Part shown: positions 1 to 64,000 of the stretch, in pieces | Numbering within the stretch: the first letter of the stretch is position 1 | Layout: each line of letters starts with the position of its first letter | Assembly (NCBI RefSeq): GCF_002214465.1 | Contig: NZ_CP015101.1 | Location: 174,502 to 238,501 of the forward strand | Origin: Thermococcus barossii | GTDB lineage: Archaea; Methanobacteriota_B; Thermococci; Thermococcales; Thermococcaceae | Direction: 5' to 3' | DNA length: 64,000 bases | Position numbers and translations under genes: made by a program | The notes under the pieces: model-generated | Database searches by the model: none | Told to the model about the DNA's origin: nothing | Seen by the model: the letters and a program-made list of their open reading frames with translations, nothing else

Positions 1-130
1 TCGCCGCTGGGGCTTTTTGAGTGATTTTTGTCTTTATCCCTCCACTTTCTTCCGGACCTTTTCTGGATGGGTAGGTCTTGGCTTAATCATCCGGAACTCG
101 TTTGGAAGTTGGAAATGCTCTCCGAAGTTT

Positions 131-169
131 TTAAATAGCATAATGACGATTATATAATCATGATTACGC
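131..169 (+). promoter_or_regulatory. TATA box and start-codon-spanning dyad of ATPase module 1
   Basis: A TTAAATAG box at 131-138 lies 29 bp before the ATG at 160, which predicts a leaderless or nearly leaderless mRNA. Positions 138-169 form an imperfect dyad (13 of 16 pairs match by my count) centred between 153 and 154, with a perfect inner core GATTATATAATC at 148-159 that abuts the start codon. The same core and geometry precede the paralogous ATPase at 10811. Autoregulation or a dedicated repressor is an inference from placement. Confidence 0.6.
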
Positions 170-1545
170 AAAAGTTCGTTGACAGGGAGGAGGAAATCGC
201 GACCCTGAGGAGGGCATTTGAAAGGGGCGCCCTCGTTGTGGTCTACGGAAGGAGACGAGTCGGGAAGACGCGGCTTCTCATCGAGGCCTCGAAGGGCTTC
301 AAAACCCTCTACCACCTGTGCAAGGAGGAAGAGCCAAGGGAAACCTTAAAGTCCCTCAACGCAAAGCTCTTCTCGCTGACAGGGGATAGCTCTATCCTCA
401 GACACCCGGTCAGCTCCTTCGAGGAGTTTTTTGAGCGGCTTCCCGAGGGAGTCGTGGTGATATTCGACGAGTTTCAGGTGCTGGTCAGGAACCACCCGAG
501 AATCCTCGGCGTCCTGCAGGAGTACTGGGACTTCGGGGGGAAGGGCAGCCTTGTCCTCTGCGGCTCAAGCGTCTCGATGATGGAGGAGCTGACCTCCTAC
601 GGGAGCCCGATCTACGGCAGGAGGACGCTCTCTCTGAAGGTTCAGCCCTTAAAGTTCCGCCACGTGGGGGAGTTCTTCCCGGGTTACAGCCTCGAAGATG
701 ACGTCAAGGTTTACGGCGCGGTGGGCGGTGTTCCGGAGTACCTCCTCCGCCTTGACCCCTCGCTTCCGCCTGAAGAGAACGTACGGAGAGAGTTCTTTGG
801 CAGGGGTTTTCTCTACGAGGAAGCTGAGTACCTGCTCCGCTACGAGCTCAGGGATTTGAGCACCTACAACACGATACTTGAGGCAATAAGCTACGGCTAC
901 CGCTCCTTCAACGAGCTGAAGACCGCGACGGAAATTGACGGCTCGAAGCTGACCCGCTACCTGAGCATACTGATGAACCTCGGCATCGTTGGGAGGGAAC
1001 TGCCGGTCACGGCCACGGCAAAGAAGAGGCGGAGGAACTCCCGCTACTTCATAAAGGACAACTACTTTGCCTTCTACTACACCTTCGTCCACCCATTCAA
1101 GGAGGAAATCGAGCTCGGCATTCCGGATGTGGCTATTGAACATTTCGAGCGGAGCTTCAACCGCTACCTCGGCTTCACCTTCGAGGGCATCGCCAGGGAG
1201 TTCCTCCTGGAGATGAACAGGGCCGGAAAGTTACCGTTCAGGTTCACTAAAATCGGCAGGTGGTGGCGTAAGAACGAGGAGATTGACCTGCTCGCTCTGA
1301 ACGAGAGGGAGAGAAAGGCGCTGTTCGTCGAGGTGAAGTGGAAAAGCCTGAGGGAGAGGGAAGCGCGGGGTATTTTGAAGGACCTTGAAAGAAAGGCTGA
1401 GCTGGTGGGTCTTGAAGGGTGGGAGAAGAGCTATGGCCTGGTGGCGAGGAGGATTAAAGACAAAGAAAAGCTGAGGGAAGAGGGCTACCTCGCCTGGGAT
1501 TTGGGGGATTTCGAAAGGCTTATCTCTTCCAGAGGTGAAGTTTAA
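160..1545 (+). CDS. Archaeal P-loop ATPase with C-terminal DUF234 / PD-(D/E)XK-like domain (module 1)
   Basis: 461 residues of the archaeal ATPase_2 family. The Walker A motif GRRRVGKT is at residues 30-37, a Walker B-like hydrophobic run ending FDEFQ is near residue 105, and a sensor-like GSS follows near 135. A winged-helix-like region (about 240-290) leads to a C-terminal segment with D376 followed by E391-V-K393, the pattern of a PD-(D/E)XK nuclease core; nuclease activity is inferred, not shown. The start ATG at 160 sits about 29 bp behind a TATA box. The gene is followed after 3 nt by a partner gene, and the pair is paralogous to 10811-13223. Biological function is not established for this subfamily; a role with mobile DNA or defence is only a guess. 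Confidence 0.9.
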   Translation: MITQKFVDREEEIATLRRAFERGALVVVYGRRRVGKTRLLIEASKGFKTLYHLCKEEEPRETLKSLNAKLFSLTGDSSILRHPVSSFEEFFERLPEGVVVIFDEFQVLVRNHPRILGVLQEYWDFGGKGSLVLCGSSVSMMEELTSYGSPIYGRRTLSLKVQPLKFRHVGEFFPGYSLEDDVKVYGAVGGVPEYLLRLDPSLPPEENVRREFFGRGFLYEEAEYLLRYELRDLSTYNTILEAISYGYRSFNELKTATEIDGSKLTRYLSILMNLGIVGRELPVTATAKKRRRNSRYFIKDNYFAFYYTFVHPFKEEIELGIPDVAIEHFERSFNRYLGFTFEGIAREFLLEMNRAGKLPFRFTKIGRWWRKNEEIDLLALNERERKALFVEVKWKSLREREARGILKDLERKAELVGLEGWEKSYGLVARRIKDKEKLREEGYLAWDLGDFERLISSRGEV

Positions 1546-1548
1546 GGG

Positions 1549-2598
1549 GTGGTGGCCTTGTCGCTTCTGGCATTGACCGGGATGTTCATCTTCGGGGGGA
1601 AGAAGGAGAAGAAAAAGAAAAAAAGCTACGAAGAAATTCTGAAGGATGCTGAAGAGAGATTCGGAGTGCCTGCAGACACGATAAAGGAACTTGCCAACCT
1701 ATACGTATTCAATGCCAGCCTACCGAGGCTCGTGCGCCACGCACATCCGGAAAAGGATCTTGAGCACGTCATGAGGATAACGGGATCTGTAGACAGAGGA
1801 GATTATATACATATATCCTCAATTCTAGATGCAAAGTGGCACGAAAAGGCTTCAAATGCAAATGATCCGCGAGCGGTTAAGTTCGTCCTTCTCCACCCAT
1901 TCATCGCGCTGATACTTTCTCACCACAGCTCGGCAGAGACGAGCACAATAGGACGGGCCGTTAGCGATGCCCTAAACGTATACTACGGGCAGTTGGGAAA
2001 GACCTACGAGGATGCGAAGAAAGAACAGGATAAACTAATAGAGTACATCCTTGCCATGGCAGAATATAATCACATCCCTATAGTGAAGGAGAAACTAAGA
2101 GAACAGCTAAGACAAGGGCTTCCGAAAGCATTCAAGATTGTAGACAAGCTTCTTCCAGATAACAGCAAAGAACATGCGATACTGCTCCAAAATGCGCTGA
2201 GATATCGAGTGAAAGATCCGTTAGTGCTCCTCAAACAGGCCGGCATCGACATCGAGCCAGAACTTGAAGAATTCCGGGGGTTCCTGGCGGAGATCAGCGG
2301 GAAGAAGATGGAGGCTGAGCTCCCAAAAGCAGGGACAAAAACGGGACAATCCCTAACGTCCGCCGACCTCGCCAAAGCCAAGCTCGAAGTCCTCTCCATC
2401 ATCAACGGGCTGGAATTTGCAGGCTACTCCGATGATGCCAAGGCTAAAGCAATAGAAAAGCTCTCCGCGAGAATAGCCGAGCTCTCGAAGAAAGAGCTCA
2501 CTCCAGACAGCCTCCAGGCCATCGGTCTCTACGCCTTCGCCCTCGAAATGATAAAGACCGGAGCCTTTGAAAGGCTGAGGGAGGTCGATGACCTCTGA
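1549..2598 (+). CDS. Unknown partner protein of ATPase module 1, possible N-terminal membrane anchor
   Basis: 349 residues, no family recognised. The first 17 or so residues are hydrophobic (a short potential membrane segment, or a start artefact) and are followed by a lysine-rich run. The middle is helical and charged, and by eye more AT-rich than flanking genes, for example around 1790-1840. The C-terminal stretch of about 80 residues (from about 270, with the motif LEVLSIINGLEFAG) recurs in the fragments at 12961-13223. The GTG at 1549 was taken as start, 3 nt after the ATPase stop, so the two are probably co-translated; GTG 1552, TTG 1558 or ATG 1582 are alternatives. The position directly behind an ATPase in both modules suggests a dedicated partner or effector, which is inference. 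Confidence 0.7.
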   Translation: MVALSLLALTGMFIFGGKKEKKKKKSYEEILKDAEERFGVPADTIKELANLYVFNASLPRLVRHAHPEKDLEHVMRITGSVDRGDYIHISSILDAKWHEKASNANDPRAVKFVLLHPFIALILSHHSSAETSTIGRAVSDALNVYYGQLGKTYEDAKKEQDKLIEYILAMAEYNHIPIVKEKLREQLRQGLPKAFKIVDKLLPDNSKEHAILLQNALRYRVKDPLVLLKQAGIDIEPELEEFRGFLAEISGKKMEAELPKAGTKTGQSLTSADLAKAKLEVLSIINGLEFAGYSDDAKAKAIEKLSARIAELSKKELTPDSLQAIGLYAFALEMIKTGAFERLREVDDL

Positions 2599-2600
2599 GC

Positions 2601-3788
2601 TCAGCTTTGGCCGCTTCCGAGCCCCTCGAACAGTGCCTCAAGGAACATCTCGACGTCCTCTCTCCCGTTGTAGAGGTGCGGCGAGGCCCTTATCCCGTAG
2701 TGGCCGAGAACGCCGCGGTGGCTGACTGAAATCCCCTCCGCGGCGAGCTTCTGATACACTCTTTCCTTCTCCTCGTAGCTCAGCCCTGTTTTTATTGTGA
2801 CTATCGGGGAGCCTTCCGCGAGAACCTCAAGACCGGAACTCAGGGCTTCGTCCCTTATCCTGCCCGCCAGTTTGAGGTTGTGGCGCTCTATCTCCTCGAT
2901 GCCTATCTCGTTTATCAGCCTCAGCGACGCGAGGAAAGCCCCTGCCACGAGGTAGGGCGGCCCTCCGCCGAAGTCAAGCCTCTTTGCCCCTCTGGCGGGT
3001 TTCAGCTCTCCCCAGGGGTCCTTCTCCGGCAGGCCCCACCAGCTCCCCCATTCACCCGTCGGCGGTTCGCTGTTGAGCAGCCCCGCTATCGGCTCTGCCT
3101 CCTCCAAAAGCTCATCGGAGACGTATATCAGTCCCGCCCCGGTGTCCGGGCTGAGGAGCCACTTCTCGCCACCTGCGGAGAGTGCATCGATGCCCTTCCT
3201 CTCGGGGAAGAGCCTCAGGGAACCGAGGTGCTGGACTGCGTCGACTATAAGCAGGGCCCCGTGCTCGTGGGCAACCCCCGAAAGCTCCCGCAGGTCGATT
3301 CTCCCGCCGGTGACCCAGTTGACGCTGCTCAGAACCACGGCAAAGGTGCCGTCGTCTATCGCTCTCTCGATGTCCTCGATGCAGTGAACCCCGTTCTTGT
3401 TCTCTACCACCCTGAGCTCGAGGTTAAAACGTCCGGAGTAGCTCTTGAGGAGTGCCGGTATCGTTGGAAACTCGGTGTCGAGGGAGACGATGTTCTGGCC
3501 CCTCTTCGGCTCAAGAGAAAGGAGAATCCTCCTGAGGCCTTCGGTGGTCTGTATGGAGAGGCCGATGTTTTCGGGACTGACCTTCATCAGCCTGGCGGCC
3601 TCATCCAGAAGGGGCTTCAGAACACACTCGTCCATGTAATCGACGGAGTTGACCTCGCCGTTGAACTCGATAACATCGTTGAGGAGCTTTGTCGTCTCAA
3701 GAAGGGCCGTTGAGGGCATTAAACCAGTGCTCGCGGTGTTGAGGTAGGCTTTAAACTTTTTTAAAGCGGGAAACAGGCTCCTTCTCAT
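2601..3788 (-). CDS. PLP-dependent class-V aminotransferase (cysteine desulfurase / selenocysteine lyase-like)
   Basis: 395 residues with the fold-type I class-V layout: an N-terminal YLNTASTG motif, a central VDAVQHLG segment that contributes the PLP-contacting Asp, and a GGEKWL motif carrying the probable Schiff-base lysine. The C-terminal domain ends with a short basic loop typical of NifS/CsdA-like or kynureninase-like proteins. No Cys-containing catalytic loop is evident, so true cysteine desulfurase activity is uncertain and the substrate is unknown. It is convergent with the module-1 partner gene (2 nt between stops). ATG 3788 is chosen; a weak GGGGAT stretch lies upstream and a TTTAAA box lies near 3822. 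Confidence 0.85.
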   Translation of the reverse strand: MRRSLFPALKKFKAYLNTASTGLMPSTALLETTKLLNDVIEFNGEVNSVDYMDECVLKPLLDEAARLMKVSPENIGLSIQTTEGLRRILLSLEPKRGQNIVSLDTEFPTIPALLKSYSGRFNLELRVVENKNGVHCIEDIERAIDDGTFAVVLSSVNWVTGGRIDLRELSGVAHEHGALLIVDAVQHLGSLRLFPERKGIDALSAGGEKWLLSPDTGAGLIYVSDELLEEAEPIAGLLNSEPPTGEWGSWWGLPEKDPWGELKPARGAKRLDFGGGPPYLVAGAFLASLRLINEIGIEEIERHNLKLAGRIRDEALSSGLEVLAEGSPIVTIKTGLSYEEKERVYQKLAAEGISVSHRGVLGHYGIRASPHLYNGREDVEMFLEALFEGLGSGQS

Positions 3789-3852
3789 GAAAATCCCCGG
3801 AGAAATATATGAAGGAGGGTTTAAATGGGTTTTGAGATGAAAACCTGAAAGC

Positions 3853-4755
3853 TCAGATCACCGCCGGAACGCCCGGAATCCTCGGGAACGGCTGAACCTC
3901 GGCTATGTGCTTTGCCCCCACCATGTAGCGGACGAGCCTTTCAACTCCTATACCAGCTCCGGCGCTCGGCCTCAGCAGGCCTGCTTTAGCCACCTCCAGG
4001 TAGGGTCTGAAAGCATCGAGGCTTATGCCGGCTCTCTTCATCTTCCTGACGATGACCTCGTACTCCCACTCCCTCTCGCCGCCGCTCGAAACTTCACCGT
4101 AGCCCTCCGGCAGGTAGAGGTCGTAGTTCCTGAAGTGGCCGGGTCTTTCCGGATCTTCCCTGTCGTAGAACTCCCTTTCGATGTCCGTGACCCAGAAGGG
4201 TTCCTTCATAACCCTGCTGGCCTCGTCCTCATCTCCGAATTCCGCCTTTATCTCCTCCAGCGTGAAGCGCTTGAAGGGCGGCCTGACCCTTGGCACCTCC
4301 CTCTCGAGGCCCCAGCCCCTGGCCTCCTTGAACAGTCCGCTTATAAGCCCCTCTATTAGGCCCATAACGTCGTCCATGCTCGCGCCGGCCATCTCAAAGT
4401 CCAGCTGGGTGAACTCGTAGGCGTGCCTGCCGTCGTCTGCCGAGCGACCTTCAAGCCTGATGTTGGGCGAGAGGATGAAGAGCCTATCGATGCCCATCGC
4501 AACTGCCATCTGCTTGTGGAGTATCATGCTGTGGGTCAGCCTCAGCCTGGAACCGTAGACCTCGACTTCAGGCGGCTTCAGAGCCTCTTCCGCCGCTGGA
4601 TCCGGCCAGAGGGGGTCGGTTATGGAGCTGAGCATGACCGGAAGGAGCCACTTGAAGCCCTGGCTCACCATGTATCTTGTCATATAGTCAATAACTCTCG
4701 TCTGAACTTCCATAACTGGTTCAATTTTTCTGGTCACAATTTGGAGAGCGTTCAT
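3853..4755 (-). CDS. asnA: Asparagine synthetase A, asparaginyl-tRNA synthetase-related (archaeal AS-AR)
   Basis: 300 residues from the ATG at 4755, which begins MNALQIVTRKI, has ATCAGGTGAT just upstream, and matches the N-terminus I recall of the Pyrococcus abyssi enzyme. It has the catalytic core of class II aminoacyl-tRNA synthetases (motif 2 region with RLTHSMILHKQ and FTQLDFE, motif 3 GAGIGVERLVR near the C-terminus) but lacks the anticodon-binding domain. The P. abyssi homologue makes asparagine from aspartate and ammonia with ATP. An upstream in-frame extension to 4974 exists but its protein sequence does not look conserved, so I reject it. It is divergent from the gene at 4955. Confidence 0.92.
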   Translation of the reverse strand: MNALQIVTRKIEPVMEVQTRVIDYMTRYMVSQGFKWLLPVMLSSITDPLWPDPAAEEALKPPEVEVYGSRLRLTHSMILHKQMAVAMGIDRLFILSPNIRLEGRSADDGRHAYEFTQLDFEMAGASMDDVMGLIEGLISGLFKEARGWGLEREVPRVRPPFKRFTLEEIKAEFGDEDEASRVMKEPFWVTDIEREFYDREDPERPGHFRNYDLYLPEGYGEVSSGGEREWEYEVIVRKMKRAGISLDAFRPYLEVAKAGLLRPSAGAGIGVERLVRYMVGAKHIAEVQPFPRIPGVPAVI

Positions 4756-4913
4756 GTTTATCACCTGATTTCTGTCACTGACTTTTTCCTTTATGGCCTT
4801 TGTGCAAAAACTTTTGGATTTTGGGCAAAGTATGACATTTAATCCCAGTGCTTTTTGGATATATGACAGTATACTGGGCTTTGTTTGACGTTCATCAAAG
4901 CCCTGCGGCGATA

Positions 4914-4925
4914 GCGTTATAACGC
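4914..4925 (+). promoter_or_regulatory. Palindromic TATA-like element before the 4955 gene
   Basis: GCGTTATAACGC is a perfect 12-bp palindrome ending 30 bp before the ATG at 4955. Its centre TTATAA is at the distance expected for an archaeal TATA box of a short-leader transcript. It may be a promoter only, or a promoter plus regulator site. Confidence 0.4.
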
Positions 4926-4954
4926 CGGCCGAGAACCCTGTATGGTGGTAAAAC

Positions 4955-5536
4955 ATGGGAGTGTACATATTCACGCCTGAGGACCTGATCCGCTACGGCG
5001 CCGCAACAGAGGAGCAGTTTGAGGTTCTGAAGAACGCGATTCTCTCCAAGAAGGACATCCTCGTGGTTGGTTCCAGCCGCTCCGGAAAGACCAAGCTGGT
5101 TGAGGCGCTGATGCACTTCATACCCGGCGACTGGAAGGTGGCCGTTATAACCGCCTACGAAGAGTTCAAGCCCTTCAAGCCGAACATCGTTGTGGTGGAT
5201 ACCAAGTTCGACAGCCAGCCCCTGGAGAGGCGCACCTCTGAGGTCATCTCAAAAATCAAGGCCCTGAATCCGGATTACGTCGTCATCGACACACTTCACA
5301 CCGTTGATGTCGCGAGGATATTCCGCGAGCTTATAGACGACTACGCATTCATAGTGACCTCCCTCGCGCTGACCGACGACATAAAGGGCGAGGTTAAGCA
5401 CTGGCTCCGCATAGACGACGAGACCTTTGACAAGTTTGATATCGTCGTGGAGCTCAAAAGGGACTTCAGGACAGGCAGAAAGAGCATAAACCGCATCTAT
5501 GAGGTAAAGAACGGGGAGCTCAGGCCCGTTATTTAG
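4955..5536 (+). CDS. Small VirB11/GspE-like P-loop ATPase, orphan
   Basis: 193 residues. Walker A GSSRSGKT lies at residues 39-46, followed by an alternating strand-helix pattern with VVVDTK and DYVVIDTLHT (Asp-box/Walker B region), as in the C-terminal RecA-like domain of secretion-type ATPases. It is about half the length of a full VirB11/GspE protein, lacks the N-terminal domain, and no pilin or membrane-platform gene lies nearby, so a pilus or secretion role is not supported. It has GGTGG before the ATG and overlaps the end of the convergent gene at 5529 by 8 nt. Confidence 0.75.
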   Translation: MGVYIFTPEDLIRYGAATEEQFEVLKNAILSKKDILVVGSSRSGKTKLVEALMHFIPGDWKVAVITAYEEFKPFKPNIVVVDTKFDSQPLERRTSEVISKIKALNPDYVVIDTLHTVDVARIFRELIDDYAFIVTSLALTDDIKGEVKHWLRIDDETFDKFDIVVELKRDFRTGRKSINRIYEVKNGELRPVI

Positions 5537-6314
5537 AGCGTCCTTTCAGCCACTCCTTTATCTTTCTCCAGCCATCTCTGATTTCGTTTCTGACCTTCCT
5601 CTGCCGTTCTCTTGTAAAGTAGCCCTTCCTCCAGGCTGTGAACATCACCCCGTTGAATGCCAAGGTTGCCACTATGGCCAGGAAGAGGGAGTCGAAGGTT
5701 ATGCCGGCCATCGAATACTGGGTTCTCCTGAACATTCCGAGGGCAACGTAGTCGTCCGGGGTCATGTGCCTCATGGGGAGCACGACCCTCTCCGTCCCGT
5801 TTTCGGGCAGGAGGGATAGCATGTGGTTCCAGGTAACCACGTAGACCTTCACGTGCGTCCCGTTGACGGCGCAGTCGGGGACGATCGTGTTCTCCTCAAT
5901 CCAGAGGCAGCTGCCGTTATCGAGGAGCTGTCCGTTGACGTTGGTGTGCCCGTAGGTCTGGAAGTAAAAGGTTCCGTTGTCCGGGTTCACCTGTACTACC
6001 TCTATGTCCTGCGTCGCCCCGCCGTAAACGAGACCGCGGAAGAAGCGGTAGAGCTTGTCTATGAGCGAGTTGCTGAAGTACTCGTCCTCCCAGACGATGT
6101 AGTAGTAGATGACGCCGTCGTAGTCCACCATGTAGAGGATTCCGACGGGCTTATCGTCCGGGGCGGTGTAGACAACGGGGGTGTAATGGTCAACCTTATC
6201 GCTCTCTCCGGGCAGGTATCCCTCCATGGAGTAGCCGCTCGAAGCTAAGCCGACGAACCAGAATATGAGGAAGTTCAGGATGAGCCACGCGGTTATCCAT
6301 CTCTTCGATATCAT
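5529..6314 (-). CDS. Membrane protein with a large extracytoplasmic domain, unknown
   Basis: 261 residues from ATG 6314 (GTGAGGGG precedes it; GTG 6323 is an alternative). A hydrophobic segment at about residues 6-26 and a second at about 205-225 flank a central domain of about 180 residues with several Asn-X-Thr/Ser sequons, as in archaeal surface-exposed proteins. A basic C-terminal tail (RKVRNEIRDGWRKIKEW) would be cytoplasmic. No family is recognised. It lies 29 nt behind the aminotransferase at 6344-7498 on the same strand and probably shares its transcript. Confidence 0.75.
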   Translation of the reverse strand: MISKRWITAWLILNFLIFWFVGLASSGYSMEGYLPGESDKVDHYTPVVYTAPDDKPVGILYMVDYDGVIYYYIVWEDEYFSNSLIDKLYRFFRGLVYGGATQDIEVVQVNPDNGTFYFQTYGHTNVNGQLLDNGSCLWIEENTIVPDCAVNGTHVKVYVVTWNHMLSLLPENGTERVVLPMRHMTPDDYVALGMFRRTQYSMAGITFDSLFLAIVATLAFNGVMFTAWRKGYFTRERQRKVRNEIRDGWRKIKEWLKGRSK

Positions 6315-6343
6315 GCCCCTCACTGGAATAAAGGGAAAGGGGC

Positions 6344-7498
6344 TTAGCCCTTAAGCTTTTCTATGACCTCGCGGAGGTTGGCGAGCATTTCCTCGATGTC
6401 CTCGAAGGTCATGTAGCCCATATTTCCAATGCGGAAGGTCTTCTCGGCCACGCTTCCGTAGCCCTTGGCCAGCTCGAAGCCGCGCTCGCGCATCGCGTTG
6501 TAGACGTCGACGCCCTTCATCCCCTCCGGCACCACCACTGCTGTAATGGTCGGGCTCTCGTAGCCGGGCTCGGCGAGGATTCCGAGACCCATCTCCTTGA
6601 CTCCCTCGCGTATCATTTCGCTCCTCTTCCTGTACATGTCGAGCCATTCTTTCTTTCCGCCCATCTTCTCGACTATCCTGAGGACAACGTTGAGGCCGAA
6701 TATCTGCGGAAGCGGTGGGGTTGAGGGCGTCCCCTTCTTTTTCTTGTTGAACTTCCTGTAGAGTGGCAGGTCGAAGTACCAGCCGCGCTCCGGCATCTTC
6801 TCGGCTATCTCGAAAACCCTTTCGCTGACCGCTGCAACCGCCAGCCCCGGCGGGACGCCGAAGGCCTTCTGCGAGCTGGCGAATATCATGTCAAGGCCCC
6901 ACTCGTCGAACTTTATGTCCGCGCCACCCATCGCCGAGACCGCATCGACGAAGAGCAGCTTATCGTGCTCGTGGACAACCTTTGCCAGCTCGGGGAGCGG
7001 GTTGAGGACACCGGTTGAGGTCTCGTTGTAGGTTATGGTTACCGCAACGACGTCGGGGTTCTTTCTCAAAGCCTCGTCGAGCTCCTCCGGCTTGATGGCG
7101 TAACCGGGTTCCTTCCTGAGAAGGATGGCTTTCCTGCCGTTGGCCTCGACAACGTCTGCAAACCTGTTTCCAAAGGCTCCCACGGTTGTAACGAGAACCT
7201 TGCCGCCGCGCGGAACGGTGTTCCTTACAGCCGCCTCCATGAAGCCGGTTCCGGAGCTGGGGAAGAGAATTATCTCGCCCTTATCGGCTTCGAGAAATGC
7301 TTTGAGTCTGTTGAGAGTGTCAACGTGAACCTCCTTCGCCTCGGCCGAGCGGTGGCTGAACATCTGAACGCTCATTATCGCGAGAACCTCGGGGAAACAT
7401 GCGACGGGGCCGGCGGTAAAGAGCTTGTACTTAGGCTTGACGAGCTCGTAAACCTCCCTGTAGGCTTCTTCATACTCCATTTCGAACCTGAGTTCCAT
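6344..7498 (-). CDS. Class-V aminotransferase, alanine-glyoxylate / serine-pyruvate type
   Basis: 384 residues. It shows the fold-type I motifs FTAGPVACFPEV (N-terminal substrate loop), SSGTGFMEAA (phosphate-binding), FVDAVSAMGG (Asp that binds the pyridine nitrogen) and ASSQKAFGVPPG with the PLP lysine. The family includes alanine:glyoxylate, serine:pyruvate and phosphoserine-like aminotransferases; amino-donor specificity cannot be read here. The start ATG 7498 was preferred to ATG 7504 because GAGGTG then has normal spacing. A TATA-like run lies at about 7521-7530. It is probably transcribed with the downstream membrane-protein gene. Confidence 0.9.
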   Translation of the reverse strand: MELRFEMEYEEAYREVYELVKPKYKLFTAGPVACFPEVLAIMSVQMFSHRSAEAKEVHVDTLNRLKAFLEADKGEIILFPSSGTGFMEAAVRNTVPRGGKVLVTTVGAFGNRFADVVEANGRKAILLRKEPGYAIKPEELDEALRKNPDVVAVTITYNETSTGVLNPLPELAKVVHEHDKLLFVDAVSAMGGADIKFDEWGLDMIFASSQKAFGVPPGLAVAAVSERVFEIAEKMPERGWYFDLPLYRKFNKKKKGTPSTPPLPQIFGLNVVLRIVEKMGGKKEWLDMYRKRSEMIREGVKEMGLGILAEPGYESPTITAVVVPEGMKGVDVYNAMRERGFELAKGYGSVAEKTFRIGNMGYMTFEDIEEMLANLREVIEKLKG

Positions 7499-7624
7499 CA
7501 GCATCACCTCGCCGGGAGTTTGGAGGCTAAATATAAAAAGGGTTCGCTGGCGGCGGGCACCCATCGGTTGAAGCTCCGCTCATTTATCCTCCCGATGGCT
7601 GAAAAATCTTCGGCATGGTCAACA

Positions 7625-7634
7625 CTTTTAAAAG
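7625..7634 (+). promoter_or_regulatory. TATA box of the MFS gene
   Basis: CTTTTAAAAG lies 30-39 bp upstream of the ATG at 7664, predicting a start of transcription near 7655 and a leader of about 10 nt that contains AAGGTGGT as ribosome binding site. Confidence 0.55.
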
Positions 7635-7663
7635 CTACGCCCTAACGCTTAGAAGGTGGTCTG

Positions 7664-8830
7664 ATGGAACGAAGACGCCTCGCCGGAATAATCCTCCTTA
7701 TAATCTCGGCGTTCACCGGGACGATAGCCTTCCGTCTCGCTACTCCCGCGATAGCCTTCTACACGCGCGACATACTTAAGGCCTCGATGCTCTCCGTCTC
7801 GATAGTCTCGATGTCCTTCGTGCTCGCGAGGGCCCTTTCCTCGGTTTTCGGAGGATTGATGCTCGAAAGGGGAAAAAAGCTCGTCTATCTCGGCGCGATG
7901 GCAATGATGGGGAACGCAATAGCCGTTCAGCTCTATCCCCTCACCTCAACGTGGGTTCAGGTCGCCGGAATAAAGCTCCTTAACGGATTCCTCAACGGTC
8001 TGAGCTGGCCGATGGCGCAGTTTGTAATAGCCGTTGCCACGCCCAAGGAGATAAGGGCGAGGGTGACGGCGGTCTATTTCTTCTTCGGGAGCATAGCTTC
8101 CCTCCTCGGGAACTACGTCTACGCATACACCATAGACTTGGGGCTTGGGGGCCAGATGTGGATCTCCTCGGCCTTCTTTGTCCTCACGGGTCTGATAATG
8201 GTGGCCAGCTACGCCCTCCTCTACGGGCTGATAACGCCGAGGAGAAAGGAGACTCCCGGTGGAGAGAGGCCGAGCCTCGATCCGAAGAGGATTTTGATAA
8301 TCGCATCGCTGATGGCGGTCATAGTGGCCTTCACCTCCGGCGAGATAACATATGTCTACGTCTCTGAGGCCCTGGGGTTGGAGAAGGCAAGGACGGCCAC
8401 GCTAATCGGCTGGGCGGGGTTTCTTGCAGCCATGTTGAGCTACTTTGCCTCCTGGATAGCTGACGTGAGGAGCGAGCGGAGGATGGTGCTGCTCACGTCA
8501 CTCATGGCAGCGCTCTCGCCACTACTGGCGGCGATAAAGACTGCTCCAACAGTCTTCTCTGGAATATTCCTTGCCCTCTTCGCCTTCCAGAGCTTCAGGC
8601 CGATATCGAGGAAGGTTCTCGCTTCCTACCACCGCTCTTCCCTTGCCATCGGAGGCGTCAACGGTGTTCAGAACCTCTCAACTTTCCTGGGAGGGATGCT
8701 GTTCGGCTTCGCATACTCTCTCGGCGAGCTTCACGGCTTAGTGACGCTCAACCTCGCCCTGCTCGTGTTCTCTCCCGTTTCCGTCGCACTTTTGTGGCAA
8801 GGAATCCGGCTTAAGAGGAGGGGTGATTAG
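7664..8830 (+). CDS. Major facilitator superfamily transporter
   Basis: 388 residues with 11-12 predicted membrane segments in two halves separated by a charged loop (RRKETPGGERPSLDPKR, about residues 192-210). The loop between segments 2 and 3 contains the MFS signature-like GGLMLERGKK, and basic residues end most cytoplasmic loops. It is a drug- or metabolite-type permease by general shape; the substrate cannot be inferred. It has its own promoter and is followed after 81 nt by the L10e gene, whose separate TATA box suggests independent transcription. Confidence 0.88.
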   Translation: MERRRLAGIILLIISAFTGTIAFRLATPAIAFYTRDILKASMLSVSIVSMSFVLARALSSVFGGLMLERGKKLVYLGAMAMMGNAIAVQLYPLTSTWVQVAGIKLLNGFLNGLSWPMAQFVIAVATPKEIRARVTAVYFFFGSIASLLGNYVYAYTIDLGLGGQMWISSAFFVLTGLIMVASYALLYGLITPRRKETPGGERPSLDPKRILIIASLMAVIVAFTSGEITYVYVSEALGLEKARTATLIGWAGFLAAMLSYFASWIADVRSERRMVLLTSLMAALSPLLAAIKTAPTVFSGIFLALFAFQSFRPISRKVLASYHRSSLAIGGVNGVQNLSTFLGGMLFGFAYSLGELHGLVTLNLALLVFSPVSVALLWQGIRLKRRGD

Positions 8831-8848
8831 GGCCAAGGCCCTCCAAAA

Positions 8849-8889
8849 CTTTTATAAAAGCGAGGTCAAGCTAAGTTTAGGCTTAGCTT
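8849..8889 (+). promoter_or_regulatory. Promoter and leader dyad of L10e
   Basis: CTTTTATAAAAG at 8849-8860 is the TATA box. The expected transcription start (about 8878-8885) falls inside an inverted repeat AAGCTAAG (8868-8875), spacer TTTAGG, CTTAGCTT (8882-8889). It could be an operator or a short hairpin at the 5' end of the leader. Confidence 0.5.
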
Positions 8890-8911
8890 ACGCTCATTTG
8901 GAGGTGAGATA

Positions 8912-9460
8912 ATGGGACTGAGACCAGCCAAGATTGATAGGGACGTTGACAAGCCCGCTTACACGAGGAGGGAATACATACGCGGTGCGCCCGGTCCGAA
9001 GATAACGATATTCGACATGGGCAACCTCTCGGCCGAGTTCGAGTACGAGGTGAGCCTTCACGCCGAGCAGGCCATGCAGATAAGGCAGAACGCCCTTGAG
9101 GCCATCCGTATACAGGTTAACAGGTACCTCCAGAAGAACGTCGGAAGGAGCAACTACCACTTCAAGATAAGGGTCTACCCCTTCCAGGTTCTCCGCGAGA
9201 ACCCGATGGCTACCGGAAGGAAGGCCGACCGTTACGGAAACGGTATGCGCAGGCCCTTTGGAAAGCCGATTGGCCTTGCCGCCCGTGTCAAGAAGGACCA
9301 GAAGATACTCACCGTCTGGGTGAACGAGAACCACCTCAAGTTCGCCCTCGGTGCCATGCACAGGGCCAAGATGAAGCTGCCCTACTCGGCGTACTACAGG
9401 ATATATGACAGGGAAGGCAACGACATCACCACCAAGGTTCTCTCGACCATGAAGCGCTAA
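8912..9460 (+). CDS. rpl10e: 50S ribosomal protein L10e (L16/QM family)
   Basis: 182 residues, full length. It begins [19 protein letters not shown] and contains the conserved FPFQVLR-like segment (YPFQVLREN) and the GMRRPFGKP loop characteristic of archaeal and eukaryotic L10e, which binds near the peptidyl-transferase region and A-site finger of 23S rRNA. GGAGGTGAG precedes the ATG. It is a monocistronic unit outside the large ribosomal operons, with its own TATA box and dyad. Confidence 0.97.
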
Positions 9461-9559
9461 AGCGCTTTACCTTATCCTTTTCTCGCATCCTTCCTCGTGG
9501 TTTCGCCATATATTCATAATAATTATTAACGATGCAGTCCAACTTAGACTGGTGGGATT

Positions 9560-10702
9560 ATGGTAAGCTCAGGTTTCAAGGCCATGCTCCTCAAGCTCGG
9601 CGTTCCTGAGGAGCGCCTGTCGGTTCTCGAGGGCAAGGGGGGCATAGTTGAGGACGAGTTTAATGGCATCAGATACGTTCGCTTCCGCGACTCAGCCAAA
9701 GGCTTCCGGCGCGGGACGGTGGTCTTTGAGAACGGTGACGTTGTTCTGGGCTTCCCTCACATAAAGCGCATCATTCATCTCGAAAACGGGATAAGGCGGG
9801 TCTTTAAGAACAGAACTTTCTACGTCGAGGAGAAGGTGGACGGCTACAACGTCCGCGTCGTGAAGGTGCGGGATAAGATTCTTGCCCTCACGAGGGGCGG
9901 CTTCGTCTGTCCGTTCACGACGGAGAGGATTCCCGACTTCGTGAACGAGGAGTTCTTCAGGGACTACCCGAACCTCGTCTTGGCAGGAGAGATGGCCGGA
10001 CCGGAGAGTCCGTACATTGTCGAGGGACCCCCATACATTAAGGAGGACATCCAGTTCTTCCTCTTCGACATCCAGGAGAAGGGAACGGGGCGGAGCCTTC
10101 CAGTGGAGGAGAGGCTCGGGCTTGCTGAGGAGTACGGCATCGAGCACGTTGAGACCTTCGGCGTCTACGACCGCTCGAAAATCGACGAGCTGTACGAGCT
10201 AATCGAGAGACTCAGCCGCGAGAGAAGAGAGGGCATCGTCATGAAGACGCCGGACATGAGGAGAATCGCGAAATACGTCACTCCCTACGCCAACATCAAC
10301 GACGTTAGGATAGGCTCCCACATATTCTTTGACCTTCCTCATGGTTACTTCATGGGGAGGATTAAACGCCTCGCCTTTTACCTGGCGGAGAGGAAGGTGA
10401 AGGGCGAGGAGTTCGACGAGTACGCCAGGGCCCTTGGAAAGGCCCTTTTGAGGCCCTTCGTCGAGAGCATCCACGAGGTTGCCAGCGGCGGGGAGGTCGA
10501 GGAGGTCTTCACGGTGCGGGTGAAGAGCATCAGCACCGCACACAAGATGGTGACCCACTTCGAGAGGCTTGGGGTCAAGATACACATCGAGGACATCGAG
10601 GATCTGAAGAACGGCTACTGGAGGATAACCTTCAAGCGGGTCTATCCCGACGCCACGCGGGAGATGAGAGAGCTGTGGAACGGGCTGGCGTTTGTGGACT
10701 GA
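9560..10702 (+). CDS. ATP-dependent RNA ligase, Rnl3 / Pab1020 family
   Basis: 380 residues. The nucleotidyltransferase motif I is EEKVDGYNVRV with the predicted AMP-accepting lysine at residue 92; a motif IV-like EGIVMK lies near 224-229. A C-terminal domain of about 130 residues follows, as in the dimeric Pyrococcus Pab1020 enzyme, which circularises small RNAs in vitro. The AT-rich upstream stretch (about 9510-9530) probably carries the promoter. Cellular substrates may include box C/D or tRNA-intron-derived RNAs (family knowledge, not shown here). It lies just before ATPase module 2 but on a separate transcript. Confidence 0.93.
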   Translation: MVSSGFKAMLLKLGVPEERLSVLEGKGGIVEDEFNGIRYVRFRDSAKGFRRGTVVFENGDVVLGFPHIKRIIHLENGIRRVFKNRTFYVEEKVDGYNVRVVKVRDKILALTRGGFVCPFTTERIPDFVNEEFFRDYPNLVLAGEMAGPESPYIVEGPPYIKEDIQFFLFDIQEKGTGRSLPVEERLGLAEEYGIEHVETFGVYDRSKIDELYELIERLSRERREGIVMKTPDMRRIAKYVTPYANINDVRIGSHIFFDLPHGYFMGRIKRLAFYLAERKVKGEEFDEYARALGKALLRPFVESIHEVASGGEVEEVFTVRVKSISTAHKMVTHFERLGVKIHIEDIEDLKNGYWRITFKRVYPDATREMRELWNGLAFVD

Positions 10703-10780
10703 CTTGGAGGAGTTTTGGGCACGGGGGCTGCTCTAAAGTGCCGGGAACTCTAGGGGATGAGGGGGCCTTAACGGAAATCC

Positions 10781-10820
10781 TTAAATAGTTCACGCACGAT
10801 TATCATAATCATGAGTGAAC
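10781..10820 (+). promoter_or_regulatory. TATA box and start-codon-spanning dyad of ATPase module 2
   Basis: TTAAATAG at 10781-10788 is 30 bp before the ATG at 10811. Positions 10788-10820 form a dyad with 14 of 16 pairs matching, centred on 10804: outer arms GTTCAC and GTGAAC, inner core GATTATCATAATC (10798-10810) ending at the start codon. The inner core is the one seen before the gene at 160; the outer arms differ in sequence but are self-complementary. Confidence 0.6.
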
Positions 10821-12187
10821 TATTCGTGAACCGCATCCGGGAACTGGAGGCACTGAGGAAGGCTTACCTAAGTGAGCGGAAGGAGCTGATACTGGTCTAC
10901 GGGCGCAGGAGGATAGGGAAGACCGAGCTCGTGAAGCGGTCGGTTGAAGGGATTCCGCACGTTTACTTCTTCGCCGAGGAGGCCCTTGAAAGTGAGAACC
11001 TCTCGACCTTCAGGGGACTCGTCGGGAAGGCCCTTAAGAACCCCCTGATCGGCAGGGCCGAGCTCTCGTGGGAGGAGCTGTTCGAACTTCTCGACGGCTC
11101 CGGAGTGGTGGTTATAATAGACGAGTTCCCGAACCTCATCAGGCAGAACCCCGGGATGTTATCAAAGTTCCAGAAAATCTGGGACGGCTCAAGGGGTCTG
11201 AAGCTCGTTTTAACCGGCTCCTCGGTTAGCGTGATGGAGAGTCAGGTTCTCGGCCACAGGAGCCCGCTCTACGGCAGGAGGACGCTCTCCCTGCGGCTCA
11301 ACCCCCTAATTTTCTTCCACCTGAGGGAGTTCTTTCCAGACAGGGGCTGGGAGGAGCTGGTGAGGATTTACGGGATAACCGACGGCATTCCCGCGTACAT
11401 CCAAGAGGTTCGCTTCAGGCTCAGTGCCGGTGAGAGGCTCGAGGAGGTTTTCCGGCCCAACAAGCCCCTCTTTGATGAGGCCGAATTCCTCCTGAGGAGC
11501 GAGCTGAGGGAGCCGCGGAGGTACTTCTCAATACTCAGGGCGATAGCCTTTGGGAAGACGAGGTTTGGGGAGATAGTGAGCTTCACCGGTCTGCCAAGCT
11601 CGACGGTTTCAAAGTACCTCGACAACCTGCAGGAGCTCCACATAGTCGAGGAGAGGCATCCCGTTGGCGAGCCCGAGCGGAGGAGGAACGCGAGGTACTA
11701 CATAAGCGACCTGTACTTCACCTTCTGGTTCCGCTTCGTCTACCCCAACCGCTCCCAGCTCCTTGAGTACGGCCACATCGAGGGCTTCGAGGAGGAATAC
11801 AACCGCTACCTTGGCTTCGTCTTTGAAAAGGTCGCCGAGCAGTTCCTGGTAAAGCTCAGCAAGTCCGGAAACCTGCCCTTCAGGTTCACAAAGATTGGCC
11901 GCTGGTGGCGTAAGAACGAGGAGATTGACATGCTCGCCATGAACGAGAGGGAGAAAAGAGCCCTCTTCGTGGAGGTTAAGTGGAAAAGCCTGGGGGAGAG
12001 GGAAGCGCGGGGGATACTCAGGGATTTGGAGCGGAAGAGCGAGCTGGTGGGTCTTGATGACTGGGAGAAGGGCTATGGCCTGGTGGCGAAGGAAGTTGGG
12101 AGCAAGGAGGAACTCAGGGAAAACGGTTACCTCGTCTGGGATTTGGGGGATTTCGAAAGGCTTATTTCTTTTGAGGGCAAAGTTTGA
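10811..12187 (+). CDS. Archaeal P-loop ATPase with C-terminal DUF234 / PD-(D/E)XK-like domain (module 2)
   Basis: 458 residues, paralogue of the 160-1545 protein over its full length and especially over the last 120 residues. Walker A GRRRIGKT is at 31-38, Walker B ends IIDEFPNL near residue 105, and a winged-helix-like segment is near 240-290. The C-terminal nuclease-like signature is D373 with E388-V-K390. The 3' ends of the two genes are also closely similar in DNA. It is probably leaderless, with the start overlapped by a dyad. It is followed after 12 nt by a degenerate partner gene. Function unknown. Confidence 0.9.
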   Translation: MSELFVNRIRELEALRKAYLSERKELILVYGRRRIGKTELVKRSVEGIPHVYFFAEEALESENLSTFRGLVGKALKNPLIGRAELSWEELFELLDGSGVVVIIDEFPNLIRQNPGMLSKFQKIWDGSRGLKLVLTGSSVSVMESQVLGHRSPLYGRRTLSLRLNPLIFFHLREFFPDRGWEELVRIYGITDGIPAYIQEVRFRLSAGERLEEVFRPNKPLFDEAEFLLRSELREPRRYFSILRAIAFGKTRFGEIVSFTGLPSSTVSKYLDNLQELHIVEERHPVGEPERRRNARYYISDLYFTFWFRFVYPNRSQLLEYGHIEGFEEEYNRYLGFVFEKVAEQFLVKLSKSGNLPFRFTKIGRWWRKNEEIDMLAMNEREKRALFVEVKWKSLGEREARGILRDLERKSELVGLDDWEKGYGLVAKEVGSKEELRENGYLVWDLGDFERLISFEGKV

Positions 12188-12199
12188 GGGGTGTGGGTC

Positions 12200-13223
12200 A
12201 TGCTGCTGACATTTCACCAGCTCCCCTTTGATGTGGTGCACCTGCAGGCGCTCCTGTTTTCGATAATGCCGGTGCTGTGGATCGCGCATGAGAAAAAGAT
12301 AAAAAAAGAATCCGAAAATCGTACACACACCTAGCTACAACGATAGACATCCACCTCAGAAAGCAAGGGATCCCTCTGGAACTGCAAAGACTCATAAGTG
12401 ACCGGTACAAAGGAGAGCCTATATACGTGGTTGCAAAAAACGACGTGGAACTGGCAAAAATTCTGATGTTTTTAGACATCGTAACCTCAATAGCAAGGAA
12501 AAAATTTGGCAGCACTGCAAAAGTCGAAAGTGCGATCCCCGTCGACATGCGATTGTTAAGCATGAAAGAAGACCTAGATCTTAAATTCGACAAAAAATAC
12601 CGGGAAAAAACTGAAGAAGCGAGGAAAAAAGCCCCTTACACTCGACGACATCATAAACTCCGAGGATATTTTGAACTCGATCGCGGCAAAGATCGCCAGA
12701 TCATCTGGGTCAAACGTTACCAGAGAGGATGTAAAGAAAATGATAAAGGAGTACATCCCATACATTAAAAGGATTGCCGACGCGTACCCTGAAGATCCAT
12801 CGTTCTACGACAAGATCATGCAAATCCCAGACCTGCCAGATTTAGAAAGAGATATTAAACCGCTGAATCCCGAAATATACAACGCAGTGGAAGCGTTGGC
12901 TGAAAAGCTGAAAGAGGATCTCAAAGCACCAGAACCCGTGCAGGAGAAAATCCGCTCACAGACAAAAACCTCGCCGATTGATCTCTCCAAAGCCAAGCTC
13001 GAAGTTCTCTCCATCCTCAACGGCCTTGAGTTCGCGGGCTTTTCCGATGATGCCAAGGCTAGGGCGGTGGAGAAACTCTCGGCAAAGATAGCCGAACTCT
13101 CCTCCGGCGGGCTGACCCAGGAGAGGGTCGGAGAGGGTCTTTGAGATGGGCCTCTACGCCTTTGCGCTTGAAATGATAAGGGCCGGCAAGTTCGAGAGGG
13201 TGAGGGAGGTGGAGAAGCTTTGA
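12200..13223 (+). pseudogene. Frameshifted partner gene of ATPase module 2
   Basis: The open frame from ATG 12200 (a hydrophobic N-terminus of about 25 residues, then a basic stretch) leaves frame near an A7 run at about 12300-12308. The next frame runs to a second shift at an A6 run at about 12624-12631, and the third part (with SKAKLEVLSILNGLEFAGF, matching the module-1 partner) ends at TGA 13142 although its homologous tail MGLYAFALEMI continues in another frame to 13221-13223. Three shifts, two at homopolymers, indicate a decayed gene or sequencing error; recoding is less likely. The reconstructed protein would be about 340 residues, like its 349-residue counterpart. Confidence 0.75.
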
Positions 13224-13232
13224 CCTGCAAGG

Positions 13233-14315
13233 TCAAAGCTCCCGGAAGACCCTCTCCAGGACGGGGTCGGGGATGGTGTACCTTCCTTCCCTTTTCTCCA
13301 CGTAGCCCGACTTCACGAGGTTTTCTAGCAGGGCCGAAAAGTTCGAGTCGTTCACGTAGCCCAGCTTCAGCGTGACGTAGTCCTTTATGTCCTTCCACCT
13401 TGAATAGCCGAGCGCCACCGCCTTCAAAATCACCCTGTATCTGGGGCTGTAGGCGAAGAGCCTCGAAAGCTCGCCATCCGCTATTGATTTGGCCTCCCTC
13501 AGAACCTCCTCAATGGCCTCCCCGTGTCTGAGCTTCCTCGTGACGCGGGTGTAGCCATAGAGGGCCAGCCAGCCGGGAATCCCGTCGAGTTTCTCCACCG
13601 CATCTTCAATCTCGCGCTCCCTCACCTCAACCCCCACCTCTTCAAATCCCCTCCTCAAAAATTCGGCACTCAGCCCCGGTTCAAACCTTTCCAGGGCTAT
13701 GTCGTGGTGGTACCTGCCGAAAAGGGGGGCATTTGGGTCGTCCGGCTTGAGGAAGTCAAAGAGAAGACCCACCTCCGAGCCGGTCAGGATGAAGGTCAGG
13801 TTGGGCAGGTTGTCCACGGCGTAAGCTAAAATCCCATCGTACCTTGTGGCTCCCCCGAAACGCAGGTATTGAGCCTCGTCGAAGGCTATGACGACCCTGC
13901 CGGCCTCTTCACCGTAGTCGTTGAGCGCCTCAAGGAGTTCAGTTATTGAAAAGTCCCGCGAAGTTATCTCGACCCTGAAGCCGGAAACGCTGACCCCGCG
14001 AACCCTCTCAAGGAAGGCCCTTGCCTCCTCGACCAGCCTCTTCTTCCCGCTCATCCCCGAGAGCAACATCTTTCCGATTACGTACCTGTTCACCGAGGAG
14101 AACTCCGAGTATGTTTTCCGGACGTCTATCTTGATTGAGGGGTTTGGGAGCTCGTTCAGCGCAACGTTCAGGAGTGAGCTTTTGCCGAGCCTTCTCAACC
14201 CGAGGAGGAGGACCAGCCTCTCCCCGCGCTCCACGGAGCTTTCAAGCTCCCCCAGCTCCACCTCCCTGTCGAACAGTTCCTCCCTTCTGGTCTTTGGGTA
14301 GGGTGAGAACAGCAT
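13233..14315 (-). CDS. Archaeal P-loop ATPase with winged-helix C-terminus (third ATPase)
   Basis: 360 residues from ATG 14315; a longer in-frame start at 14411 would run through the palindromes and a hairpin and is rejected. Walker A GLRRLGKS is at residues 39-46, Walker B VVIAFDEAQ lies near 150-160, and the sensor segment FILTGSE follows. The C-terminal 60 residues look like a winged helix (SALLENLVKSGYVEKREGRY), and there is no EVK nuclease motif as in the module ATPases, so it belongs to another branch of ATPase_2. It is convergent with the pseudogene at 12200-13223 (9 nt apart), putting three related ATPase genes within 14 kb. Function unknown. Confidence 0.88.
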   Translation of the reverse strand: MLFSPYPKTRREELFDREVELGELESSVERGERLVLLLGLRRLGKSSLLNVALNELPNPSIKIDVRKTYSEFSSVNRYVIGKMLLSGMSGKKRLVEEARAFLERVRGVSVSGFRVEITSRDFSITELLEALNDYGEEAGRVVIAFDEAQYLRFGGATRYDGILAYAVDNLPNLTFILTGSEVGLLFDFLKPDDPNAPLFGRYHHDIALERFEPGLSAEFLRRGFEEVGVEVREREIEDAVEKLDGIPGWLALYGYTRVTRKLRHGEAIEEVLREAKSIADGELSRLFAYSPRYRVILKAVALGYSRWKDIKDYVTLKLGYVNDSNFSALLENLVKSGYVEKREGRYTIPDPVLERVFREL

Positions 14316-14316
14316 T

Positions 14317-14361
14317 AACTTGCACCCCCACAAGTTACTTGCACCCCTGCAAGTTAAAAGG
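14317..14361 (-). promoter_or_regulatory. Tandem palindromes and TATA-like box before the third ATPase
   Basis: Two dyads of the form ACTTG-N-CAAGT lie 20 bp apart: AACTTG/CAAGTT at 14317-14336 (6-bp arms) and ACTTGCA/TGCAAGT at 14337-14354 (perfect 7-bp arms around CCCC). On the minus strand CCTTTTAACTT at about 14351-14361 could be the TATA box, placing the palindromes over the transcription start and just before ATG 14315. Spacing of about two helical turns fits cooperative binding of a dimeric repressor. Confidence 0.6.
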
Positions 14362-14370
14362 TTTTCCATC

Positions 14371-14409
14371 AAACTTCGCGTTGCGAAGTTTGCTTTGCAA
14401 AAAAGTTTC
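14371..14409. repeat. Isolated hairpin resembling the end of the dispersed three-hairpin repeat
   Basis: AAACTTCGC (14371-14379), GTT, GCGAAGTTT (14383-14391) is a perfect 9-bp inverted repeat, followed by TGCTTTGCA and AAAAAGTTTC. It resembles the GAAACTTTTGC-NNN-GCAAAAGTTTC hairpins at 32749 and 51015, but I see no full element attached. Confidence 0.45.
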
Positions 14410-14450
14410 ACACCATCAACACCAAAAAAGGGTGGAAGGGTTCGAAAGCC

Positions 14451-14460
14451 TTTTAAATAG
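14451..14460 (+). promoter_or_regulatory. TATA box for the SPOUT-ribosomal superoperon
   Basis: TTTTAAATAG lies about 56-65 bp before the ATG at 14516, predicting a start near 14482 and a leader of about 35 nt. No other strong promoter is visible before L3, so this probably drives the first part of the superoperon. Confidence 0.5.
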
Positions 14461-14515
14461 TCTCCATAGACCCCACTTCAGCGTTGAAGTTAGCACAGCG
14501 AAGGATGACGGAAAA

Positions 14516-15286
14516 ATGGCCTGGCACGTCTTCATTCCCGATTCGCTCCTCGAGGAAACCGACGACCCAAAAATCAGGACGTACAAGGTTGGACAGATAG
14601 CCAGGAGCTGCGCGATATTCGGCGTCGAGCACATCTGGATATACAGGGCGGGCGGCAGGGACGGAAGGTTCATCAAAACGATCTTGGAGTACGCGGAAAC
14701 GCCCCAGTACCTCAGGAAGAGGCTGTTTCCGCTGATGCCCGAGCTCAGGTACGTCGGCGTTATCCCGCCACTAAGGACACCCCACCACAAGCTCAAGGGC
14801 AAGCCTAGGGTTGGGGAAATCCGCGAGGGCTTCGCCTTCCTGAAAGGCAAACGGGTTTACGCGGACATCGGCCTCGACGAGCTCGCCTTGGTGGAGGGGG
14901 ACGTTGAGGGACGCGCGACCTTCAGAATCGTCTCGGTAAGGCCGCTCAGGGTGGTACCAGCGAAGCCAGAGGAGTACTGGGGATACAGGGTGCATCTCAC
15001 GAGGAAGTCGCTGGCAAAAACACTTAAAAAGGCCAGGCTGGATCTGACCATCGCGACCTCAAGGAGGGGTCGTGACGTTCGAGAGGTGAAGCTTCCCCCG
15101 CTCGAGGGGGAGGTCGGATTCGTCTTCGGCTCACCGAGGAAGGGCGTGATGGAGCTCCTCGGCGAGGAGGAATATGACTTTGATCTAATCCTCAACACCG
15201 TTCCAAATCAGCGGACAGCTACCGTCCGCACCGAGGAGGCGCTCCTCGCTACACTCGCGGTGTTTAATCTCATAAGGAGGGATTGA
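14516..15286 (+). CDS. SPOUT-class RNA methyltransferase (COG2106, putative RNA uridine-N3 type)
   Basis: 256 residues starting [14 protein letters not shown], with AAGGATGA in front of the ATG. The N-terminal half and the C-terminal segment [14 protein letters not shown] and [19 protein letters not shown] are those of the SPOUT (trefoil-knot) family adjacent to rpl3 in many Euryarchaeota; the family is proposed to methylate rRNA. A longer frame begins at 14135 but crosses the divergent ATPase gene and its palindromes, so it is rejected. There is 1 nt between its stop and the L3 start. Confidence 0.9.
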
Positions 15287-15287
15287 G

Positions 15288-16331
15288 ATGGGAAAAATAC
15301 ACAGGCCAAGGAGAGGTTCACTGGCTTACTCCCCCAGAAAGAGGGCCAAGAGCATAGTCCCGAGAATCAGAAAGTGGCCGCAGGACAGTGAGGTCAGGAT
15401 GCTCGGTTTCGCCGGCTACAAGGCTGGCATGACCCACGTCCTCATGATAGACGACAGGCCAGGGCTCACCAAGGGCAAGGAGATATTCATGCCGGTCACG
15501 GTAGTCGAGGTCCCGCCGCTCTTCGTCTACGGCATCAGGGCCTACAGGCAGGGCTACCTCGGGCTTGAAACGGCCACCGAGGTCTGGTTCCACGAGCTCA
15601 ACGATTACGTTAGGAGGCGCATAAAGACCCTGCCGAAGGAGTACGGTGAAGAGGCCTTCAAGGCCAAGCTCGGCCAGCTTGAGGACCTCGTCAACGATGG
15701 CGAGATAGTTGACGTCAGGCTTCTCGTTCACACACAGCCGTGGCTCATCAAGCTCAAGAAGAAGCCCGAGGTCATGGAGTACGCCATCGGCGGCGGCGAC
15801 GTCAGGGCCAAGTTCGAGTACGCCAAGGAGAAGATCGGCAAGGAGCTCCGCGCGAGCGAGGTTCTCCACGAGGGCGAGCTACTCGACGTCATAGCGGTCA
15901 CCAAGGGCAAGGGAACCCAGGGCCCGGTCAAGCGCTGGGGTGTCAAGATACAGTTCCACAAGGCCCAGAGGGCCGGTAAGGGCAGGCACATCGGTAACCT
16001 CGGTCCGTGGCACCCGACCAGGGTCATGTGGACCGTCCCGCAGGCGGGCCAGATGGGCTTCCACCACAGGACCGAGTTCAACAAGAGGCTCATAGCCATA
16101 GGCGAGAACGGCAAGCTCAAGCTCGACGAGAAGAACGAAATAGAGATCACCCCGAAGGGAGGCTTCCCGCACTACGGAATAATAAGGAGCGACTTCCTCA
16201 TGATACAGGGCACCGTCCCGGGAGCCTTCAAGAGGATCATCAGGGTCAGGCCTGCTATAAGGCCGCCGAAGAAGAAGCCGCCGGTTGAGAGGCCGCAGAT
16301 AACCTACGTCAGTAGGGAATCCAAGCAGTGA
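15288..16331 (+). CDS. rpl3: 50S ribosomal protein L3
   Basis: 347 residues, the long archaeal/eukaryotic form. It begins [22 protein letters not shown] and contains the conserved region with HRTEFNKR and the central loop ([28 protein letters not shown]) that reaches the peptidyl-transferase centre. AGGAGGGATTGAG before the ATG overlaps the preceding stop. First ribosomal gene of the S10-type cluster. Confidence 0.98.
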
Positions 16332-16341
16332 GGTGAGATAG

Positions 16342-17109
16342 ATGAAGGTTAAGGTTTTCAATCTCGAAGGCGAGCCGGTGGAGGAGATAGAGCTTCCGAA
16401 GGTCTTTGCCACTCCTTTCAGACCGGACCTCATCAGACGTGCCGTCATCGCTTCCTGGACCCACAGGATACAGCCCCAGGGCAGGGACCCGATGGCCGGC
16501 AAGAGGCGCGTCACTGAGAACATCGGAAAGGGCCATGGAATGGCCAGGGTTGAGAGGATAAAGACCTCCCCGAGGTTTGCCGCCTTCGTTCCCTTCGCGA
16601 GGGGTGGAAGGAGAACCCACCCGCCCAAGGTCGAGAAGATCATCTGGGAGGACATCAATAAGAAGGAGCGCAGGCTTGCCATAATGAGCGCGATAGCGGC
16701 TACGGCCAACTACGACCTCGTCAGGGCCAGGGGCCACATCGTTGACAACGTCCCGCAGGTTCCGATAGTGGTCACCGACGACCTCGAAAAGGTCTTCAAG
16801 ACCGCCCAGACCAGGGAGATATTCAAGAAGCTCGGCGTCTGGGACGACATCGAGAGGGCCAAGAAGAACACCAAGATAAGGGCCGGTAAGGGCAAGATGC
16901 GCGGAAGGCGCTACAAGAAGGCCAAGGGCCCGCTCATCGTCGTTGCCAAGAACGAGGGCATCGTCCAGGGCGCGAGAAACCACCCCGGCGTTGATGTGGT
17001 TACCGTTGAGAACCTTAGTGCCGAGCTTCTCGCCCCGGGAACCCACCCCGGAAGGCTCACTATATGGACGAAGGGAGCCATAGAGAGGCTTAGGGAGATT
17101 TACGGGTGA
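16342..17109 (+). CDS. rpl4: 50S ribosomal protein L4 (L1e)
   Basis: 255 residues. It carries the extended loop ([23 protein letters not shown]) that lines the exit tunnel, and the archaeal L4 globular domain. GAGGTGAGATAG lies just before the ATG, 10 nt behind L3. Order L3-L4-L23-L2 is the conserved S10 arrangement. Confidence 0.98.
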
Positions 17110-17115
17110 TGAGAG

Positions 17116-17376
17116 ATGGATCCGTACAAAGTCATCATCAAGCCGGTCGTCACGGAAAAGGCCGTGGCGATGATAGAGAACGAGAACAAGCTCACCTTCA
17201 TAGTTGACAGAAGAGCCACCAAGCAGGACATCAAGAGGGCCGTGGAAGAGATGTTCGAGGTCAAGGTCGAGAAGGTCAACACCCTTATAACCATGAGGGG
17301 AGAGAAGAAGGCCTACGTGAAGCTCAAGCCTGAGTACAGCGCAAGTGAGGTTGCCGCAAGGATAGGATTGTTCTGA
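17116..17376 (+). CDS. rpl23: 50S ribosomal protein L23
   Basis: 86 residues, normal archaeal length. It begins [16 protein letters not shown] and contains the [11 protein letters not shown]-like motif ([17 protein letters not shown]). It binds domain III of 23S rRNA at the tunnel exit, where SRP docks. It starts 6 nt after L4 with GATGAGAG as binding site. Confidence 0.98.
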
Positions 17377-17389
17377 CGGGGTGAGTGAG

Positions 17390-18109
17390 ATGGGAAAGAG
17401 TTTGATCCAGCAGAGGAGAGGTAAGGGAACCACGACCTTTAGGGCCCCCTCCCACCGCTATAGGGGTGCCGTCAGGTACGTTCCGCTCAACATTACCAAG
17501 GAGAAGACTATAGTCGGCAAGGTCGTCGAGATACTCCATGACCCGGGCAGGACCGCTCCGGTCGCCCGCGTCAAGTTCGAGAACGGAATGGAGAAGCTCA
17601 TCATCGCCCCCGAGGGACTCCTCGTAGGCGAGGAGATAGCAATAGGCCCAAACGCCCCGATCAAGATAGGCAACACCCTTCCGCTCGCGATGATACCGGA
17701 GGGAAGCTACGTCTACGACATCGAGGGCGTTCCGGGCGACGGCGGCAAGTACGTTAGGGCAGGAGGTGCCTACGCCCTCGTCGTCAGCAGGGAGAAGGAC
17801 AAGGTCATAGTCCAGCTTCCGAGCGGTGAGCTCAAGCAGTTCAAGCCCGAGTGCAGGGCCACCATAGGTGTCGTTGCCGGCGGTGGAAGGCTTGAGAAGC
17901 CCATCGTCAAGGCGGGCAAGGCCTACTACATCGCCAAGGCCAGGAACAGGTTCTGGCCGAAGCCGAGGGGTGTCAAGATGAACGCGGTGAACCACCCGCA
18001 CGGTGGTAAGGAGCACCACATAGGAAGGCCGAGCACCGTTTCGAGGCGCGCCCCGCCCGGAAGGAAGGTCGGTCACATAGCCGCGAGAAGAACGGGTAGG
18101 AGGAAGTGA
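17390..18109 (+). CDS. rpl2: 50S ribosomal protein L2
   Basis: 239 residues from ATG 17390 ([13 protein letters not shown]); the in-frame GTG at 17381 lies within the GGGGTGAGTGAG binding site and is rejected. It has the [14 protein letters not shown] segment with the conserved histidine near the peptidyl-transferase centre, and a basic C-terminus. Its TGA is 2 nt before the S19 ATG. Confidence 0.98.
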
Positions 18110-18111
18110 AG

Positions 18112-18513
18112 ATGGCGAGAAAGAAGGAGTTTAAGTACAGGGGTTACAGCTTCGAGGAACTGCTCAACATGTCACTTGAGGACTTCGCCAAGCTCCTTCC
18201 GAGCAGACAGAGGAGGAGCCTCAGGAGAGGTCTCAGCCCGGAGCAGAAGAAGCTCCTCAGGAAGATCAGGCTTGCCAAAAAGGGCAAGTACAAGAAGCCC
18301 ATAAGGACCCACAGCAGGGACATGGTCATCCTTCCCGAGATGGTTGGCATGACCATCCACGTCTACAACGGAAAGGAGTTCGTCCCGATAGAGATCAAGG
18401 AGGAGATGATAGGCCACTATCTCGGCGAGTTCGCCCTCACGAGGAAGATCGTCCAGCACGGCTCGCCTGGTGTCGGTGCGACCAGGTCATCGATGTTCGT
18501 GGCCATCAAGTGA
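18112..18513 (+). CDS. rps19: 30S ribosomal protein S19
   Basis: 133 residues from ATG 18112 ([17 protein letters not shown]); a GTG 6 nt upstream is part of the AGGAAGTGAAG binding site. The archaeal N-terminal extension precedes the universal core with [18 protein letters not shown] and GEFALTR. It forms the head of the small subunit with S13, which lies in the alpha cluster of this window. Confidence 0.98.
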
Positions 18514-18523
18514 GGTGGTATAG

Positions 18524-18994
18524 ATGAGCAGGGGCAGGTTTTCCTACTCATTCCAAAATTTTGACCCGGACAGGATGGCTCGCGCCAGCGGAAGGGACCT
18601 CAGGATATCCCCCAAGCACAGCGTTGAGATCCTCAGGGAGATAAAGGGCATGATGCTCAACGACGCGCTTCGCTATCTCGACGACGTCATCGCCCTCAAG
18701 AGGCCGGTTCCGATGAAGCGCTTCAACGACAGCCAGGGCCACAAACCCGGAAAGGGCTTCGGTCCGGGCCGCTACCCGGTCAAAGTCGCCAAGGCCGTTA
18801 AGAAGGTCCTCCTCAACGCCAAGAACAACGCCGAGCAGAAGGGTCTCGACCCGGACAGGCTCAGGATAATCCACGCCGCAGCACACCGGGGGCCAGTGCT
18901 CCGCGGTTACATACCGAGGGCCTTTGGAAGGGCCACACCGTTCAACGAGCAGACCACTCACATCGAGATAGTCGTTGAGGAAGTTAGGAGGTGA
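18524..18994 (+). CDS. rpl22: 50S ribosomal protein L22
   Basis: 156 residues, the archaeal L17e-type form. It shows the [16 protein letters not shown] segment and the beta-hairpin region ([15 protein letters not shown]) that reaches into the exit tunnel. GAGGTGGTATAG precedes the ATG. The end overlaps in-frame starts of S3 upstream of its true start. Confidence 0.97.
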
Positions 18995-18999
18995 GACTT

Positions 19000-19632
19000 T
19001 TGGCGATCGAGAGATACTTCATCAAGGAAGGCGTTAAGGAGATGCTCATCGACGAGTACCTTGAGAAGGAGCTCCGCAGGGCGGGCTACGGTGGAATAGA
19101 CATCAAGAAGACCCCTCTTGGGACCAAGGTCGTCATCTTTGCCGCCAACCCCGGATACGTCATAGGAAGGGGTGGAAGGCGCATCAGGGAGCTCACCAGA
19201 ACCCTTGAGAGGCAGTTCGGCCTTGAGAACCCGCAGATCGAGGTTGAGGAGATCAAGAACCCCTACCTCAACGCCAAGGTTCAGGCCGTAAGGCTCGCCC
19301 AGGCCCTTGAGAGGGGAATCCACTTCAGGCGCGCGGCCTACGCAGCCATAAGGGCCATCATGAGGAACGGCGCCAGGGGCGTTGAGATTCGCCTGAGCGG
19401 AAAGCTCACCGGCGAGAGGGCAAAGAGCGTCCGCTTCTACCAGGGCTACCTCGCCAAGGTTGGCAACCCGGCCGAGACCCTCGTCAGCAAGGGCTACGCC
19501 CAGGCCAAGCTCAAGCTCGGTGTCATCGGCGTCAAGGTCTCCATCATGCCGCCCGACGCCAAGCTCCCGGACGAGATTGAGGTTATAGAGAAGCCCGTCG
19601 AGGAAGAGGTGAGCACCAATGAAGCCGAGTGA
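19000..19632 (+). CDS. rps3: 30S ribosomal protein S3
   Basis: 210 residues with TTG 19000 as start ([16 protein letters not shown]), matching the Pyrococcus N-terminus; AGGAGGTGAG sits 5-14 nt before it. The GTG at 18991 lies inside that binding site, so a rare TTG start is favoured. The KH motif is [14 protein letters not shown]. It forms the mRNA entry channel of the small subunit. The 3' end overlaps the L29 start by 14 nt. Confidence 0.95.
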
Positions 19633-19819
19633 GATTAGGGAGATGAGCATCGAGGAGATCGAGAAGAAGCTCAGGGAGCTCCGCCTCGAGCTCGCCAAGG
19701 AGAGGGGTGTGCTCACCATGGGGGCCTCTCTTGAGAACCCCATGGTCATCCGGAACATCAGGCGCGACATCGCGCGCCTGCTGACCATAAAGAAGGAGAA
19801 GCTTAGGGAGAAAAGGTGA
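19619..19819 (+). CDS. rpl29: 50S ribosomal protein L29
   Basis: 66 residues, two-helix protein beginning [18 protein letters not shown]. The ATG overlaps the last 14 nt of S3; the binding site GAGGTGAG lies inside the S3 coding sequence. It sits at the exit-tunnel rim beside L23. Confidence 0.97.
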
Positions 19820-19825
19820 TGGTTA

Positions 19826-20122
19826 GTGCCTAGGATTGTTAACCCTCTGGATGAGATGCTCTTTAAGGAAGTGCTGAAGGAGCAGCAGAGAATTAGAGTC
19901 TACATCGAGAAGGCCCGCTACGGAAAGCTTAAAACCATAATTGAGGGCATAGACGAAAAGGAGTTCGACCTCGAAGATATAGCCAAAAAGCTGAAGGCGA
20001 AGCTGGCATGCGGCGGAACGGTAAAGAAGGGAAGGATAGAGCTCCAGGGCGACCACAGAGAAAGGGTCAAGAAATTGCTCGGAGACCTTGGATTTTCAGA
20101 GGACTTGATAGAAATCGAGTGA
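19826..20122 (+). CDS. Translation initiation factor aIF1 (SUI1 family)
   Basis: 98 residues with a GTG start at 19826 preceded by AAGGTGATGG. It contains the SUI1 core ([41 protein letters not shown]), which binds the 30S P-site region and enforces start-codon fidelity. Its last 100 nt are also open in another frame that extends the following rnp1 gene. Stop TGA overlaps the GTG chosen for rnp1. Confidence 0.96.
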
Positions 20123-20385
20123 CGGCAAAGAACATCATCTGGAGCGAGCTCATAGGGCTGAAAGCAAAAATTATAAGGGCATCTCATCCAGAGCTGGTTG
20201 GCATCGAGGGCTACGTCCTTGACGAGACGAGGAACACCCTCACCATCGGCGGTGAGAGGGTCTGGGTTATCCCGAAGGACGTGGTGGAGCTCGAGTTTGA
20301 GGTTGGCGATAGGAGAATCCGAATCAACGGAAAAGAGCTGATTGGAAGACCCGAGATGAGATTGAAGAAGAGGTGGCGAAAATGA
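20119..20385 (+). CDS. rnp1: RNase P protein component 1 (Rpp29/Pop4)
   Basis: 88 residues from GTG 20119, covering the Sm-like core ([41 protein letters not shown]). An in-frame ATG at 20008 would give 125 residues and, from memory, resembles the annotated Pyrococcus protein N-terminus, but those 37 codons lie wholly within the aIF1 gene in another frame, so the extension may be an annotation artefact. It works with Rnp2-4 and RNase P RNA in tRNA 5' maturation. It overlaps the S17 start by 4 nt. Confidence 0.9.
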
Positions 20386-20717
20386 GAGAGATTGGATTGA
20401 AGGTTCAGCCTCCCGCTGAGAAGTGCGACGACCCGCACTGCCCCTGGCACGGGCACCTCAAGATACACGGCAGGTACTTCGAGGGTATAGTCGTTAGCGA
20501 CAAGGGTAAGAAGACCGTCGTCGTCGAGAGGCAGCACTACCACTATCTCAAGAAGTACGAGAGGTATGAGCTCAGGAGGAGCAAGGTTCACGCTCACAAC
20601 CCGGAGTGCATAGACGCCAAGGTCGGTGACAGGGTTCTCATAGCCGAGACCAGGCCGATAAGCAAGACCAAGAGCTGGGTTGTCGTTGCAGTTACCAAGA
20701 GGGCTGGCGAGAGGTGA
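20382..20717 (+). CDS. rps17: 30S ribosomal protein S17
   Basis: 111 residues from ATG 20382 ([17 protein letters not shown]). It contains the archaeal N-terminal segment with [10 protein letters not shown] and the core [25 protein letters not shown] lies in the end of rnp1. It is an early 16S rRNA-binding protein. Confidence 0.97.
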
Positions 20718-20722
20718 TCTGA

Positions 20723-21148
20723 ATGGCGAAGAAGGGTGCAGGTGCTACGAGAGGAATTAGCCCTGTCAGACCGACCCGCGCTCTCCCAATAGGCGCTTAC
20801 CTCAAGGTTGCCGATAACAGCGGCGCCAAGGTTATCCAGATAATCGGCGTCGTCGGCTACAAGGGAACCAGGAGGAGGCTCGCCTCCGCTGGCGTCGGTG
20901 ACATGGTCATCGCCGCCGTTAAGAAGGGAAGGCCGGACATCAGGCACCAGGTCGTCAGGGCCGTTGTCGTCAGGCAGAGGAAGGAATACAGGCGCCTTGA
21001 CGGTATGCGCGTCAAGTTCGAGGACAACGCGGCAGCGATAGTCACTCCGGAAGGCGTTCCGAGGGGAACCGAGATCAGGGGTGCCATAGCAAGGGAGGCC
21101 GCCGAGCGCTGGGTCAGGCTCGGAAGCATAGCGAGCATAGTGTTGTGA
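20723..21148 (+). CDS. rpl14: 50S ribosomal protein L14
   Basis: 141 residues. The signature is [17 protein letters not shown], with a compact basic barrel ([26 protein letters not shown]). It lies at the subunit interface and near aIF6 binding. It begins 5 nt after S17. Confidence 0.98.
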
Positions 21149-21158
21149 GGTGAGAATG

Positions 21159-21524
21159 ATGAAGTTGAAGACGAGACAGCCCAAGAAGCAGAGGAGATTC
21201 CTCTACAACGCTCCCCTTCACCTTAGGAGCAAGATAATGGCCGCTACTCTGAGCCCGGAGCTCAGGAGCAAGTACGGCGTGAGGAGCCTTCCGATAAGGG
21301 AGGGCGACAAGGTTCGCGTTATGCGCGGCGACTTCAAGGGCAAGGAAGGTAAGGTCGTCGAGGTTGACCTCAAGAGGTACAGGATACACGTCGAGGGAGT
21401 CACCCAGAAGAAGGTCGACGGCACCGAGGTCTTCTACCCGGTTCATCCGTCGAACGTCATGATAATAGACCTCAACCTTGAGGACGAGAAGAGGGAGAAG
21501 ATAATTAATAGGAGGGCTGGTTGA
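21159..21524 (+). CDS. rpl24: 50S ribosomal protein L24
   Basis: 121 residues from ATG 21159 ([15 protein letters not shown]), the length known in Pyrococcus; ATG 21156 and GTG 21150 lie too close to the GAGGTGAG binding site. The KOW motif [22 protein letters not shown] is clear. The TGA overlaps the S4e ATG by 1 nt. Confidence 0.97.
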
Positions 21525-22255
21525 TGGCGAGGAAAGGAGCCAAGAGGCACCTTAAGAGGCTTGCCGCTCCGAATCAGTGGTACATCTCAAGGAAGACCTA
21601 CAAGTGGGCGGTCAGACCGAGGCCGGGTCCGCACAGCATGAGGACCTCAATTCCGCTGCTCTACATAGTCAGGGACTACCTCGGCTACGCCAAGACCGCC
21701 CGCGAGGCGAGAAAGATACTCAACGAGGGCAAGGTCCTCGTTGATGGGCGCGTTAGGAAGGACTACAAGTTCCCGGTCGGAATCATGGACGTCGTTTCAA
21801 TCCCCGAGACCGGCGAGCACTACAGGGTTCTTCCGAACAGGATTGGCAAGCTCATACTCCACCCGATAAGCGAGAAGGAAGCCAACATCAAGCCGCTCAG
21901 GATAAGCAACAAGCGCATGGTCAAGGGAGCCAAGGTTCAGCTCAACCTCCACGACGGAAGCAACCACCTGGTCACCATGGACGAGAAGGACAAATACAGG
22001 ACTGCCTACACCGTCCTGATGAAGGTTCCTGACAGGGAGGTCATCGAGGTCATCCCGTTCGAGGTTGGAGCCTACGTCTTCGTTACCCAGGGTAAGAACG
22101 TTGCCAGGAAGGGTAAGGTCGTCGAGGTCAGGCAGTTCCCGATGGGATGGCCGGACGTCGTCACCATCGAGGACGAGAACGGCGAGCTCTTCGACACCCT
22201 GAAGGAATACGCCTTCGTCGTTGGTAAGGAGAAGCCGGAGATTTCCCTTCCGTGA
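21524..22255 (+). CDS. rps4e: 30S ribosomal protein S4e
   Basis: 243 residues from ATG 21524 ([16 protein letters not shown]), with AGGAGGGCTGG before it. It has an S4-like RNA-binding domain ([20 protein letters not shown]) followed by a central domain and a KOW-type C-terminus ([21 protein letters not shown]). It is present in archaea and eukaryotes only. Confidence 0.98.
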
Positions 22256-22266
22256 GGTGAGATGAG

Positions 22267-22818
22267 ATGCAGATCAACAGAGAGGCAATCCTTGCAGACT
22301 GGGAAGCTCACCCGATGAGGAAGCCCAGGATTGCGAAGGTCACGATAAACATTGGAGTTGGCGAGAGCGGTGAGAGGCTCACCAAGGCAGAGAAGATGCT
22401 TGAGGGGCTTGTTGGCCAGAAGCCGGTAAGGAGGCGCGCAAAGCAGACCAACAAGGACTTCGGAATCAGGCGCGGCGAGCCGATAGCGGTCAAGGTTACC
22501 CTCCGCGGCGAGAAGGCGGAGGAGATGCTCAGGAGACTCCTGGCTGCGGTTGACAACAGGCTCAAGGCGAGCAACTTCGACGAGCACGGCAATTTCTGCT
22601 TCGGTATCGACGAGCACATCAACATCCCCGGCGTCGAGTACGACCCTGAGATAGGCATCTTCGGTATGGACGTCTGCGTCACCCTCGAGAGGCCCGGATT
22701 CCGCGTGGCCAAGAGGAAGAGGCAGAGGAAGAAGATACCGAACAGGCACAAGCTGACCAAGGAAGAAGGTATCGTCTTCGCTATGGAGGAGTTTAAGGTT
22801 ACCGTGGAGGGATTGTGA
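22267..22818 (+). CDS. rpl5: 50S ribosomal protein L5
   Basis: 183 residues, with the conserved [23 protein letters not shown]-terminal region and [11 protein letters not shown] in the core. It binds 5S rRNA with L18, also in this cluster. GAGGTGAGATGAG lies just before the ATG. Confidence 0.98.
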
Positions 22819-22819
22819 G

Positions 22820-22990
22820 ATGGCGAAGGCTGACTACAACAAAAGGAAGCCCAGGAAGTTTGGGAAGGGTGCGAGAAGGTGCATGCGCTGCGGCCAGTAC
22901 GGCCCCATCATCAGGATACACGGCCTTATGCTCTGCAGGCACTGCTTTAGAGAGATAGCCCCCAAGCTGGGCTTTAAGAAGTACGAGTGA
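22820..22990 (+). CDS. rps14: 30S ribosomal protein S14 (zinc-binding)
   Basis: 56 residues: [17 protein letters not shown] at the start, a zinc ribbon with C-M-R-C-G and C-R-H-C, and the usual C-terminal [14 protein letters not shown]. It follows the L5 stop after 1 nt with GGGATTGTGAG as binding site. Size and motif are those of the C+ archaeal S14. Confidence 0.97.
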
Positions 22991-23001
22991 GGTGAGAGGA
23001 G

Positions 23002-23394
23002 ATGACTTTGCTTGACCCGCTGGCAAACGCGCTTTCGCACATAACCAACAGCGAGAGGGTCGGAAAGAAGGAGGTCTACCTCAAGCCGGCCTCCAAGCTC
23101 ATGGGAGAGGTTCTCCGCGTCATGCAGGAGAACGGCTACATCGGCGAGTTCGAGTTCATAGACGACGGAAGGGCAGGCATCTACAGGGTGCAGCTCATAG
23201 GAAAGATCAACAAGGCTGGAGCCATAAAGCCGAGGTTCCCTGTCAAGGCCAGGGAGTACGAGGCCTGGGAGAAGAGGTTCCTTCCGGCCTTCGAGTTCGG
23301 TATCCTCATAGTCTCGACCTCTCAGGGTGTCATGACCCACAAAGAGGCCATCGAGAAGGGAATCGGCGGAAGGCTGATAGCCTACGTCTACTGA
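23002..23394 (+). CDS. rps8: 30S ribosomal protein S8
   Basis: 130 residues starting [21 protein letters not shown], with the universal C-terminal [12 protein letters not shown] motif ([21 protein letters not shown]). It binds the central domain of 16S rRNA, and GAGGTGAGAGG precedes the ATG. Confidence 0.98.
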
Positions 23395-23404
23395 GGTGAG
23401 AGAG

Positions 23405-23959
23405 ATGCCGATAGACGCGTGGGTAAGGGAAGAGGTTGAGATTCCAGAGGGAGTCGAGGTCACCGTTGAGAACAACGTCGTCAAGGTCAGGGGTCCCAAG
23501 GGCGAGCTCGAGAGGGAGCTCAGGTATCCTGGCGTTCAGATCTTCACCGAGGACGGCAAGGTCGTCGTCTTCAAGGAGTTCCCGAGGAAGCGTGACATAG
23601 CCATAGCTAGGACCTTCAAGGCCCACATAGCCAACATGATCAGGGGTGTCACCGAGGGCTTCACCTACAAGCTCAAGGTTGTCTACAGCCACTTCCCCAT
23701 GACCGTCAAGGTTCAGGGAGATGAAGTCGTCATCGAGAACTTCCTCGGTGAGAAGAACCCGAGGAGGGCCAAGATACTGCCCGGCGTTACCGTCAAGGTC
23801 ATGGGTTCAGAGGTTATCGTCGAGGGCATTGACAAGGAGGCAGTCGGTCAGACCGCGGCAAACATCGAGCAAGCAACGAGGATAACCAAGTGGGACAGGC
23901 GTGTCTTCCAGGATGGAATTTACATCGTTGAGAAGGCTGGTAAGCCGATAAAGTTCTGA
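23405..23959 (+). CDS. rpl6: 50S ribosomal protein L6
   Basis: 184 residues from ATG 23405 ([17 protein letters not shown]); GTG 23396 is part of GAGGTGAGAG. It has two tandem L6 folds, with the C-terminal [19 protein letters not shown] region near the GTPase-associated centre. The length equals the Pyrococcus protein. Confidence 0.98.
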
Positions 23960-23969
23960 GGTGTGAGAA

Positions 23970-24353
23970 ATGAACGAGAAGGCGAGACTCCTTAGGATAA
24001 GGGCGAAGATCAAGAGGAAGAAGCCCCGCTTCCTTCGCCAGGAGTGGTGGCGCTATCCGAAGTTCAAGAACGACCCGAAGTGGCGCAGGCCGAAGGGAAT
24101 CGACAGCAAGATGAGGCTCAAGAAGAAGGGCAAGGCCCGCTCACCGAGCATAGGCTGGAGCTCACCGAGGCTCGTTAGGGGGCTCCACCCGAGCGGCTAC
24201 GAGGAAGTCCTCGTCCACAACGTCAGGGAGCTTGAGGCCATAGACCCGACCAGGCAGGCGGCGAGGATAGCCGGAACCGTTGGTGCCAGGAAGAGAGAGG
24301 CTATACTTGCCAGGGCGAAGGAGCTCGGTGTGAAGGTTCTTAACGCGAGGTGA
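23970..24353 (+). CDS. rpl32e: 50S ribosomal protein L32e
   Basis: 127 residues, basic, with [16 protein letters not shown] and [22 protein letters not shown], the L32e signature. Archaeal/eukaryotic-specific large-subunit protein. Its TGA overlaps an upstream GTG of L19e. Confidence 0.97.
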
Positions 24354-24358
24354 GACTC

Positions 24359-24805
24359 ATGCTCAAGATGCAGAGAAGGATTGCCGCTGATTTGTTGAAG
24401 TGCGGTGAGAACAGGGTCTGGATCGACCCTGAGAGGATTGACGACGTTGCGGCTGCCATCACCAGGGAGGACATCAAGAGGCTAATCAACGACGGCGTCA
24501 TCAAGAAGAAGCCCGTTAAGGGCCAGAGCAGGGCCAGGGCAAGGGCCTTCCAGGAGGCCAGGAAGAAGGGCCGCCACAGGGGCCCGGGAAGCAAGAAGGG
24601 TAAGAAGACCGCCAGGATGGGCAAGAAAGAGCGCTGGATGATGACGATAAGGGCCCTCAGGAAGGAGCTCAGGAAGCTCAAGGCCGAGGGCAAGCTCGAC
24701 GAGCACACCTACAGGAGGCTCTACATCCGTGCCAAGGGCGGCCAGTTCAAGAACAAGAGGCAGCTCTACATGTTCATGCAGGAGCACGACATACTGAAGG
24801 AGTGA
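24359..24805 (+). CDS. rpl19e: 50S ribosomal protein L19e
   Basis: 148 residues from ATG 24359 ([21 protein letters not shown]); ATG 24368 is the only close alternative. The [31 protein letters not shown]-type basic region, given here by its residues about 60-85, is the rRNA-binding helix. The protein protrudes from the solvent side of the 50S subunit. Confidence 0.96.
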
Positions 24806-24815
24806 GGTGAGAGAA

Positions 24816-25421
24816 ATGGCACACGGACCGAGGTATAGGGTTCCGTTCAGGAGGAGGAGAGAGGGCAAGACTAACTATCACAAGAGGCTTGCCCTGCTTA
24901 AGTCGGGCAAGCCGAGGCTCGTCGTTAGGAAGAGCCTCAACCACCACATAGCTCAGATCGTCGTTTACGACCCGAAGGGTGACAGGACGATAGTTTCAGC
25001 TCACACCAGGGAGCTCATGAGGGACTTCGGCTGGAAGGGCCACGGAGGAAACACCCCATCGGCTTACCTGCTCGGTCTCCTCATCGGCTACAAGGCCAAG
25101 AAGGCCGGAATCGAGGAGGCCATACTCGACATAGGCCTCCACCCGCCGACCAGGGGTTCGAGCATATTCGCCGTCCTCAAGGGTGCAGTTGATGCCGGAC
25201 TGAACGTCCCGCACAGCGAGGAGATATACCCCGAGGACTACAGGATAAACGGCGAGCACATAGCGAACTACGCCAAGACCCTCAAAGATGAAGATGAGGA
25301 GCGCTATAGGAAGCAGTTCTCGGGATACCTCGTCAAGGGCCTTGAGCCCGAGAAGCTCCCCGAGCACTTTGAGGAGGTCAAGGCGAGGATAATCGAGAAG
25401 TTTGAGGAGGCGAGAGAATGA
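24816..25421 (+). CDS. rpl18: 50S ribosomal protein L18
   Basis: 201 residues from ATG 24816 ([18 protein letters not shown]), the long L5-eukaryote-like form that binds 5S rRNA. GTG 24807 is in the binding site GAGGTGAGAG. It contains [22 protein letters not shown]. The last codons overlap the S5 ATG by 4 nt. Confidence 0.98.
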
Positions 25422-26125
25422 GCGACCCGAGGGAGATTGCCCAGAGGGTTTTGGAGGAGTGGGAGCCGAGGACCAAGCTCGGCATGCTCGTCAAGGAGGG
25501 GCAGATAACTGACATTCACGAGATATTCCGCAAGGGATACCAGATAAAGGAGCCGGAGATAGTTGATGTGCTCCTTCCCGAGGTGAACCTCAGGGAGAAC
25601 CAGGAGGTCCTCGACATAGCCCTCACCGTCAGGATGACTGACAGCGGCAGAAGGATCCGCTTCCGCGTTCTCGCGGCAGTTGGCAACAGGGACGGCTACG
25701 TCGGCCTCGGAATCGGCCACGGCAAGGAGGTTGGAATAGCCATCAGGAAGGCCATCAACTACGCCAAGATGAACATCATCGAGATCAAGCGCGGCTGTGG
25801 CTCCTGGGAGTGCAGGTGCAGGAGGCCACACTCGATTCCCTTCGCCGTCGAGGGCAAGGAAGGAAGCGTCCGCGTCAAGCTCATGCCGGGACCGCGTGGC
25901 CTTGGACTGGTCATCGGTGACGTCGGCAAAAAGATACTCAGCCTCGCCGGCGTCCAGGACGTCTGGTCCCAGAGCCTGGGTGAGACAAGGACAACAGTCA
26001 ACTTCGCCAAGGCCGTCTTCAACGCGCTCTACAACACCAACCGCGTCGCAATTCAGCCGGGCATGGAAGAGAAGTACGGTATCATCGTCGGAAGGGAGAT
26101 GCCGACGAGCTTTGAGCTGGAGTGA
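25418..26125 (+). CDS. rps5: 30S ribosomal protein S5
   Basis: 235 residues. The double-stranded-RNA-binding-like N-terminal half has [18 protein letters not shown], and the archaeal insert has [14 protein letters not shown] with three closely spaced cysteines. It acts in decoding accuracy at the mRNA entry. It uses an ATGA overlap with L18. Confidence 0.98.
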
Positions 26126-26136
26126 GGTGAGAGAGG

Positions 26137-26604
26137 ATGGCAAAGCTCGCACTCATCAGGCTTAGGAGCGGGATCAGGGCGAGGGGTGAAGTTAGGGACA
26201 CCCTCGCCATGCTCCGCCTCCACAGGATCAACCACCTCGTCCTCGTTGACGACAACCCGAGCTACAAGGGAATGGTTCAGAAGGTCAAGGACTACATCAC
26301 CTGGGGCGAGATAGACAAGGAAACCCTCGCCAAGCTCCTCAGGAAGAGGGGCAGGCTCATCGGCAACAGGCCGATAACTGACGAGTACGTCAAGGAGAAG
26401 CTTGGAATGACCATCGAGGAGTTCGCTGAGAAGGTCGTCAACGGCGAGATGAAGCTCACCGACCTGCCAAACATCAAGCCGGTCTTCAGGCTCCACCCGC
26501 CGAGGGGTGGCCTCAAGGGCAGCAAGAAGCGCTCCTTCAAGGAAGGTGGAGCGCTCGGCTACCGTGGCGAGAGAATAAACGACCTCATTGAGAGAATGCT
26601 CTGA
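26137..26604 (+). CDS. rpl30: 50S ribosomal protein L30
   Basis: 155 residues, archaeal L7e-like long form: core [31 protein letters not shown]-type segment at residues 4-35 and C-terminal [38 protein letters not shown] precedes the ATG. Confidence 0.97.
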
Positions 26605-26615
26605 GGTGGCGAGAG

Positions 26616-27062
26616 ATGATAAGGAGAAAGAAGAAGGTTAGGAAGCTCCGCGGAAGTCACACTCACGGATGGGGCTGCAAGAAGAAGCACCGCGGTGGCG
26701 GTAGCAAGGGCGGTAAGGGAATGGCCGGAACCGGTAAGAGGAAGAACACCAAGTGGACCTGGACCATCAAGTACGCCCCTGACCACCTTGGAAAGCGCGG
26801 CTTCCACAGGCCAAAAGCAGTTCAGTACACTCCCAAGACCATAAACCTCAGCGACATAGACGAGAACCTCACACTCTTCCTCGACATGGGCGTCGCCTAC
26901 GAGGAGGAGGGGAAGATAGTCGTTGACGTCACCCAGCTCGGCGTCGACAAGGTTCTCGGAACCGGCAAACTCACCAAGCCCATTACCATCAAGGCCTACT
27001 ACGTCACCCCGAAGGCTGAGGAGAAGATCAAGGCCGCTGGCGGCGAGGTTCTCCTCGCCTGA
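26616..27062 (+). CDS. rpl15: 50S ribosomal protein L15
   Basis: 148 residues. The glycine-rich basic N-terminus ([34 protein letters not shown]) and C-terminal segment KAGGEVLLA-like ([11 protein letters not shown]) define archaeal L15. It is the last ribosomal gene before secY, as in the spc operon. Confidence 0.97.
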
Positions 27063-27096
27063 TTCCCTTTAATTTAAGTTTTGGCGGGTGTTAATC

Positions 27097-28542
27097 ATGG
27101 GGTTCAGAAACGTAGTGTTTGCGATTGAAAGGTACTTCCCAGAGGTTGAGCGGCCCAAGAGGCACGTGCCGCTCAAGGAGAAGTTCATGTGGACGGGAAT
27201 CGTTCTACTACTGTACTTCATCCTCGCTGAGATTCCACTCTATGGAATTCCTGCGCAGATCCAGGACTACTTCGCCACGCTCAGGTTCGTCCTCGCCGGA
27301 AGGAGCGGTTCTCTTCTGACGCTCGGTATCGGGCCGATCGTCACCGCGAGTATTATCATGCAGCTTCTCGTCGGTTCCGAGATAGTTCACCTTGATCTCT
27401 CCAATCATGAGGATAGAAGGTTTTATCAGGCCGCTCAGAAGCTTTTCGCCGTATTCATGAGCTTCTTCGAAGCAGCCATCTACGTCTTCGCCGGTGCATT
27501 CGGTAGGGTTGATACCAGCCTTGGCGCCTTCCAGACAGTCACAACACCCGCCGGTGAGGCGTACATAGGACTCGGTCTGGCGATACTCATCATACTTCAG
27601 CTTGGATTCGCCTCCGTGATGCTCATCCTTCTGGATGAGCTAGTTAGCAAGTGGGGCATCGGAAGCGGTATCAGTCTCTTCATCGCCGCGGGTGTTTCCC
27701 AGACCGTTATCACAAAGGCTCTGAACCCGGCAACGACCCCGGACTACATCGACCCCGTCACGGGAGGCCCCGCGATAATAGGTGCCATCCCGGCCTTCAT
27801 ACAGCACCTGTTCTACGGCGACCTAACCGGAGCCCTCTACAGAGGGACGCTGCCCGACATGATGGATTTGCTGGCGACGATAGTCGTCTTCCTGGTGGTT
27901 GTCTATCTGGAGAGCATGCGCGTCGAGATACCCCTGAGCTATGGCCGCGTCACAGTCCGCGGAAGGTATCCGATAAGGTTCATGTACGTCAGCAACATAC
28001 CGATCATCCTGACCTTTGCACTCTACTCCAACATTCAGCTCTGGGCCAGGCTCCTCAACAACTTCGGCTACACCTTCCTTGGAACTTTCGACGAGAACGG
28101 CTACCCGCTTACCGGGTTCGTCACGTACCTTTACCCGCCAAGGGACATCTACCACGTCATAGCAGACCCAGGAAGGGCGTTGGTCTATGCGTTGATGACA
28201 ATATTCTGGGCGATACTCTTCGGATTCCTCTGGGTTGAGCTAACCGGCCTCGACGCCAAGAGCATTGCCAGACAGCTCCAAAGCGCGGGACTTCAGATAC
28301 CGGGATTCAGACGCGACCCGAGGATACTGGAGAGGGTGCTCAACAGGTACATACCCTACGTTACCTTCTGGGGCTCCTTCACACTGGCGCTGGTCGCAGT
28401 CCTGGCTGACTTCCTTGGGGCACTCGGTACAGGAACGGGAATCCTCCTTACGGTGGGCATACTCTACAGGTTCTACGAGGAGATAGCTAGGGAACAGGCA
28501 ACGGAGATGTTCCCAGCTTTGAGGAAGTTCTTCACCAAGTGA
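27097..28542 (+). CDS. secY: Preprotein translocase subunit SecY
   Basis: 481 residues from ATG 27097 ([22 protein letters not shown]). It has ten predicted membrane helices; conserved features are the plug-proximal [18 protein letters not shown] segment, [20 protein letters not shown], and the cytosolic loop [21 protein letters not shown] that contacts the ribosome and SRP receptor. It forms the export channel with SecE and Sec-beta, encoded elsewhere. It is separated from L15 by 34 nt and followed by T-rich DNA and a new TATA box. Confidence 0.98.
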
Positions 28543-28543
28543 G

Positions 28544-28558
28544 TCTTTTCTTTTCTTT
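28544..28558 (+). terminator. T-rich terminator candidate after secY
   Basis: TCTTTTCTTTTCTTT begins 2 nt after the secY stop. Archaeal RNA polymerase terminates at oligo-T tracts, and a fresh promoter follows, so a transcript end here is plausible. Confidence 0.45.
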
Positions 28559-28566
28559 CACAAAAC

Positions 28567-28576
28567 CTTTTAAACC
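28567..28576 (+). promoter_or_regulatory. TATA box before adkA
   Basis: CTTTTAAACC lies about 43-52 bp before the ATG at 28618, giving a predicted start near 28597. It suggests that adkA and downstream genes form a second transcript in addition to read-through from secY. Confidence 0.5.
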
Positions 28577-28617
28577 CGGTTCGATTACTTCTTCCAGAAC
28601 CTCCTTGGGTGAGCGTG

Positions 28618-29208
28618 ATGCCGTTTGTGGTCATGATAACAGGAATTCCAGGGGTGGGGAAGAGCACCATAACCCGGCTGGCCCTCAGGAAGACAAAGGT
28701 TAGGTTCAGGCTCGTCAACTTCGGCGACCTGATGTTTGAGGAGGCCGTTACAGCAGGGCTTGTTAGTCACAGGGACGAGATGAGGAAATTGAACCCAGAG
28801 ATACAGAAGGAGCTCCAGATGAAAGCTGCGAGGAGGATAGTGGAGATGTCCAAGAGCGAGCCAGTGCTCATAGATACCCACGCCACCATCAGGACCCCTG
28901 TGGGGTATCTCCTCGGCTTCCCCAGGGAGGTTATAGAGGTCATAAACCCTAACTTCATAGTCATAATCGAAGCCACGCCGAGCGAGATACTCGGAAGGCG
29001 CCTCCGCGACCTGAAGCGCGATAGGGACGTTGAGACGGAGGAGCAGATACAAAGGCACCAGGACCTGAACCGTGCCGCTGCCGTGAGTTACGCCATGCAC
29101 TCGAACGCGCTTATTAAGATAATCGAGAACCATGAGGATAAGGGCCTCGAAGAGGCCGTTCATGAGCTTGTTGAAGTACTTAACCTGGCGGTGGGAGAGT
29201 ATGATTGA
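28618..29208 (+). CDS. adkA: Archaeal-type adenylate kinase
   Basis: 196 residues from ATG 28618 ([17 protein letters not shown]). The P-loop GIPGVGKST is at residues 9-17. The protein is the archaeal trimeric adenylate kinase class, distinct from bacterial Adk, making 2 ADP from AMP and ATP. The in-frame GTG at 28609 is within the binding-site region. Its position between secY and the insertase gene is conserved in Euryarchaeota. It overlaps the next gene by 8 nt. Confidence 0.96.
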
Positions 29209-29728
29209 GGGGATATACGCTTTCCTTGACGATCTGTTCGGGCCCATGATACAGGCCCACCATCCGATAGTGGTGGTCACTGTTGCGGGCATAATGCTGG
29301 GCGGGCTCTTCACCCTGCTGAACTACGTTCTGGTCGACCAGAACAAGGTCAAGATGCTCCAGAAGAAGAGCAAGGAGTTCCAGAAGAAGTACAAAGAAGC
29401 CCAGGCCGCAAAGGATGAGAAGAAGCTCAAGAAGCTCCAGCAGGAGCAGATGGAACTCATGAAGCTTCAGAGCGAGGTCATGAAGGATACAATGTTCAAG
29501 GTCACCCTGCTGACGCTGCCGATATTCTGGATTTTCTTTGGCTGGCTTAGGAGATGGTACGTTGAGGTCGGCATAGTGAAGTCGCCCTTCAACTTCTTCC
29601 TCTTCGACTGGTTCCACAGGCTCTATCACTCCGGACTGCCCGCGAACGAGCTCGGTTACGTTGGCTGGTACATAATGACGTCGATGATAACCGGTTACAT
29701 CCTCAGGAAGCTCCTCGACATGGGTTAA
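29201..29728 (+). CDS. YidC/Oxa1/EMC3-superfamily membrane insertase (DUF106)
   Basis: 175 residues from ATG 29201 ([14 protein letters not shown]); the longer frame to 29132 lies inside adkA. A first hydrophobic segment (about 20-45) is followed by a long charged coiled-coil hairpin (about 50-95, Lys/Glu/Gln-rich), then two or three further segments. This is the archaeal Ylp1/EMC3-like pattern: a hydrophilic groove plus cytosolic coiled coil that interacts with ribosomes. It is predicted to aid membrane-protein insertion beside SecYE; its place after secY-adkA supports that. Confidence 0.9.
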
Positions 29729-29770
29729 ATTTAAAAACACTCCGAAAATAGGGGTTGCGAGGTGAGAGAA

Positions 29771-30043
29771 ATGAAGCCGATGTACAGGTCTAGGTCATGG
29801 AGAAGGAAGTATGTCAGGACTCCGGGCGGAAGGACGGTTATACACTTCGAGCGCAGAAAGCCGAAGGTTGCCCACTGTGCCATGTGCGGAAGGCCCCTCA
29901 ACGGCGTTCCGCGCGGCAGGCCGAGCGAGATCAGGAAGCTCCCGAAGACGGCAAAGAGGCCCGAGAGGCCCTACCCGAACCTCTGCCCGAGCTGCATGAG
30001 GAAGGTCATGAAGGCGCAGGTAAGGGCCGGCATAGCCCTCTGA
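29771..30043 (+). CDS. rpl34e: 50S ribosomal protein L34e
   Basis: 90 residues from ATG 29771 ([20 protein letters not shown]); GTG 29762 lies in the binding site GAGGTGAGAG. Two C-X2-C pairs (CAMCG, CPSCM) form the zinc site. A TTTAAAAAC run at about 29729-29737 could be a promoter. Confidence 0.96.
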
Positions 30044-30053
30044 AGGTGTAATC

Positions 30054-30635
30054 ATGCCGAAGGGCTGCCTCGTGATAACCGTCAGCGGTCTGGCCGGTTC
30101 GGGAACGACGACGCTCTGCAGGAACCTGGCCAGGCACTACGGGTTCAAACACATCTATGCTGGGCTCATCTTCCGGCAGATGGCCAAGGAAATGGGCATG
30201 ACTCTGCAGGAGTTTCAGGAGTATGCGGAGCTCCACCCCGAGATTGACCGCGAGGTTGACAGGAGGCAGGTGGAGGCAGCCAGGGAGTGCAACGTCGTTA
30301 TTGAGGGTCGGCTTGCGGGTTGGATGGTGAAGGATGCCGATCTGAAGATATGGCTCGACGCTCCGATAATGGAGCGCGCCAGAAGAGTTGCCCGGCGCGA
30401 GGGCATAACCGTTGAGGAGGCCTTCGTGCAGATTGCCGAGCGCGAGAAGGGTAACAGGAAAAGGTATTTAAACCTCTACGGTATTGACATCGACGACAAG
30501 TCGATTTACGACTTGATAATCAACACCGCTAAATGGGGTCCCGATGGGGTCTTCGCGATCGTGAAGGCCGCCATCGACCACCTTTACCCCGACGGTGACG
30601 CGGGGTCGGGTGCAAACCCGGGCAACAAAAGATAA
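30054..30635 (+). CDS. cmk: Cytidylate kinase
   Basis: 193 residues. The P-loop is SGLAGSGTTT (residues 11-20), with Thr in place of the canonical Lys, as is usual in archaeal CMP kinases. LID-like region RVARREGITVEEAF follows near residue 105. It phosphorylates CMP/dCMP. It starts 10 nt after L34e and is followed by L14e. The last 12 residues (GDAGSGANPGNKR) are low-complexity and unlike the core. Confidence 0.94.
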   Translation: MPKGCLVITVSGLAGSGTTTLCRNLARHYGFKHIYAGLIFRQMAKEMGMTLQEFQEYAELHPEIDREVDRRQVEAARECNVVIEGRLAGWMVKDADLKIWLDAPIMERARRVARREGITVEEAFVQIAEREKGNRKRYLNLYGIDIDDKSIYDLIINTAKWGPDGVFAIVKAAIDHLYPDGDAGSGANPGNKR

Positions 30636-30648
30636 GGAGGTGGGATGA

Positions 30649-30900
30649 ATGCCAGCTATGGACGTTGGAAGGCTTGCCGTTATAATCGCCGGAAGGAGGG
30701 CCGGAGAGAAGGTCGTCGTCGTTGACGTCATCGACAGGAACTTCGTCCTCGTTACCGGCGCCGGCCTCAACAAGGTCAAGCGCAGGAGGATGAACGTCAA
30801 GCACCTTGAGCCCCTTCCTGAGAAGGTCAACATCGAGCGCGGCGCCGACGACGATGCAGTCAAGGCCGCCCTTGAGCAGGCTGGAATCAGCCTTGAGTGA
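30649..30900 (+). CDS. rpl14e: 50S ribosomal protein L14e
   Basis: 83 residues. The KOW-like fold is seen as [32 protein letters not shown], here residues 6-37, followed by [14 protein letters not shown]. The ATG at 30649 has GGAGGTGGGATGA before it. Neighbour of cmk and, but for an inserted gene, of cbf5. Confidence 0.95.
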
Positions 30901-30976
30901 ATTGCCGAGGCCTTCTGGCCTCTCCTTACTTCCCAACGCTTTTAAGCTCCTTTTCGAGACTTTTCTTGGTGATGTG

Positions 30977-31684
30977 ATGAAGACTGCGCTTGTTACCGGT
31001 GCCACAGGTGGTATCGGAAGGTTTCTCGTCAAGGGGCTCATAGAGAATGGATATCACGTTATAGGTGTCGCCAGAAGCGAAGAGAAGTTGGAGGAACTGG
31101 GGTCATTGGGAAATTTTGACTACATTGTGGCCGACTTAAGGGAGGGGAAAGCTTCTAGGGTTGTCAGAGATGGTCTGGAAGAACTTGGAATTAAGCGGCT
31201 TGACGTTCTCATAAACAACGCTGGCTTCGGAATACTGAAGCCTCTACTTGAGCAAACTGAAGACGAGCTGGAGGAGATTTTTAGGGTGAACACGATAGCC
31301 CCCGTGGCTCTAACAAAAGGGCTCTTGGACTTAATCCCTCAGGGTGGCAAGGTTGTGATTGTCTTGAGCGGTGTGGTTTTCGTGAACGTGAGGGAGTTTC
31401 CCTCATATGGAGCATCAAAGGCGGCCCTCCACTACCTCTCCGTTAACTTAGAGCGCGAACTGGTCAAAAGAAGGATAACCCTCATACGGGTCTATCCCAA
31501 GCAGGTTTCAACCCCTTTCTGGAACGGACGGGTTCCAAAGGGCGCACTTTGCCCAGAGGATGTTGCCAAGGCGATAATGAAGGCCATCGAGAGCGGCAAG
31601 CGCGAGGTATTTGTGCCTGGTTATATGAAGCTTGTAAAGTACCTTCCCCGCTGGCCAGTTTTCACTTATCGCTTCAAGTTCTGA
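30977..31684 (+). CDS. Short-chain dehydrogenase/reductase (SDR), inserted before cbf5
   Basis: 235 residues from ATG 30977 (MKTALVTGATGGIG). The NAD(P) motif TGATGGIG is at residues 7-14, NNAG is near 85, and the catalytic Tyr144-X3-Lys148 is in SYGASKAALH. It is a classical SDR; the substrate is unknown. Codon usage looks less GC-rich than in the flanking ribosomal genes (for example 31081-31180), and the gene interrupts the L14e-Cbf5 pair, which suggests insertion. A TTTTAAGCTCC run at about 30940-30950 may be its promoter. Confidence 0.9.
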   Translation: MKTALVTGATGGIGRFLVKGLIENGYHVIGVARSEEKLEELGSLGNFDYIVADLREGKASRVVRDGLEELGIKRLDVLINNAGFGILKPLLEQTEDELEEIFRVNTIAPVALTKGLLDLIPQGGKVVIVLSGVVFVNVREFPSYGASKAALHYLSVNLERELVKRRITLIRVYPKQVSTPFWNGRVPKGALCPEDVAKAIMKAIESGKREVFVPGYMKLVKYLPRWPVFTYRFKF

Positions 31685-31744
31685 GGGCAGGTTTATAAAG
31701 CCGTAGTGGAAACTTAGGGCGATAACGCTCACCGGGTGATGTTC

Positions 31745-32749
31745 ATGGCGAGGGACGAAGTGAGGAGAATCCTTCCTGCTGACATAAAGCGAGAGGTTCT
31801 GGTTAAAGATGAAAAGGCCGAGACGAATCCGAAGTGGGGCTTCCCGCCGGAGAAGAGACCGATGGAGATGCACATGCAGTTCGGTATAATCAACCTCGAT
31901 AAGCCTCCTGGACCGACGAGCCACGAGGTCGTTGCGTGGATTAAGAGGCTCTTCGACCTCAGCAAAGCGGGCCATGGGGGAACACTCGACCCAAAGGTCA
32001 GCGGTGTTCTTCCCGTCGCCCTTGAAAGGGCCACAAGGGTGGTTCAGGCACTGCTCCCTGCTGGAAAGGAATACGTCGCCCTCATGCACCTTCATGGGGA
32101 TGTTCCGGAGGACAAAATCCGCGCGGTGATGAGGGAGTTTGAGGGAGAGATAATCCAGAGGCCGCCCCTGAGGAGTGCGGTTAAGAGACGCTTAAGGACG
32201 AGGAAGGTGTACTACATCGAGATACTCGAGATAGACGGAAAGGACGTGCTCTTCCGCGTTGGAGTTGAGGCGGGAACCTACATCCGCTCACTAATCCACC
32301 ACATAGGCCTTGCCCTTGGTGTCGGCGCCCACATGGCCGAGCTGAGGAGAACCAGAAGCGGCCCCTTCAAGGAGGACGAAACGCTGGTAACACTTCACGA
32401 CCTCGTGGACTACTATCACTTCTGGAGGGACGACGGCATCGAGGAGTACTTCAGGAAGGCGATACAGCCTATGGAAAAAGCGGTTGAGCACCTCCCAAAG
32501 GTCTGGATTAGAGATTCTGCCGTTGCGGCGGTAACCCATGGTGCTGATTTAGCCGTTCCAGGTATAGTCAAGGTTCACAAGGGCATCAAGAGGGGCGACC
32601 TCATCGCGGTTATGACCCTCAAGGACGAGCTGGTTGCCCTCGGAAAGGCCGCCATGACGAGCGGCGAGATGCTTCAGAGGAGCAAGGGCATAGCCGTCGA
32701 TGTAGACAAGGTCTTCATGCCGAGGGACTGGTATCCGAAGATGTGGTAG
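31745..32749 (+). CDS. cbf5: tRNA/rRNA pseudouridine synthase Cbf5 (dyskerin, TruB family)
   Basis: 334 residues from ATG 31745 (MARDEVRRILPADIK); ATG 31739 and GTG 31736 are alternatives. The TruB domain has HGGTLDPKVSG with the catalytic Asp at residue 82, and KRRLRTRKVYYIEILE. The C-terminal PUA domain starts near 250 (VWIRDSAVAAVTHGADLAVPGI). It is the catalytic subunit of H/ACA RNPs with Gar1, Nop10 and L7Ae and can also modify tRNA U55. A perfect hairpin begins at its stop codon. Confidence 0.97.
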   Translation: MARDEVRRILPADIKREVLVKDEKAETNPKWGFPPEKRPMEMHMQFGIINLDKPPGPTSHEVVAWIKRLFDLSKAGHGGTLDPKVSGVLPVALERATRVVQALLPAGKEYVALMHLHGDVPEDKIRAVMREFEGEIIQRPPLRSAVKRRLRTRKVYYIEILEIDGKDVLFRVGVEAGTYIRSLIHHIGLALGVGAHMAELRRTRSGPFKEDETLVTLHDLVDYYHFWRDDGIEEYFRKAIQPMEKAVEHLPKVWIRDSAVAAVTHGADLAVPGIVKVHKGIKRGDLIAVMTLKDELVALGKAAMTSGEMLQRSKGIAVDVDKVFMPRDWYPKMW

Positions 32750-33047
32750 AAACTTTGCTCTGCAAAGTTTCATCAAAGTTGTGGCTCTTTCCCAAAGTTC
32801 CTTTTTTGAGTGGTTTCTTGATTAATGGGTTGTTTGAAAGGGAGAACTAAGTTAGGTACTCTTTTGCTGAGGTTTAGCTCTAAAAAGACGCCCGAAGGGC
32901 GTCAAAAGAAAAGCAAACCTATACAAAAGGGCCCCTACAAAAGGATTCTCACTTAAAACGTCGGGCTTTAAGTTGGAAACCAGCCCCTCAGGAGTAACGC
33001 AATGGAGGAGCTACAATTTTTGGTCAAGCTTTGCGCAAGCAAAGGTT
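32749..33047. repeat. Three-hairpin dispersed repeat, copy 1 (about 299 bp)
   Basis: The intergenic stretch after cbf5 starts with a perfect 10-bp hairpin GAAACTTTGC/GCAAAGTTTC (32749-32771), has a central perfect hairpin GACGCCC-GAA-GGGCGTC (32887-32903) and ends with CTTTGC-GCAA-GCAAAG (33029-33044). GAGCTAC followed by TTTTTGGTCAAGC (33008-33029) is near the right end. The same order and spacing occur at 51015-51302. The ends look like imperfect inverted copies of each other. No coding frame of note is contained; the MTase promoter must lie at or just beyond the right end. Confidence 0.6.
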
Positions 33048-33074
33048 GATAAACCCCTCAACGAACCACCGCAC

Positions 33075-33662
33075 ATGACCCACTACTACTCCGAAGAGCC
33101 AAACGTTCCGCTGAGGACTAAAACAATAGAGGTTTGCCTCAGGGGGCACTGCTTCAAGTTCATCACAGCGAGCGGTGTCTTCTCCTTCGGCAAGCTCGAC
33201 AGGGGGACGGAGTTGCTCATAGAGAGCATGGTGCTTGAGGAGGGCTGGCACGTCCTCGATTTGGGCTGCGGCTACGGGGCGATTGGGATAGTGGCTTCTC
33301 GCTTCGTTGAATACGTGGTGATGACTGACGTGAACAGAAGGGCCATAAAAATGGCGAGGAAAAATTTAAAAATCAACGGCGTTAGAAACGCCGAGGTGAG
33401 ATGGGGAAGCCTCTACGAGCCAGTTAGGGGCGAAAAGTTCGACGCAATCATCACTAACCCCCCGGTGCACGCGGGAAAGGAAATCCTGAGGGAAATAGTT
33501 ATAAACGCTCCCCGGCATCTCAACGATGGAGGCCTCCTGCAGCTGGTGATTAAGACGAAGCAGGGGGCAAAGTATATTAAGGCTCTAATGGATGACCACT
33601 TCACCGAAGTGAGAGAGCTGGCGAAGGGGAGCGGCTACCGCGTGTATGCCGGGATCGCCTAG
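33075..33662 (+). CDS. RsmC-like class I methyltransferase
   Basis: 195 residues from ATG 33075 (MTHYYSEEPNVPLR); the longer frame from 32973 runs through the repeat. The SAM-binding motif is VLDLGCGYGAIGIVA (about residues 59-73), and the catalytic NPPVHAG motif is at about 136-142, as in RsmC/MJ0882-type N2-guanine methyltransferases of small-subunit rRNA. The final five codons (GCC GGG ATC GCC TAG) lie within the tRNA-Ser gene at 33648, a 15-nt overlap. Confidence 0.92.
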   Translation: MTHYYSEEPNVPLRTKTIEVCLRGHCFKFITASGVFSFGKLDRGTELLIESMVLEEGWHVLDLGCGYGAIGIVASRFVEYVVMTDVNRRAIKMARKNLKINGVRNAEVRWGSLYEPVRGEKFDAIITNPPVHAGKEILREIVINAPRHLNDGGLLQLVIKTKQGAKYIKALMDDHFTEVRELAKGSGYRVYAGIA

Positions 33663-33734
33663 CCTGGGATGGCGCGGGCCTTGAGAGCCCGTGTCCGCTT
33701 GGACACCGGGGTTCAAATCCCCGTCCCGGCGCCA
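33648..33734 (+). tRNA. tRNA-Ser (anticodon UGA)
   Basis: Acceptor GCCGGGA pairs with TCCCGGC; discriminator G and an encoded CCA close the gene. Anticodon arm CGGGC-CTTGAGA-GCCCG gives anticodon TGA. A long variable arm (GTCC-GCTT-GGAC) marks a class II serine tRNA. T-arm CGGGG-TTCAAAT-CCCCG. The first 15 nt overlap the coding end of the methyltransferase. It is likely co-transcribed with S13 downstream or the methyltransferase upstream. Confidence 0.95.
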
Positions 33735-33773
33735 AAATCCTCTATGAAGGATTGAGATGGAGGTGTATTCGTA

Positions 33774-34223
33774 ATGACGGACAACTTCAGACACATCGTC
33801 CGTGTAGCGGGAGTTGATTTGGACGGAAATAAGCAGTTGAGATGGGCCCTTACGGGCATCAGAGGCATAGGCATAAACTTCGCCACCATGGTGCTCAGGG
33901 TTGCAGGAATTGATCCGTATATGAAGACCGGTTACCTCACCGACGAGCAGGTCAAGAAGATTGAGAAGATACTGGAAGACCCGATTGCCCACGGCATTCC
34001 TGCCTGGGCAGTGAACAGGCCGAAGGACTACGAGACCGGTAAGGACATGCACCTCATTACAGCCAAGCTCGTCATGGCCTGGCGCGAGGACGTCAACAGG
34101 CTCAGGAGAATACGCGCTTACCGCGGCATAAGGCACGAGCTCGGCCTGCCGCTCCGCGGACAGAGGACTAGGTCGAACTTCAGGCACGGCTCGACCATTG
34201 GCGTGAGAAGGAAGAAGAAGTGA
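33774..34223 (+). CDS. rps13: 30S ribosomal protein S13
   Basis: 149 residues, [19 protein letters not shown], with helix-two-turn-helix [13 protein letters not shown] and the C-terminal [16 protein letters not shown]. First gene of the S13-S4-S11-RpoD alpha cluster. GGAGGTGTATTCGTA precedes the ATG. Confidence 0.98.
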
Positions 34224-34233
34224 GGTGGTTTAG

Positions 34234-34776
34234 ATGGGAGACCCGAAGAGGCAGAGGAAGAAGTACGAGACTCCCTCTCACCCCTGGATTAAGGAGAGGC
34301 TCGACCGCGAGAGAGTCCTCATGAGGAAGTACGCCCTCAAGAACAAGAAGGAACTCTGGCGCCACGAGACCCAGCTCAAGGAGTTCAGGCGTAGGGCCAG
34401 GCGCCTCCTTGCGGCGAGGGGCAAGCAGGCCGAGGTTGAGAGGGTTCAGCTTCTGCAGAGGCTCAACAGGCTCGGCCTTCTCCCGGCCGATGCAGTCCTG
34501 GATGACGTTCTCTCGCTCACCGTTGAGGACGTCCTTGACAGGCGCCTTCAGACCCTCGTTTACAAGAAGGGCCTCGCCAGGACCATCAGGCAGGCCAGGC
34601 AGCTCATAGTCCACGGCCACATCGAGGTCAACGGACAGATCATCCGCTCCCCGGGATACCTCGTTCTCAGGGAGGAAGAGGACGCCATAACCTATTCGAA
34701 GACCTCTCCTTTCGCGAAGGAGAGCCATCCCGAGAGGATGGTTATCGAACAGGCTAAGCAGGGTGAGGCCTCATGA
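34234..34776 (+). CDS. rps4: 30S ribosomal protein S4
   Basis: 180 residues, the archaeal S9-eukaryote-like form: [18 protein letters not shown] and S4 RNA-binding domain ([37 protein letters not shown]). It lacks the zinc site of some bacterial S4. It overlaps S11 by 4 nt. Confidence 0.98.
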
Positions 34777-35192
34777 GTGAGGAAGTTCAGCAGGTTAACC
34801 TCAAGAAGAAGGAGAAGTGGGGAGTTGCCCACATTTACTCCTCCTACAACAACACCATCATACACATCACCGACCTCACCGGGGCGGAGACGGTAAGCAG
34901 GTGGAGCGGTGGTATGGTCGTCAAGGCAGACAGGGACGAGCCCTCCCCGTACGCGGCAATGATAGCCGCCAGAAGGGCCGCTGAGGAGGCCATGGAGAAG
35001 GGCTTCGTCGGTGTTCACATCAAGGTTCGCGCTCCGGGAGGAAGCAAGAGCAAGAGCCCTGGACCTGGTGCCCAGGCGGCCATACGTGCGCTTGCCAGGG
35101 CCGGTCTGAGGATTGGAAGGGTTGAGGACGTCACCCCGATTCCGCACGACGGCACCAGGCCGAAGGGCGGAAGAAGGGGCAGGCGCGTCTGA
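34773..35192 (+). CDS. rps11: 30S ribosomal protein S11
   Basis: 139 residues; ATG at 34773 in an ATGA overlap with S4, binding site GGGTGAGGCC. The core carries [21 protein letters not shown], and the C-terminal [23 protein letters not shown] is typical. It lines the mRNA exit channel. Confidence 0.98.
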
Positions 35193-35222
35193 CCCCCAAT
35201 AACTTCTTTTTTGGTGATGCCG

Positions 35223-36008
35223 ATGGAGCCAAAGTTTCAGATTCTTGAGAAAAGGGAGGACTCGATTAAGTTCATCGTCGAGGGAGTTGACGTTCCCTTC
35301 GCCAACGCCCTGAGGAGAACCATCCTTGCCGAGGTTCCCACCTTTGCCGTTGACGAGGTGGAGTTCTTTGAGAACGACTCAGCCCTCTTTGACGAGATAA
35401 TCGCCCACAGGCTGGCGATGATTCCGCTCACCACCCCGGTTGAGAGGTTCTCTCTCGATGCCCTTGAGCTCGACGACTACACCGTCACACTCTCCCTTGA
35501 AGCCGAGGGACCCGGAATGGTTTACTCCGGCGACCTAAAGAGCGACGATGAGGGTGTGAAGCCGGCAAACCCGGACATACCCATAGTCAAGCTCGCCGAA
35601 GGGCAGAGGCTCACGCTCAATGCCTACGCCAAGCTCGGCCGCGGAAAGGATCACGCCAAGTGGCAGCCTGGCTTCGTTTACTACAAGTACCTCACGAAGA
35701 TACACGTCAGCAAAGAAGTTCCCGACTGGGAGGAGCTCAAGAAGCTCGCCGAAAGGCGCGGTCTTCCCGTTGAGGAGGGGGAGGGGGAGTTCGTCATCAC
35801 AACCACCAAGGCATTCTATCTGCCGAGGAAGTTCGAGCCGTATCAGGGCGATAAGATACGGGAAGAGGTAGTTCCCGGAGCGTTCGTGTTTACCGTGGAA
35901 ACCAACGGAGAGCTTCCCGTTGAGGAAATCGTGGCCATAGCCCTCAAAATCCTCATGAGAAAGAGCGATAGATTTATAAGCGAACTCCATAAATTAGCGT
36001 CCGACTGA
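35223..36008 (+). CDS. rpoD: DNA-directed RNA polymerase subunit D
   Basis: 261 residues from ATG 35223 ([17 protein letters not shown]); ATG 35217 is an alternative. The alpha-like dimerisation domain has [21 protein letters not shown] and AHRLAMIPL. No cysteine is visible in the protein, so the Fe-S domain seen in some archaeal RpoD is absent. It pairs with RpoL and assembles with RpoN and RpoP; rpoN and rpoK lie downstream. Only 1 nt separates its stop from tRNA-Leu. Confidence 0.97.
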
Positions 36009-36009
36009 C

Positions 36010-36097
36010 GCGGGGGTAGCCGAGCCTGGTCAAAGGCGCGGGATTCAGGGTCCCGTCCCGTAGGGGTTCCGGGGTTCAAATCCCCGCCCCCGCACCA
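36010..36097 (+). tRNA. tRNA-Leu (anticodon CAG)
   Basis: Acceptor GCGGGGG/CCCCCGC with discriminator A and encoded CCA. Anticodon arm CGGGA-TTCAGGG-TCCCG gives CAG. A long variable arm (about 14 nt) and T-arm CGGGG-TTCAAAT-CCCCG fit class II tRNA-Leu. It sits 1 nt after the rpoD stop and so is probably excised from the polycistronic transcript. Confidence 0.95.
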
Positions 36098-36166
36098 GTA
36101 TTTACGCTCACCCCGTTTGGACCTGTCGGTTTCCCACCTGCGAGAGAGCGTTAAGGAGGTATGTTC

Positions 36167-36532
36167 ATGGTCAAGAGAACCGGACCCACAGACATCAACC
36201 TGAGGAGGCTCATCCGCTACCTCAGAAAGAAGTCGAACGAGGAAGGGGTTAGGATATGGAAGGACATAGCCTGGCGCCTTGAGAGGCCCAGGAGGCAGAG
36301 GGCTGAAGTGAACGTCAGCAGGATCAACCGCTACACCAAGGAGGGCGATACGGTCATCGTTCCGGGAAGCGTCCTCGGCGCCGGAAAGCTCGAGCACAAG
36401 GTCACCGTTGCCGCGTGGAAGTTCAGTGAGACTGCCAAGAAGAAGATAATTGAGGCCGGTGGAGAGGTCCTCACGATTGAGGAACTCATTGAGAGAAACC
36501 CGAAGGGTAGTGGAGTAATCATAATGGAGTGA
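36167..36532 (+). CDS. rpl18e: 50S ribosomal protein L18e
   Basis: 121 residues from ATG 36167 ([16 protein letters not shown]), with AGGAGGT at proper distance; ATG 36161 is too close to it. The [31 protein letters not shown]-type L15e-like domain covers about residues 60-95. Archaeal/eukaryotic-specific. Confidence 0.97.
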
Positions 36533-36538
36533 TGGGCC

Positions 36539-36967
36539 ATGAGGATAATTAACGCTGAAGGACTCATACTCGGAAGGCTCGCCTCTAAAGTTGCAAAGAT
36601 GCTCCTTGAGGGCGAGGAGATCGTCATAGTCAACGCCGACAAGGCCATCATCACCGGAAACCGCGAGGACATCTTCGCCAAGTACAAGCAGAGGACCGAG
36701 CTCAGAACCAGGACCAACCCGAGGAGGGGCCCGTTCTACCCGAAGAGAAGCGACGAGATAGTCAGGAGAACCGTTAGGGGAATGCTTCCCTGGAAGACCG
36801 ACCGCGGAAGGAAGGCCTTCAAGAGGCTCAAGGTTTACGCCGGCGTTCCAAAGGAGTTCGAGGGCAGAGAGCTTGAGACCATAATCGAGGCCCACATGTC
36901 AAGGCTTGCAACCCCGAAGTACGTTACCGTTGGCGAGGTTGCCAAGTTCCTCGGTGGAAAGTTCTGA
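36539..36967 (+). CDS. rpl13: 50S ribosomal protein L13
   Basis: 142 residues starting [20 protein letters not shown], with [23 protein letters not shown], the L13 core. It follows L18e by 6 nt. The L18e-L13-S9-RpoN order is conserved in Euryarchaeota. Confidence 0.98.
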
Positions 36968-36978
36968 GGTGAGAGAAA

Positions 36979-37386
36979 ATGAAGGTCATCCAGACTGCTG
37001 GTAAGAGAAAAACGGCCATCGCGAGGGCCACCATAAGGGAAGGGAAGGGCCGCGTCAGGATAAACCACAAGCCCGTGGAGATAATCGAACCCGAGATAGC
37101 GCGCTTCACCATAATGGAGCCGCTCGTCCTCGCCGGTGAGGAGATAGTTAGCAAGGTTGACATAGACGTCAAGGTCGAGGGCGGAGGCTTCATGGGGCAG
37201 GCAGAGGCCGCTCGCGTCGCCATAGCCCGCGCGCTCGTCGAGTGGACCAACGACATGAACCTCAAGGAAAAGTTTATGAAGTACGACAGAACCATGCTCG
37301 TCGGGGACAGCAGGAGAACCGAGCCCCACAAGCCCAACCGCTCAACCAAGGGTCCACGTGCCAAGAGGCAGAAGTCCTACCGCTGA
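36979..37386 (+). CDS. rps9: 30S ribosomal protein S9
   Basis: 135 residues, [19 protein letters not shown], and the universal C-terminal tail ending K-R-Q-K-S-Y-R that reaches the P-site tRNA. Binding site GAGGTGAGAG. The core [22 protein letters not shown] matches S9. Confidence 0.98.
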
Positions 37387-37421
37387 CCGCTTTCCTTTAA
37401 TATTCGGAGAAGGTGATACGG

Positions 37422-37619
37422 GTGATAGTTCCCGTCAGGTGCTTCACGTGTGGAAAGGTCATAGGGGACAAATACTACGAATTTAAGGCCCGGGTTGAGA
37501 AGGGCGAGGATCCCGAGAAGGTCCTCGACGACCTTGGGGTCGAAAGGTACTGCTGCAGGAGAACCCTGCTGAGCCACGTCGAGCTCATCGACCAGGTAAT
37601 GGTATACAGGGTATACTGA
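37422..37619 (+). CDS. rpoN: DNA-directed RNA polymerase subunit N
   Basis: 65 residues from GTG 37422 ([18 protein letters not shown]); GTG 37413 would add three residues. The zinc site is C-F-T-C-G and C-C (RYCCRR). The length equals Pyrococcus RpoN, the homologue of eukaryotic Rpb10. GAAGGTGAT precedes the start. Confidence 0.97.
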
Positions 37620-37635
37620 AAAACCACATTTCTGG

Positions 37636-37713
37636 GGGGCCGTGGGGTAGCTTGGTCTATCCTCCCGGCTTGGGGTGCCGGAGACCCGGGTTCAAATCCC
37701 GGCGGCCCCACCA
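37636..37713 (+). tRNA. tRNA-Pro (anticodon GGG)
   Basis: Acceptor GGGGCCG/CGGCCCC, discriminator A, encoded CCA. Anticodon arm CCGGC-TTGGGGT-GCCGG gives GGG. T-arm CCGGG-TTCAAAT-CCCGG. It lies between rpoN and rpoK, 16 nt after the rpoN stop. Confidence 0.95.
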
Positions 37714-37734
37714 AAATTTGCACGGGTGGTTGGA

Positions 37735-37908
37735 ATGTTCAGGTACACGAGATTTGAAAAGGCCCGTATAATTGGAGCAAGGGCCCTCCAGATAGCGATG
37801 GGTGCGCCCATACTCATCGACGTTCCGGAAGGAATCACGCCGCTCGAAGCCGCGCTGCTCGAGTTCGAGAAGGGCATAATACCGCTCACCGTAATCAGGC
37901 CGAGCTGA
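37735..37908 (+). CDS. rpoK: DNA-directed RNA polymerase subunit K
   Basis: 57 residues from ATG 37735 (MFRYTRFEKARIIGARALQ), with GGGTGGTTGG before it; the long open frame from 37675 is tRNA-derived and rejected. ARALQIAMGAPILIDVP is the conserved omega/Rpb6 core. It aids assembly of the polymerase clamp region. Confidence 0.97.
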   Translation: MFRYTRFEKARIIGARALQIAMGAPILIDVPEGITPLEAALLEFEKGIIPLTVIRPS

Positions 37909-37914
37909 TGAAAA

Positions 37915-38940
37915 ATGACCGTGATAGAGAACGTAATCGGCAGAGTCGCGGTGCTCAGGGGCGGGAAGTACTCCGTCGAGGTAGACGTCATAACGAGTTC
38001 GGGCTTTGGAAGATTCGCCGCTCCCGTGGACGAGAATCCCAGCCTCTACATCGCCGAGGCCCACAGGGCGGTGAGTGAGGTCGACGAGATAATCGGGCCC
38101 GAGCTGATAGGCTTCGATGCCAGCGAGCAGGAGCTCATAGACAGCTACCTCTGGGAGATAGACGGCACCGAGGATTTCAGCCACATAGGGGCCAATACGG
38201 CACTCGCCGTTTCGATAGCGGTCGCCAAAGCCGCGGCGAGCGTCAAGAGGATGCCCCTGTACAGCTACATCGGGGGAACTTTCACCACCGAACTGCCAGT
38301 CCCAATCCTTGAGATAGCGACCGGTGAGGCTTTCGACTACTACGTGATGGTCAGGGATTTGATGGAGATAACCGACGTCGTTGATGCAGCTAGCAGGGTC
38401 CTTGAGAATGCAGAGGCCGGAACGGTGGAGGCCTTTTCGAAGGCCACGGAAAGGGCAGCCGATGAGCTCGGCCTTGAGGTTGCCATCGGGCTCGTACAGA
38501 AGACGCCTATGGAGACCGAGGAAGTGCTCTCCCTGGTTGAGGACAACAACGTCGCCTACATAAAGCCCCTCGGTGACGAGGAGCTGTTCCTTGAGCTGAT
38601 AGCAGGCACCCACGGGGTGTTCGTTGACGGCGAGCACCTCTTCCGTGAGAAGGACATACTGGACAGGCGCTACTACAACGCCCTGTCAATAAAGCCGATA
38701 AACCTGGGCACGCTCACCGACTTATACAATCTCGTGAACGATGCGAAGTCGGAGAGGATAACTCCCATCCTCGCGGAGGCTCGCTACGAGTCCTCCGATG
38801 AGGCACTGGCCCACCTCGCGGTGGGTCTGCGCTGCCCGGCGATGGTGCTCCGGAAGGACTCCATCGCCAAGCTGAACGAGCTGATAAGAATAGCGGAAGA
38901 TCTGGGTGAAAGGGGTAGGATAATAACCTTTGAAGGATGA
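37915..38940 (+). CDS. Enolase-like protein, probably non-glycolytic
   Basis: 341 residues, shorter than true enolases (about 430). Enolase-superfamily resemblance is seen in the segments GANTALAVSIAVAKAAA, MPLYSYIGG and the C-terminal barrel. The canonical active-site motifs (GG-S-HAGN after strand one, and the late lysine motif) are not evident: the corresponding stretch reads VPILEIATGEAF. Members of this Thermococcales family sit between rpoK and rps2. Function unknown; a ribosome- or transcription-linked role is only contextual. Confidence 0.8.
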   Translation: MTVIENVIGRVAVLRGGKYSVEVDVITSSGFGRFAAPVDENPSLYIAEAHRAVSEVDEIIGPELIGFDASEQELIDSYLWEIDGTEDFSHIGANTALAVSIAVAKAAASVKRMPLYSYIGGTFTTELPVPILEIATGEAFDYYVMVRDLMEITDVVDAASRVLENAEAGTVEAFSKATERAADELGLEVAIGLVQKTPMETEEVLSLVEDNNVAYIKPLGDEELFLELIAGTHGVFVDGEHLFREKDILDRRYYNALSIKPINLGTLTDLYNLVNDAKSERITPILAEARYESSDEALAHLAVGLRCPAMVLRKDSIAKLNELIRIAEDLGERGRIITFEG

Positions 38941-38953
38941 GGAGGTGTGAAGA

Positions 38954-39559
38954 ATGGAGGAATACCTTGTTCCACTCGACCAGTACCTTGCCGCGGGTGT
39001 CCACATTGGCACCCAGCAGAAGACCCAGGACATGAAGAAGTTCATATACCGCGTTAGACAGGACGGCCTCTACGTCCTCGACGTCAGGAAGACCGATGAG
39101 AGGCTTCGCGTTGCCGGCAAGTTCCTGGCCAAGTTTGACCCGGCGAACATCCTCGCCGTCAGCGTCAGGCTTTACGGCCAGAAACCGGTCAAAAAGTTCG
39201 GCGACGTTACCGGCGCCAGGGCCATCCCGGGCCGTTTCCTGCCCGGAACCATGACCAACCCAAAGGTCAAGAACTTCATGGAGCCGGACGTTCTCATCGT
39301 TACTGACCCGAGGGCCGATCACCAGGCCATGAAGGAGGCCATCGAGATAGGAATCCCGATAGTGGCCCTCGTTGACACCGAGAACTTCCTGAGCTACGTT
39401 GACGTCGCTATCCCGACCAACAACAAGGGTAGGAAGGCCCTCGCGCTCATCTACTGGATTCTCGCGAGGGAGGTACTCTACAACAGGAAGGAGATCGAGA
39501 GCAGGGAGGACTTCAAGGTCCCGGTTGAGGACTTTGAGATGAGGATCGTTAGAACCTGA
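38954..39559 (+). CDS. rps2: 30S ribosomal protein S2
   Basis: 201 residues: [37 protein letters not shown] and [23 protein letters not shown], the archaeal SA-like S2. GAGGAGGTGTGAAG precedes the ATG. Last protein of the alpha cluster before tRNA-Leu. Confidence 0.98.
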
Positions 39560-39599
39560 GGGGAAAGCTTTTAATTTCCCCCGCTTTACACTCCCTCGC

Positions 39600-39687
39600 G
39601 CGGGGGTGCCCGAGCCTGGCCAAAGGGGGCGGACTTAAGATCCGCTGCCGCAGGGCTGCGCGGGTTCGAATCCCGTCCCCCGCACCA
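39600..39687 (+). tRNA. tRNA-Leu (anticodon UAA)
   Basis: Acceptor GCGGGGG/CCCCCGC, discriminator A, CCA encoded. Anticodon arm GCGGA-CTTAAGA-TCCGC gives TAA. The long variable arm TGCCGCAGGGCTGC marks class II. A TTTTAAT box at about 39569-39576 lies about 25-30 bp before the gene, so it probably has its own promoter. Confidence 0.95.
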
Positions 39688-39744
39688 AAGCTTTAAAAGT
39701 CCGTTGCGGTAGGTGTGTTGGATTAAGATCATGGGGTGATCACG

Positions 39745-39903
39745 ATGGCGAGATTCCCAGAGGCTGAGGCCAGAATCTTTAGGAAGTATATCTGCATGCG
39801 CTGCGGCGCTACCAACCCGTGGAAGGCCAAGAAGTGCAGGAAGTGCGGCTACAAGGGTCTCCGTCCGAAGGCGAGAGAGCCGCGCGGTGGAATGGGACGC
39901 TGA
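39745..39903 (+). CDS. rpl40e: 50S ribosomal protein L40e
   Basis: 52 residues: [16 protein letters not shown] then a zinc ribbon C-M-R-C-G and C-R-K-C-G and a basic tail [27 protein letters not shown] precedes the ATG. A CTTTAAAAG box at about 39691-39699 could be its promoter. Size and motif match archaeal L40e. Confidence 0.96.
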
Positions 39904-39972
39904 GGGCCCTGGCCCTCAAAGGTTTCTCTTTTGCACTTTTCTACGCACTGTAAAACCAAAAACTTCTGGAAT

Positions 39973-40299
39973 TCACTCCTTGAGTTTCGAGAGCATGTTC
40001 TCGAGAAAGGCTATGCCCTCTTCGAAGAGCTTCTCACCCTCGGGGGTGAGTCTGTAGTACTTCCTTGACGGCTTTCCAGTTTCGCTTTCCTGCCACTCCG
40101 CGGTAACGTAGCCCTCCTTCTCCAGCTTGTAGAGAACGACGTAAGAGCTAACAGTTGCTGGCTCAAAGTTGAAGGCTTCTCTTATCCTCTCCTTGAGCTC
40201 GTACGCGTACATGGGTCTCTCCTTTAGGAGCCTAAGGATGTAGAGCCACAGAACCTCCTTCGTTATCTTGTTCTTGAGCCTTTCCATTGGGGTCGTCAT
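39973..40299 (-). CDS. PadR-like winged-helix transcriptional regulator
   Basis: 108 residues. The PadR core is seen as LWLYILRLLKERPMYAYELKERI, PATVSSYVVLYKLEKEGYVTAEW and YRLTPEGEKLF, i.e. a winged helix with a short C-terminal dimerisation helix. It is divergent from the FUN14-type gene; a 9-bp-arm palindrome at 40351-40372 between them is a likely operator. Effector unknown. Confidence 0.93.
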   Translation of the reverse strand: MTTPMERLKNKITKEVLWLYILRLLKERPMYAYELKERIREAFNFEPATVSSYVVLYKLEKEGYVTAEWQESETGKPSRKYYRLTPEGEKLFEEGIAFLENMLSKLKE

Positions 40300-40350
40300 G
40301 TTCTCACACCTACTTTTATGCTTTGCAAATATTTTGGAACCGTATAATTT

Positions 40351-40372
40351 AAACGTTTTGGCAAAAACGTTT
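40351..40372. promoter_or_regulatory. Palindrome between padR-like and FUN14-like genes
   Basis: AAACGTTTT (40351-40359), spacer GGCA, AAAACGTTT (40364-40372), perfect arms. It lies 52 bp upstream of the PadR start and 38 bp upstream of the ATG at 40411, overlapping the TATA-like runs for both directions, so binding could repress both genes. Confidence 0.55.
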
Positions 40373-40410
40373 TATCCTCGGGCAGGCTAGTATCCTACAG
40401 GTGAGCATGC

Positions 40411-40710
40411 ATGGAGTTCGATGTAAGTGCCATGATGGGCGACATGGGCGTGGGTGCAGTAGTTGGCTTCGTGACGGGCTACGCTGTCAAGAAAGTGATG
40501 AAACTGGCACTGGCACTGATAGGGGCATACGTGGTTAGCCTTCTGTGGCTTGAGCAGAAAGGGGTCCTTATAATCGACAAGGACAAGCTCTTCAACCTTG
40601 CCGGCGAGTGGACCCATGAAATCCTGACCCTGGGGGAGAAGGTAATGGCGCTCCTTCCCGGAACGGCCGCTTTCCTCGGCGGCTTTGCCCTCGGCTTCCA
40701 CAAAGGTTAA
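40411..40710 (+). CDS. FUN14-family small membrane protein
   Basis: 99 residues with the FUN14 pattern: glycine-rich GVGAVVGFVTGYAVKKVMKLA, a second hydrophobic run ALALIGAYVVSLLWLEQKG, and a C-terminal glycine-rich segment (TAAFLGGFALGFHKG). Function in archaea is not known. Divergent from the PadR gene and followed after 24 nt by the flippase. Confidence 0.85.
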   Translation: MEFDVSAMMGDMGVGAVVGFVTGYAVKKVMKLALALIGAYVVSLLWLEQKGVLIIDKDKLFNLAGEWTHEILTLGEKVMALLPGTAAFLGGFALGFHKG

Positions 40711-40734
40711 ATTTTCCCCTTTCCTTCTCCATCC

Positions 40735-42057
40735 ATGGGCTATGAGCGCCGGATCATTCTGCGCCATTCACTTGCATCGGTGATTGCCCTTGGCCTCACT
40801 GGGTTAACCCGGTTTCTGTACAGCGCGATAATTGCGAGGCGCTTCGGTCTTGAGGAGCTGGGGATGGCTAACTCCCTGATTTCGAAGGCCTTCTTTGCGG
40901 CGATACCCCTGAGCTTTTTCGCCATTGCCCTGGGTAAATACGCTTCCGAGTTCCTTGGCAGCGGCAAAACGGACTCGATACGCTCCATGACCATTCCTGC
41001 GTTTCTTCTCCCTCTGGCGGGGCTTCTTCTCCTCCCGCTGAACCTCTACCTCGGAATCCTCGCAATCCTCCGGGGAGTTCAGCTGACCCTCAGGAGCTTC
41101 CTCTACGGCATTCACAGGGGGGAACACTACGCGTACATAATAACATTGGCTTTCTTGGGTTTCCTCGTGGGCTTCATACTACCCAACGTCTTTGCCCCGT
41201 ACCTGCTCTTTCTGGGTCTGATAGCGGTTTTCTCTGCGGTTTATCTGGTGAGGTTTGGCCTGATCGGAAAGCCAAGGAAAAGCGAGATTCACCTGCTCCT
41301 TTCGTATTCGTCCTTTGCGTTTCTGGGCACTCTCTCGGGCGTCTTCCTGATACAGGGGCCGTACTTTATGAGCGAATACCTTGCGGGCCCAGAGGTTGCG
41401 GGGGTTGTTTCGGCCATCCTATCTGCCGCCTTCCTGCTGACGTACCTGCCCCAGGTTCTCCAGTCCGCTATAATGCCCCTGTTCTCGTACAAGTATGGCA
41501 GACGCGAAAACGAATACGTCAAGTTCCTTGCCGAGAGGACAACCGCCCTGCTGATACTCGTGACGGGCTCTATCATCTTCGTCCTGATGCTCCTTGGCAG
41601 GGAGGTTCTCTCGGCGGTGTTCGGCTTCGATGTGGGCCCGGCATTTTATCTCGCCCTCATTGCGATGGAAGTCTACATAGCCTACAACCCGAGCATAGTT
41701 GCCCTCAACTCGACAGCCTACGTTAAAAAAGGAACCATCGTGGCGCTTCTCGGAGCCTTTGCGGTTTTTCTCTCATGGCTGTACCTCATCCCGGCTTCTG
41801 ATGCCGTGGGTGTAATGATTGGCCTTATCATCGGCTATGGCTCCATACTCCTTGGCGTTGCTTATTATGCCAGGGGCTACCTGAAGATACCCCCTCGGAT
41901 ATACGTCCCCCTGCTCGTGGCGCTGTCCCTTCAGTCCCTGGTGTTTTTCTCAAAGTACGCCTTAATTCTCGGCTTCATCGGCTTCCTTGCCTACGAAAGG
42001 AAGGAAATAGCTGAGGGGATAAGACTTCTCAAATCCTTCCGTGGTAGAGAACCTTAA
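40735..42057 (+). CDS. MOP-superfamily flippase (polysaccharide biosynthesis, Wzx/MurJ-like)
   Basis: 440 residues, about 12-14 membrane helices, N-terminal RFLYSAIIARRFGLEELG as in O-antigen flippases, with short cytoplasmic loops (IGKPRKSEIH, YKYGRRENEY). It is predicted to move lipid-linked oligosaccharides across the membrane; substrate unknown. The 3' end overlaps the convergent phosphoesterase homologue by 29 nt. Confidence 0.85.
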   Translation: MGYERRIILRHSLASVIALGLTGLTRFLYSAIIARRFGLEELGMANSLISKAFFAAIPLSFFAIALGKYASEFLGSGKTDSIRSMTIPAFLLPLAGLLLLPLNLYLGILAILRGVQLTLRSFLYGIHRGEHYAYIITLAFLGFLVGFILPNVFAPYLLFLGLIAVFSAVYLVRFGLIGKPRKSEIHLLLSYSSFAFLGTLSGVFLIQGPYFMSEYLAGPEVAGVVSAILSAAFLLTYLPQVLQSAIMPLFSYKYGRRENEYVKFLAERTTALLILVTGSIIFVLMLLGREVLSAVFGFDVGPAFYLALIAMEVYIAYNPSIVALNSTAYVKKGTIVALLGAFAVFLSWLYLIPASDAVGVMIGLIIGYGSILLGVAYYARGYLKIPPRIYVPLLVALSLQSLVFFSKYALILGFIGFLAYERKEIAEGIRLLKSFRGREP

Positions 42058-42784
42058 CCAGCTCCTCTGGAAGACCCTCGCGGCGGATTCTCTCTTCAAT
42101 CAGTCTTTTGTCGTACTCGACCTCTATAAACTTGGTGTGGAGTGTATCAACGTCCACGAGGGCGAACGTGGCCCTGTGCTCCCTTCCGGGTGGAAATCCT
42201 ATGCTTCCAGGGCAGACGACCCTTCCGTAGCGGGTCATGGCATTGACTGGGTATCTCGGCGATGCCACGAAGAGTATTTCGTAGTCTTTCACGGGACGCA
42301 TTATGGTCTCGTAGTAGCTGGTTGGTTGCTCTGGAAGGACTTTTCCTCCAAACGGGTCCAGCGGGCTTCCATAGACGCCGAAGATGTCGTTCTTTCCAAT
42401 CCTGTCGACTAAGTATATCGGCAGATCCCTTATGAACTCCCTGCCATCGTGACCCAGCGCCTCCCACGTGTACTTCAGTGCCCTCTTAACGTACTCTGGA
42501 TAGTCCGTTTTCTCTATGTAGTCAGGTCCTTCGGCGTGGGGGTCGCTTGCGGCTATGACCTGGTCGAACTCACCCCGGATGACGCTGACCCTGTTGTTCC
42601 TTATGAGGTCATCCAGGGTGTCCAGAACCTCTTGAGGATAGGGGAACAGGCCAACAACGTTTCCAAGGATGTAATACTTTTCGATTTCGTAGCCCTCTTC
42701 TCTGAGAGTCTCTATCTTTTCAAGGGCCTTTGCTAGGGCTGGAAGGTTTCCGTTGACATTCGCCAGAACCGCGATGTACACCAT
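42029..42784 (-). CDS. Calcineurin-like phosphoesterase homologue with missing metal ligands
   Basis: 251 residues from ATG 42784 (MVYIAVLANVNGN), with GGGAGGTGGGAGG before it. The overall layout is that of MJ0936/YfcE-type phosphodiesterases, but each metal-binding motif is altered: SDIHGN reads ANVNGN, GD(I/L)VG reads GNVVG, GNHD reads GEFD, and the usual later His residues are absent; the final PGSIGFPP loop is kept. It is therefore probably inactive as a two-metal phosphatase and may bind a ligand or partner. Confidence 0.85.
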   Translation of the reverse strand: MVYIAVLANVNGNLPALAKALEKIETLREEGYEIEKYYILGNVVGLFPYPQEVLDTLDDLIRNNRVSVIRGEFDQVIAASDPHAEGPDYIEKTDYPEYVKRALKYTWEALGHDGREFIRDLPIYLVDRIGKNDIFGVYGSPLDPFGGKVLPEQPTSYYETIMRPVKDYEILFVASPRYPVNAMTRYGRVVCPGSIGFPPGREHRATFALVDVDTLHTKFIEVEYDKRLIEERIRREGLPEELVKVLYHGRI

Positions 42785-43033
42785 CCTCCCACCTCCCAAT
42801 TTTTCTTACCTAAATTAACTAAAAGTTCGGGATATTTAAACGTTTCGGAAAATCCCATGGAAGGGCACCAGCTTTGTGCAGGGCTTAACGCCATTGTGAG
42901 CCGTGTTCCTGGAGAACACAGAAACTGCCGGTTCCACGGAAAGGTGCTCGAAGGGTGAAGGGTGTGTTTAATCATCAGAAACAGCCTGCCAAGAACTTTA
43001 TGTTGGATTACAATTTCACAATCGGAGTTTCGA

Positions 43034-43111
43034 TGGCGGACCGGCGGGGATTTGAACCCCGGACCTGCGGCTTAGGAGGCCGCCGCCCTATCCTAGCTAG
43101 GCTACCGGTCC
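43034..43111 (-). tRNA. tRNA-Arg (anticodon CCU)
   Basis: On the minus strand the acceptor GGACCGG pairs with CCGGTCC, discriminator G, encoded CCA. Anticodon arm GCGGC-CTCCTAA-GCCGC gives CCT. T-arm CGGGG-TTCAAAT-CCCCG. A TTTAAATA box on the minus strand at about 43140-43148 is the probable promoter and may be shared with the divergent Lrp-like gene. Confidence 0.95.
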
Positions 43112-43178
43112 ACTGCCCGCTATTCCCTCCAAGGGAAGGGTATTTAAAGTTTACGGTGTATTCTCCCCGGTGGTGAGA

Positions 43179-43631
43179 ATGGTGGACGAGCTGGACCTTA
43201 GGATACTCTCTCTGCTTCAGGAGAACGCCAGGCTCTCCTATCGTGAGATAGCCCGTGAACTGAAGGTTGCCGTGGGAACCGTGTACAACCGCATTAAACG
43301 GATGGAAGAGGAGGGAATAATCAAGGGCTTTGCGCCGATTCTTGATTATGAGAAGCTCGGTTTTGGGCTGACCACGGTTATCGGGGTAAAAGCACAGGGG
43401 AGGAAGATAGTTGAGATAGAGCGGGAAATAGCCCAGAGCGACCGGGTGATTATGGTTTACGACATAACCGGGGAGTTTGACATAGTAGTTGTTGCCAAGT
43501 TCAAGGACCGGGCCGACATGAACCGCTTCGTCAAGTGGCTCCTCTCGCTGGAAGGTGTGGAAAAAACGAACACCAGCGTGGCGATGCAGGTTGTGAAGGA
43601 GGATCTACGGCTTAAACTAACGGAGGACTAA
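43179..43631 (+). CDS. Lrp/AsnC-family transcriptional regulator
   Basis: 150 residues from ATG 43179 (MVDELDLRILSLLQENARLSYREIARELKV); GTG 43170 is rejected as part of the GGTGGTGAG binding site. The N-terminal helix-turn-helix (AVGTVYNRIKRMEEEGIIKG) is followed by an AsnC/RAM ligand-binding domain (VYDITGEFDIVVVAKF). Likely an octameric regulator; effector and targets unknown. It overlaps the end of the convergent 43617 gene by 15 nt. Confidence 0.93.
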   Translation: MVDELDLRILSLLQENARLSYREIARELKVAVGTVYNRIKRMEEEGIIKGFAPILDYEKLGFGLTTVIGVKAQGRKIVEIEREIAQSDRVIMVYDITGEFDIVVVAKFKDRADMNRFVKWLLSLEGVEKTNTSVAMQVVKEDLRLKLTED

Positions 43632-43943
43632 AACCTCGTCCAAAAAACGCTTTGCGAAGTCGTCAAAGCTCTCAACCGGGAGCCTTACCTCCCTTCCGTT
43701 CACCTTTCCCTCAAAGATGAGCATCTTGGCGGTAATCTCTCGTATCTTTTTGAAGTCCGAGTTCTCGGCTATCGTGTCCTCGATGGTTCTGGTGAACTCC
43801 TCCTCGCTTGCCAGCCTGACGATTCCCTCTATCACTATCTCCCTGCCGCACTCCTCCTCGGTACAGCGGAATTTGAAGGGGAGGCCGAGTTCGACCTCCA
43901 CGGGTGTCGTGAGACCGTCGACGTTGTAGATGAACACCTTCAT
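43617..43943 (-). CDS. Conserved-looking small protein, unknown
   Basis: 108 residues from ATG 43943 (MKVFIYNVDGLTTPVEVEL). A CTEEEC pair near residue 27-32 might bind metal or be a disulfide; there are no membrane segments. It follows the GfcR-like gene after 5 nt on the same strand, probably in one operon. The longer frame to 44069 lies inside that gene. No family recognised. Confidence 0.75.
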   Translation of the reverse strand: MKVFIYNVDGLTTPVEVELGLPFKFRCTEEECGREIVIEGIVRLASEEEFTRTIEDTIAENSDFKKIREITAKMLIFEGKVNGREVRLPVESFDDFAKRFLDEVLVLR

Positions 43944-43948
43944 CCCTA

Positions 43949-44665
43949 TCACTCCAGCCGGATAAGGCTCTCGACCGGGATGCTGTATTCCTTCTTCAGG
44001 TGGTCTATGACATCGCCGACGCTTATCAGGAAGAACATGCCGACGGGTTTTGCCCCTGCTTTTCTGCACATCTCAAGGAGGGCCCTTTGGGTTTCCCCGC
44101 TCCTGATAACGTCGTCAACGATAAGGACGTTTTCGCCCTTTTTGAGAGCCCACTGTGGCAGGTAGAGCGTTGTCACGCTTCCAGAGGCACTCGGAACGTA
44201 GCTGACCTCGTAGAACTTCTCGACCCCGACCTCCTTCTTCTTCTTGGCGTAGACAACGTCAACGTTGAGTTCCCTGGCCACGTGGACACCGAGCGCTATT
44301 CCGTCGGTGGCCGCTGTGAGGACCTTGTCCACGTTCTTGTCCATGTACCTGCTCGCAACGTCCTCCGCTATGAGGCTCATCAAAGCCGTGTCGCTGAGGA
44401 CGGGCATGTTGTCGAAGAACCCGTACTCGTCGAATTTTATCCTCTTCCTAACCTCTTCCTCTATGTTGATGTAGGGGAGCAGCAGTTCGAGGAGTTCCTT
44501 GGTTCTCTCCGCACTCGGCAGGACCTTCCCCCTAACGTACCTGTTGAGCACCGTGATGGGAAGGCCGGTTATCTTGGAGAGCTCCTCGTAGGTGTACGTC
44601 TTCTTGAGCAGTCTGAGCACCCTGACCAGTCTGAGCTTTTCCTGAACGGACTTTAGCTGACTCAT
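43949..44665 (-). CDS. gfcR: GfcR-like regulator: helix-turn-helix plus phosphoribosyltransferase domain
   Basis: 238 residues. The N-terminal HTH (YTYEELSKITGLPITVLNRYVRGKVLPS) precedes a type I PRTase domain with the PRPP loop VLIVDDVIRSGETQ (about residues 185-198). Haloarchaeal GfcR, of the same architecture, regulates sugar catabolism; in Thermococcales it was often annotated as PyrE-like. Binding of PRPP or sugar-phosphates is inferred. Upstream an AT-rich TATA region lies at about 44700-44712. Confidence 0.88.
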   Translation of the reverse strand: MSQLKSVQEKLRLVRVLRLLKKTYTYEELSKITGLPITVLNRYVRGKVLPSAERTKELLELLLPYINIEEEVRKRIKFDEYGFFDNMPVLSDTALMSLIAEDVASRYMDKNVDKVLTAATDGIALGVHVARELNVDVVYAKKKKEVGVEKFYEVSYVPSASGSVTTLYLPQWALKKGENVLIVDDVIRSGETQRALLEMCRKAGAKPVGMFFLISVGDVIDHLKKEYSIPVESLIRLE

Positions 44666-44719
44666 TCTCTCACCTCCGGTGGCCAGAAATTAACAAGAAA
44701 ATGTATAAATATGTTTCGG

Positions 44720-45220
44720 TTACTCCCGGCTCTTCACAACTTTCCTGCGGTACTCTTCCAGGACGTCGCCATATTCCCGCAGGATGAAATCCTTCGTTAT
44801 CGGCTCTCCCTCGGGATGGTCGAGACCCGGGCAGAAGGAGTCCATCTTGACGTAAATTTCCATGGTCTTTCCCTGCTTCACGAAGACGAAGGGGTACAGC
44901 CTGCATGCCAGGGGCCTCTTCTCGTATATCCTGCATCTTTTGGTCTCGGGGTCGAGAAAAACGCATCCCCCGTCGAAGGGACGCTTCTTAAGGGCGTAGC
45001 TCAGGAACTTATCCCCCCGATAGAACATCTTTTCATAATCAACGAATTCCCATGCGTTGTAGCCGAGTTCCTCTATCCTCGCTATATCCTCATCCCTGAC
45101 GGGTATCTCCAGCTCATAGCAGCATTTTCCGCAGTTTTCGATGCATTTAAATTTAAAAGAGGGGTCGTGCTCAACTTCGAGGGTGCCGAGGTGAATCCTG
45201 GCGACCCACCTCTTCTCCAA
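44720..45220 (-). CDS. YkgJ-family CxxCxxCC cysteine-cluster protein
   Basis: 166 residues. Cysteines occur as CIENCGKCC near residue 26, RCRIYEKRPLACRLYPF in the middle, and FCPGL near 130, the YkgJ/Fe-S or zinc cluster pattern. Function unproven in archaea. It lies 4 nt downstream of the RAM-domain gene and probably shares the ffh transcript. Confidence 0.88.
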   Translation of the reverse strand: MEKRWVARIHLGTLEVEHDPSFKFKCIENCGKCCYELEIPVRDEDIARIEELGYNAWEFVDYEKMFYRGDKFLSYALKKRPFDGGCVFLDPETKRCRIYEKRPLACRLYPFVFVKQGKTMEIYVKMDSFCPGLDHPEGEPITKDFILREYGDVLEEYRRKVVKSRE

Positions 45221-45224
45221 ACCT

Positions 45225-45464
45225 TCACCCCCTGTACGAGCTGGCTATGAGTGTCTCGGTCATCTCTATGTTGCTTATCTTCCTCAGAACCTCATCGTGG
45301 AACCTGTCGAGCTCGTGGATGTTCTCAACCTCCACCCGGATTATGATGTCGTACTCCCCATAGACGCGGTATATCTCCTTTACCTTCTCTTCCTTGGCCA
45401 GAGCGTTGTACACCTTCTCCTCGTTTCCCGGCTTAACAACCACCAACACGAAGGCCTCTATCAT
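45225..45464 (-). CDS. Stand-alone RAM (Lrp/AsnC ligand-binding) domain protein
   Basis: 79 residues, beginning [28 protein letters not shown] and containing [14 protein letters not shown], the RAM fold without any DNA-binding domain. Stand-alone RAM proteins of Pyrococcus form oligomers with Lrp proteins or bind amino acids (family knowledge). It overlaps the end of ffh by 4 nt. Confidence 0.9.
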
Positions 45465-46807
45465 AAGCCAAACCCCCCAAAGTTGAATTTCCTTGCCATC
45501 TTAGAAAGCTTTCTCTTGTCCATACTCTTGAACATCTTCTTCATCTGGTTGTACTGGTGGAGCAGTTCCCTGACCTCCTGGGTGCTCGTCCCAGAGCCCC
45601 TGGCTATGCGTTTTATCCTCGAGTAGTTGATTATCTCTGGGTGCTCCAGCTCCTCCTCCGTCATCGAGTCCATTATTATCCTGTACCTCTTCAGCTTCTC
45701 CTCTCCGACTTTAACTGCATCGTCCGGAAGGGAGTAGCCCATTCCGGGAATCATCTGGAGAACCTGCTTGAGCGGCCCCATCTTCTGCATCGCTTCGAGC
45801 TGGGCGTACATGTCCTTGAGGTTGAACTTGCCCTTGAGGAACTTTTCCAGGTCCTCCTCCTTGAACTCCTGTTCCTTCTGGAGCTCCTCAAGCTTCTGGA
45901 GGAGCCCCTCTATGTCGCCCATGCCGAGGAGCCGCGAAACAAAGCGCTTCGGGTCAAAGGGCTCCAGGTCGTCTATTCTCTCTCCGACGCCGATGAACTT
46001 TATCGGCGCGCCCGTGGCAGCGACGGCCGAGAGAGCGCCTCCACCCTTGGCGGAGCCATCGAGCTTGGTAACTATTATCGAGCCTATGGGTGTTGCCTCC
46101 TTGAACGCCAAGGCCTGATTGTGGGCCTGCTGGCCGATGGTTCCGTCTATAACGAGAATGACCTCGTGCGGCTTTATCGCCTCGCTTATCTGCTTCATCT
46201 CCTCGATGAGGCCCTTCTCCTCCTTGTGCCTTCCCGCGGAGTCGACGATGATGACATCAACACCCTTGGATTTGAAGTATTCAACGCCCTCACGGGCAAG
46301 CTTTACGGCGTCCTTTTCCTCAGGATCACCGAAAACCTCTATTCCAAAGGGCTCAACGAGCTGTTTTAGCTGGTAATATGCACCCGGACGCCACGTGTCC
46401 GAGCAGACGAGGCCGACCTTGTAGCCCCTCTTCTGAAGGTGCCTCGCCAGCTTCGCCACGCTCGTCGTCTTACCAGAGCCCTGAATACCAACGGTCAGCA
46501 GTATGGTTGGCTTCTCCTTTATTTCGAGGGGCTTTGCTTCGGTTCCGAGGAACTTGGTGAGCTCTTCATAAACTATCTGGATTATATGCTCCTTCTTTGA
46601 GGCCCCAGCAGGGGGTTCCTCCTCAAGTGCCCTCCTTTCTATGGTCTTGGTCAGCTGGAGAACCAGTCTTACGTTGACGTCCGCCTGGATGAGCGCCCTC
46701 TGAATGTCTCTCACGACCTCCTTGATGGTGGCCTCGTCAACGGTGCTCGAACGGGCGAGCTTTCTGAGGGCCGTATTGAGTGCCTTCCCAAGCTTCTCTA
46801 GAGCCAT
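45461..46807 (-). CDS. ffh: Signal recognition particle protein SRP54
   Basis: 448 residues. NG domain: [21 protein letters not shown] (P-loop about residues 106-121), [45 protein letters not shown]. The methionine-rich M domain (about 300-430) has [14 protein letters not shown] and [20 protein letters not shown] for signal-peptide and 7S RNA binding. A GTTTATAAAC box at about 46840-46850 is the promoter. Confidence 0.97.
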
Positions 46808-47077
46808 TTTTCTCCCACCGTAGTGATGGAGTCTCCAAAGTTTATAAACGGTTGGGTTTTAATCCCGTGTTCAAATGTATGCTTTTGAAATGAAAACTGT
46901 TATTGGAGCACTTTGAATTGTCGATTTGTGTGCACCTCATGACAAAAACCTTCATCGCTGTTTTTCCGGGAGAGTAAAGGTCTTCTGTAGACATAGATGA
47001 GATTTTGCGGGCTGACAAAGCTTTTAAGCAGTGAAATTGGCTAAATTTTCCCTGGAAAAACCAAAGGGGGTGAGAAA

Positions 47078-47185
47078 ATGGAGTGGATGACCGCCCTCTA
47101 CGGGTACATGGTCGAGGTGGGAATGAAGAGGAGGAAGAAACCCATTCCCGAGGAGCTTGAGTACGTCGAGATGCTGGGGGCTTGA
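47078..47185 (+). CDS. Very small protein (35 residues), unknown
   Basis: Reads MEWMTALYGYMVEVGMKRRKK and then PIPEELEYVEMLGA. It has an ideal GGGGGTGAG binding site 5 nt before the ATG and a CTTTTAAGC box at about 47020-47028, so a translated microprotein is plausible. It is amphipathic with a basic patch. Its stop is 37 nt before the DUF89 gene, which has its own TTTATAAGG box. Confidence 0.55.
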   Translation: MEWMTALYGYMVEVGMKRRKKPIPEELEYVEMLGA

Positions 47186-47222
47186 TTTATAAGGCTCTTT
47201 TCTATTCCCTCTGGGTGGTCCC

Positions 47223-48077
47223 ATGAAAATCCACTACGAGTGCATAGCATGTGCGGTCAATCAGGCTCAAAAGATAGCCGAGATGAGCACGGAGGATGTG
47301 GTTCAGAGAAAAAAGGCGATGCTCTTTATCGCTAAGAAACTGGGAGAATTTTTTAATGAGGACTCAGTCCCAGCGACGGACGGGGGAAGACTGTTCCTGG
47401 AGCTCTATGAGTTCCTCCGGAACGATGACCCGTTCGAGGAGTATAAGAGACTCTCCACCGAGCTCGCCAGGGACGTGGTGAGCGATATGGGCCGTGTCAA
47501 TGACCTGAAAACGGCCCTCAAACTCGCGATAGCGGGAAACTTGATAGACTTCGCCGTTGGCTACGACCCGAGGAAGGCGGAGGAGGACATGCTCAGGCTC
47601 GCCTCCGGAGAACTTTACATTGACCACAGCAACGAGCTTTTCTCCGAACTTGAAAATGCCAGATCACTCCTCTATCTCGTTGATAACTGTGGCGAGATAT
47701 ACTTCGACAGGATGTTTATAGAACGCATGCGAGAGGAGTTCCCGGGCCTTAAGGTGTACGTCGCCGCCAAGGAGGGGCCGATAATCAACGATGCCACGGT
47801 GGAAGACCTCCGCGAGGCGGGGTTCGATGAAATCGCGGAGGTGGTTTCCACAGGTTCCAAGTTGCCCGGGACGCCCCTGGAGTATGCATCGCCCGGATTT
47901 TTGAGGCTCTTTGAAAGGGTGGACGTGGTAATAGCGAAGGGACAGGCCAATTTTGAGACTCTGAGCGACCTGAAAGACCCGAGAATCTTTTTCCTGCTCA
48001 AGGCGAAGTGCACTCCCATATCGAGGGAACTGGGGGTTCCGAAGGGTTCCTTGGTTTGCGTAAGGGGAAGGTATTAG
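47223..48077 (+). CDS. DUF89 / ARMT1-like metal-dependent damage-control phosphatase
   Basis: 284 residues. N-terminal CIACAVNQAQKIAE is typical of subfamily I (archaeal) DUF89; the catalytic metal site is seen in LVDNCGEIYFDRM (Asp-Asn) and later in VVIAKGQANFETLSD. Related enzymes hydrolyse sugar-phosphates such as fructose-1-phosphate or damaged metabolites; the substrate here is unknown. ATG at 47223 after GGGTGGTCCC. Confidence 0.88.
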   Translation: MKIHYECIACAVNQAQKIAEMSTEDVVQRKKAMLFIAKKLGEFFNEDSVPATDGGRLFLELYEFLRNDDPFEEYKRLSTELARDVVSDMGRVNDLKTALKLAIAGNLIDFAVGYDPRKAEEDMLRLASGELYIDHSNELFSELENARSLLYLVDNCGEIYFDRMFIERMREEFPGLKVYVAAKEGPIINDATVEDLREAGFDEIAEVVSTGSKLPGTPLEYASPGFLRLFERVDVVIAKGQANFETLSDLKDPRIFFLLKAKCTPISRELGVPKGSLVCVRGRY

Positions 48078-48159
48078 ACGATTGCCGATATTATCTTTGA
48101 CGAATGTCTATAGGAAAGCTTTTTATATTTTGAAGTAGTAGATAGTAATGGTGATACCG

Positions 48160-48369
48160 ATGACAACCGTTATTAGACGTGATGCGGAAAGGTTTTTGAG
48201 GGAGCTTAGGGCCCATTACGGCGATGTCTGGAGGATGCCCACCAGTAAGTATCTGTCCAAGCCGGATTTCGTTGTTGTTGACCCCAAGAGCGGTAGAAAG
48301 ACCAAGGTAAGCTTTGTCTCCCTTGACGACGGAGAGGTCGTCGGCGTGGTTTACGACGAGCTCGGCTGA
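48160..48369 (+). CDS. Small unknown protein (69 residues)
   Basis: MTTVIRRDAERFLRELRAHYG start with GGTGATACCG before ATG 48160 (ATG 48148 is too near its own promoter CTTTTTATATTTT at about 48117-48130). The C-terminal half looks like a small beta-barrel (FVVVDPKSGRKTKVSFVSLDDGEVVGVVYDE). No family recognised; no neighbour within 80 nt on the same transcript is certain. Confidence 0.7.
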   Translation: MTTVIRRDAERFLRELRAHYGDVWRMPTSKYLSKPDFVVVDPKSGRKTKVSFVSLDDGEVVGVVYDELG

Positions 48370-48460
48370 ACTTTCGTTTTTTGACTAACCTTTTGCGTTC
48401 TGTTTTAGGTGTTGGAAATAATTAAATACCCTCATATCGTAAATTTTCCCGGTGGAAATA

Positions 48461-49762
48461 ATGCCTGTGGACGTTTATCGCGAGGCCCTTCGGCTGGCTT
48501 CTGATATACGGGACAAGTACCTCAGAGCGGTCACCTACGCTAAAATTGGCTATTATATGTACCGCGCCAAAAAGCCGGAGTATAAAACCGCCTTCAAATA
48601 TGCGTTCAACGCGGCCGCCTCCATCGAAAACCCCGTTCTTCTCGTCAAGGCGCTTGTGGAGATAGGGACGTACCTCAGGCGTGCCGACTCAAAAACCGCC
48701 CAGAAGGTTTTCCATCAGGCTTACGAATCCATACTAACCTTTCCCGAGCCCCTGAAGGACGACCTCCTGGAGGAGCTGGTTATACGCCTCCTTGAACTGG
48801 ACATGCCCGACGATGCGCTCTTCTACGCCACCGATGTTGAGGACTCCGTAAAGCGCAACGACCTGTTTCTGAAGATACTCAGGGTCTATCTCAAGAAGGG
48901 AAACATGCGCAGGGCGAGGCTCATTATAGAGCAGATAGACGACGAGCCCTGGCACTCCATAGCGGCGATAGAGGCGATAAAGGAGCATCTTAAGAGGGAG
49001 GAGTTCGGGAGCGCCATCCGGGTTCTCTCTGAGCTCAAGAGCGAGTACTGGCTTGGAGAGGCCATGAAGGAGGTTGCAGTCTACCTGAAGAACTCCGACG
49101 TTCCAACGGCGACCTACGAAAAGTTCGTGGACATCGCACTTGGAATGTCATCCGACACGGGATTCGACGTCCTTAGGTCTCTCCTCATAGGCCTTGGAAA
49201 TCAGGGGGAGCTGGACTTCGTTATGGACATTCTGAGCAGGGTTTATCCCGACGAAAGGCTCTCGATAATTGAGGGCATCGTCAAGACATCGGTGGACAAG
49301 GAAGACGTTCTCTTCGACCTGATAAATCACCTCGAAGGAGAGGAGTTCGAGAGAATAGCGGGTTTCATAATGGACCAGCTGCTCTCAAAGCCCGCCCATG
49401 AGAAGTACCGTCGCCTCGTTAAAACCATCGGCGAGCGTACGAAGGAGGACTCCGTGAGGGTAAAGGTGGCAACCTATCTGGCCAAGCTTGGTGATTTTGA
49501 GGATGCCCTCAAGTTTGCCCAGCTCGTCCGCGGCCACTACCTCCGCTCTCTGGCCTTCGGAAGCATAGCCGTCGCGAAGCTCAAAGCCGGGGACATTGAC
49601 GGGGCCATAGACGCGGCTTTGGAGGTCAAAGACCCCAAGTGGGGCTCGTGGCTCCTCAGTGAGATTCTGACCAAAATACTGGAACTCCACGCCGAGGGTG
49701 AGGTTAGCGAGGACATAGAAGAGAAGGCCAAGCATCAGCGGATTCTCTGGGAGAAGGGCTAA
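48461..49762 (+). CDS. Helical-repeat (TPR/HEAT-like) protein, unknown
   Basis: 433 residues from ATG 48461 (MPVDVYREALRLASDIRDKYLRAV); GTG 48452 is less likely. About ten to twelve helix-pair repeats of roughly 33-36 residues cover the whole chain (e.g. DALFYATDVEDSVKRNDLFLKILRVYLKKGN; DALKFAQLVRGHYLRSLAFGSIAVAKLKAG, each given partly), with no enzymatic domain. Probably a protein-protein scaffold; partners unknown. Confidence 0.82.
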   Translation: MPVDVYREALRLASDIRDKYLRAVTYAKIGYYMYRAKKPEYKTAFKYAFNAAASIENPVLLVKALVEIGTYLRRADSKTAQKVFHQAYESILTFPEPLKDDLLEELVIRLLELDMPDDALFYATDVEDSVKRNDLFLKILRVYLKKGNMRRARLIIEQIDDEPWHSIAAIEAIKEHLKREEFGSAIRVLSELKSEYWLGEAMKEVAVYLKNSDVPTATYEKFVDIALGMSSDTGFDVLRSLLIGLGNQGELDFVMDILSRVYPDERLSIIEGIVKTSVDKEDVLFDLINHLEGEEFERIAGFIMDQLLSKPAHEKYRRLVKTIGERTKEDSVRVKVATYLAKLGDFEDALKFAQLVRGHYLRSLAFGSIAVAKLKAGDIDGAIDAALEVKDPKWGSWLLSEILTKILELHAEGEVSEDIEEKAKHQRILWEKG

Positions 49763-49803
49763 CGTTTTAAGCTTCCCTTCGTTTCTTCTCTTCAGGTGAT
49801 ACC

Positions 49804-50607
49804 ATGCCAAGGATAGCGATTATTGGAGGTTCCGGAGTCTACGATCCAAAGCTCCTGGAGAACGTCAGGGAGGAGTTCGTAAGCACTCCCTACGGGAAGG
49901 TCAGGGTGAAGATAGGGGAGTACGGCGGGGAGGAGATAGCGTTCCTTCCGAGACATGGGGAAGGCCACAGCGTCCCCCCGCACAGGATAAACTACCGCGC
50001 CAACATCTGGGCCCTTCACGAGCTTGGTGTTGAGAGGATTCTCTCAACGTCCGCCGTTGGTTCCCTCAACGAGGCAATGAAGCCCGGCGACTTCGTAATC
50101 CTCGACCAGCTCATGGACTTCACGAAAACCAGGCACTACACCTTCTACGACGGCGAGGAGAGTCCCCACGACAGAAAGTTCGTCGCCCACGTTGACTTCA
50201 CCGGCCCGTACTGCCCGGAGCTCAGAAAGGCTCTCATAACGGCGGCGAGGGAGCTGGGATTTGAATACCACCCAACCGGCACCTATGCCTGCATGGAGGG
50301 ACCGCGCTTTGAGACGAGGGCCGAAATAAGGGCGCTCAAGATACTTGGCGCCGACGTCGTTGGTATGACCCAGTGCCCCGAGGCGATTCTCGCGAGGGAG
50401 CTTGAGATGTGCTACGCCAGCGTTGCCATCGTTACGAACTTCGCCGCTGGAATAAGCAGGGAAAAGCTCACACACAAGGAGGTCGTTGAGCTGATGGCCC
50501 AGAAGAGCGAGGAGATAAAGTACCTCCTGATGAAGTCCATCCGGTACATTCCGAAGGAGAGGCGCTGTGGGTGTAAGGATGCCCTCAGAGGAGCCACCGG
50601 GGACTGA
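49804..50607 (+). CDS. Purine nucleoside phosphorylase, MTAP family with 6-oxopurine signature
   Basis: 267 residues. Phosphate-binding GGSGVYD, RHGEGHSVPPH and GTYACMEGPRFETRAE are MTAP/PNP motifs. At the base-recognition site the sequence is VTNFAAG (Asn212) where adenine-specific MTAP has an Asp (TDYD), so inosine/guanosine-type bases are favoured. The C-terminal RRCGCKD cysteine pair may form the stabilising disulfide known in the Pyrococcus furiosus enzyme. It may feed ribose-1-phosphate into the archaeal AMP/pentose bisphosphate route. Confidence 0.9.
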   Translation: MPRIAIIGGSGVYDPKLLENVREEFVSTPYGKVRVKIGEYGGEEIAFLPRHGEGHSVPPHRINYRANIWALHELGVERILSTSAVGSLNEAMKPGDFVILDQLMDFTKTRHYTFYDGEESPHDRKFVAHVDFTGPYCPELRKALITAARELGFEYHPTGTYACMEGPRFETRAEIRALKILGADVVGMTQCPEAILARELEMCYASVAIVTNFAAGISREKLTHKEVVELMAQKSEEIKYLLMKSIRYIPKERRCGCKDALRGATGD

Positions 50608-50752
50608 TATTTCCCGCTCTTCTCATTTTGACTGCTCAATAACTTTCGGGCGCAGAGACCTGATGATTTTCCGAACATGGCCCGGTTGAGCCAGAGGGCC
50701 TTCCAATGCACTCTGGAAAGGGACTCTCATCAACACTTTGAGAAACGAGTTG

Positions 50753-50830
50753 TGGTGCGGTGGCCGGGATTTGAACCCGGGCCAGCGGCGTGGCAGGCCG
50801 CTGTCCTAGACCAGGCTAGACTACCACCGC
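50753..50830 (-). tRNA. tRNA-Gly (anticodon GCC)
   Basis: Minus strand acceptor GCGGTGG/CCACCGC, discriminator A, encoded CCA. Anticodon arm GCGGC-CTGCCAC-GCCGC gives GCC. T-arm CCGGG-TTCAAAT-CCCGG. A TTTATAAAT box at 50863-50871 lies on the minus-strand upstream side, consistent with an independent transcript. Confidence 0.95.
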
Positions 50831-50893
50831 AGTTCAGGCCCGTAGAATACTCACCTGTGCCCGATTTATAAATCTTTCGGTGAGCTGAGACGG

Positions 50894-50908
50894 TTAAATT
50901 TATAAAGC
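50894..50908 (+). promoter_or_regulatory. TATA box of tRNA-Arg(GCG)
   Basis: TTAAATTTATAAAGC ends 27 bp before the first tRNA base at 50935. With the box at 50863-50871 for tRNA-Gly, the 104 bp between the two tRNAs hold two divergent promoters. Confidence 0.6.
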
Positions 50909-50934
50909 GTTGCCGAGAAGGGTTAGCGGGCAGT

Positions 50935-51012
50935 GCCCCGGTGGCCTAGTCTGGATAGGGCGCGAGGCTGCGGACCTCGAGGTCCGGGGTTCGAATCCCC
51001 GCCGGGGCGCCA
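50935..51012 (+). tRNA. tRNA-Arg (anticodon GCG)
   Basis: Acceptor GCCCCGG/CCGGGGC, discriminator G, encoded CCA. Anticodon arm CGAGG-CTGCGGA-CCTCG gives GCG. T-arm CGGGG-TTCGAAT-CCCCG. A perfect 11-bp hairpin begins 3 nt after the CCA (start of repeat copy 2). Confidence 0.95.
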
Positions 51013-51014
51013 TA

Positions 51015-51302
51015 GAAACTTTTGCTTGGCAAAAGTTTCATCAAAGCCGGTAGCTCCTTCTCAAAAGTTAAATTCTGCGTGACTTTCTCTTTGAATGGCC
51101 AATTGAACTTGAGAACATTTCAAATTGTCCTTTGAGTACAGTTTAACTTTAAAATCGATGCCCTTCGGGCGTCATGTGGGAGAGTAAACCCTTTATCGGG
51201 GCTTACCTAACATGTTCTCTCCTGAAAGATGGGCATTCAATGGGTAAAATTCTCCCTCCTGGGCCTTTCGACGGAGAGCTACTAACTTTTGGTGAAGCTC
51301 TT
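51015..51302. repeat. Three-hairpin dispersed repeat, copy 2 (about 288 bp)
   Basis: It starts with GAAACTTTTGC-TTG-GCAAAAGTTTC (51015-51039), has a central GATGCCC-TTC-GGGCGTC hairpin (51157-51173) and a right end GAGCTACTAACTTTTGGTG (51276-51294) followed by AAGCTCTTT. Distances from first to central hairpin (142 bp) and to the GAGCTAC box (119 bp) match copy 1 (138 and 121 bp). The remaining 170 bp to the udp gene (51303-51473) hold no gene I can support, only a short GAGCGCCCAAGGGACGCC imperfect hairpin near 51403. Confidence 0.6.
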
Positions 51303-51473
51303 TCCTAAGCGTCCTCCGCAATCGCTGGCGGAAGATTAGGTGTATTCTAATCGTTGCTCGTTTTTTGGGTGGGTTTATCGGGTGTGGCTTTCTCGTTCCA
51401 CAGAGCGCCCAAGGGACGCCAATAAGAGAAAAGAAATCTTCGCAAGACATTTCGGGGATAAAAAAACCAGCTG

Positions 51474-52310
51474 TCAAACCCTTCTCAGCCCCGGGAACCA
51501 GACCTTCTTTCCGGCCTTTTCCTTCTCCTCGTCCCACTCCGCGAGTATCTTCACTGCCTCGCTCGCGACCATCGCTGCCTCCTTCTCCCCGGCCTTTCCG
51601 AACTCGTTGGTTATCCTGTTGGCGAAGACGGCGCAGACACAGCCGGCCCTCAATCCGTAGATGCTTGCAAGGGTATAGAGCGTCGCCGCCTCCATCTCGA
51701 AGTTGGTAACGTTGGCCTGCCGCAGGTCGTCCATTATGTGCTTTGCAAAGCTCGGGAAGTAGCCCTTCAAACCTGGCCTCCCCTGTCCGAGGTAGAAGCT
51801 GTCGGTTGAGGCCGTTATGCCGATGTGATAGCGAACGCCCAGCGTTTCAGCGGCCTCAATCAGCGCCAAAGTAACCTCCAGGTCTGCAACTGCCGGGTAC
51901 TCGACGCGGACGTACTGCTTCGAAGTCCCCTCAAGCCTCACCGCTGCCCTGGCTATGATGAGGTCCCCTATCTCCATCCCGGGCTGGATTGCACCGGTTG
52001 AACCCACCCTTATGAAGGTGTCGGCCCCAATCGCCGCCAACTCTTCTATTGCTATCGCCGTCGAGGGGCCGCCTATGCCCGTTGATGTGACGCTTATTGG
52101 AACTCCCTTGTATCTGCCGGTGTGCGTCCTGTACTCGCGGTGGAAGGCTATTTCCCTGGCCTCGTCCCAGAGGGAGCTTATCTTTGGAACCCTCTCCGGG
52201 TCTCCGGGCAGGAGGACGTACCTCGAAACGTCACCTGGCTTGCAGGCTATGTGGTACTGATAACCCTCCTTTGTCTGGGGCCTGTCTGCCGAAACGAACT
52301 TCTCTCCCAT
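51474..52310 (-). CDS. udp: Uridine phosphorylase (PNP-UDP family 1)
   Basis: 278 residues from ATG 52310 (MGEKFVSADRPQTKEGYQYH), with GGTGGTTGCC before it; the longer frame crosses the divergent thrC gene. Motifs: VLLPGDPERVPKI (phosphate), RVGSTGAIQPGMEIGD, and NFEMEAATLYTLASIYGLRAG (Met/Glu ribose-binding). It cleaves uridine phosphorolytically. Specificity is assigned from family resemblance only. Confidence 0.92.
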   Translation of the reverse strand: MGEKFVSADRPQTKEGYQYHIACKPGDVSRYVLLPGDPERVPKISSLWDEAREIAFHREYRTHTGRYKGVPISVTSTGIGGPSTAIAIEELAAIGADTFIRVGSTGAIQPGMEIGDLIIARAAVRLEGTSKQYVRVEYPAVADLEVTLALIEAAETLGVRYHIGITASTDSFYLGQGRPGLKGYFPSFAKHIMDDLRQANVTNFEMEAATLYTLASIYGLRAGCVCAVFANRITNEFGKAGEKEAAMVASEAVKILAEWDEEKEKAGKKVWFPGLRRV

Positions 52311-52380
52311 GGCAACCACCTTTTTATTCACCTGTGCCATAGATATCAACGCACGTCCTAAAAACCCTTGGGTGGTTCCC

Positions 52381-53445
52381 GTGCTGGTGTGCTCCAAATG
52401 TGGAGGAGAGTATCCCGAAAGATTCAGACTGCGCTGCGACTGTGGAGGCACGTTGATGGTCATGCGTGAAACCCCTGGCAGTCTAAGCGATGCCCTCACC
52501 GAATACCTCGACATGAGGAGGTACCTGGGGCTTCTCCCGCTTTCCAGCGGGTATCCCGAGCCCGTCCCCTCGATAACGCCGGTCTCGGAGCTCGATGTTG
52601 AGGGAACCACCGCCATCTTCAAGCTCGAATACCTCCAGCCGAGTGGCTCATTTAAGGACAGGGGAACGTGGGTGACGGTGGCGAAGCTGGTTGAGGAAGG
52701 CATCACCGAGGTTGTCCTGGACAGCTCCGGCAACGCCGCTCTTAGCCTCGCCGTTTTTGCGAGAAGGGCGGGGATAACTGCCCATCTCTTTGTTCCGGCT
52801 CATGCAAGTCCGGGGAAGCTTTCCCTCCTCGGGAGACTCGGTGCGGTGCTCCACTTCGTTGAGGGTGACAGGATGGCAGTGCACGAGAGGGCGGTGGAGT
52901 TCGCGGAGCGGAGCGGTCTGACCTACGTCTCCCACTGGCTCAATCCGTACTTCATTGAGGGTACGAAGACGGTCGCCTTCGAGGCTTACGAGCAGTCAGG
53001 CGTCCCCGACTACGTTCTCGCGCCGACTGGAAGCGGCACTCTCTTTCTCGGCCTCTGGAAGGGGTTCAGCGAGCTAAGGAGTATGGGTGAGATCGATAGG
53101 CTCCCAAAGCTAATAGCCGTCCAGGCTTCGGGCTACGAGAGTCTCTGCGGCCGCTCCTCCCTCAGGAGTTACCTGGCGGAGGGAATAGCAATATCCGAGC
53201 CCCCGCGGCTGGAGGAGATGCGAAGGGCTCTCGCCGAAACGAAGGGGAGTTGCGTAAGCGTTGGTGACCCCGAGATAGGAAGGGCTCTGAAATGGCTCTG
53301 GGAGAGGGGCTTCATGGTAGAGCCAACCTCCGCGACGGTTCTCGCGGCCCTGTGGAAGCTGATGGAGTCGGATGGGATTGAGAGGGGGTCAAAGCTGTTA
53401 CTGCCGCTCACCGGCTCGGGACTGAAGACGGTTGAAGGTATTTAA
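52381..53445 (+). CDS. thrC: Threonine synthase
   Basis: 354 residues from GTG 52381 (M-LVCSKCGGEYPERFRL) after GGGTGGTTCCC; the long frame from 52309 overlaps udp. An N-terminal zinc-ribbon-like CSKCGG...CDCGG precedes the fold-type II PLP core with PSGSFKDRG (Schiff-base Lys) and SSGNAALSLAVFA. It converts O-phosphohomoserine to threonine. No other threonine-pathway gene is adjacent. Confidence 0.88.
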   Translation: MLVCSKCGGEYPERFRLRCDCGGTLMVMRETPGSLSDALTEYLDMRRYLGLLPLSSGYPEPVPSITPVSELDVEGTTAIFKLEYLQPSGSFKDRGTWVTVAKLVEEGITEVVLDSSGNAALSLAVFARRAGITAHLFVPAHASPGKLSLLGRLGAVLHFVEGDRMAVHERAVEFAERSGLTYVSHWLNPYFIEGTKTVAFEAYEQSGVPDYVLAPTGSGTLFLGLWKGFSELRSMGEIDRLPKLIAVQASGYESLCGRSSLRSYLAEGIAISEPPRLEEMRRALAETKGSCVSVGDPEIGRALKWLWERGFMVEPTSATVLAALWKLMESDGIERGSKLLLPLTGSGLKTVEGI

Positions 53446-53478
53446 GGTTTGAATCCAAAAATGGCTGGAGGTGAGAGG

Positions 53479-54360
53479 ATGGACGGCGTAAGGTATCCGG
53501 CCGTTGCGGGGAGCTTCTATCCCTCCGGAAGGGCTCTCATCGAGATGCTGGAGGAGTTCTTCAGCGACCTCGGCGAGGAAGGGAACGAAAGGAGGATAAC
53601 CGCCGGAGTTGCACCCCACGCGGGCTACGTGTTTTCGGGCTACACCGCATCGAGAACATACAAGGCCATCTTTGAGGACGGCCTTCCCGAGACCTTTGTT
53701 ATTCTGGGACCCAACCACACCGGATTAGGCTCGCCGATAGCGGTCTATCCGGCCGGAAAATGGCGCACACCGCTCGGTGACGTCGAAGTTGATGCGGAGA
53801 TAGCGAAGGCCATAGCGAAGCTCTCGGGGATAGCTGACTTGGACGAGCTTGCCCACAGGTACGAGCACTCGATAGAGGTTCAGCTCCCCTTTATACAGTA
53901 CCTCGCGAAAAGGGCCGGCAGGGCGGTGAAGATAGTGCCGATAGCCCTCGGCATCCAGGACGAGGAAACCTCCGAAGACCTCGGAAAGGCAGTATTCGAG
54001 GCGAGCAGGGAGCTCGGCAGGGACGTGGTGGTGATAGCGAGCACGGACTTCATGCACTACGGCCCAATGTACGGCTACATGCCCTTCAGGGCGAGGGCCG
54101 ACGAGCTTCCGCATAGAATAAAGGAGTGGGACTTCAGAGTGATCAGGAGGATACTCGACTTCGACGTCAGGGGTATGTTCAGAGAGCTAAGGGAGATGAA
54201 CCACACCATGTGTGGGCCTGGAGGAGTCGGAACCGCCATCGTTTACTCCCGCCTTGCCGGAGCGCTTGAGGCCGAGCTCCTCCATTACACGACGAGCTAC
54301 GAGGTCAGCAGGAGCACCGAGGCGGTCGTGGGCTACGCGAGCATCGTGATGAGGAGGTGA
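53479..54360 (+). CDS. MEMO1-family protein (AmmeMemoRadiSam system protein B)
   Basis: 293 residues from ATG 53479 ([17 protein letters not shown]), GGAGGTGAGAGG before it. Conserved: [23 protein letters not shown] and [13 protein letters not shown], plus [14 protein letters not shown], the LigB-like metal-site pattern. In archaea MEMO, AMMECR1 and a radical-SAM protein often co-occur, but partners are not adjacent here. Function unproven. Confidence 0.92.
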
Positions 54361-54410
54361 GACCAAAAGCCACATAAACTTTCACTCCTCTTACCTGGGG
54401 AGGGTGAAAA

Positions 54411-55415
54411 ATGAGGGTTTTAGCTTCCGCTCCTGCCAAGATTATCCTCTTTGGAGAGCACAGCGTGGTCTACGGAAAGCCGGCGATAGCCGCTGCAATA
54501 GACCTCAGGACCTACGTCCGGGCTGAGTTCAACGATAGGGGCACGATAAAGATAGAAGCCAAGGACATACGCGTTCCTGGCCTGACGGTTTCATTCTCCG
54601 AGGACGAGATATATTTCGAGAGCGATTACGGCAGAGCCGCTGAGGTTCTCAGCTATGTCCGCCAGGCGATAGAACTGGTGAGGGAAGAGGCCGGTGCGAA
54701 CGGAAAAGGAATTACGGTCTCGATAACCTCTCAGATTCCCGTCGGTGCGGGCCTCGGTTCATCGGCGGCGGTGGCAGTTGCAACTATCGGTGCCGTCTCA
54801 AGGCTCCTCGGCCTTGAACTGAGCAACGAGGAAATTGGAAGGCTCGGCCACAGGGTTGAGCTCCTCGTCCAGGGTGCCTCAAGCGGAATAGACCCGACGG
54901 TTTCTGCCATAGGCGGATTCATCCACTACGAGAGGGGGAAGTTCGAGCACCTGCCCTTCATGGAGCTGCCCATCGTTGTCGGCTACACTGGTTCGAGCGG
55001 CTCAACAAAGGAGCTCGTCGCGATGGTCAGGAGGAGCTACGAGGAGATGCCCGACGTTATCGAGCCGGTACTCGTTGCGATGGGCAAGATAGTCGAGAAA
55101 GCAAGGGATGTCATTCTCTCGGAGCTGGACGACGATGTCCGCTTCTCCCAGCTCGGGCGGCTCATGAACATAAACCACGGCCTGCTCGATGCACTGGGCG
55201 TTTCAACCAAGAAACTCAGCGAGCTTGTCTACGCCGCGAGGGTTGCCGGGGCGATAGGGGCGAAGATAACCGGCGCAGGCGGCGGTGGCTGTATGTACGC
55301 CCTAGCCCCGGAGAACCAGAGCGAAGTGGCAACGGCCATAACAATAGCCGGCGGGACGCCGATGATAACGAGGATAAGCAGGGAAGGGCTTCGCATAGAG
55401 GAGGTTCTGCCATGA
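54411..55415 (+). CDS. mvk: Mevalonate kinase
   Basis: 334 residues. GHMP-kinase motifs: N-terminal [25 protein letters not shown] loop [15 protein letters not shown] (about 103-118), and C-terminal [16 protein letters not shown]. It phosphorylates mevalonate in the archaeal isoprenoid (lipid) pathway. It overlaps ipk by 4 nt. Confidence 0.97.
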
Positions 55416-56200
55416 TAATCGTCAAGGTTGGGGGAAGCGTCTTCAGCGACAAGAAGGGCAAACCTGAGAACTTTGAGGGCGCGACCGTCAGGAGCATAGC
55501 GAGGGAGATATCCAAGTTTTACCCACGTAAAAGCTTCATCGTTGTGCACGGTGGAGGGAGCTTCGGGCATCCGGAGGCGAAGAAGTACGGCATAAGGGAG
55601 GGCCTTCCCGAGGACTGGAAGACCGCTAACTTCAGGAGGATAGGCTTCACCGAGACCCACCAGGCCATGCTCCGGGCGAACGCGAGGTTCATTGAGGAGT
55701 TCGTCAGGGAGAACCTGCCGGCCTTCTCAGTCTCGACCTCCTCGGTCTTCATCACCGAGAACGGCGAGGTCGCCTACGGAGACCTTGAGGTGGTGGAAAG
55801 GCTTCTGGAGCTTAGGTTCATCCCCGTTCTCTTCGGAGACGTCTCGGTAGACCTCGCGAAGGGCATCGACATACTCTCCGGCGATCAAATCATCACATAC
55901 CTCGCCAAGATGCTCGAACCTGAAAAGGTTGTCTTCCTGATGGACGTGGACGGTGTCTACGACGGGAAACCCGGCGAGGGATCGCTGGTTCAGAGCCTCG
56001 CCAGGGATGAGATAGACTCCCTCCTCGAAAGGCTCCGCTGCACGGCTTCGGGAACCGACGTAACCGGTGGAATCTGCAACAAGCTGGAGGAAGCGAAGAA
56101 GATAGCCGAGCACTCGGAGGTCTGGTTCGTCAACGGCAAAGTTCCCGGAAGGCTGAGCGGGGCGATAAGGGGTGACGGCTTCGGGACGAGGATAGTCTGA
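55412..56200 (+). CDS. ipk: Isopentenyl phosphate kinase
   Basis: 262 residues, amino-acid-kinase fold: [32 protein letters not shown] with the conserved active-site His of IPK (SFGHP), and [17 protein letters not shown]. It makes isopentenyl diphosphate from isopentenyl phosphate, the archaeal alternative mevalonate route. ATGA overlap with mvk shows translational coupling. Confidence 0.95.
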
Positions 56201-56259
56201 TAACGCTTTCCAGGCGTAAACTTTTTATTTTCAGAAGGTTATATCATTCGGGGTCTCGG

Positions 56260-56994
56260 ATGGGAAGGAAAACGCTGGCCATCGTTATAGTGCTCGTGGT
56301 TTTTGGATGGACTTTCCTGGGTGTTAAGAGTGCCGTCCAGCACGGTCTCCTGAGCGGCTGGACCTCTGACCCTGAACAGCTGAAGGTTCGGCAGGCCGTT
56401 CTCGACACCTCCGACGGAACGGTGCTCGTGGTTGAGTGGAACCTGACCGAGAAGCCGCTGGAAAAGCTGGTGGACGGCCGGGATGCAGTTTTCCTGTTCT
56501 ACCCCGTGATGGTTTACCTGCCCGACGAGGGTCACGCCCTCACCCAGGGGATTCCGAGGGTGAACCTCACCGTCTACCCATCGGAGAGGAGGGTGAACCA
56601 GAACGGGATTGACTACACCTACTGGTACTACGACACCCCTGGATTCGCCCTGCCTAAAGTTGGCATGGTGCGGGCGGTTTATCCGCTCCCCCAAAACGTT
56701 ACGGGCGGCAGGATTGAGCTCCTCCCCGATGCCCTCAACGACTCCCGCTGCTCGGTCGTCCCGGTCGTCTTCGCCTACTTCCACGGGACCGGCGGCGATG
56801 AGATTGAGCCGGACCACCTCGACCTCCGGTTACCGCTCCGCCTCGGCCCCGATTTCCCGCTCTTTGGCAACAGCACGCTGGAGGTGCTCCTCGACTTCAA
56901 CGCCTCCCACTGGGTCGAGATGCACCTCGGCGAGCGCGGCGGCTGGGTCAGGGTCGAGACCTTCAACGTCACGCTCCCCTGCCAAGGTGGCTGA
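56260..56994 (+). CDS. Membrane-anchored extracytoplasmic protein, unknown
   Basis: 244 residues. N-terminal MGRKTLAIVIVLVVFGWTFLG is a signal anchor; the rest is soluble with several N-glycosylation sequons (NLT, NVT, NAS) and two late cysteines. Beta-rich appearance, no family recognised. A TTTTATTTTC box lies at about 56222-56232. It converges with the flavoprotein gene (stops abut). Confidence 0.72.
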   Translation: MGRKTLAIVIVLVVFGWTFLGVKSAVQHGLLSGWTSDPEQLKVRQAVLDTSDGTVLVVEWNLTEKPLEKLVDGRDAVFLFYPVMVYLPDEGHALTQGIPRVNLTVYPSERRVNQNGIDYTYWYYDTPGFALPKVGMVRAVYPLPQNVTGGRIELLPDALNDSRCSVVPVVFAYFHGTGGDEIEPDHLDLRLPLRLGPDFPLFGNSTLEVLLDFNASHWVEMHLGERGGWVRVETFNVTLPCQGG

Positions 56995-58179
56995 TTATCC
57001 CCAATCCTCCTTTATCCTGATGTAAGCCTCTGCAGAGCCTATCGAGTGGAAGTGACCAATCTGGACCCTCTGCCATCCGAGGATCCTGTCTTTTTCGTCC
57101 GTTAGGATCGCCTCCGTCCAGCCCTGCCCCTCTGAAATCTCTATATTTGAGCGGAAGTCGAAGCGCTCCGCTTCCCATGGAGTAAGCCCTATGGAATAGA
57201 CTTCAGCTTTTCCAATCCTCTCGTAGACCGCGGGGATTATCCCGCTGTCCTGTGCAGTCCTTCCAGCGATGTCCGCTGCTATCAGCCTCGCGTAATGCCC
57301 GGCGACGAAGCCCAGGGGGCGGTAAACAGCCCTTCCGGTTATGAAGTCCCAGCTCATCGCGCAGTCCCCAAGGGCATACACGTCCGGAATCGCGGTCCTC
57401 CCGGTTACGTCAATCCATATCGGCTTTCCATCGTCCCTCAAAAGCGAGGAATTGGGCCTCACCCCTGCGGCGAGGACGACCGCGTCTATTTCCAGCTCCC
57501 TACCGTCCGCCAGCTCAATCCCATTTACTTTCCCGTTTCCCAGGACTTCCTTCACGATGGAGCCAGTGAGAACCTGAATCCCCTTCTTCTCCAGGTGTTC
57601 CTCAAGGAGTTCCGAGGGTCTTCTGGCCAGAATGTTGGGCAGAACTCCCTTCTTGGCTTCCACCACGGTGACAGTGTGTCCCCTCTCCCTCAGTGCCATT
57701 GCTGCCGTCAGCCCAACGAGTCCCGCCCCTATGACCGCTATCTTCCTCTCAGGGGAAAGAGCGGCGAGAAATTCGACATCCCTAAGGCCGTGGAATCCAA
57801 TGACGCCCTTTTTCTCGATCCCCCTTATCGGCGGCACGAAGGGCCTTCCTCCCGTTGCCATAACCAGCAGGCCGTACCCAATCCTGAGGTTCCCTTTTTC
57901 GGTCCGCACACCCACCAGCTTTTCTTCCGTCCGGAGTTCAACCGCCTCGCCCCTCACGACCTCTATGCCCTCTTCCTGAAGGGAGTTCACGGTTCCCGGC
58001 ATGGCATCATCCTGGGAGAGACCCTGGGAGAGCATCTCCGCAAGGCGGTGTCTCGTGTAGGGGGGCCATTCTTTCGCCACGATTGTTATTCTGCTGGCTT
58101 CAACTCCGTTTTCGACGAGGTTGAAGGCTGTGTAGAGCCCCCCAATCCCGCCGCCGATTATCGTGATTTTCTCCTCCAT
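56995..58179 (-). CDS. FAD-dependent pyridine-nucleotide-disulfide oxidoreductase family protein (AorC-like)
   Basis: 394 residues. N-terminal FAD Rossmann motif IIGGGIGGLYTAF, a second NAD(P)H motif VIGAGLVGLTAAMALRERG near 150, and FAD-contacting VYALGDCAMS near 275. No redox Cys pair as in disulfide reductases. In the operon it lies last after the tungsten oxidoreductase and two polyferredoxins, suggesting it passes electrons between Fe-S wires and NAD(P), as AorC does in Aromatoleum. Inference. Confidence 0.85.
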   Translation of the reverse strand: MEEKITIIGGGIGGLYTAFNLVENGVEASRITIVAKEWPPYTRHRLAEMLSQGLSQDDAMPGTVNSLQEEGIEVVRGEAVELRTEEKLVGVRTEKGNLRIGYGLLVMATGGRPFVPPIRGIEKKGVIGFHGLRDVEFLAALSPERKIAVIGAGLVGLTAAMALRERGHTVTVVEAKKGVLPNILARRPSELLEEHLEKKGIQVLTGSIVKEVLGNGKVNGIELADGRELEIDAVVLAAGVRPNSSLLRDDGKPIWIDVTGRTAIPDVYALGDCAMSWDFITGRAVYRPLGFVAGHYARLIAADIAGRTAQDSGIIPAVYERIGKAEVYSIGLTPWEAERFDFRSNIEISEGQGWTEAILTDEKDRILGWQRVQIGHFHSIGSAEAYIRIKEDWG

Positions 58180-58183
58180 GCTC

Positions 58184-58624
58184 TCACCGCAGGCCCTTTA
58201 GTTCGAGAAGCTCGGCCACCGAAGGCTTTCCCTTCATCAGACTCTTTTTCTCCACCCTTTCGTAGATGAGGGCGCCCTCACGGCAGGCCTCGGCACACTT
58301 CGGGCTTCCGGAGCAGAGGTCGCATTTTGCCATCGTGCCGCTGGGCCTGAGGAAGACCGCGCCGAAGGGGCACACCGCGATGCAGGCCTTGCAGGACGTG
58401 CAGAGGGCCGGGTTTAGAACCACGGCACCATCTCCCGAAACACCGAGCGCCCCGAAGTCGCAGACTTCCACGCAGGGTGCCGGGTTGCAGTGCCTGCAGA
58501 CTACTACGTCCCATTCTCCCGAGGGGAGGGGAATCATCCTTATCCCGTCCTCGATCGGGCACGCCTCGACGCAGTCCATGCAGCCGGTGCACTTCTCTGC
58601 CAGGACGTGGAGGAGGTATCCCAT
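58184..58624 (-). CDS. Polyferredoxin subunit with four 4Fe-4S clusters
   Basis: 146 residues. Cys groups CTGCMDCVEACP, CRHCNPAPCVEVC, CTSCKACIAVCP and CDLCSGSPKCAEAC give four clusters, as in HycB/PhsB-like subunits. Stop-start spacing to the neighbours is 4 nt downstream and a 1-nt overlap upstream, so it is translationally coupled in the oxidoreductase operon. Confidence 0.9.
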   Translation of the reverse strand: MGYLLHVLAEKCTGCMDCVEACPIEDGIRMIPLPSGEWDVVVCRHCNPAPCVEVCDFGALGVSGDGAVVLNPALCTSCKACIAVCPFGAVFLRPSGTMAKCDLCSGSPKCAEACREGALIYERVEKKSLMKGKPSVAELLELKGLR

Positions 58625-59181
58625 CAGACGTCCAGCTCCCCGCTCTTCTCAACGAGCTCCATCAGGTATTCAACGGCCTCTTCAGCTTTCTTCCTTGGAT
58701 GTTCTGACGTCTCCTTTCCCCCGTAGAGTCCGTAAGCCACCCCCGCCGCCTTGGCCTTCTTCAGCTCCCGCGAGGCTTTCTTTTCTTCCATGTAGATTAT
58801 GGCATCGTGAGGACAAACCGCCACGCACTCGGGCTCTCCCTCACAGAGGTCGCACTTTATCGGCTTTGCCTCAATCTCAAAGCTTATCGCCCCGAATGGG
58901 CAGGCGTAGGCGCACTCCCTGCAGCCTATGCAGCGGTCGTAGTCTATAACGTAGGCCCCCCTCGTGTCCCGGCTTATCGCGTCCACGGGACAGACACGCT
59001 CGCAGGCGGCGTCGCGGCACTGGAGGCAGTAGACCTGAACGGAGGTCTGGATTTCTGGCTTGGTCAGAATCGTTATCCTCGACAGCGAGAGGTCGAAGAC
59101 GCCGTGGTGCTTGAATGAGCAGGCGAGCTCGCATAGGTGGCAGCCGGTGCAGTTCTCGTAGATGACCGCCAAGACAAACAT
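58624..59181 (-). CDS. Polyferredoxin subunit with four 4Fe-4S clusters and C-terminal extension
   Basis: 185 residues beginning MFVLAVIYENCTGCHLCE. Clusters: CTGCHLCELACS, CLQCRDAACERVCP, CIGCRECAYACP, CDLCEGEPECVAVCP. The last 50 residues are charged and helical (KAEEAVEYLMELVEKSGELDV). It starts directly after the AOR stop, so it is the presumed electron acceptor of the tungsten subunit. Confidence 0.9.
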   Translation of the reverse strand: MFVLAVIYENCTGCHLCELACSFKHHGVFDLSLSRITILTKPEIQTSVQVYCLQCRDAACERVCPVDAISRDTRGAYVIDYDRCIGCRECAYACPFGAISFEIEAKPIKCDLCEGEPECVAVCPHDAIIYMEEKKASRELKKAKAAGVAYGLYGGKETSEHPRKKAEEAVEYLMELVEKSGELDV

Positions 59182-61116
59182 TCAGGCCACCTCCCTCACA
59201 GGCCCGTCCCACTCGGGGAATTCCTTCCCCTCTATCCGGTTGGCGATGTGGCCGATGCCCAGTCTCTCAAGGGTGTCTCTCTTTGTATAGGCCGTTTTCA
59301 CGTCACAGCCGCGCCTTTCCAGGTACTCGTCAACCAGCTTCCAGTGCCGCTTTACCTGGGCCTTTGCCTTCTCTGTTACGGCGAACTCCGGCGGGAACTT
59401 CACGTCGTAGTGCTTCTTCTTGATTCCCTGCCTGACGTTGAACGCCATCTCCGTCAGGTATATCCTGTCGGCCGCGTCAATGACGTCCTTCTCCGTAAAC
59501 TCCATTCCGGTGAAGGCGCTCAGCAGCATTGCCGTCCCCCTGAATACGGGATACTTCCAGACGAGCGGAACCGCCTGGAGCCAGCTGTTTATCGAGCCCT
59601 TGCATCTTCCGAGGGAGTCCGCCAGGGTGCAGGCCCTCTCACCGTAGATGAGCGCTCCAACCGGGTCCTTCCGGTAGTCGGGTAACCCTGCATCGAGCAT
59701 TTTGCGGACTGCGTCGGGGTCCATCAGCTTGTCGTTCTCCCAGTAGGCCCACGAGCGGCCCCTCAGGTGGTCGGCTCCCCTCGTCGAGGTCGCGTGGGAG
59801 AGTGTGAAGATTCCGTTGATGAAATCAACCTCGTACCAGCCCCTGTTCACTCCCTTGACGTCGTAGCAATAGGCTAAAGCCTCCCCTCCGTAGAGCTTTG
59901 CGAAGTTGCGGTAACCTTCCGCCAGTTTGTCCCCGAAGCCCTCTCTGTACGCGGTCATCTCGATGAGTTCAATCTGTCCCTCCGCGTCTCCCCACTCCAG
60001 CGAAATCCCTTCCACTTCCTCCTCATTCAGGATTCCTTTCTCATGGAGGAGCCTCGCGAGGGCTATCGTGTCTCCGAGGGTCATCACGTCCATACCGTAC
60101 TCGTCCGCCATGTGCTCCATCCTCAGAACTGCCTCGGTGTCGGTTATGCAGTTGTTGCTCCCGAGGGCGTATATGGACTCGAACTCGCTCGCAGTACCGT
60201 ATTCACCCGTGCTCGGCAGGTAGTAAACGTCCTTACACGCGAGCGGACAGGAGAAGCATTGAGTCCTTCCCACCTCGTACTCCGCCAGATCCTGAGGTCT
60301 AAGCCCAACAGGCAGTTCCTCGGCACTGAGCGGAACCTGGAAGTACTTCCAGCTCGGGTACCACTGTATCAGCCCGTAATGAGTCCCGATGACGGAGTAG
60401 ATTCTCTTTACGAACTCGTTCCGATTGAAGTAGTCTATGTCCTCCCGGGCCATCTCGTAGAACCTTTCAGGGTCGGCCGGCTCAACCTCCCCCGTTCCGA
60501 TGACCGCTATTGCCTTGAGGTTCTTCGAGCCCCACACAGCGCCGCTTCCCCTGGCCCCTGAGTGGTACTTGTCCACCATCGTCGTGGCGAAGCGCACGAG
60601 GTTCTCCCCCGCCGGGCCGATCCCGGCAACGCTGACCTCATCACCGTGCTCGTCCCTCAGCCAGTCAACGGTCTCGCCTGTGGTCAGGCCCCAGAGTTCC
60701 CCCGCGTCCCTTATCTCGACGTTATCGTCTTCGATGAAGATGTACTTCGGTTTTTTGGCCCTTCCGGTTAGAACGATCTGCTCATAACCTGCAAATTTCA
60801 GCATTGCGGAGAACTCACCGCCGGCGTTACCGTCCCCAAGAATCCCGGAGAGCGGCGAAAGGGTGCTTATGTGAAGCCTGCTGGTCATCGGAAGTGCAGT
60901 TCCAGCGAAGGTTCCGTTGCCCAGTGCAAGGACGTTCTCAGGACTCAGTGGGTCTATTCTTCCTGGCACCATATCTAGGAGGGCCTTTGAGTTGAAGCCC
61001 CTACCCCCGAGGTAGGCCTTTACATCCTCCGGCGAAACTTCCCGTTTAACGACCTTCTCACGCGTCAGGTCGATGATTAGAACGTTCCCGGCATTCTGCC
61101 CAGGTGATGTTGACAT
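59182..61116 (-). CDS. Tungsten aldehyde:ferredoxin oxidoreductase family protein
   Basis: 644 residues from ATG 61116 (MSTSPGQNAGNVLIIDL), with GGAGGAATG upstream. The 4Fe-4S ligands are C287-X2-C290-X3-C294 and C505 (in GRCKGS). The pterin-binding segments ARGSGAVWGSKNLKAIAV and RGADHLRGRS are clear. Not all family members share one substrate; aldehyde oxidation is assumed. It heads a four-gene operon with two polyferredoxins and a flavoprotein. Confidence 0.93.
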   Translation of the reverse strand: MSTSPGQNAGNVLIIDLTREKVVKREVSPEDVKAYLGGRGFNSKALLDMVPGRIDPLSPENVLALGNGTFAGTALPMTSRLHISTLSPLSGILGDGNAGGEFSAMLKFAGYEQIVLTGRAKKPKYIFIEDDNVEIRDAGELWGLTTGETVDWLRDEHGDEVSVAGIGPAGENLVRFATTMVDKYHSGARGSGAVWGSKNLKAIAVIGTGEVEPADPERFYEMAREDIDYFNRNEFVKRIYSVIGTHYGLIQWYPSWKYFQVPLSAEELPVGLRPQDLAEYEVGRTQCFSCPLACKDVYYLPSTGEYGTASEFESIYALGSNNCITDTEAVLRMEHMADEYGMDVMTLGDTIALARLLHEKGILNEEEVEGISLEWGDAEGQIELIEMTAYREGFGDKLAEGYRNFAKLYGGEALAYCYDVKGVNRGWYEVDFINGIFTLSHATSTRGADHLRGRSWAYWENDKLMDPDAVRKMLDAGLPDYRKDPVGALIYGERACTLADSLGRCKGSINSWLQAVPLVWKYPVFRGTAMLLSAFTGMEFTEKDVIDAADRIYLTEMAFNVRQGIKKKHYDVKFPPEFAVTEKAKAQVKRHWKLVDEYLERRGCDVKTAYTKRDTLERLGIGHIANRIEGKEFPEWDGPVREVA

Positions 61117-61146
61117 TTTTTCATTCCTCCGTTGAATGGCTCGTAA

Positions 61147-61178
61147 TATATCAAATCCTGTATTGATGTATATAAGCG
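61147..61178. promoter_or_regulatory. Divergent promoter region between AOR and fni with dyad
   Basis: ATATCAA (about 61148) and TTGATGTAT (about 61162) form an imperfect inverted repeat with TATA-like runs on both strands (TAATATATC; GTATATAAGC at about 61168-61178). It could bind a regulator acting on the AOR operon; weak evidence. Confidence 0.35.
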
Positions 61179-61258
61179 TTATCTGGGCTGTGGAGAAAAT
61201 CCACCCGTGTTCCAAAAACCTCTTAACCCCTCGCTCCCTTCTCTCTCAGGTGGTTGGA

Positions 61259-62377
61259 ATGGAGGCTTTTGATAAGGAAGAGCTCACGATCATCAGGAAG
61301 TTTGAGCACATAGAGCACTGCCTCAGGAGGAACGTTCAGGCTCATGTAAGCAACGGCTTTGAGGATGTGCACTTCGTCCATATGAGCCTGCCCGAGATAG
61401 ACAAGGACGAGGTGGATTTGAGCGTCGAGTTCCTTGGAAGGAAGTTCGACTACCCGATTTTTATAGCCGGAATGACCGGCGGAACGAGGGGCTCTCAGCT
61501 CGCGGGCAAGATAAACAAGACCCTCGCCCAGGCTGCACAGGAGCTCAACATACCGATGGGCGTCGGCAGTCAGAGGGCCATGATAAGGAAGCCTGAAACC
61601 TGGGAGAGCTACTACGTCCGCGATGTCGCTCCGGACGTCTTCCTCGTCGGCAACCTCGGGGCACCGCAGTTCGCCGAGACGATGCCGGGGCGCTACGGGG
61701 TTGAGGAGGCCCTTAAAGCAGTTGAGACCATCCAGGCCGATGCTCTTGCCATACACCTCAACCCGCTCCAGGAGAGCGTTCAGCCGGAGGGGGACACGCA
61801 GTACCGCGGAGTGCTGAAGGCACTAGCCGAGCTTAAAGCCGAGTTTCCCTACCCGATAATCGCCAAAGAAACCGGTGCCGGCGTCTCGATGGAGGTCGCG
61901 ATAAGGCTCGAAAGCATTGGAATAGACGCGATTGACGTCGGTGGCCTCGGCGGGACGAGCTGGAGCGCCGTCGAGTACTACCGTGCCAAGGACGAGATGG
62001 GCAGAAACCTCGCCCTTCGCTTCTGGGACTGGGGTATAAAGACTGCCATAAGCGTTGCTGAGGTTCGCTACTCAACGGATCTGCCAATTATCGCTACTGG
62101 CGGAATGCGCGACGGAATAATGATGGCGAAGGCCCTCGCAATGGGTGCAACCTTTGCCGGCGTCGCTTTACCGCTCCTCAGACCAGCGGTCAAGGGCGAC
62201 GTTGAGGGGGTAATCAAAGTCCTTCAGCGCTACATCGAGGAGATACGAAATGCCATGTTCCTCGTTGGGGCTAAAAACGTCGAGGAGCTCAGGAAGGTTC
62301 CGCTTGTGGTTACGGGCTTCACGAGGGAGTGGCTCGAGCAGAGGATTGAGCTGGCGAGTTATCTCAGGGGGCGCTGA
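61259..62377 (+). CDS. fni: Type 2 isopentenyl-diphosphate delta-isomerase
   Basis: 372 residues from ATG 61259 ([20 protein letters not shown]), GGTGGTTGG before it. FMN-dependent barrel: [71 protein letters not shown]. It interconverts IPP and DMAPP, working after mvk and ipk in the same window. Divergent from the AOR operon. Confidence 0.96.
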
Positions 62378-62422
62378 TTTTACATCTTCTGCCTTCACGC
62401 GACTCTTTTACTCTTCCCCCTA

Positions 62423-62443
62423 TTTGCTCATTTTAAGAGCAAA
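62423..62443 (+). terminator. Hairpin after fni
   Basis: TTTGCTC (62423-62429), ATTTTAA, GAGCAAA (62437-62443) with T/C-rich DNA before it (62404-62420). Either the tract or the hairpin may end the fni transcript; archaeal hairpins are not required for termination. Confidence 0.35.
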
Positions 62444-62599
62444 ACCCAACTCTGAATAGGATTATAACTAAACAAAGGAGAGAAGAATTCTTGTATATAG
62501 TAAAAGGAAAAATTTATAACCAGAAGTTGTATAATGGGTATTGCAGACAAGCCATGGGTGAGTCTATGCATTGACTGTTATTAAACACTGGTGATGGAT

Positions 62600-63808
62600 A
62601 TGAAAAAGAAAAGCTTCTTGGCATTTCTCCTGATTGGGATTGTATTTTTCAGTCTCTTTTTTTATTTTAATCCACTCAGTGAACCCAAAGAGAGTGATCA
62701 GGCCTATGAATACTCCGTAGATGAGATGTATGCCCGTCATTCATTTAGCAGGGAATTCGGAAAATTCGATTTTTGGGATTTAATCAGCAAAAAAGACATT
62801 GACAGAATTAGGTCTCAAGTTAAAAACGGTTATATGGAATCTGAGGAACTGTTCTATGACACGGGCATATATACATGGCCCCTTTACTCTTCCTATGCAT
62901 GGGATGCTGTTGAGAGCAACATTTCCTGCCCAAGAAACATGACCTCTGAGAAATTCCCTGCTTTAATACGAAATATAAGTCCCAGATATGAAAAACTGAG
63001 GAACACCCAAGAATACTATTTAAGGGCTTTCAGGAATCTTGAGAGTGAGGTCACGGAACCCCGTGCATATGCGTTGTTGGCGTGGCTCGAACTTTTGCTG
63101 GTTGATAACCATGATTTAAATTATGATGAGTATGCCAGAGAATACGGTTTCTCCGAGGATGTATGTAAATCCCTCTTAGGACTCCCAGAATATTACGAGA
63201 ACTATGTCTTTCCTTACGTTGAGATGGGAATAGGGAGAGTTATCGAGCTCAACTCTAGGTCTTCAGGTGACGAGATTCTAAGCGAAAAGGCCCGTGCAAT
63301 AATACAAAATCGGGGAGACTTACTGGGCTCTGAGCTTGTCCTTATTAACAAAACAAAACAGGGAAGCCTGGAGGTCTATGGGGCATATGGACTGACCTAT
63401 TACAACCTTTCAAAAAACTTATCCACCCGCGGGTTTAATTCTCTGGCGCTGTTCTATTTCAGCTGGGCTGAGGGGTACTACAATATTTCCAAAGACGATG
63501 TCGCGAAAGTTCCAATGAGACTTGATTACCCATTCAATGTGTCTGAAATTCGGGACATGGTATACTCGGAGACCAGCGATCTCCTGAACCGGCTCCACAG
63601 AAGCAACTTTTACACCCTCGATCCGCTGATCTCCCAGGTGGTGCTCTATCACATCGCCAGAGTAGACTATACGGTGCTCCCAAAGCTTCAAGACAGGAAT
63701 TCAGGGATGTACTTCATGTACCCCTCGGAGGTATACACTGAATACCTCCGGATACTGGCGAAAGTTAGAGGGGTGGAGATATTCTACGAACACTTGGCAG
63801 AATCCTGA
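62600..63808 (+). CDS. Membrane-anchored unknown protein, AT-rich
   Basis: 402 residues from ATG 62600 (MKKKSFLAFLLIGIVFFSLFF, a signal anchor), with GGTGATGGAT before it; ATG 62594 and GTG 62591 are close alternatives. The soluble remainder is helical, aromatic-rich (many Tyr/Phe) with several sequons (NIS, NMT, NLS). Its codons are visibly more AT-rich than those of all neighbours, suggesting transfer or low expression. TTTATAACC at about 62513-62521 is the TATA box. No family recognised. Confidence 0.75.
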   Translation: MKKKSFLAFLLIGIVFFSLFFYFNPLSEPKESDQAYEYSVDEMYARHSFSREFGKFDFWDLISKKDIDRIRSQVKNGYMESEELFYDTGIYTWPLYSSYAWDAVESNISCPRNMTSEKFPALIRNISPRYEKLRNTQEYYLRAFRNLESEVTEPRAYALLAWLELLLVDNHDLNYDEYAREYGFSEDVCKSLLGLPEYYENYVFPYVEMGIGRVIELNSRSSGDEILSEKARAIIQNRGDLLGSELVLINKTKQGSLEVYGAYGLTYYNLSKNLSTRGFNSLALFYFSWAEGYYNISKDDVAKVPMRLDYPFNVSEIRDMVYSETSDLLNRLHRSNFYTLDPLISQVVLYHIARVDYTVLPKLQDRNSGMYFMYPSEVYTEYLRILAKVRGVEIFYEHLAES

Positions 63809-63927
63809 GGGGAAGAACAGCACGGATTCTTTGGCCTTCTTTTCTTTGCTACCTTTTGGAAACTCGCTCATAACTGGAAAATGTCAGGTGGAACAAGAAG
63901 ATGTTTGTTTAACCTGAGAATGCACAC

Positions 63928-63938
63928 CTTTTTAAACC
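63928..63938 (+). promoter_or_regulatory. TATA box before the right-edge RNA candidate
   Basis: CTTTTTAAACC lies about 24-27 bp before 63956, where a GC-rich helical element begins. That spacing is what is expected for an RNA whose 5' end starts the helix. Confidence 0.4.
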
Positions 63939-63955
63939 CCTGCCAACAACTATGA

Positions 63956-64000
63956 CCAACGCAGCTCCATGCCTCAGGAGAGGCTTGGGGGCGTTGGGAG
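63956..64000 (+). ncRNA. Possible structured RNA, cut by the window edge
   Basis: CCAACGC (63956-63962) can pair with GCGTTGG (63991-63997), enclosing GCCTC-AGGA-GAGGC (63971-63984) and two unpaired strands of about 6-8 nt. This is the layout of an H/ACA-like pseudouridylation pocket or simply a stem with an internal loop. The expected ACA downstream would fall beyond the window. No start codon with a binding site is visible, so a non-coding RNA is favoured, with low confidence. Confidence 0.35.

Follow-up and report, generated by a model that had tools for sequence, protein, structure and literature searches.

Tandem dyads between the TATA-like box and the start codon of an ATPase_2 gene in Thermococcus barossii as candidate gene-specific operators

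Integrated elements are characterized by attL and attR direct repeats and by empty sites, and the Orc1/Cdc6 initiators combine AAA+ and winged-helix domains and bind repeat sites on DNA. On the P. abyssi ATPase family, a crystallisation paper reportedly appeared in 2005. Closest to our protein are the Walker-type ATPases PABY2304 (2qen) and SSO1545 (2fna) of the ATPase_2 family, to which it aligns from end to end (E 7.5e-81 and 1.4e-46, respectively) and with which it shares the fold; the entries for these two proteins cover their structures, and we found nothing there about promoters or flanking repeats. A likeness in promoter layout is seen with Stf76 of pSSVx, one of the small archaeal winged-helix factors. 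It binds its promoter at a pair of palindromes, one of which overlaps part of the BRE, and autoregulation through them is proposed (PMC4027180). Stf76 is a protein of 76 aa without an ATPase, whereas the sites of the ATPase family vary by subfamily and recur 3' of many genes. The fold match to Orc1/Cdc6 (2qby) is weak (TM 0.47-0.50), and the sites of our family differ from those of the initiators in being gene-specific. As in attL/attR elements, direct repeats of ~40 bp stand at both ends of many of the ATPase genes, and one copy is kept at gene-less loci; unlike those elements, the unit is a single gene with no integrase, its repeats are tandem promoter palindromes, and the focal gene itself has no 3' copy. 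At the level of titles and the opening of abstracts, with subscription journals largely outside reach, we found no account of the family's dyads, subfamily operators, 3' repeats, or scars, nor did we find an assigned function for ATPase_2 proteins.

The window is the whole 64-kb stretch of T. barossii DNA that was analyzed. The features needed below are the following.

148-159, (+): dyad GATTATATAATC, upstream of the start of the window's first ATPase gene (comparison)
10798-10810, (+): dyad GATTATCATAATC, directly 5' of the ATG of a DUF234-type ATPase gene (comparison)
12427-13226, (+): degenerate convergent gene with a broken reading frame, right flank
13218-13238, no strand: 21-bp palindrome, different from the dyads, at the focal stop codon
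13233-14315, (-): focal ATPase gene, 360 aa, ATPase_2 and MCM_C-type winged helix (Pfam)
13308-13349, (-): predicted recognition helix DSNFSALLENLVKS, residues 323-336, N-terminal residues varying by subfamily
14315-14313, (-): ATG of the focal gene; the dyads lie between it and the TATA-like box
14318-14335, (-): ATG-proximal dyad ACTTGCACCCCCACAAGT, outer arms of 5 bp perfect, pairs 6 and 7 failing in DNA
14337-14354, (-): promoter-proximal dyad ACTTGCACCCCTGCAAGT, perfect 7-bp arms, abutting the TATA-like box
14354-14363, (-): TATA-like box AACCTTTTAA, assigned from sequence (CCTTTTAA is 14361-14354)
14519-15286, (+): RNA methyltransferase gene (Methyltrn_RNA_3), left flank, followed by a ribosomal-protein L3 gene

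A preliminary description had reported tandem ACTTG-CAAGT palindromes between the TATA-like box and the ATG, 20 bp apart, one with perfect 7-bp arms. The two 18-bp dyads are indeed present upstream of the focal gene and the perfect one is at 14337-14354, with a measured period of 19 bp. The pattern ACTTGYRNNNNYRCAAGT, allowing at most one mismatch, has 2 matches in the window, whereas 100 dinucleotide shuffles give an expectation of 0.06 and never as many as 2. In T. kodakarensis the distance from TATA box to transcription start has a median of 23 bp (PMC4247193); because of this spacing rule, we place the focal start near 14331, with one dyad beside the TATA-like box and one over the start. 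The symmetric site overlaps the gene's presumed core promoter, itself recognized from sequence.

The symmetry could instead act in RNA, as a leader hairpin that controls translation. The positions of 14318-14335 that fail to pair in DNA would be U-G and G-U wobbles on the sense strand, and the loop GGGGTG resembles a ribosome-binding sequence, a role that it may have in addition to its place in the dyad. However, the promoter-proximal dyad, being located before the inferred start, would stay untranscribed. A separate hairpin, CAAACTTCGC-GTT-GCGAAGTTTG (14370-14392), lies immediately upstream of the focal promoter. Ten of the 12 intact orthologues from the focal site, and L162 too, have a hairpin with 9-11 bp arms at a similar distance, the arms varying between orthologues with complementarity kept; shuffles reached 9 bp in 3 of 460 cases, and the arms in the remaining orthologues checked are at most 7 bp.

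In the 1,922,421-bp genome, the exact pattern ACTTGY-N6-RCAAGT occurs only at the two focal sites, so that no other promoter in it carries this site. Allowing one mismatch adds 6 genome places, versus 34 for the reversed control pattern. Across 94 genomes of the same family, hand-added totals give 86 motif sites versus 76 for the reversed pattern, a raw count that we regard as no higher than the control; for this reason we use only the location of the motif as evidence. Among the 75 of the 86 sites that are listed, 70 fall at an orthologue, a remnant, or a gene-less locus sharing at least one flank of the focal site, and 5 fall elsewhere. The expectation that a motif search would tie these sites to their genes is therefore borne out by location and not by raw count, and only by location is the motif non-random.

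To place the focal dyads within the family, we searched the same 94 genomes with the protein (E <= 1e-25) and obtained matches in 83. The matches listed yielded 140 usable proteins with a length of 300 aa or more, counting the focal one. Seven listed matches were left out for a contig edge, a partial gene, or a stop (G007:267664, G028:1153610, G042:C8, G050:C4, G051:C140, G052:C205, and G083:C195), as were L164 and the reading frames shorter than 300 aa (L038, L043, and L056); L161, L162, and L163 stand for the genes of L028, L033, and L045. We found that 133 of the 140 homologues have a dyad at -50 to +2 in which 6 or all 7 of the arm pairs match; in 97 it is perfect. In a control stretch of the same genes (-150 to -98) the corresponding numbers were 16/140 and 4/140, and in dinucleotide shuffles 623/2800 (22%) for 6/7 and 56/2800 (2%) for 7/7. 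Four of the seven failing homologues still show tandem sites by eye (L022, L027, and L162 of G1; L134 of G3); the other three are L075 and L082 (G5) and L133 (G6).

The arms differ by subfamily: ACTTGYR in G1, which includes the focal gene; ACTTACC in G2; (A/G)GTATCG or (A/G)GTAAYG in G3; ACTTAYG in G4; CCAGTNACTGG in G5; and variable in G6. When only the left arm was used to select dyads, Watson-Crick pairs made up 772 of the 840 arm pairs (120 genes of G1-G4, leaving out the 20 of G5 and G6); when the right arms were dealt out anew in 1000 rounds, the mean was 512 and the maximum 565. We conclude from 772 versus 512 pairs that the right arm tracks the left across subfamily changes, which is how a two-fold symmetric site bound by a protein should behave. 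Symmetric, subfamily-specific arms at one and the same position have the look of gene-specific operators, and the earlier suggestion of a separate cis-element for every branch of the family extends to 140 homologues. G1 arms accompany G1 genes in the genomes of three genera (g1, g3, and g5). At L093 the tandem dyad is multiplied into several head-to-tail copies upstream of the start codon.

Two alternatives can be weighed on these data. That the dyads reflect chance or base composition draws on the other palindrome nearby (14370-14392) and on the 22% of shuffles with a 6/7 dyad; perfect dyads in 97 of 140 genes against 2% of shuffles, together with the symmetric change of the arms, leave this explanation next to no probability. 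The RNA hairpin gains from arm position 6, where T-G pairs outnumber C-A pairs 35 to 7. It loses from L034-L036, where the centre of the promoter-proximal dyad is inverted relative to the other dyad, and from the recurrence of own-type dyads 3' of many genes; on balance we consider it very improbable.

Other ATPase genes carry other dyads. GATTAT-type dyads at the other two ATPase genes of the window, as the preliminary description had them, are present at 148-159 and 10798-10810, and further ATPases of the same genome again have different ones. In PADLOC, the DUF234-type ATPase (10811-12187), whose ATG is likewise preceded by a dyad of its own, hits the candidate defence family PDC-S27 (E 3.1e-45). 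Among distant ATPases of this genome, L015, L016, and L018 show by eye tandem or paired dyads near the promoter (TTTACAT three times, TAGTCTG, and TGGTAAAGT). Outside the order, the same architecture is found in L188, a Staphylothermus MAG whose arms are ACTAGTA/ACTGGTG, and, with GTTCTGA arms, in MAG contigs labelled Thermotogales (L206) and Methanoculleus (L209), labels that may be wrong. Long GGACATCCCCCAT-ATGGGGTGTGTCC-like dyads precede the start in another subfamily, L201-L204; in L201, L203, and L204 a similar palindrome also lies, by eye, past the stop codon.

The focal protein scores 68.3 bits for ATPase_2 (Pfam cut-off 33.2) and 38.5 bits for MCM_C (cut-off 27), the latter giving it a C-terminal winged helix. 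In its structure model (pLDDT 92.3), this domain comprises helices 292-301, 307-318, and 323-336 and strands 340-342 and 345-347. The segment GLRRLGKSS is P-loop-like in sequence, and ATP hydrolysis is at most predicted. The nearest fold neighbours of the model are 2qen and 2fna, followed by Cdc6/Orc1 bound to origin DNA. ATPase_2 proteins are multicopy in genomes of this kind, with 16 matches here, 11 of them over the family cut-off; among named genomes, close relatives of the focal protein are in Thermococcus MAGs, and NCBIfam returned nothing for it. We make no claim of a defence role, as the PADLOC matches of the focal protein are weak (candidate families PDC-S27 and PDC-S01, best E 9.5e-07).

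Does the recognition helix follow the arms? Residues 322-326 are mostly NDSNF in G1, NDAKF in G2, TNAR(L/F) or PNSRL in G3, PEPRL in G4, and DDKNF in G5. L188, whose ATPase domain is about equidistant from G1, G2, G4, and G5 (42-46%), shares with G5 both DKNF and an ACTGGTG half-site. Within G3, helix residues and arms split perfectly (46/46), yet this is a single change on the tree, confounded with descent, and so gives no independent support for a residue-arm link. In a class-balanced scan for arm-linked residues, 322 ranks 9th and 324 ranks 20th of 360 columns, and only 1 of the top 18 columns falls within 319-337, so that the recognition helix does not stand out. The match between helix start and arm type is thus suggestive but weak.

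We propose that the focal dyads are the operator of the ATPase gene and that the encoded protein most likely binds them and represses its own promoter, a reading to which we give a probability of about 0.7. Autoregulation requires the fewest assumptions, since no gene in the genome other than the ATPase's own has this site. The ATPase, with its C-terminal winged helix, would bind the dyads as dimers, side by side from the TATA box to the start codon; the bound dimers would block transcription initiation and keep the protein at a low level, and the symmetric change of operator arms in each subfamily would allow paralogues in the same cell to avoid cross-talk. The same dyads could be operators of a separate trans-acting regulator for each subfamily, given that the link between protein and site is a prediction and that archaea commonly have winged-helix regulators whose palindromic sites overlie promoters. 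Such a regulator would be needed once per subfamily and would have to move between loci along with the gene; the exact site has no second target in this genome, and G1 arms and gene subfamily keep together across three genera. We regard a separate regulator as improbable.

Autorepression concerns the 5' dyads; many homologues have dyads at the stop codon as well. Counting matches to 11 or more of the 14 arm letters, we find a dyad of the gene's own type at -24 to +70 of the stop codon for 49 of the 139 genes, the focal gene not being among the 49, versus 2/695 in shuffles and 32/695 with dyads drawn from other clusters, a rate due in part to the likeness of G2 and G4 arms. Copies are found in 32/49 genes of G1 and G2, 10/15 of G5, 7/70 of G3 and G4, and 0/5 of G6. 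By eye, ten G1 genes (L021-L026, L029-L031, and L161) have one or two dyads at the stop codon, and L022 repeats nearly the entire 5' pair there. At the focal chromosomal site, one or two further ACTTG dyads lie at the stop codon in 9 of the 12 intact genes, which gives these direct repeats at both ends; neither the focal gene nor its closest orthologue (L020) has a 3' dyad copy. The 3' copy may be an aid to repression by looping or a relic of insertion, and insertion of a dyad-bearing unit may be one answer to the origin of the second copy.

These copies speak for a different explanation, partly compatible with the operator, in which dyad pairs are the ends of a single-gene cassette subject to site-specific recombination and transcription control is secondary. 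We consider it unlikely. Against it, 5' dyads are near-universal and 3' dyads are not, as the counts for G3, G4, G6, and the focal gene show. TnsC is among the fold neighbours of the focal protein (rank 22), but Pfam finds no recombinase or transposase domain in that protein, and phage and plasmid collections gave no relative.

The chromosomal site of the focal gene bears on both readings. Its flanking methyltransferase gene occurs in 59 of the 61 genomes of the genus, and we built a locus tree from this gene for 55 loci in 54 genomes, having left out the duplicates L179 and L180 and the contig-cut L228, L230, L233, L234, and L251; six more loci have no methyltransferase gene in the fetched DNA (L025, L033, L038, L172, L174, and L177). 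Of the 55, 12 hold an intact gene, 6 a dyad pair without the gene (L166, L167, L169, L170, L215, and L217), 3 a single dyad, 6 a remnant (L168 being scored as such by eye), and 28 nothing. Gene-less sites thus keep one copy of the repeat, as pair or single dyad, in agreement with the cassette. The L029/L217 comparison is two-sided: the flanks of the filled locus meet at the dyads in the gene-less one. At L166, each side matches a filled relative (91.5% for L030 and 92.3% for L029). The focal locus's sister, L215 (G016), whose methyltransferase is 98% identical to the focal one, lacks the gene and has a slightly worn dyad pair (11/12 letters each). On the tree, the filled state needs 9 changes, versus 11.0 with shuffled labels, and the solo pair needs 5 versus 5.8. 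We conclude that locus states are weakly clustered; the number of changes in the filled state favours the cassette, whereas the solo-pair label, hardly more clustered than shuffled, tells against it.

Not every gene-less locus fits a simple loss. In the solo loci L167, L169, L170, and L176 the promoter side is unrelated in sequence, so that these are not plain pop-outs, which also counts against the cassette. In these four loci the promoter side beside the solo dyads is replaced by a common sequence, TGATTTTACACGTTTTTGTTC. In L022, L167, and L170, the end of a gene matching the convergent one enters the dyad by eye, and the TAA of the dyad would be its stop codon. A G1 gene is found at another locus in G017, G021, G024, and G043, among the matches listed, as a cassette would have it; in these genomes the 3.4 kb before the methyltransferase gene has no match of at least 11/12 dyad letters.

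Scars are seen for other subfamilies too. A joined two-flank search of the genus for the G2 site gave matches in 59/61 genomes, from which we took 16 contiguous or short-join loci. By eye, 8 of the 16 (L253, L254, L259, L260, and L263-L266) have G2-type dyads without a gene, some worn, and the other 8 have no dyads, although L257 and L258 may hold traces. The G2 site therefore occurs filled, scarred, and dyad-free. In the window's own genome, the G2/G4-type pattern ACTTAY-N6-RTAAGT occurs in three places only, two at the G2 paralogue and one, of G4 type, at a locus with no G4 gene (1867105-1867122); the DNA within ~80 bases either side of it corresponds to the flanks of G4 genes in relatives. 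Both observations are in keeping with the cassette, and the near-confinement of the pattern to the G2 paralogue also favours the operator reading.

Because of the 3' copies and the gene-less scars, we conclude that the genes are dispensable and that many are bounded by their own operators. Dyads at gene-less loci such as L166 (G013) and L217 (G071), in genomes with no orthologue among the matches listed, go beyond autoregulation alone, and 3' copies and scars possibly reflect a second, separate role for the dyads. Loss of a gene, by recombination that would join its 5' and 3' repeats, would need no special enzyme, as P. furiosus COM1 is transformable with homology as short as 40 bp (PMC5099854); ordinary recombination of ~40-bp repeats could thus delete the gene without a cassette. 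In a bolder version, which we hold to be decidedly unlikely, the ATPase gene would be a one-gene mobile unit whose product recognizes the dyads at both ends, shuts the promoter, and joins the ends for exit or entry, leaving a scar, with subfamily-specific ends that do not cross-react.

Returning to the operator reading, the data suggest that the dyads are each gene's private switch and perhaps also the edge mark of a removable unit. If private operators are correct, they are a direct handle on what ATPase_2 proteins bind, and the arm variants (six classes in 140 genes, and more outside) are a natural series for the DNA-recognition code of the winged helix. Dyad-bounded genes and their scars would help to account for the patchy distribution of this family and may bring to light a minimal kind of mobile unit. 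Both ideas could soon be tested with the genetic systems available in Thermococcales (T. kodakarensis and P. furiosus).
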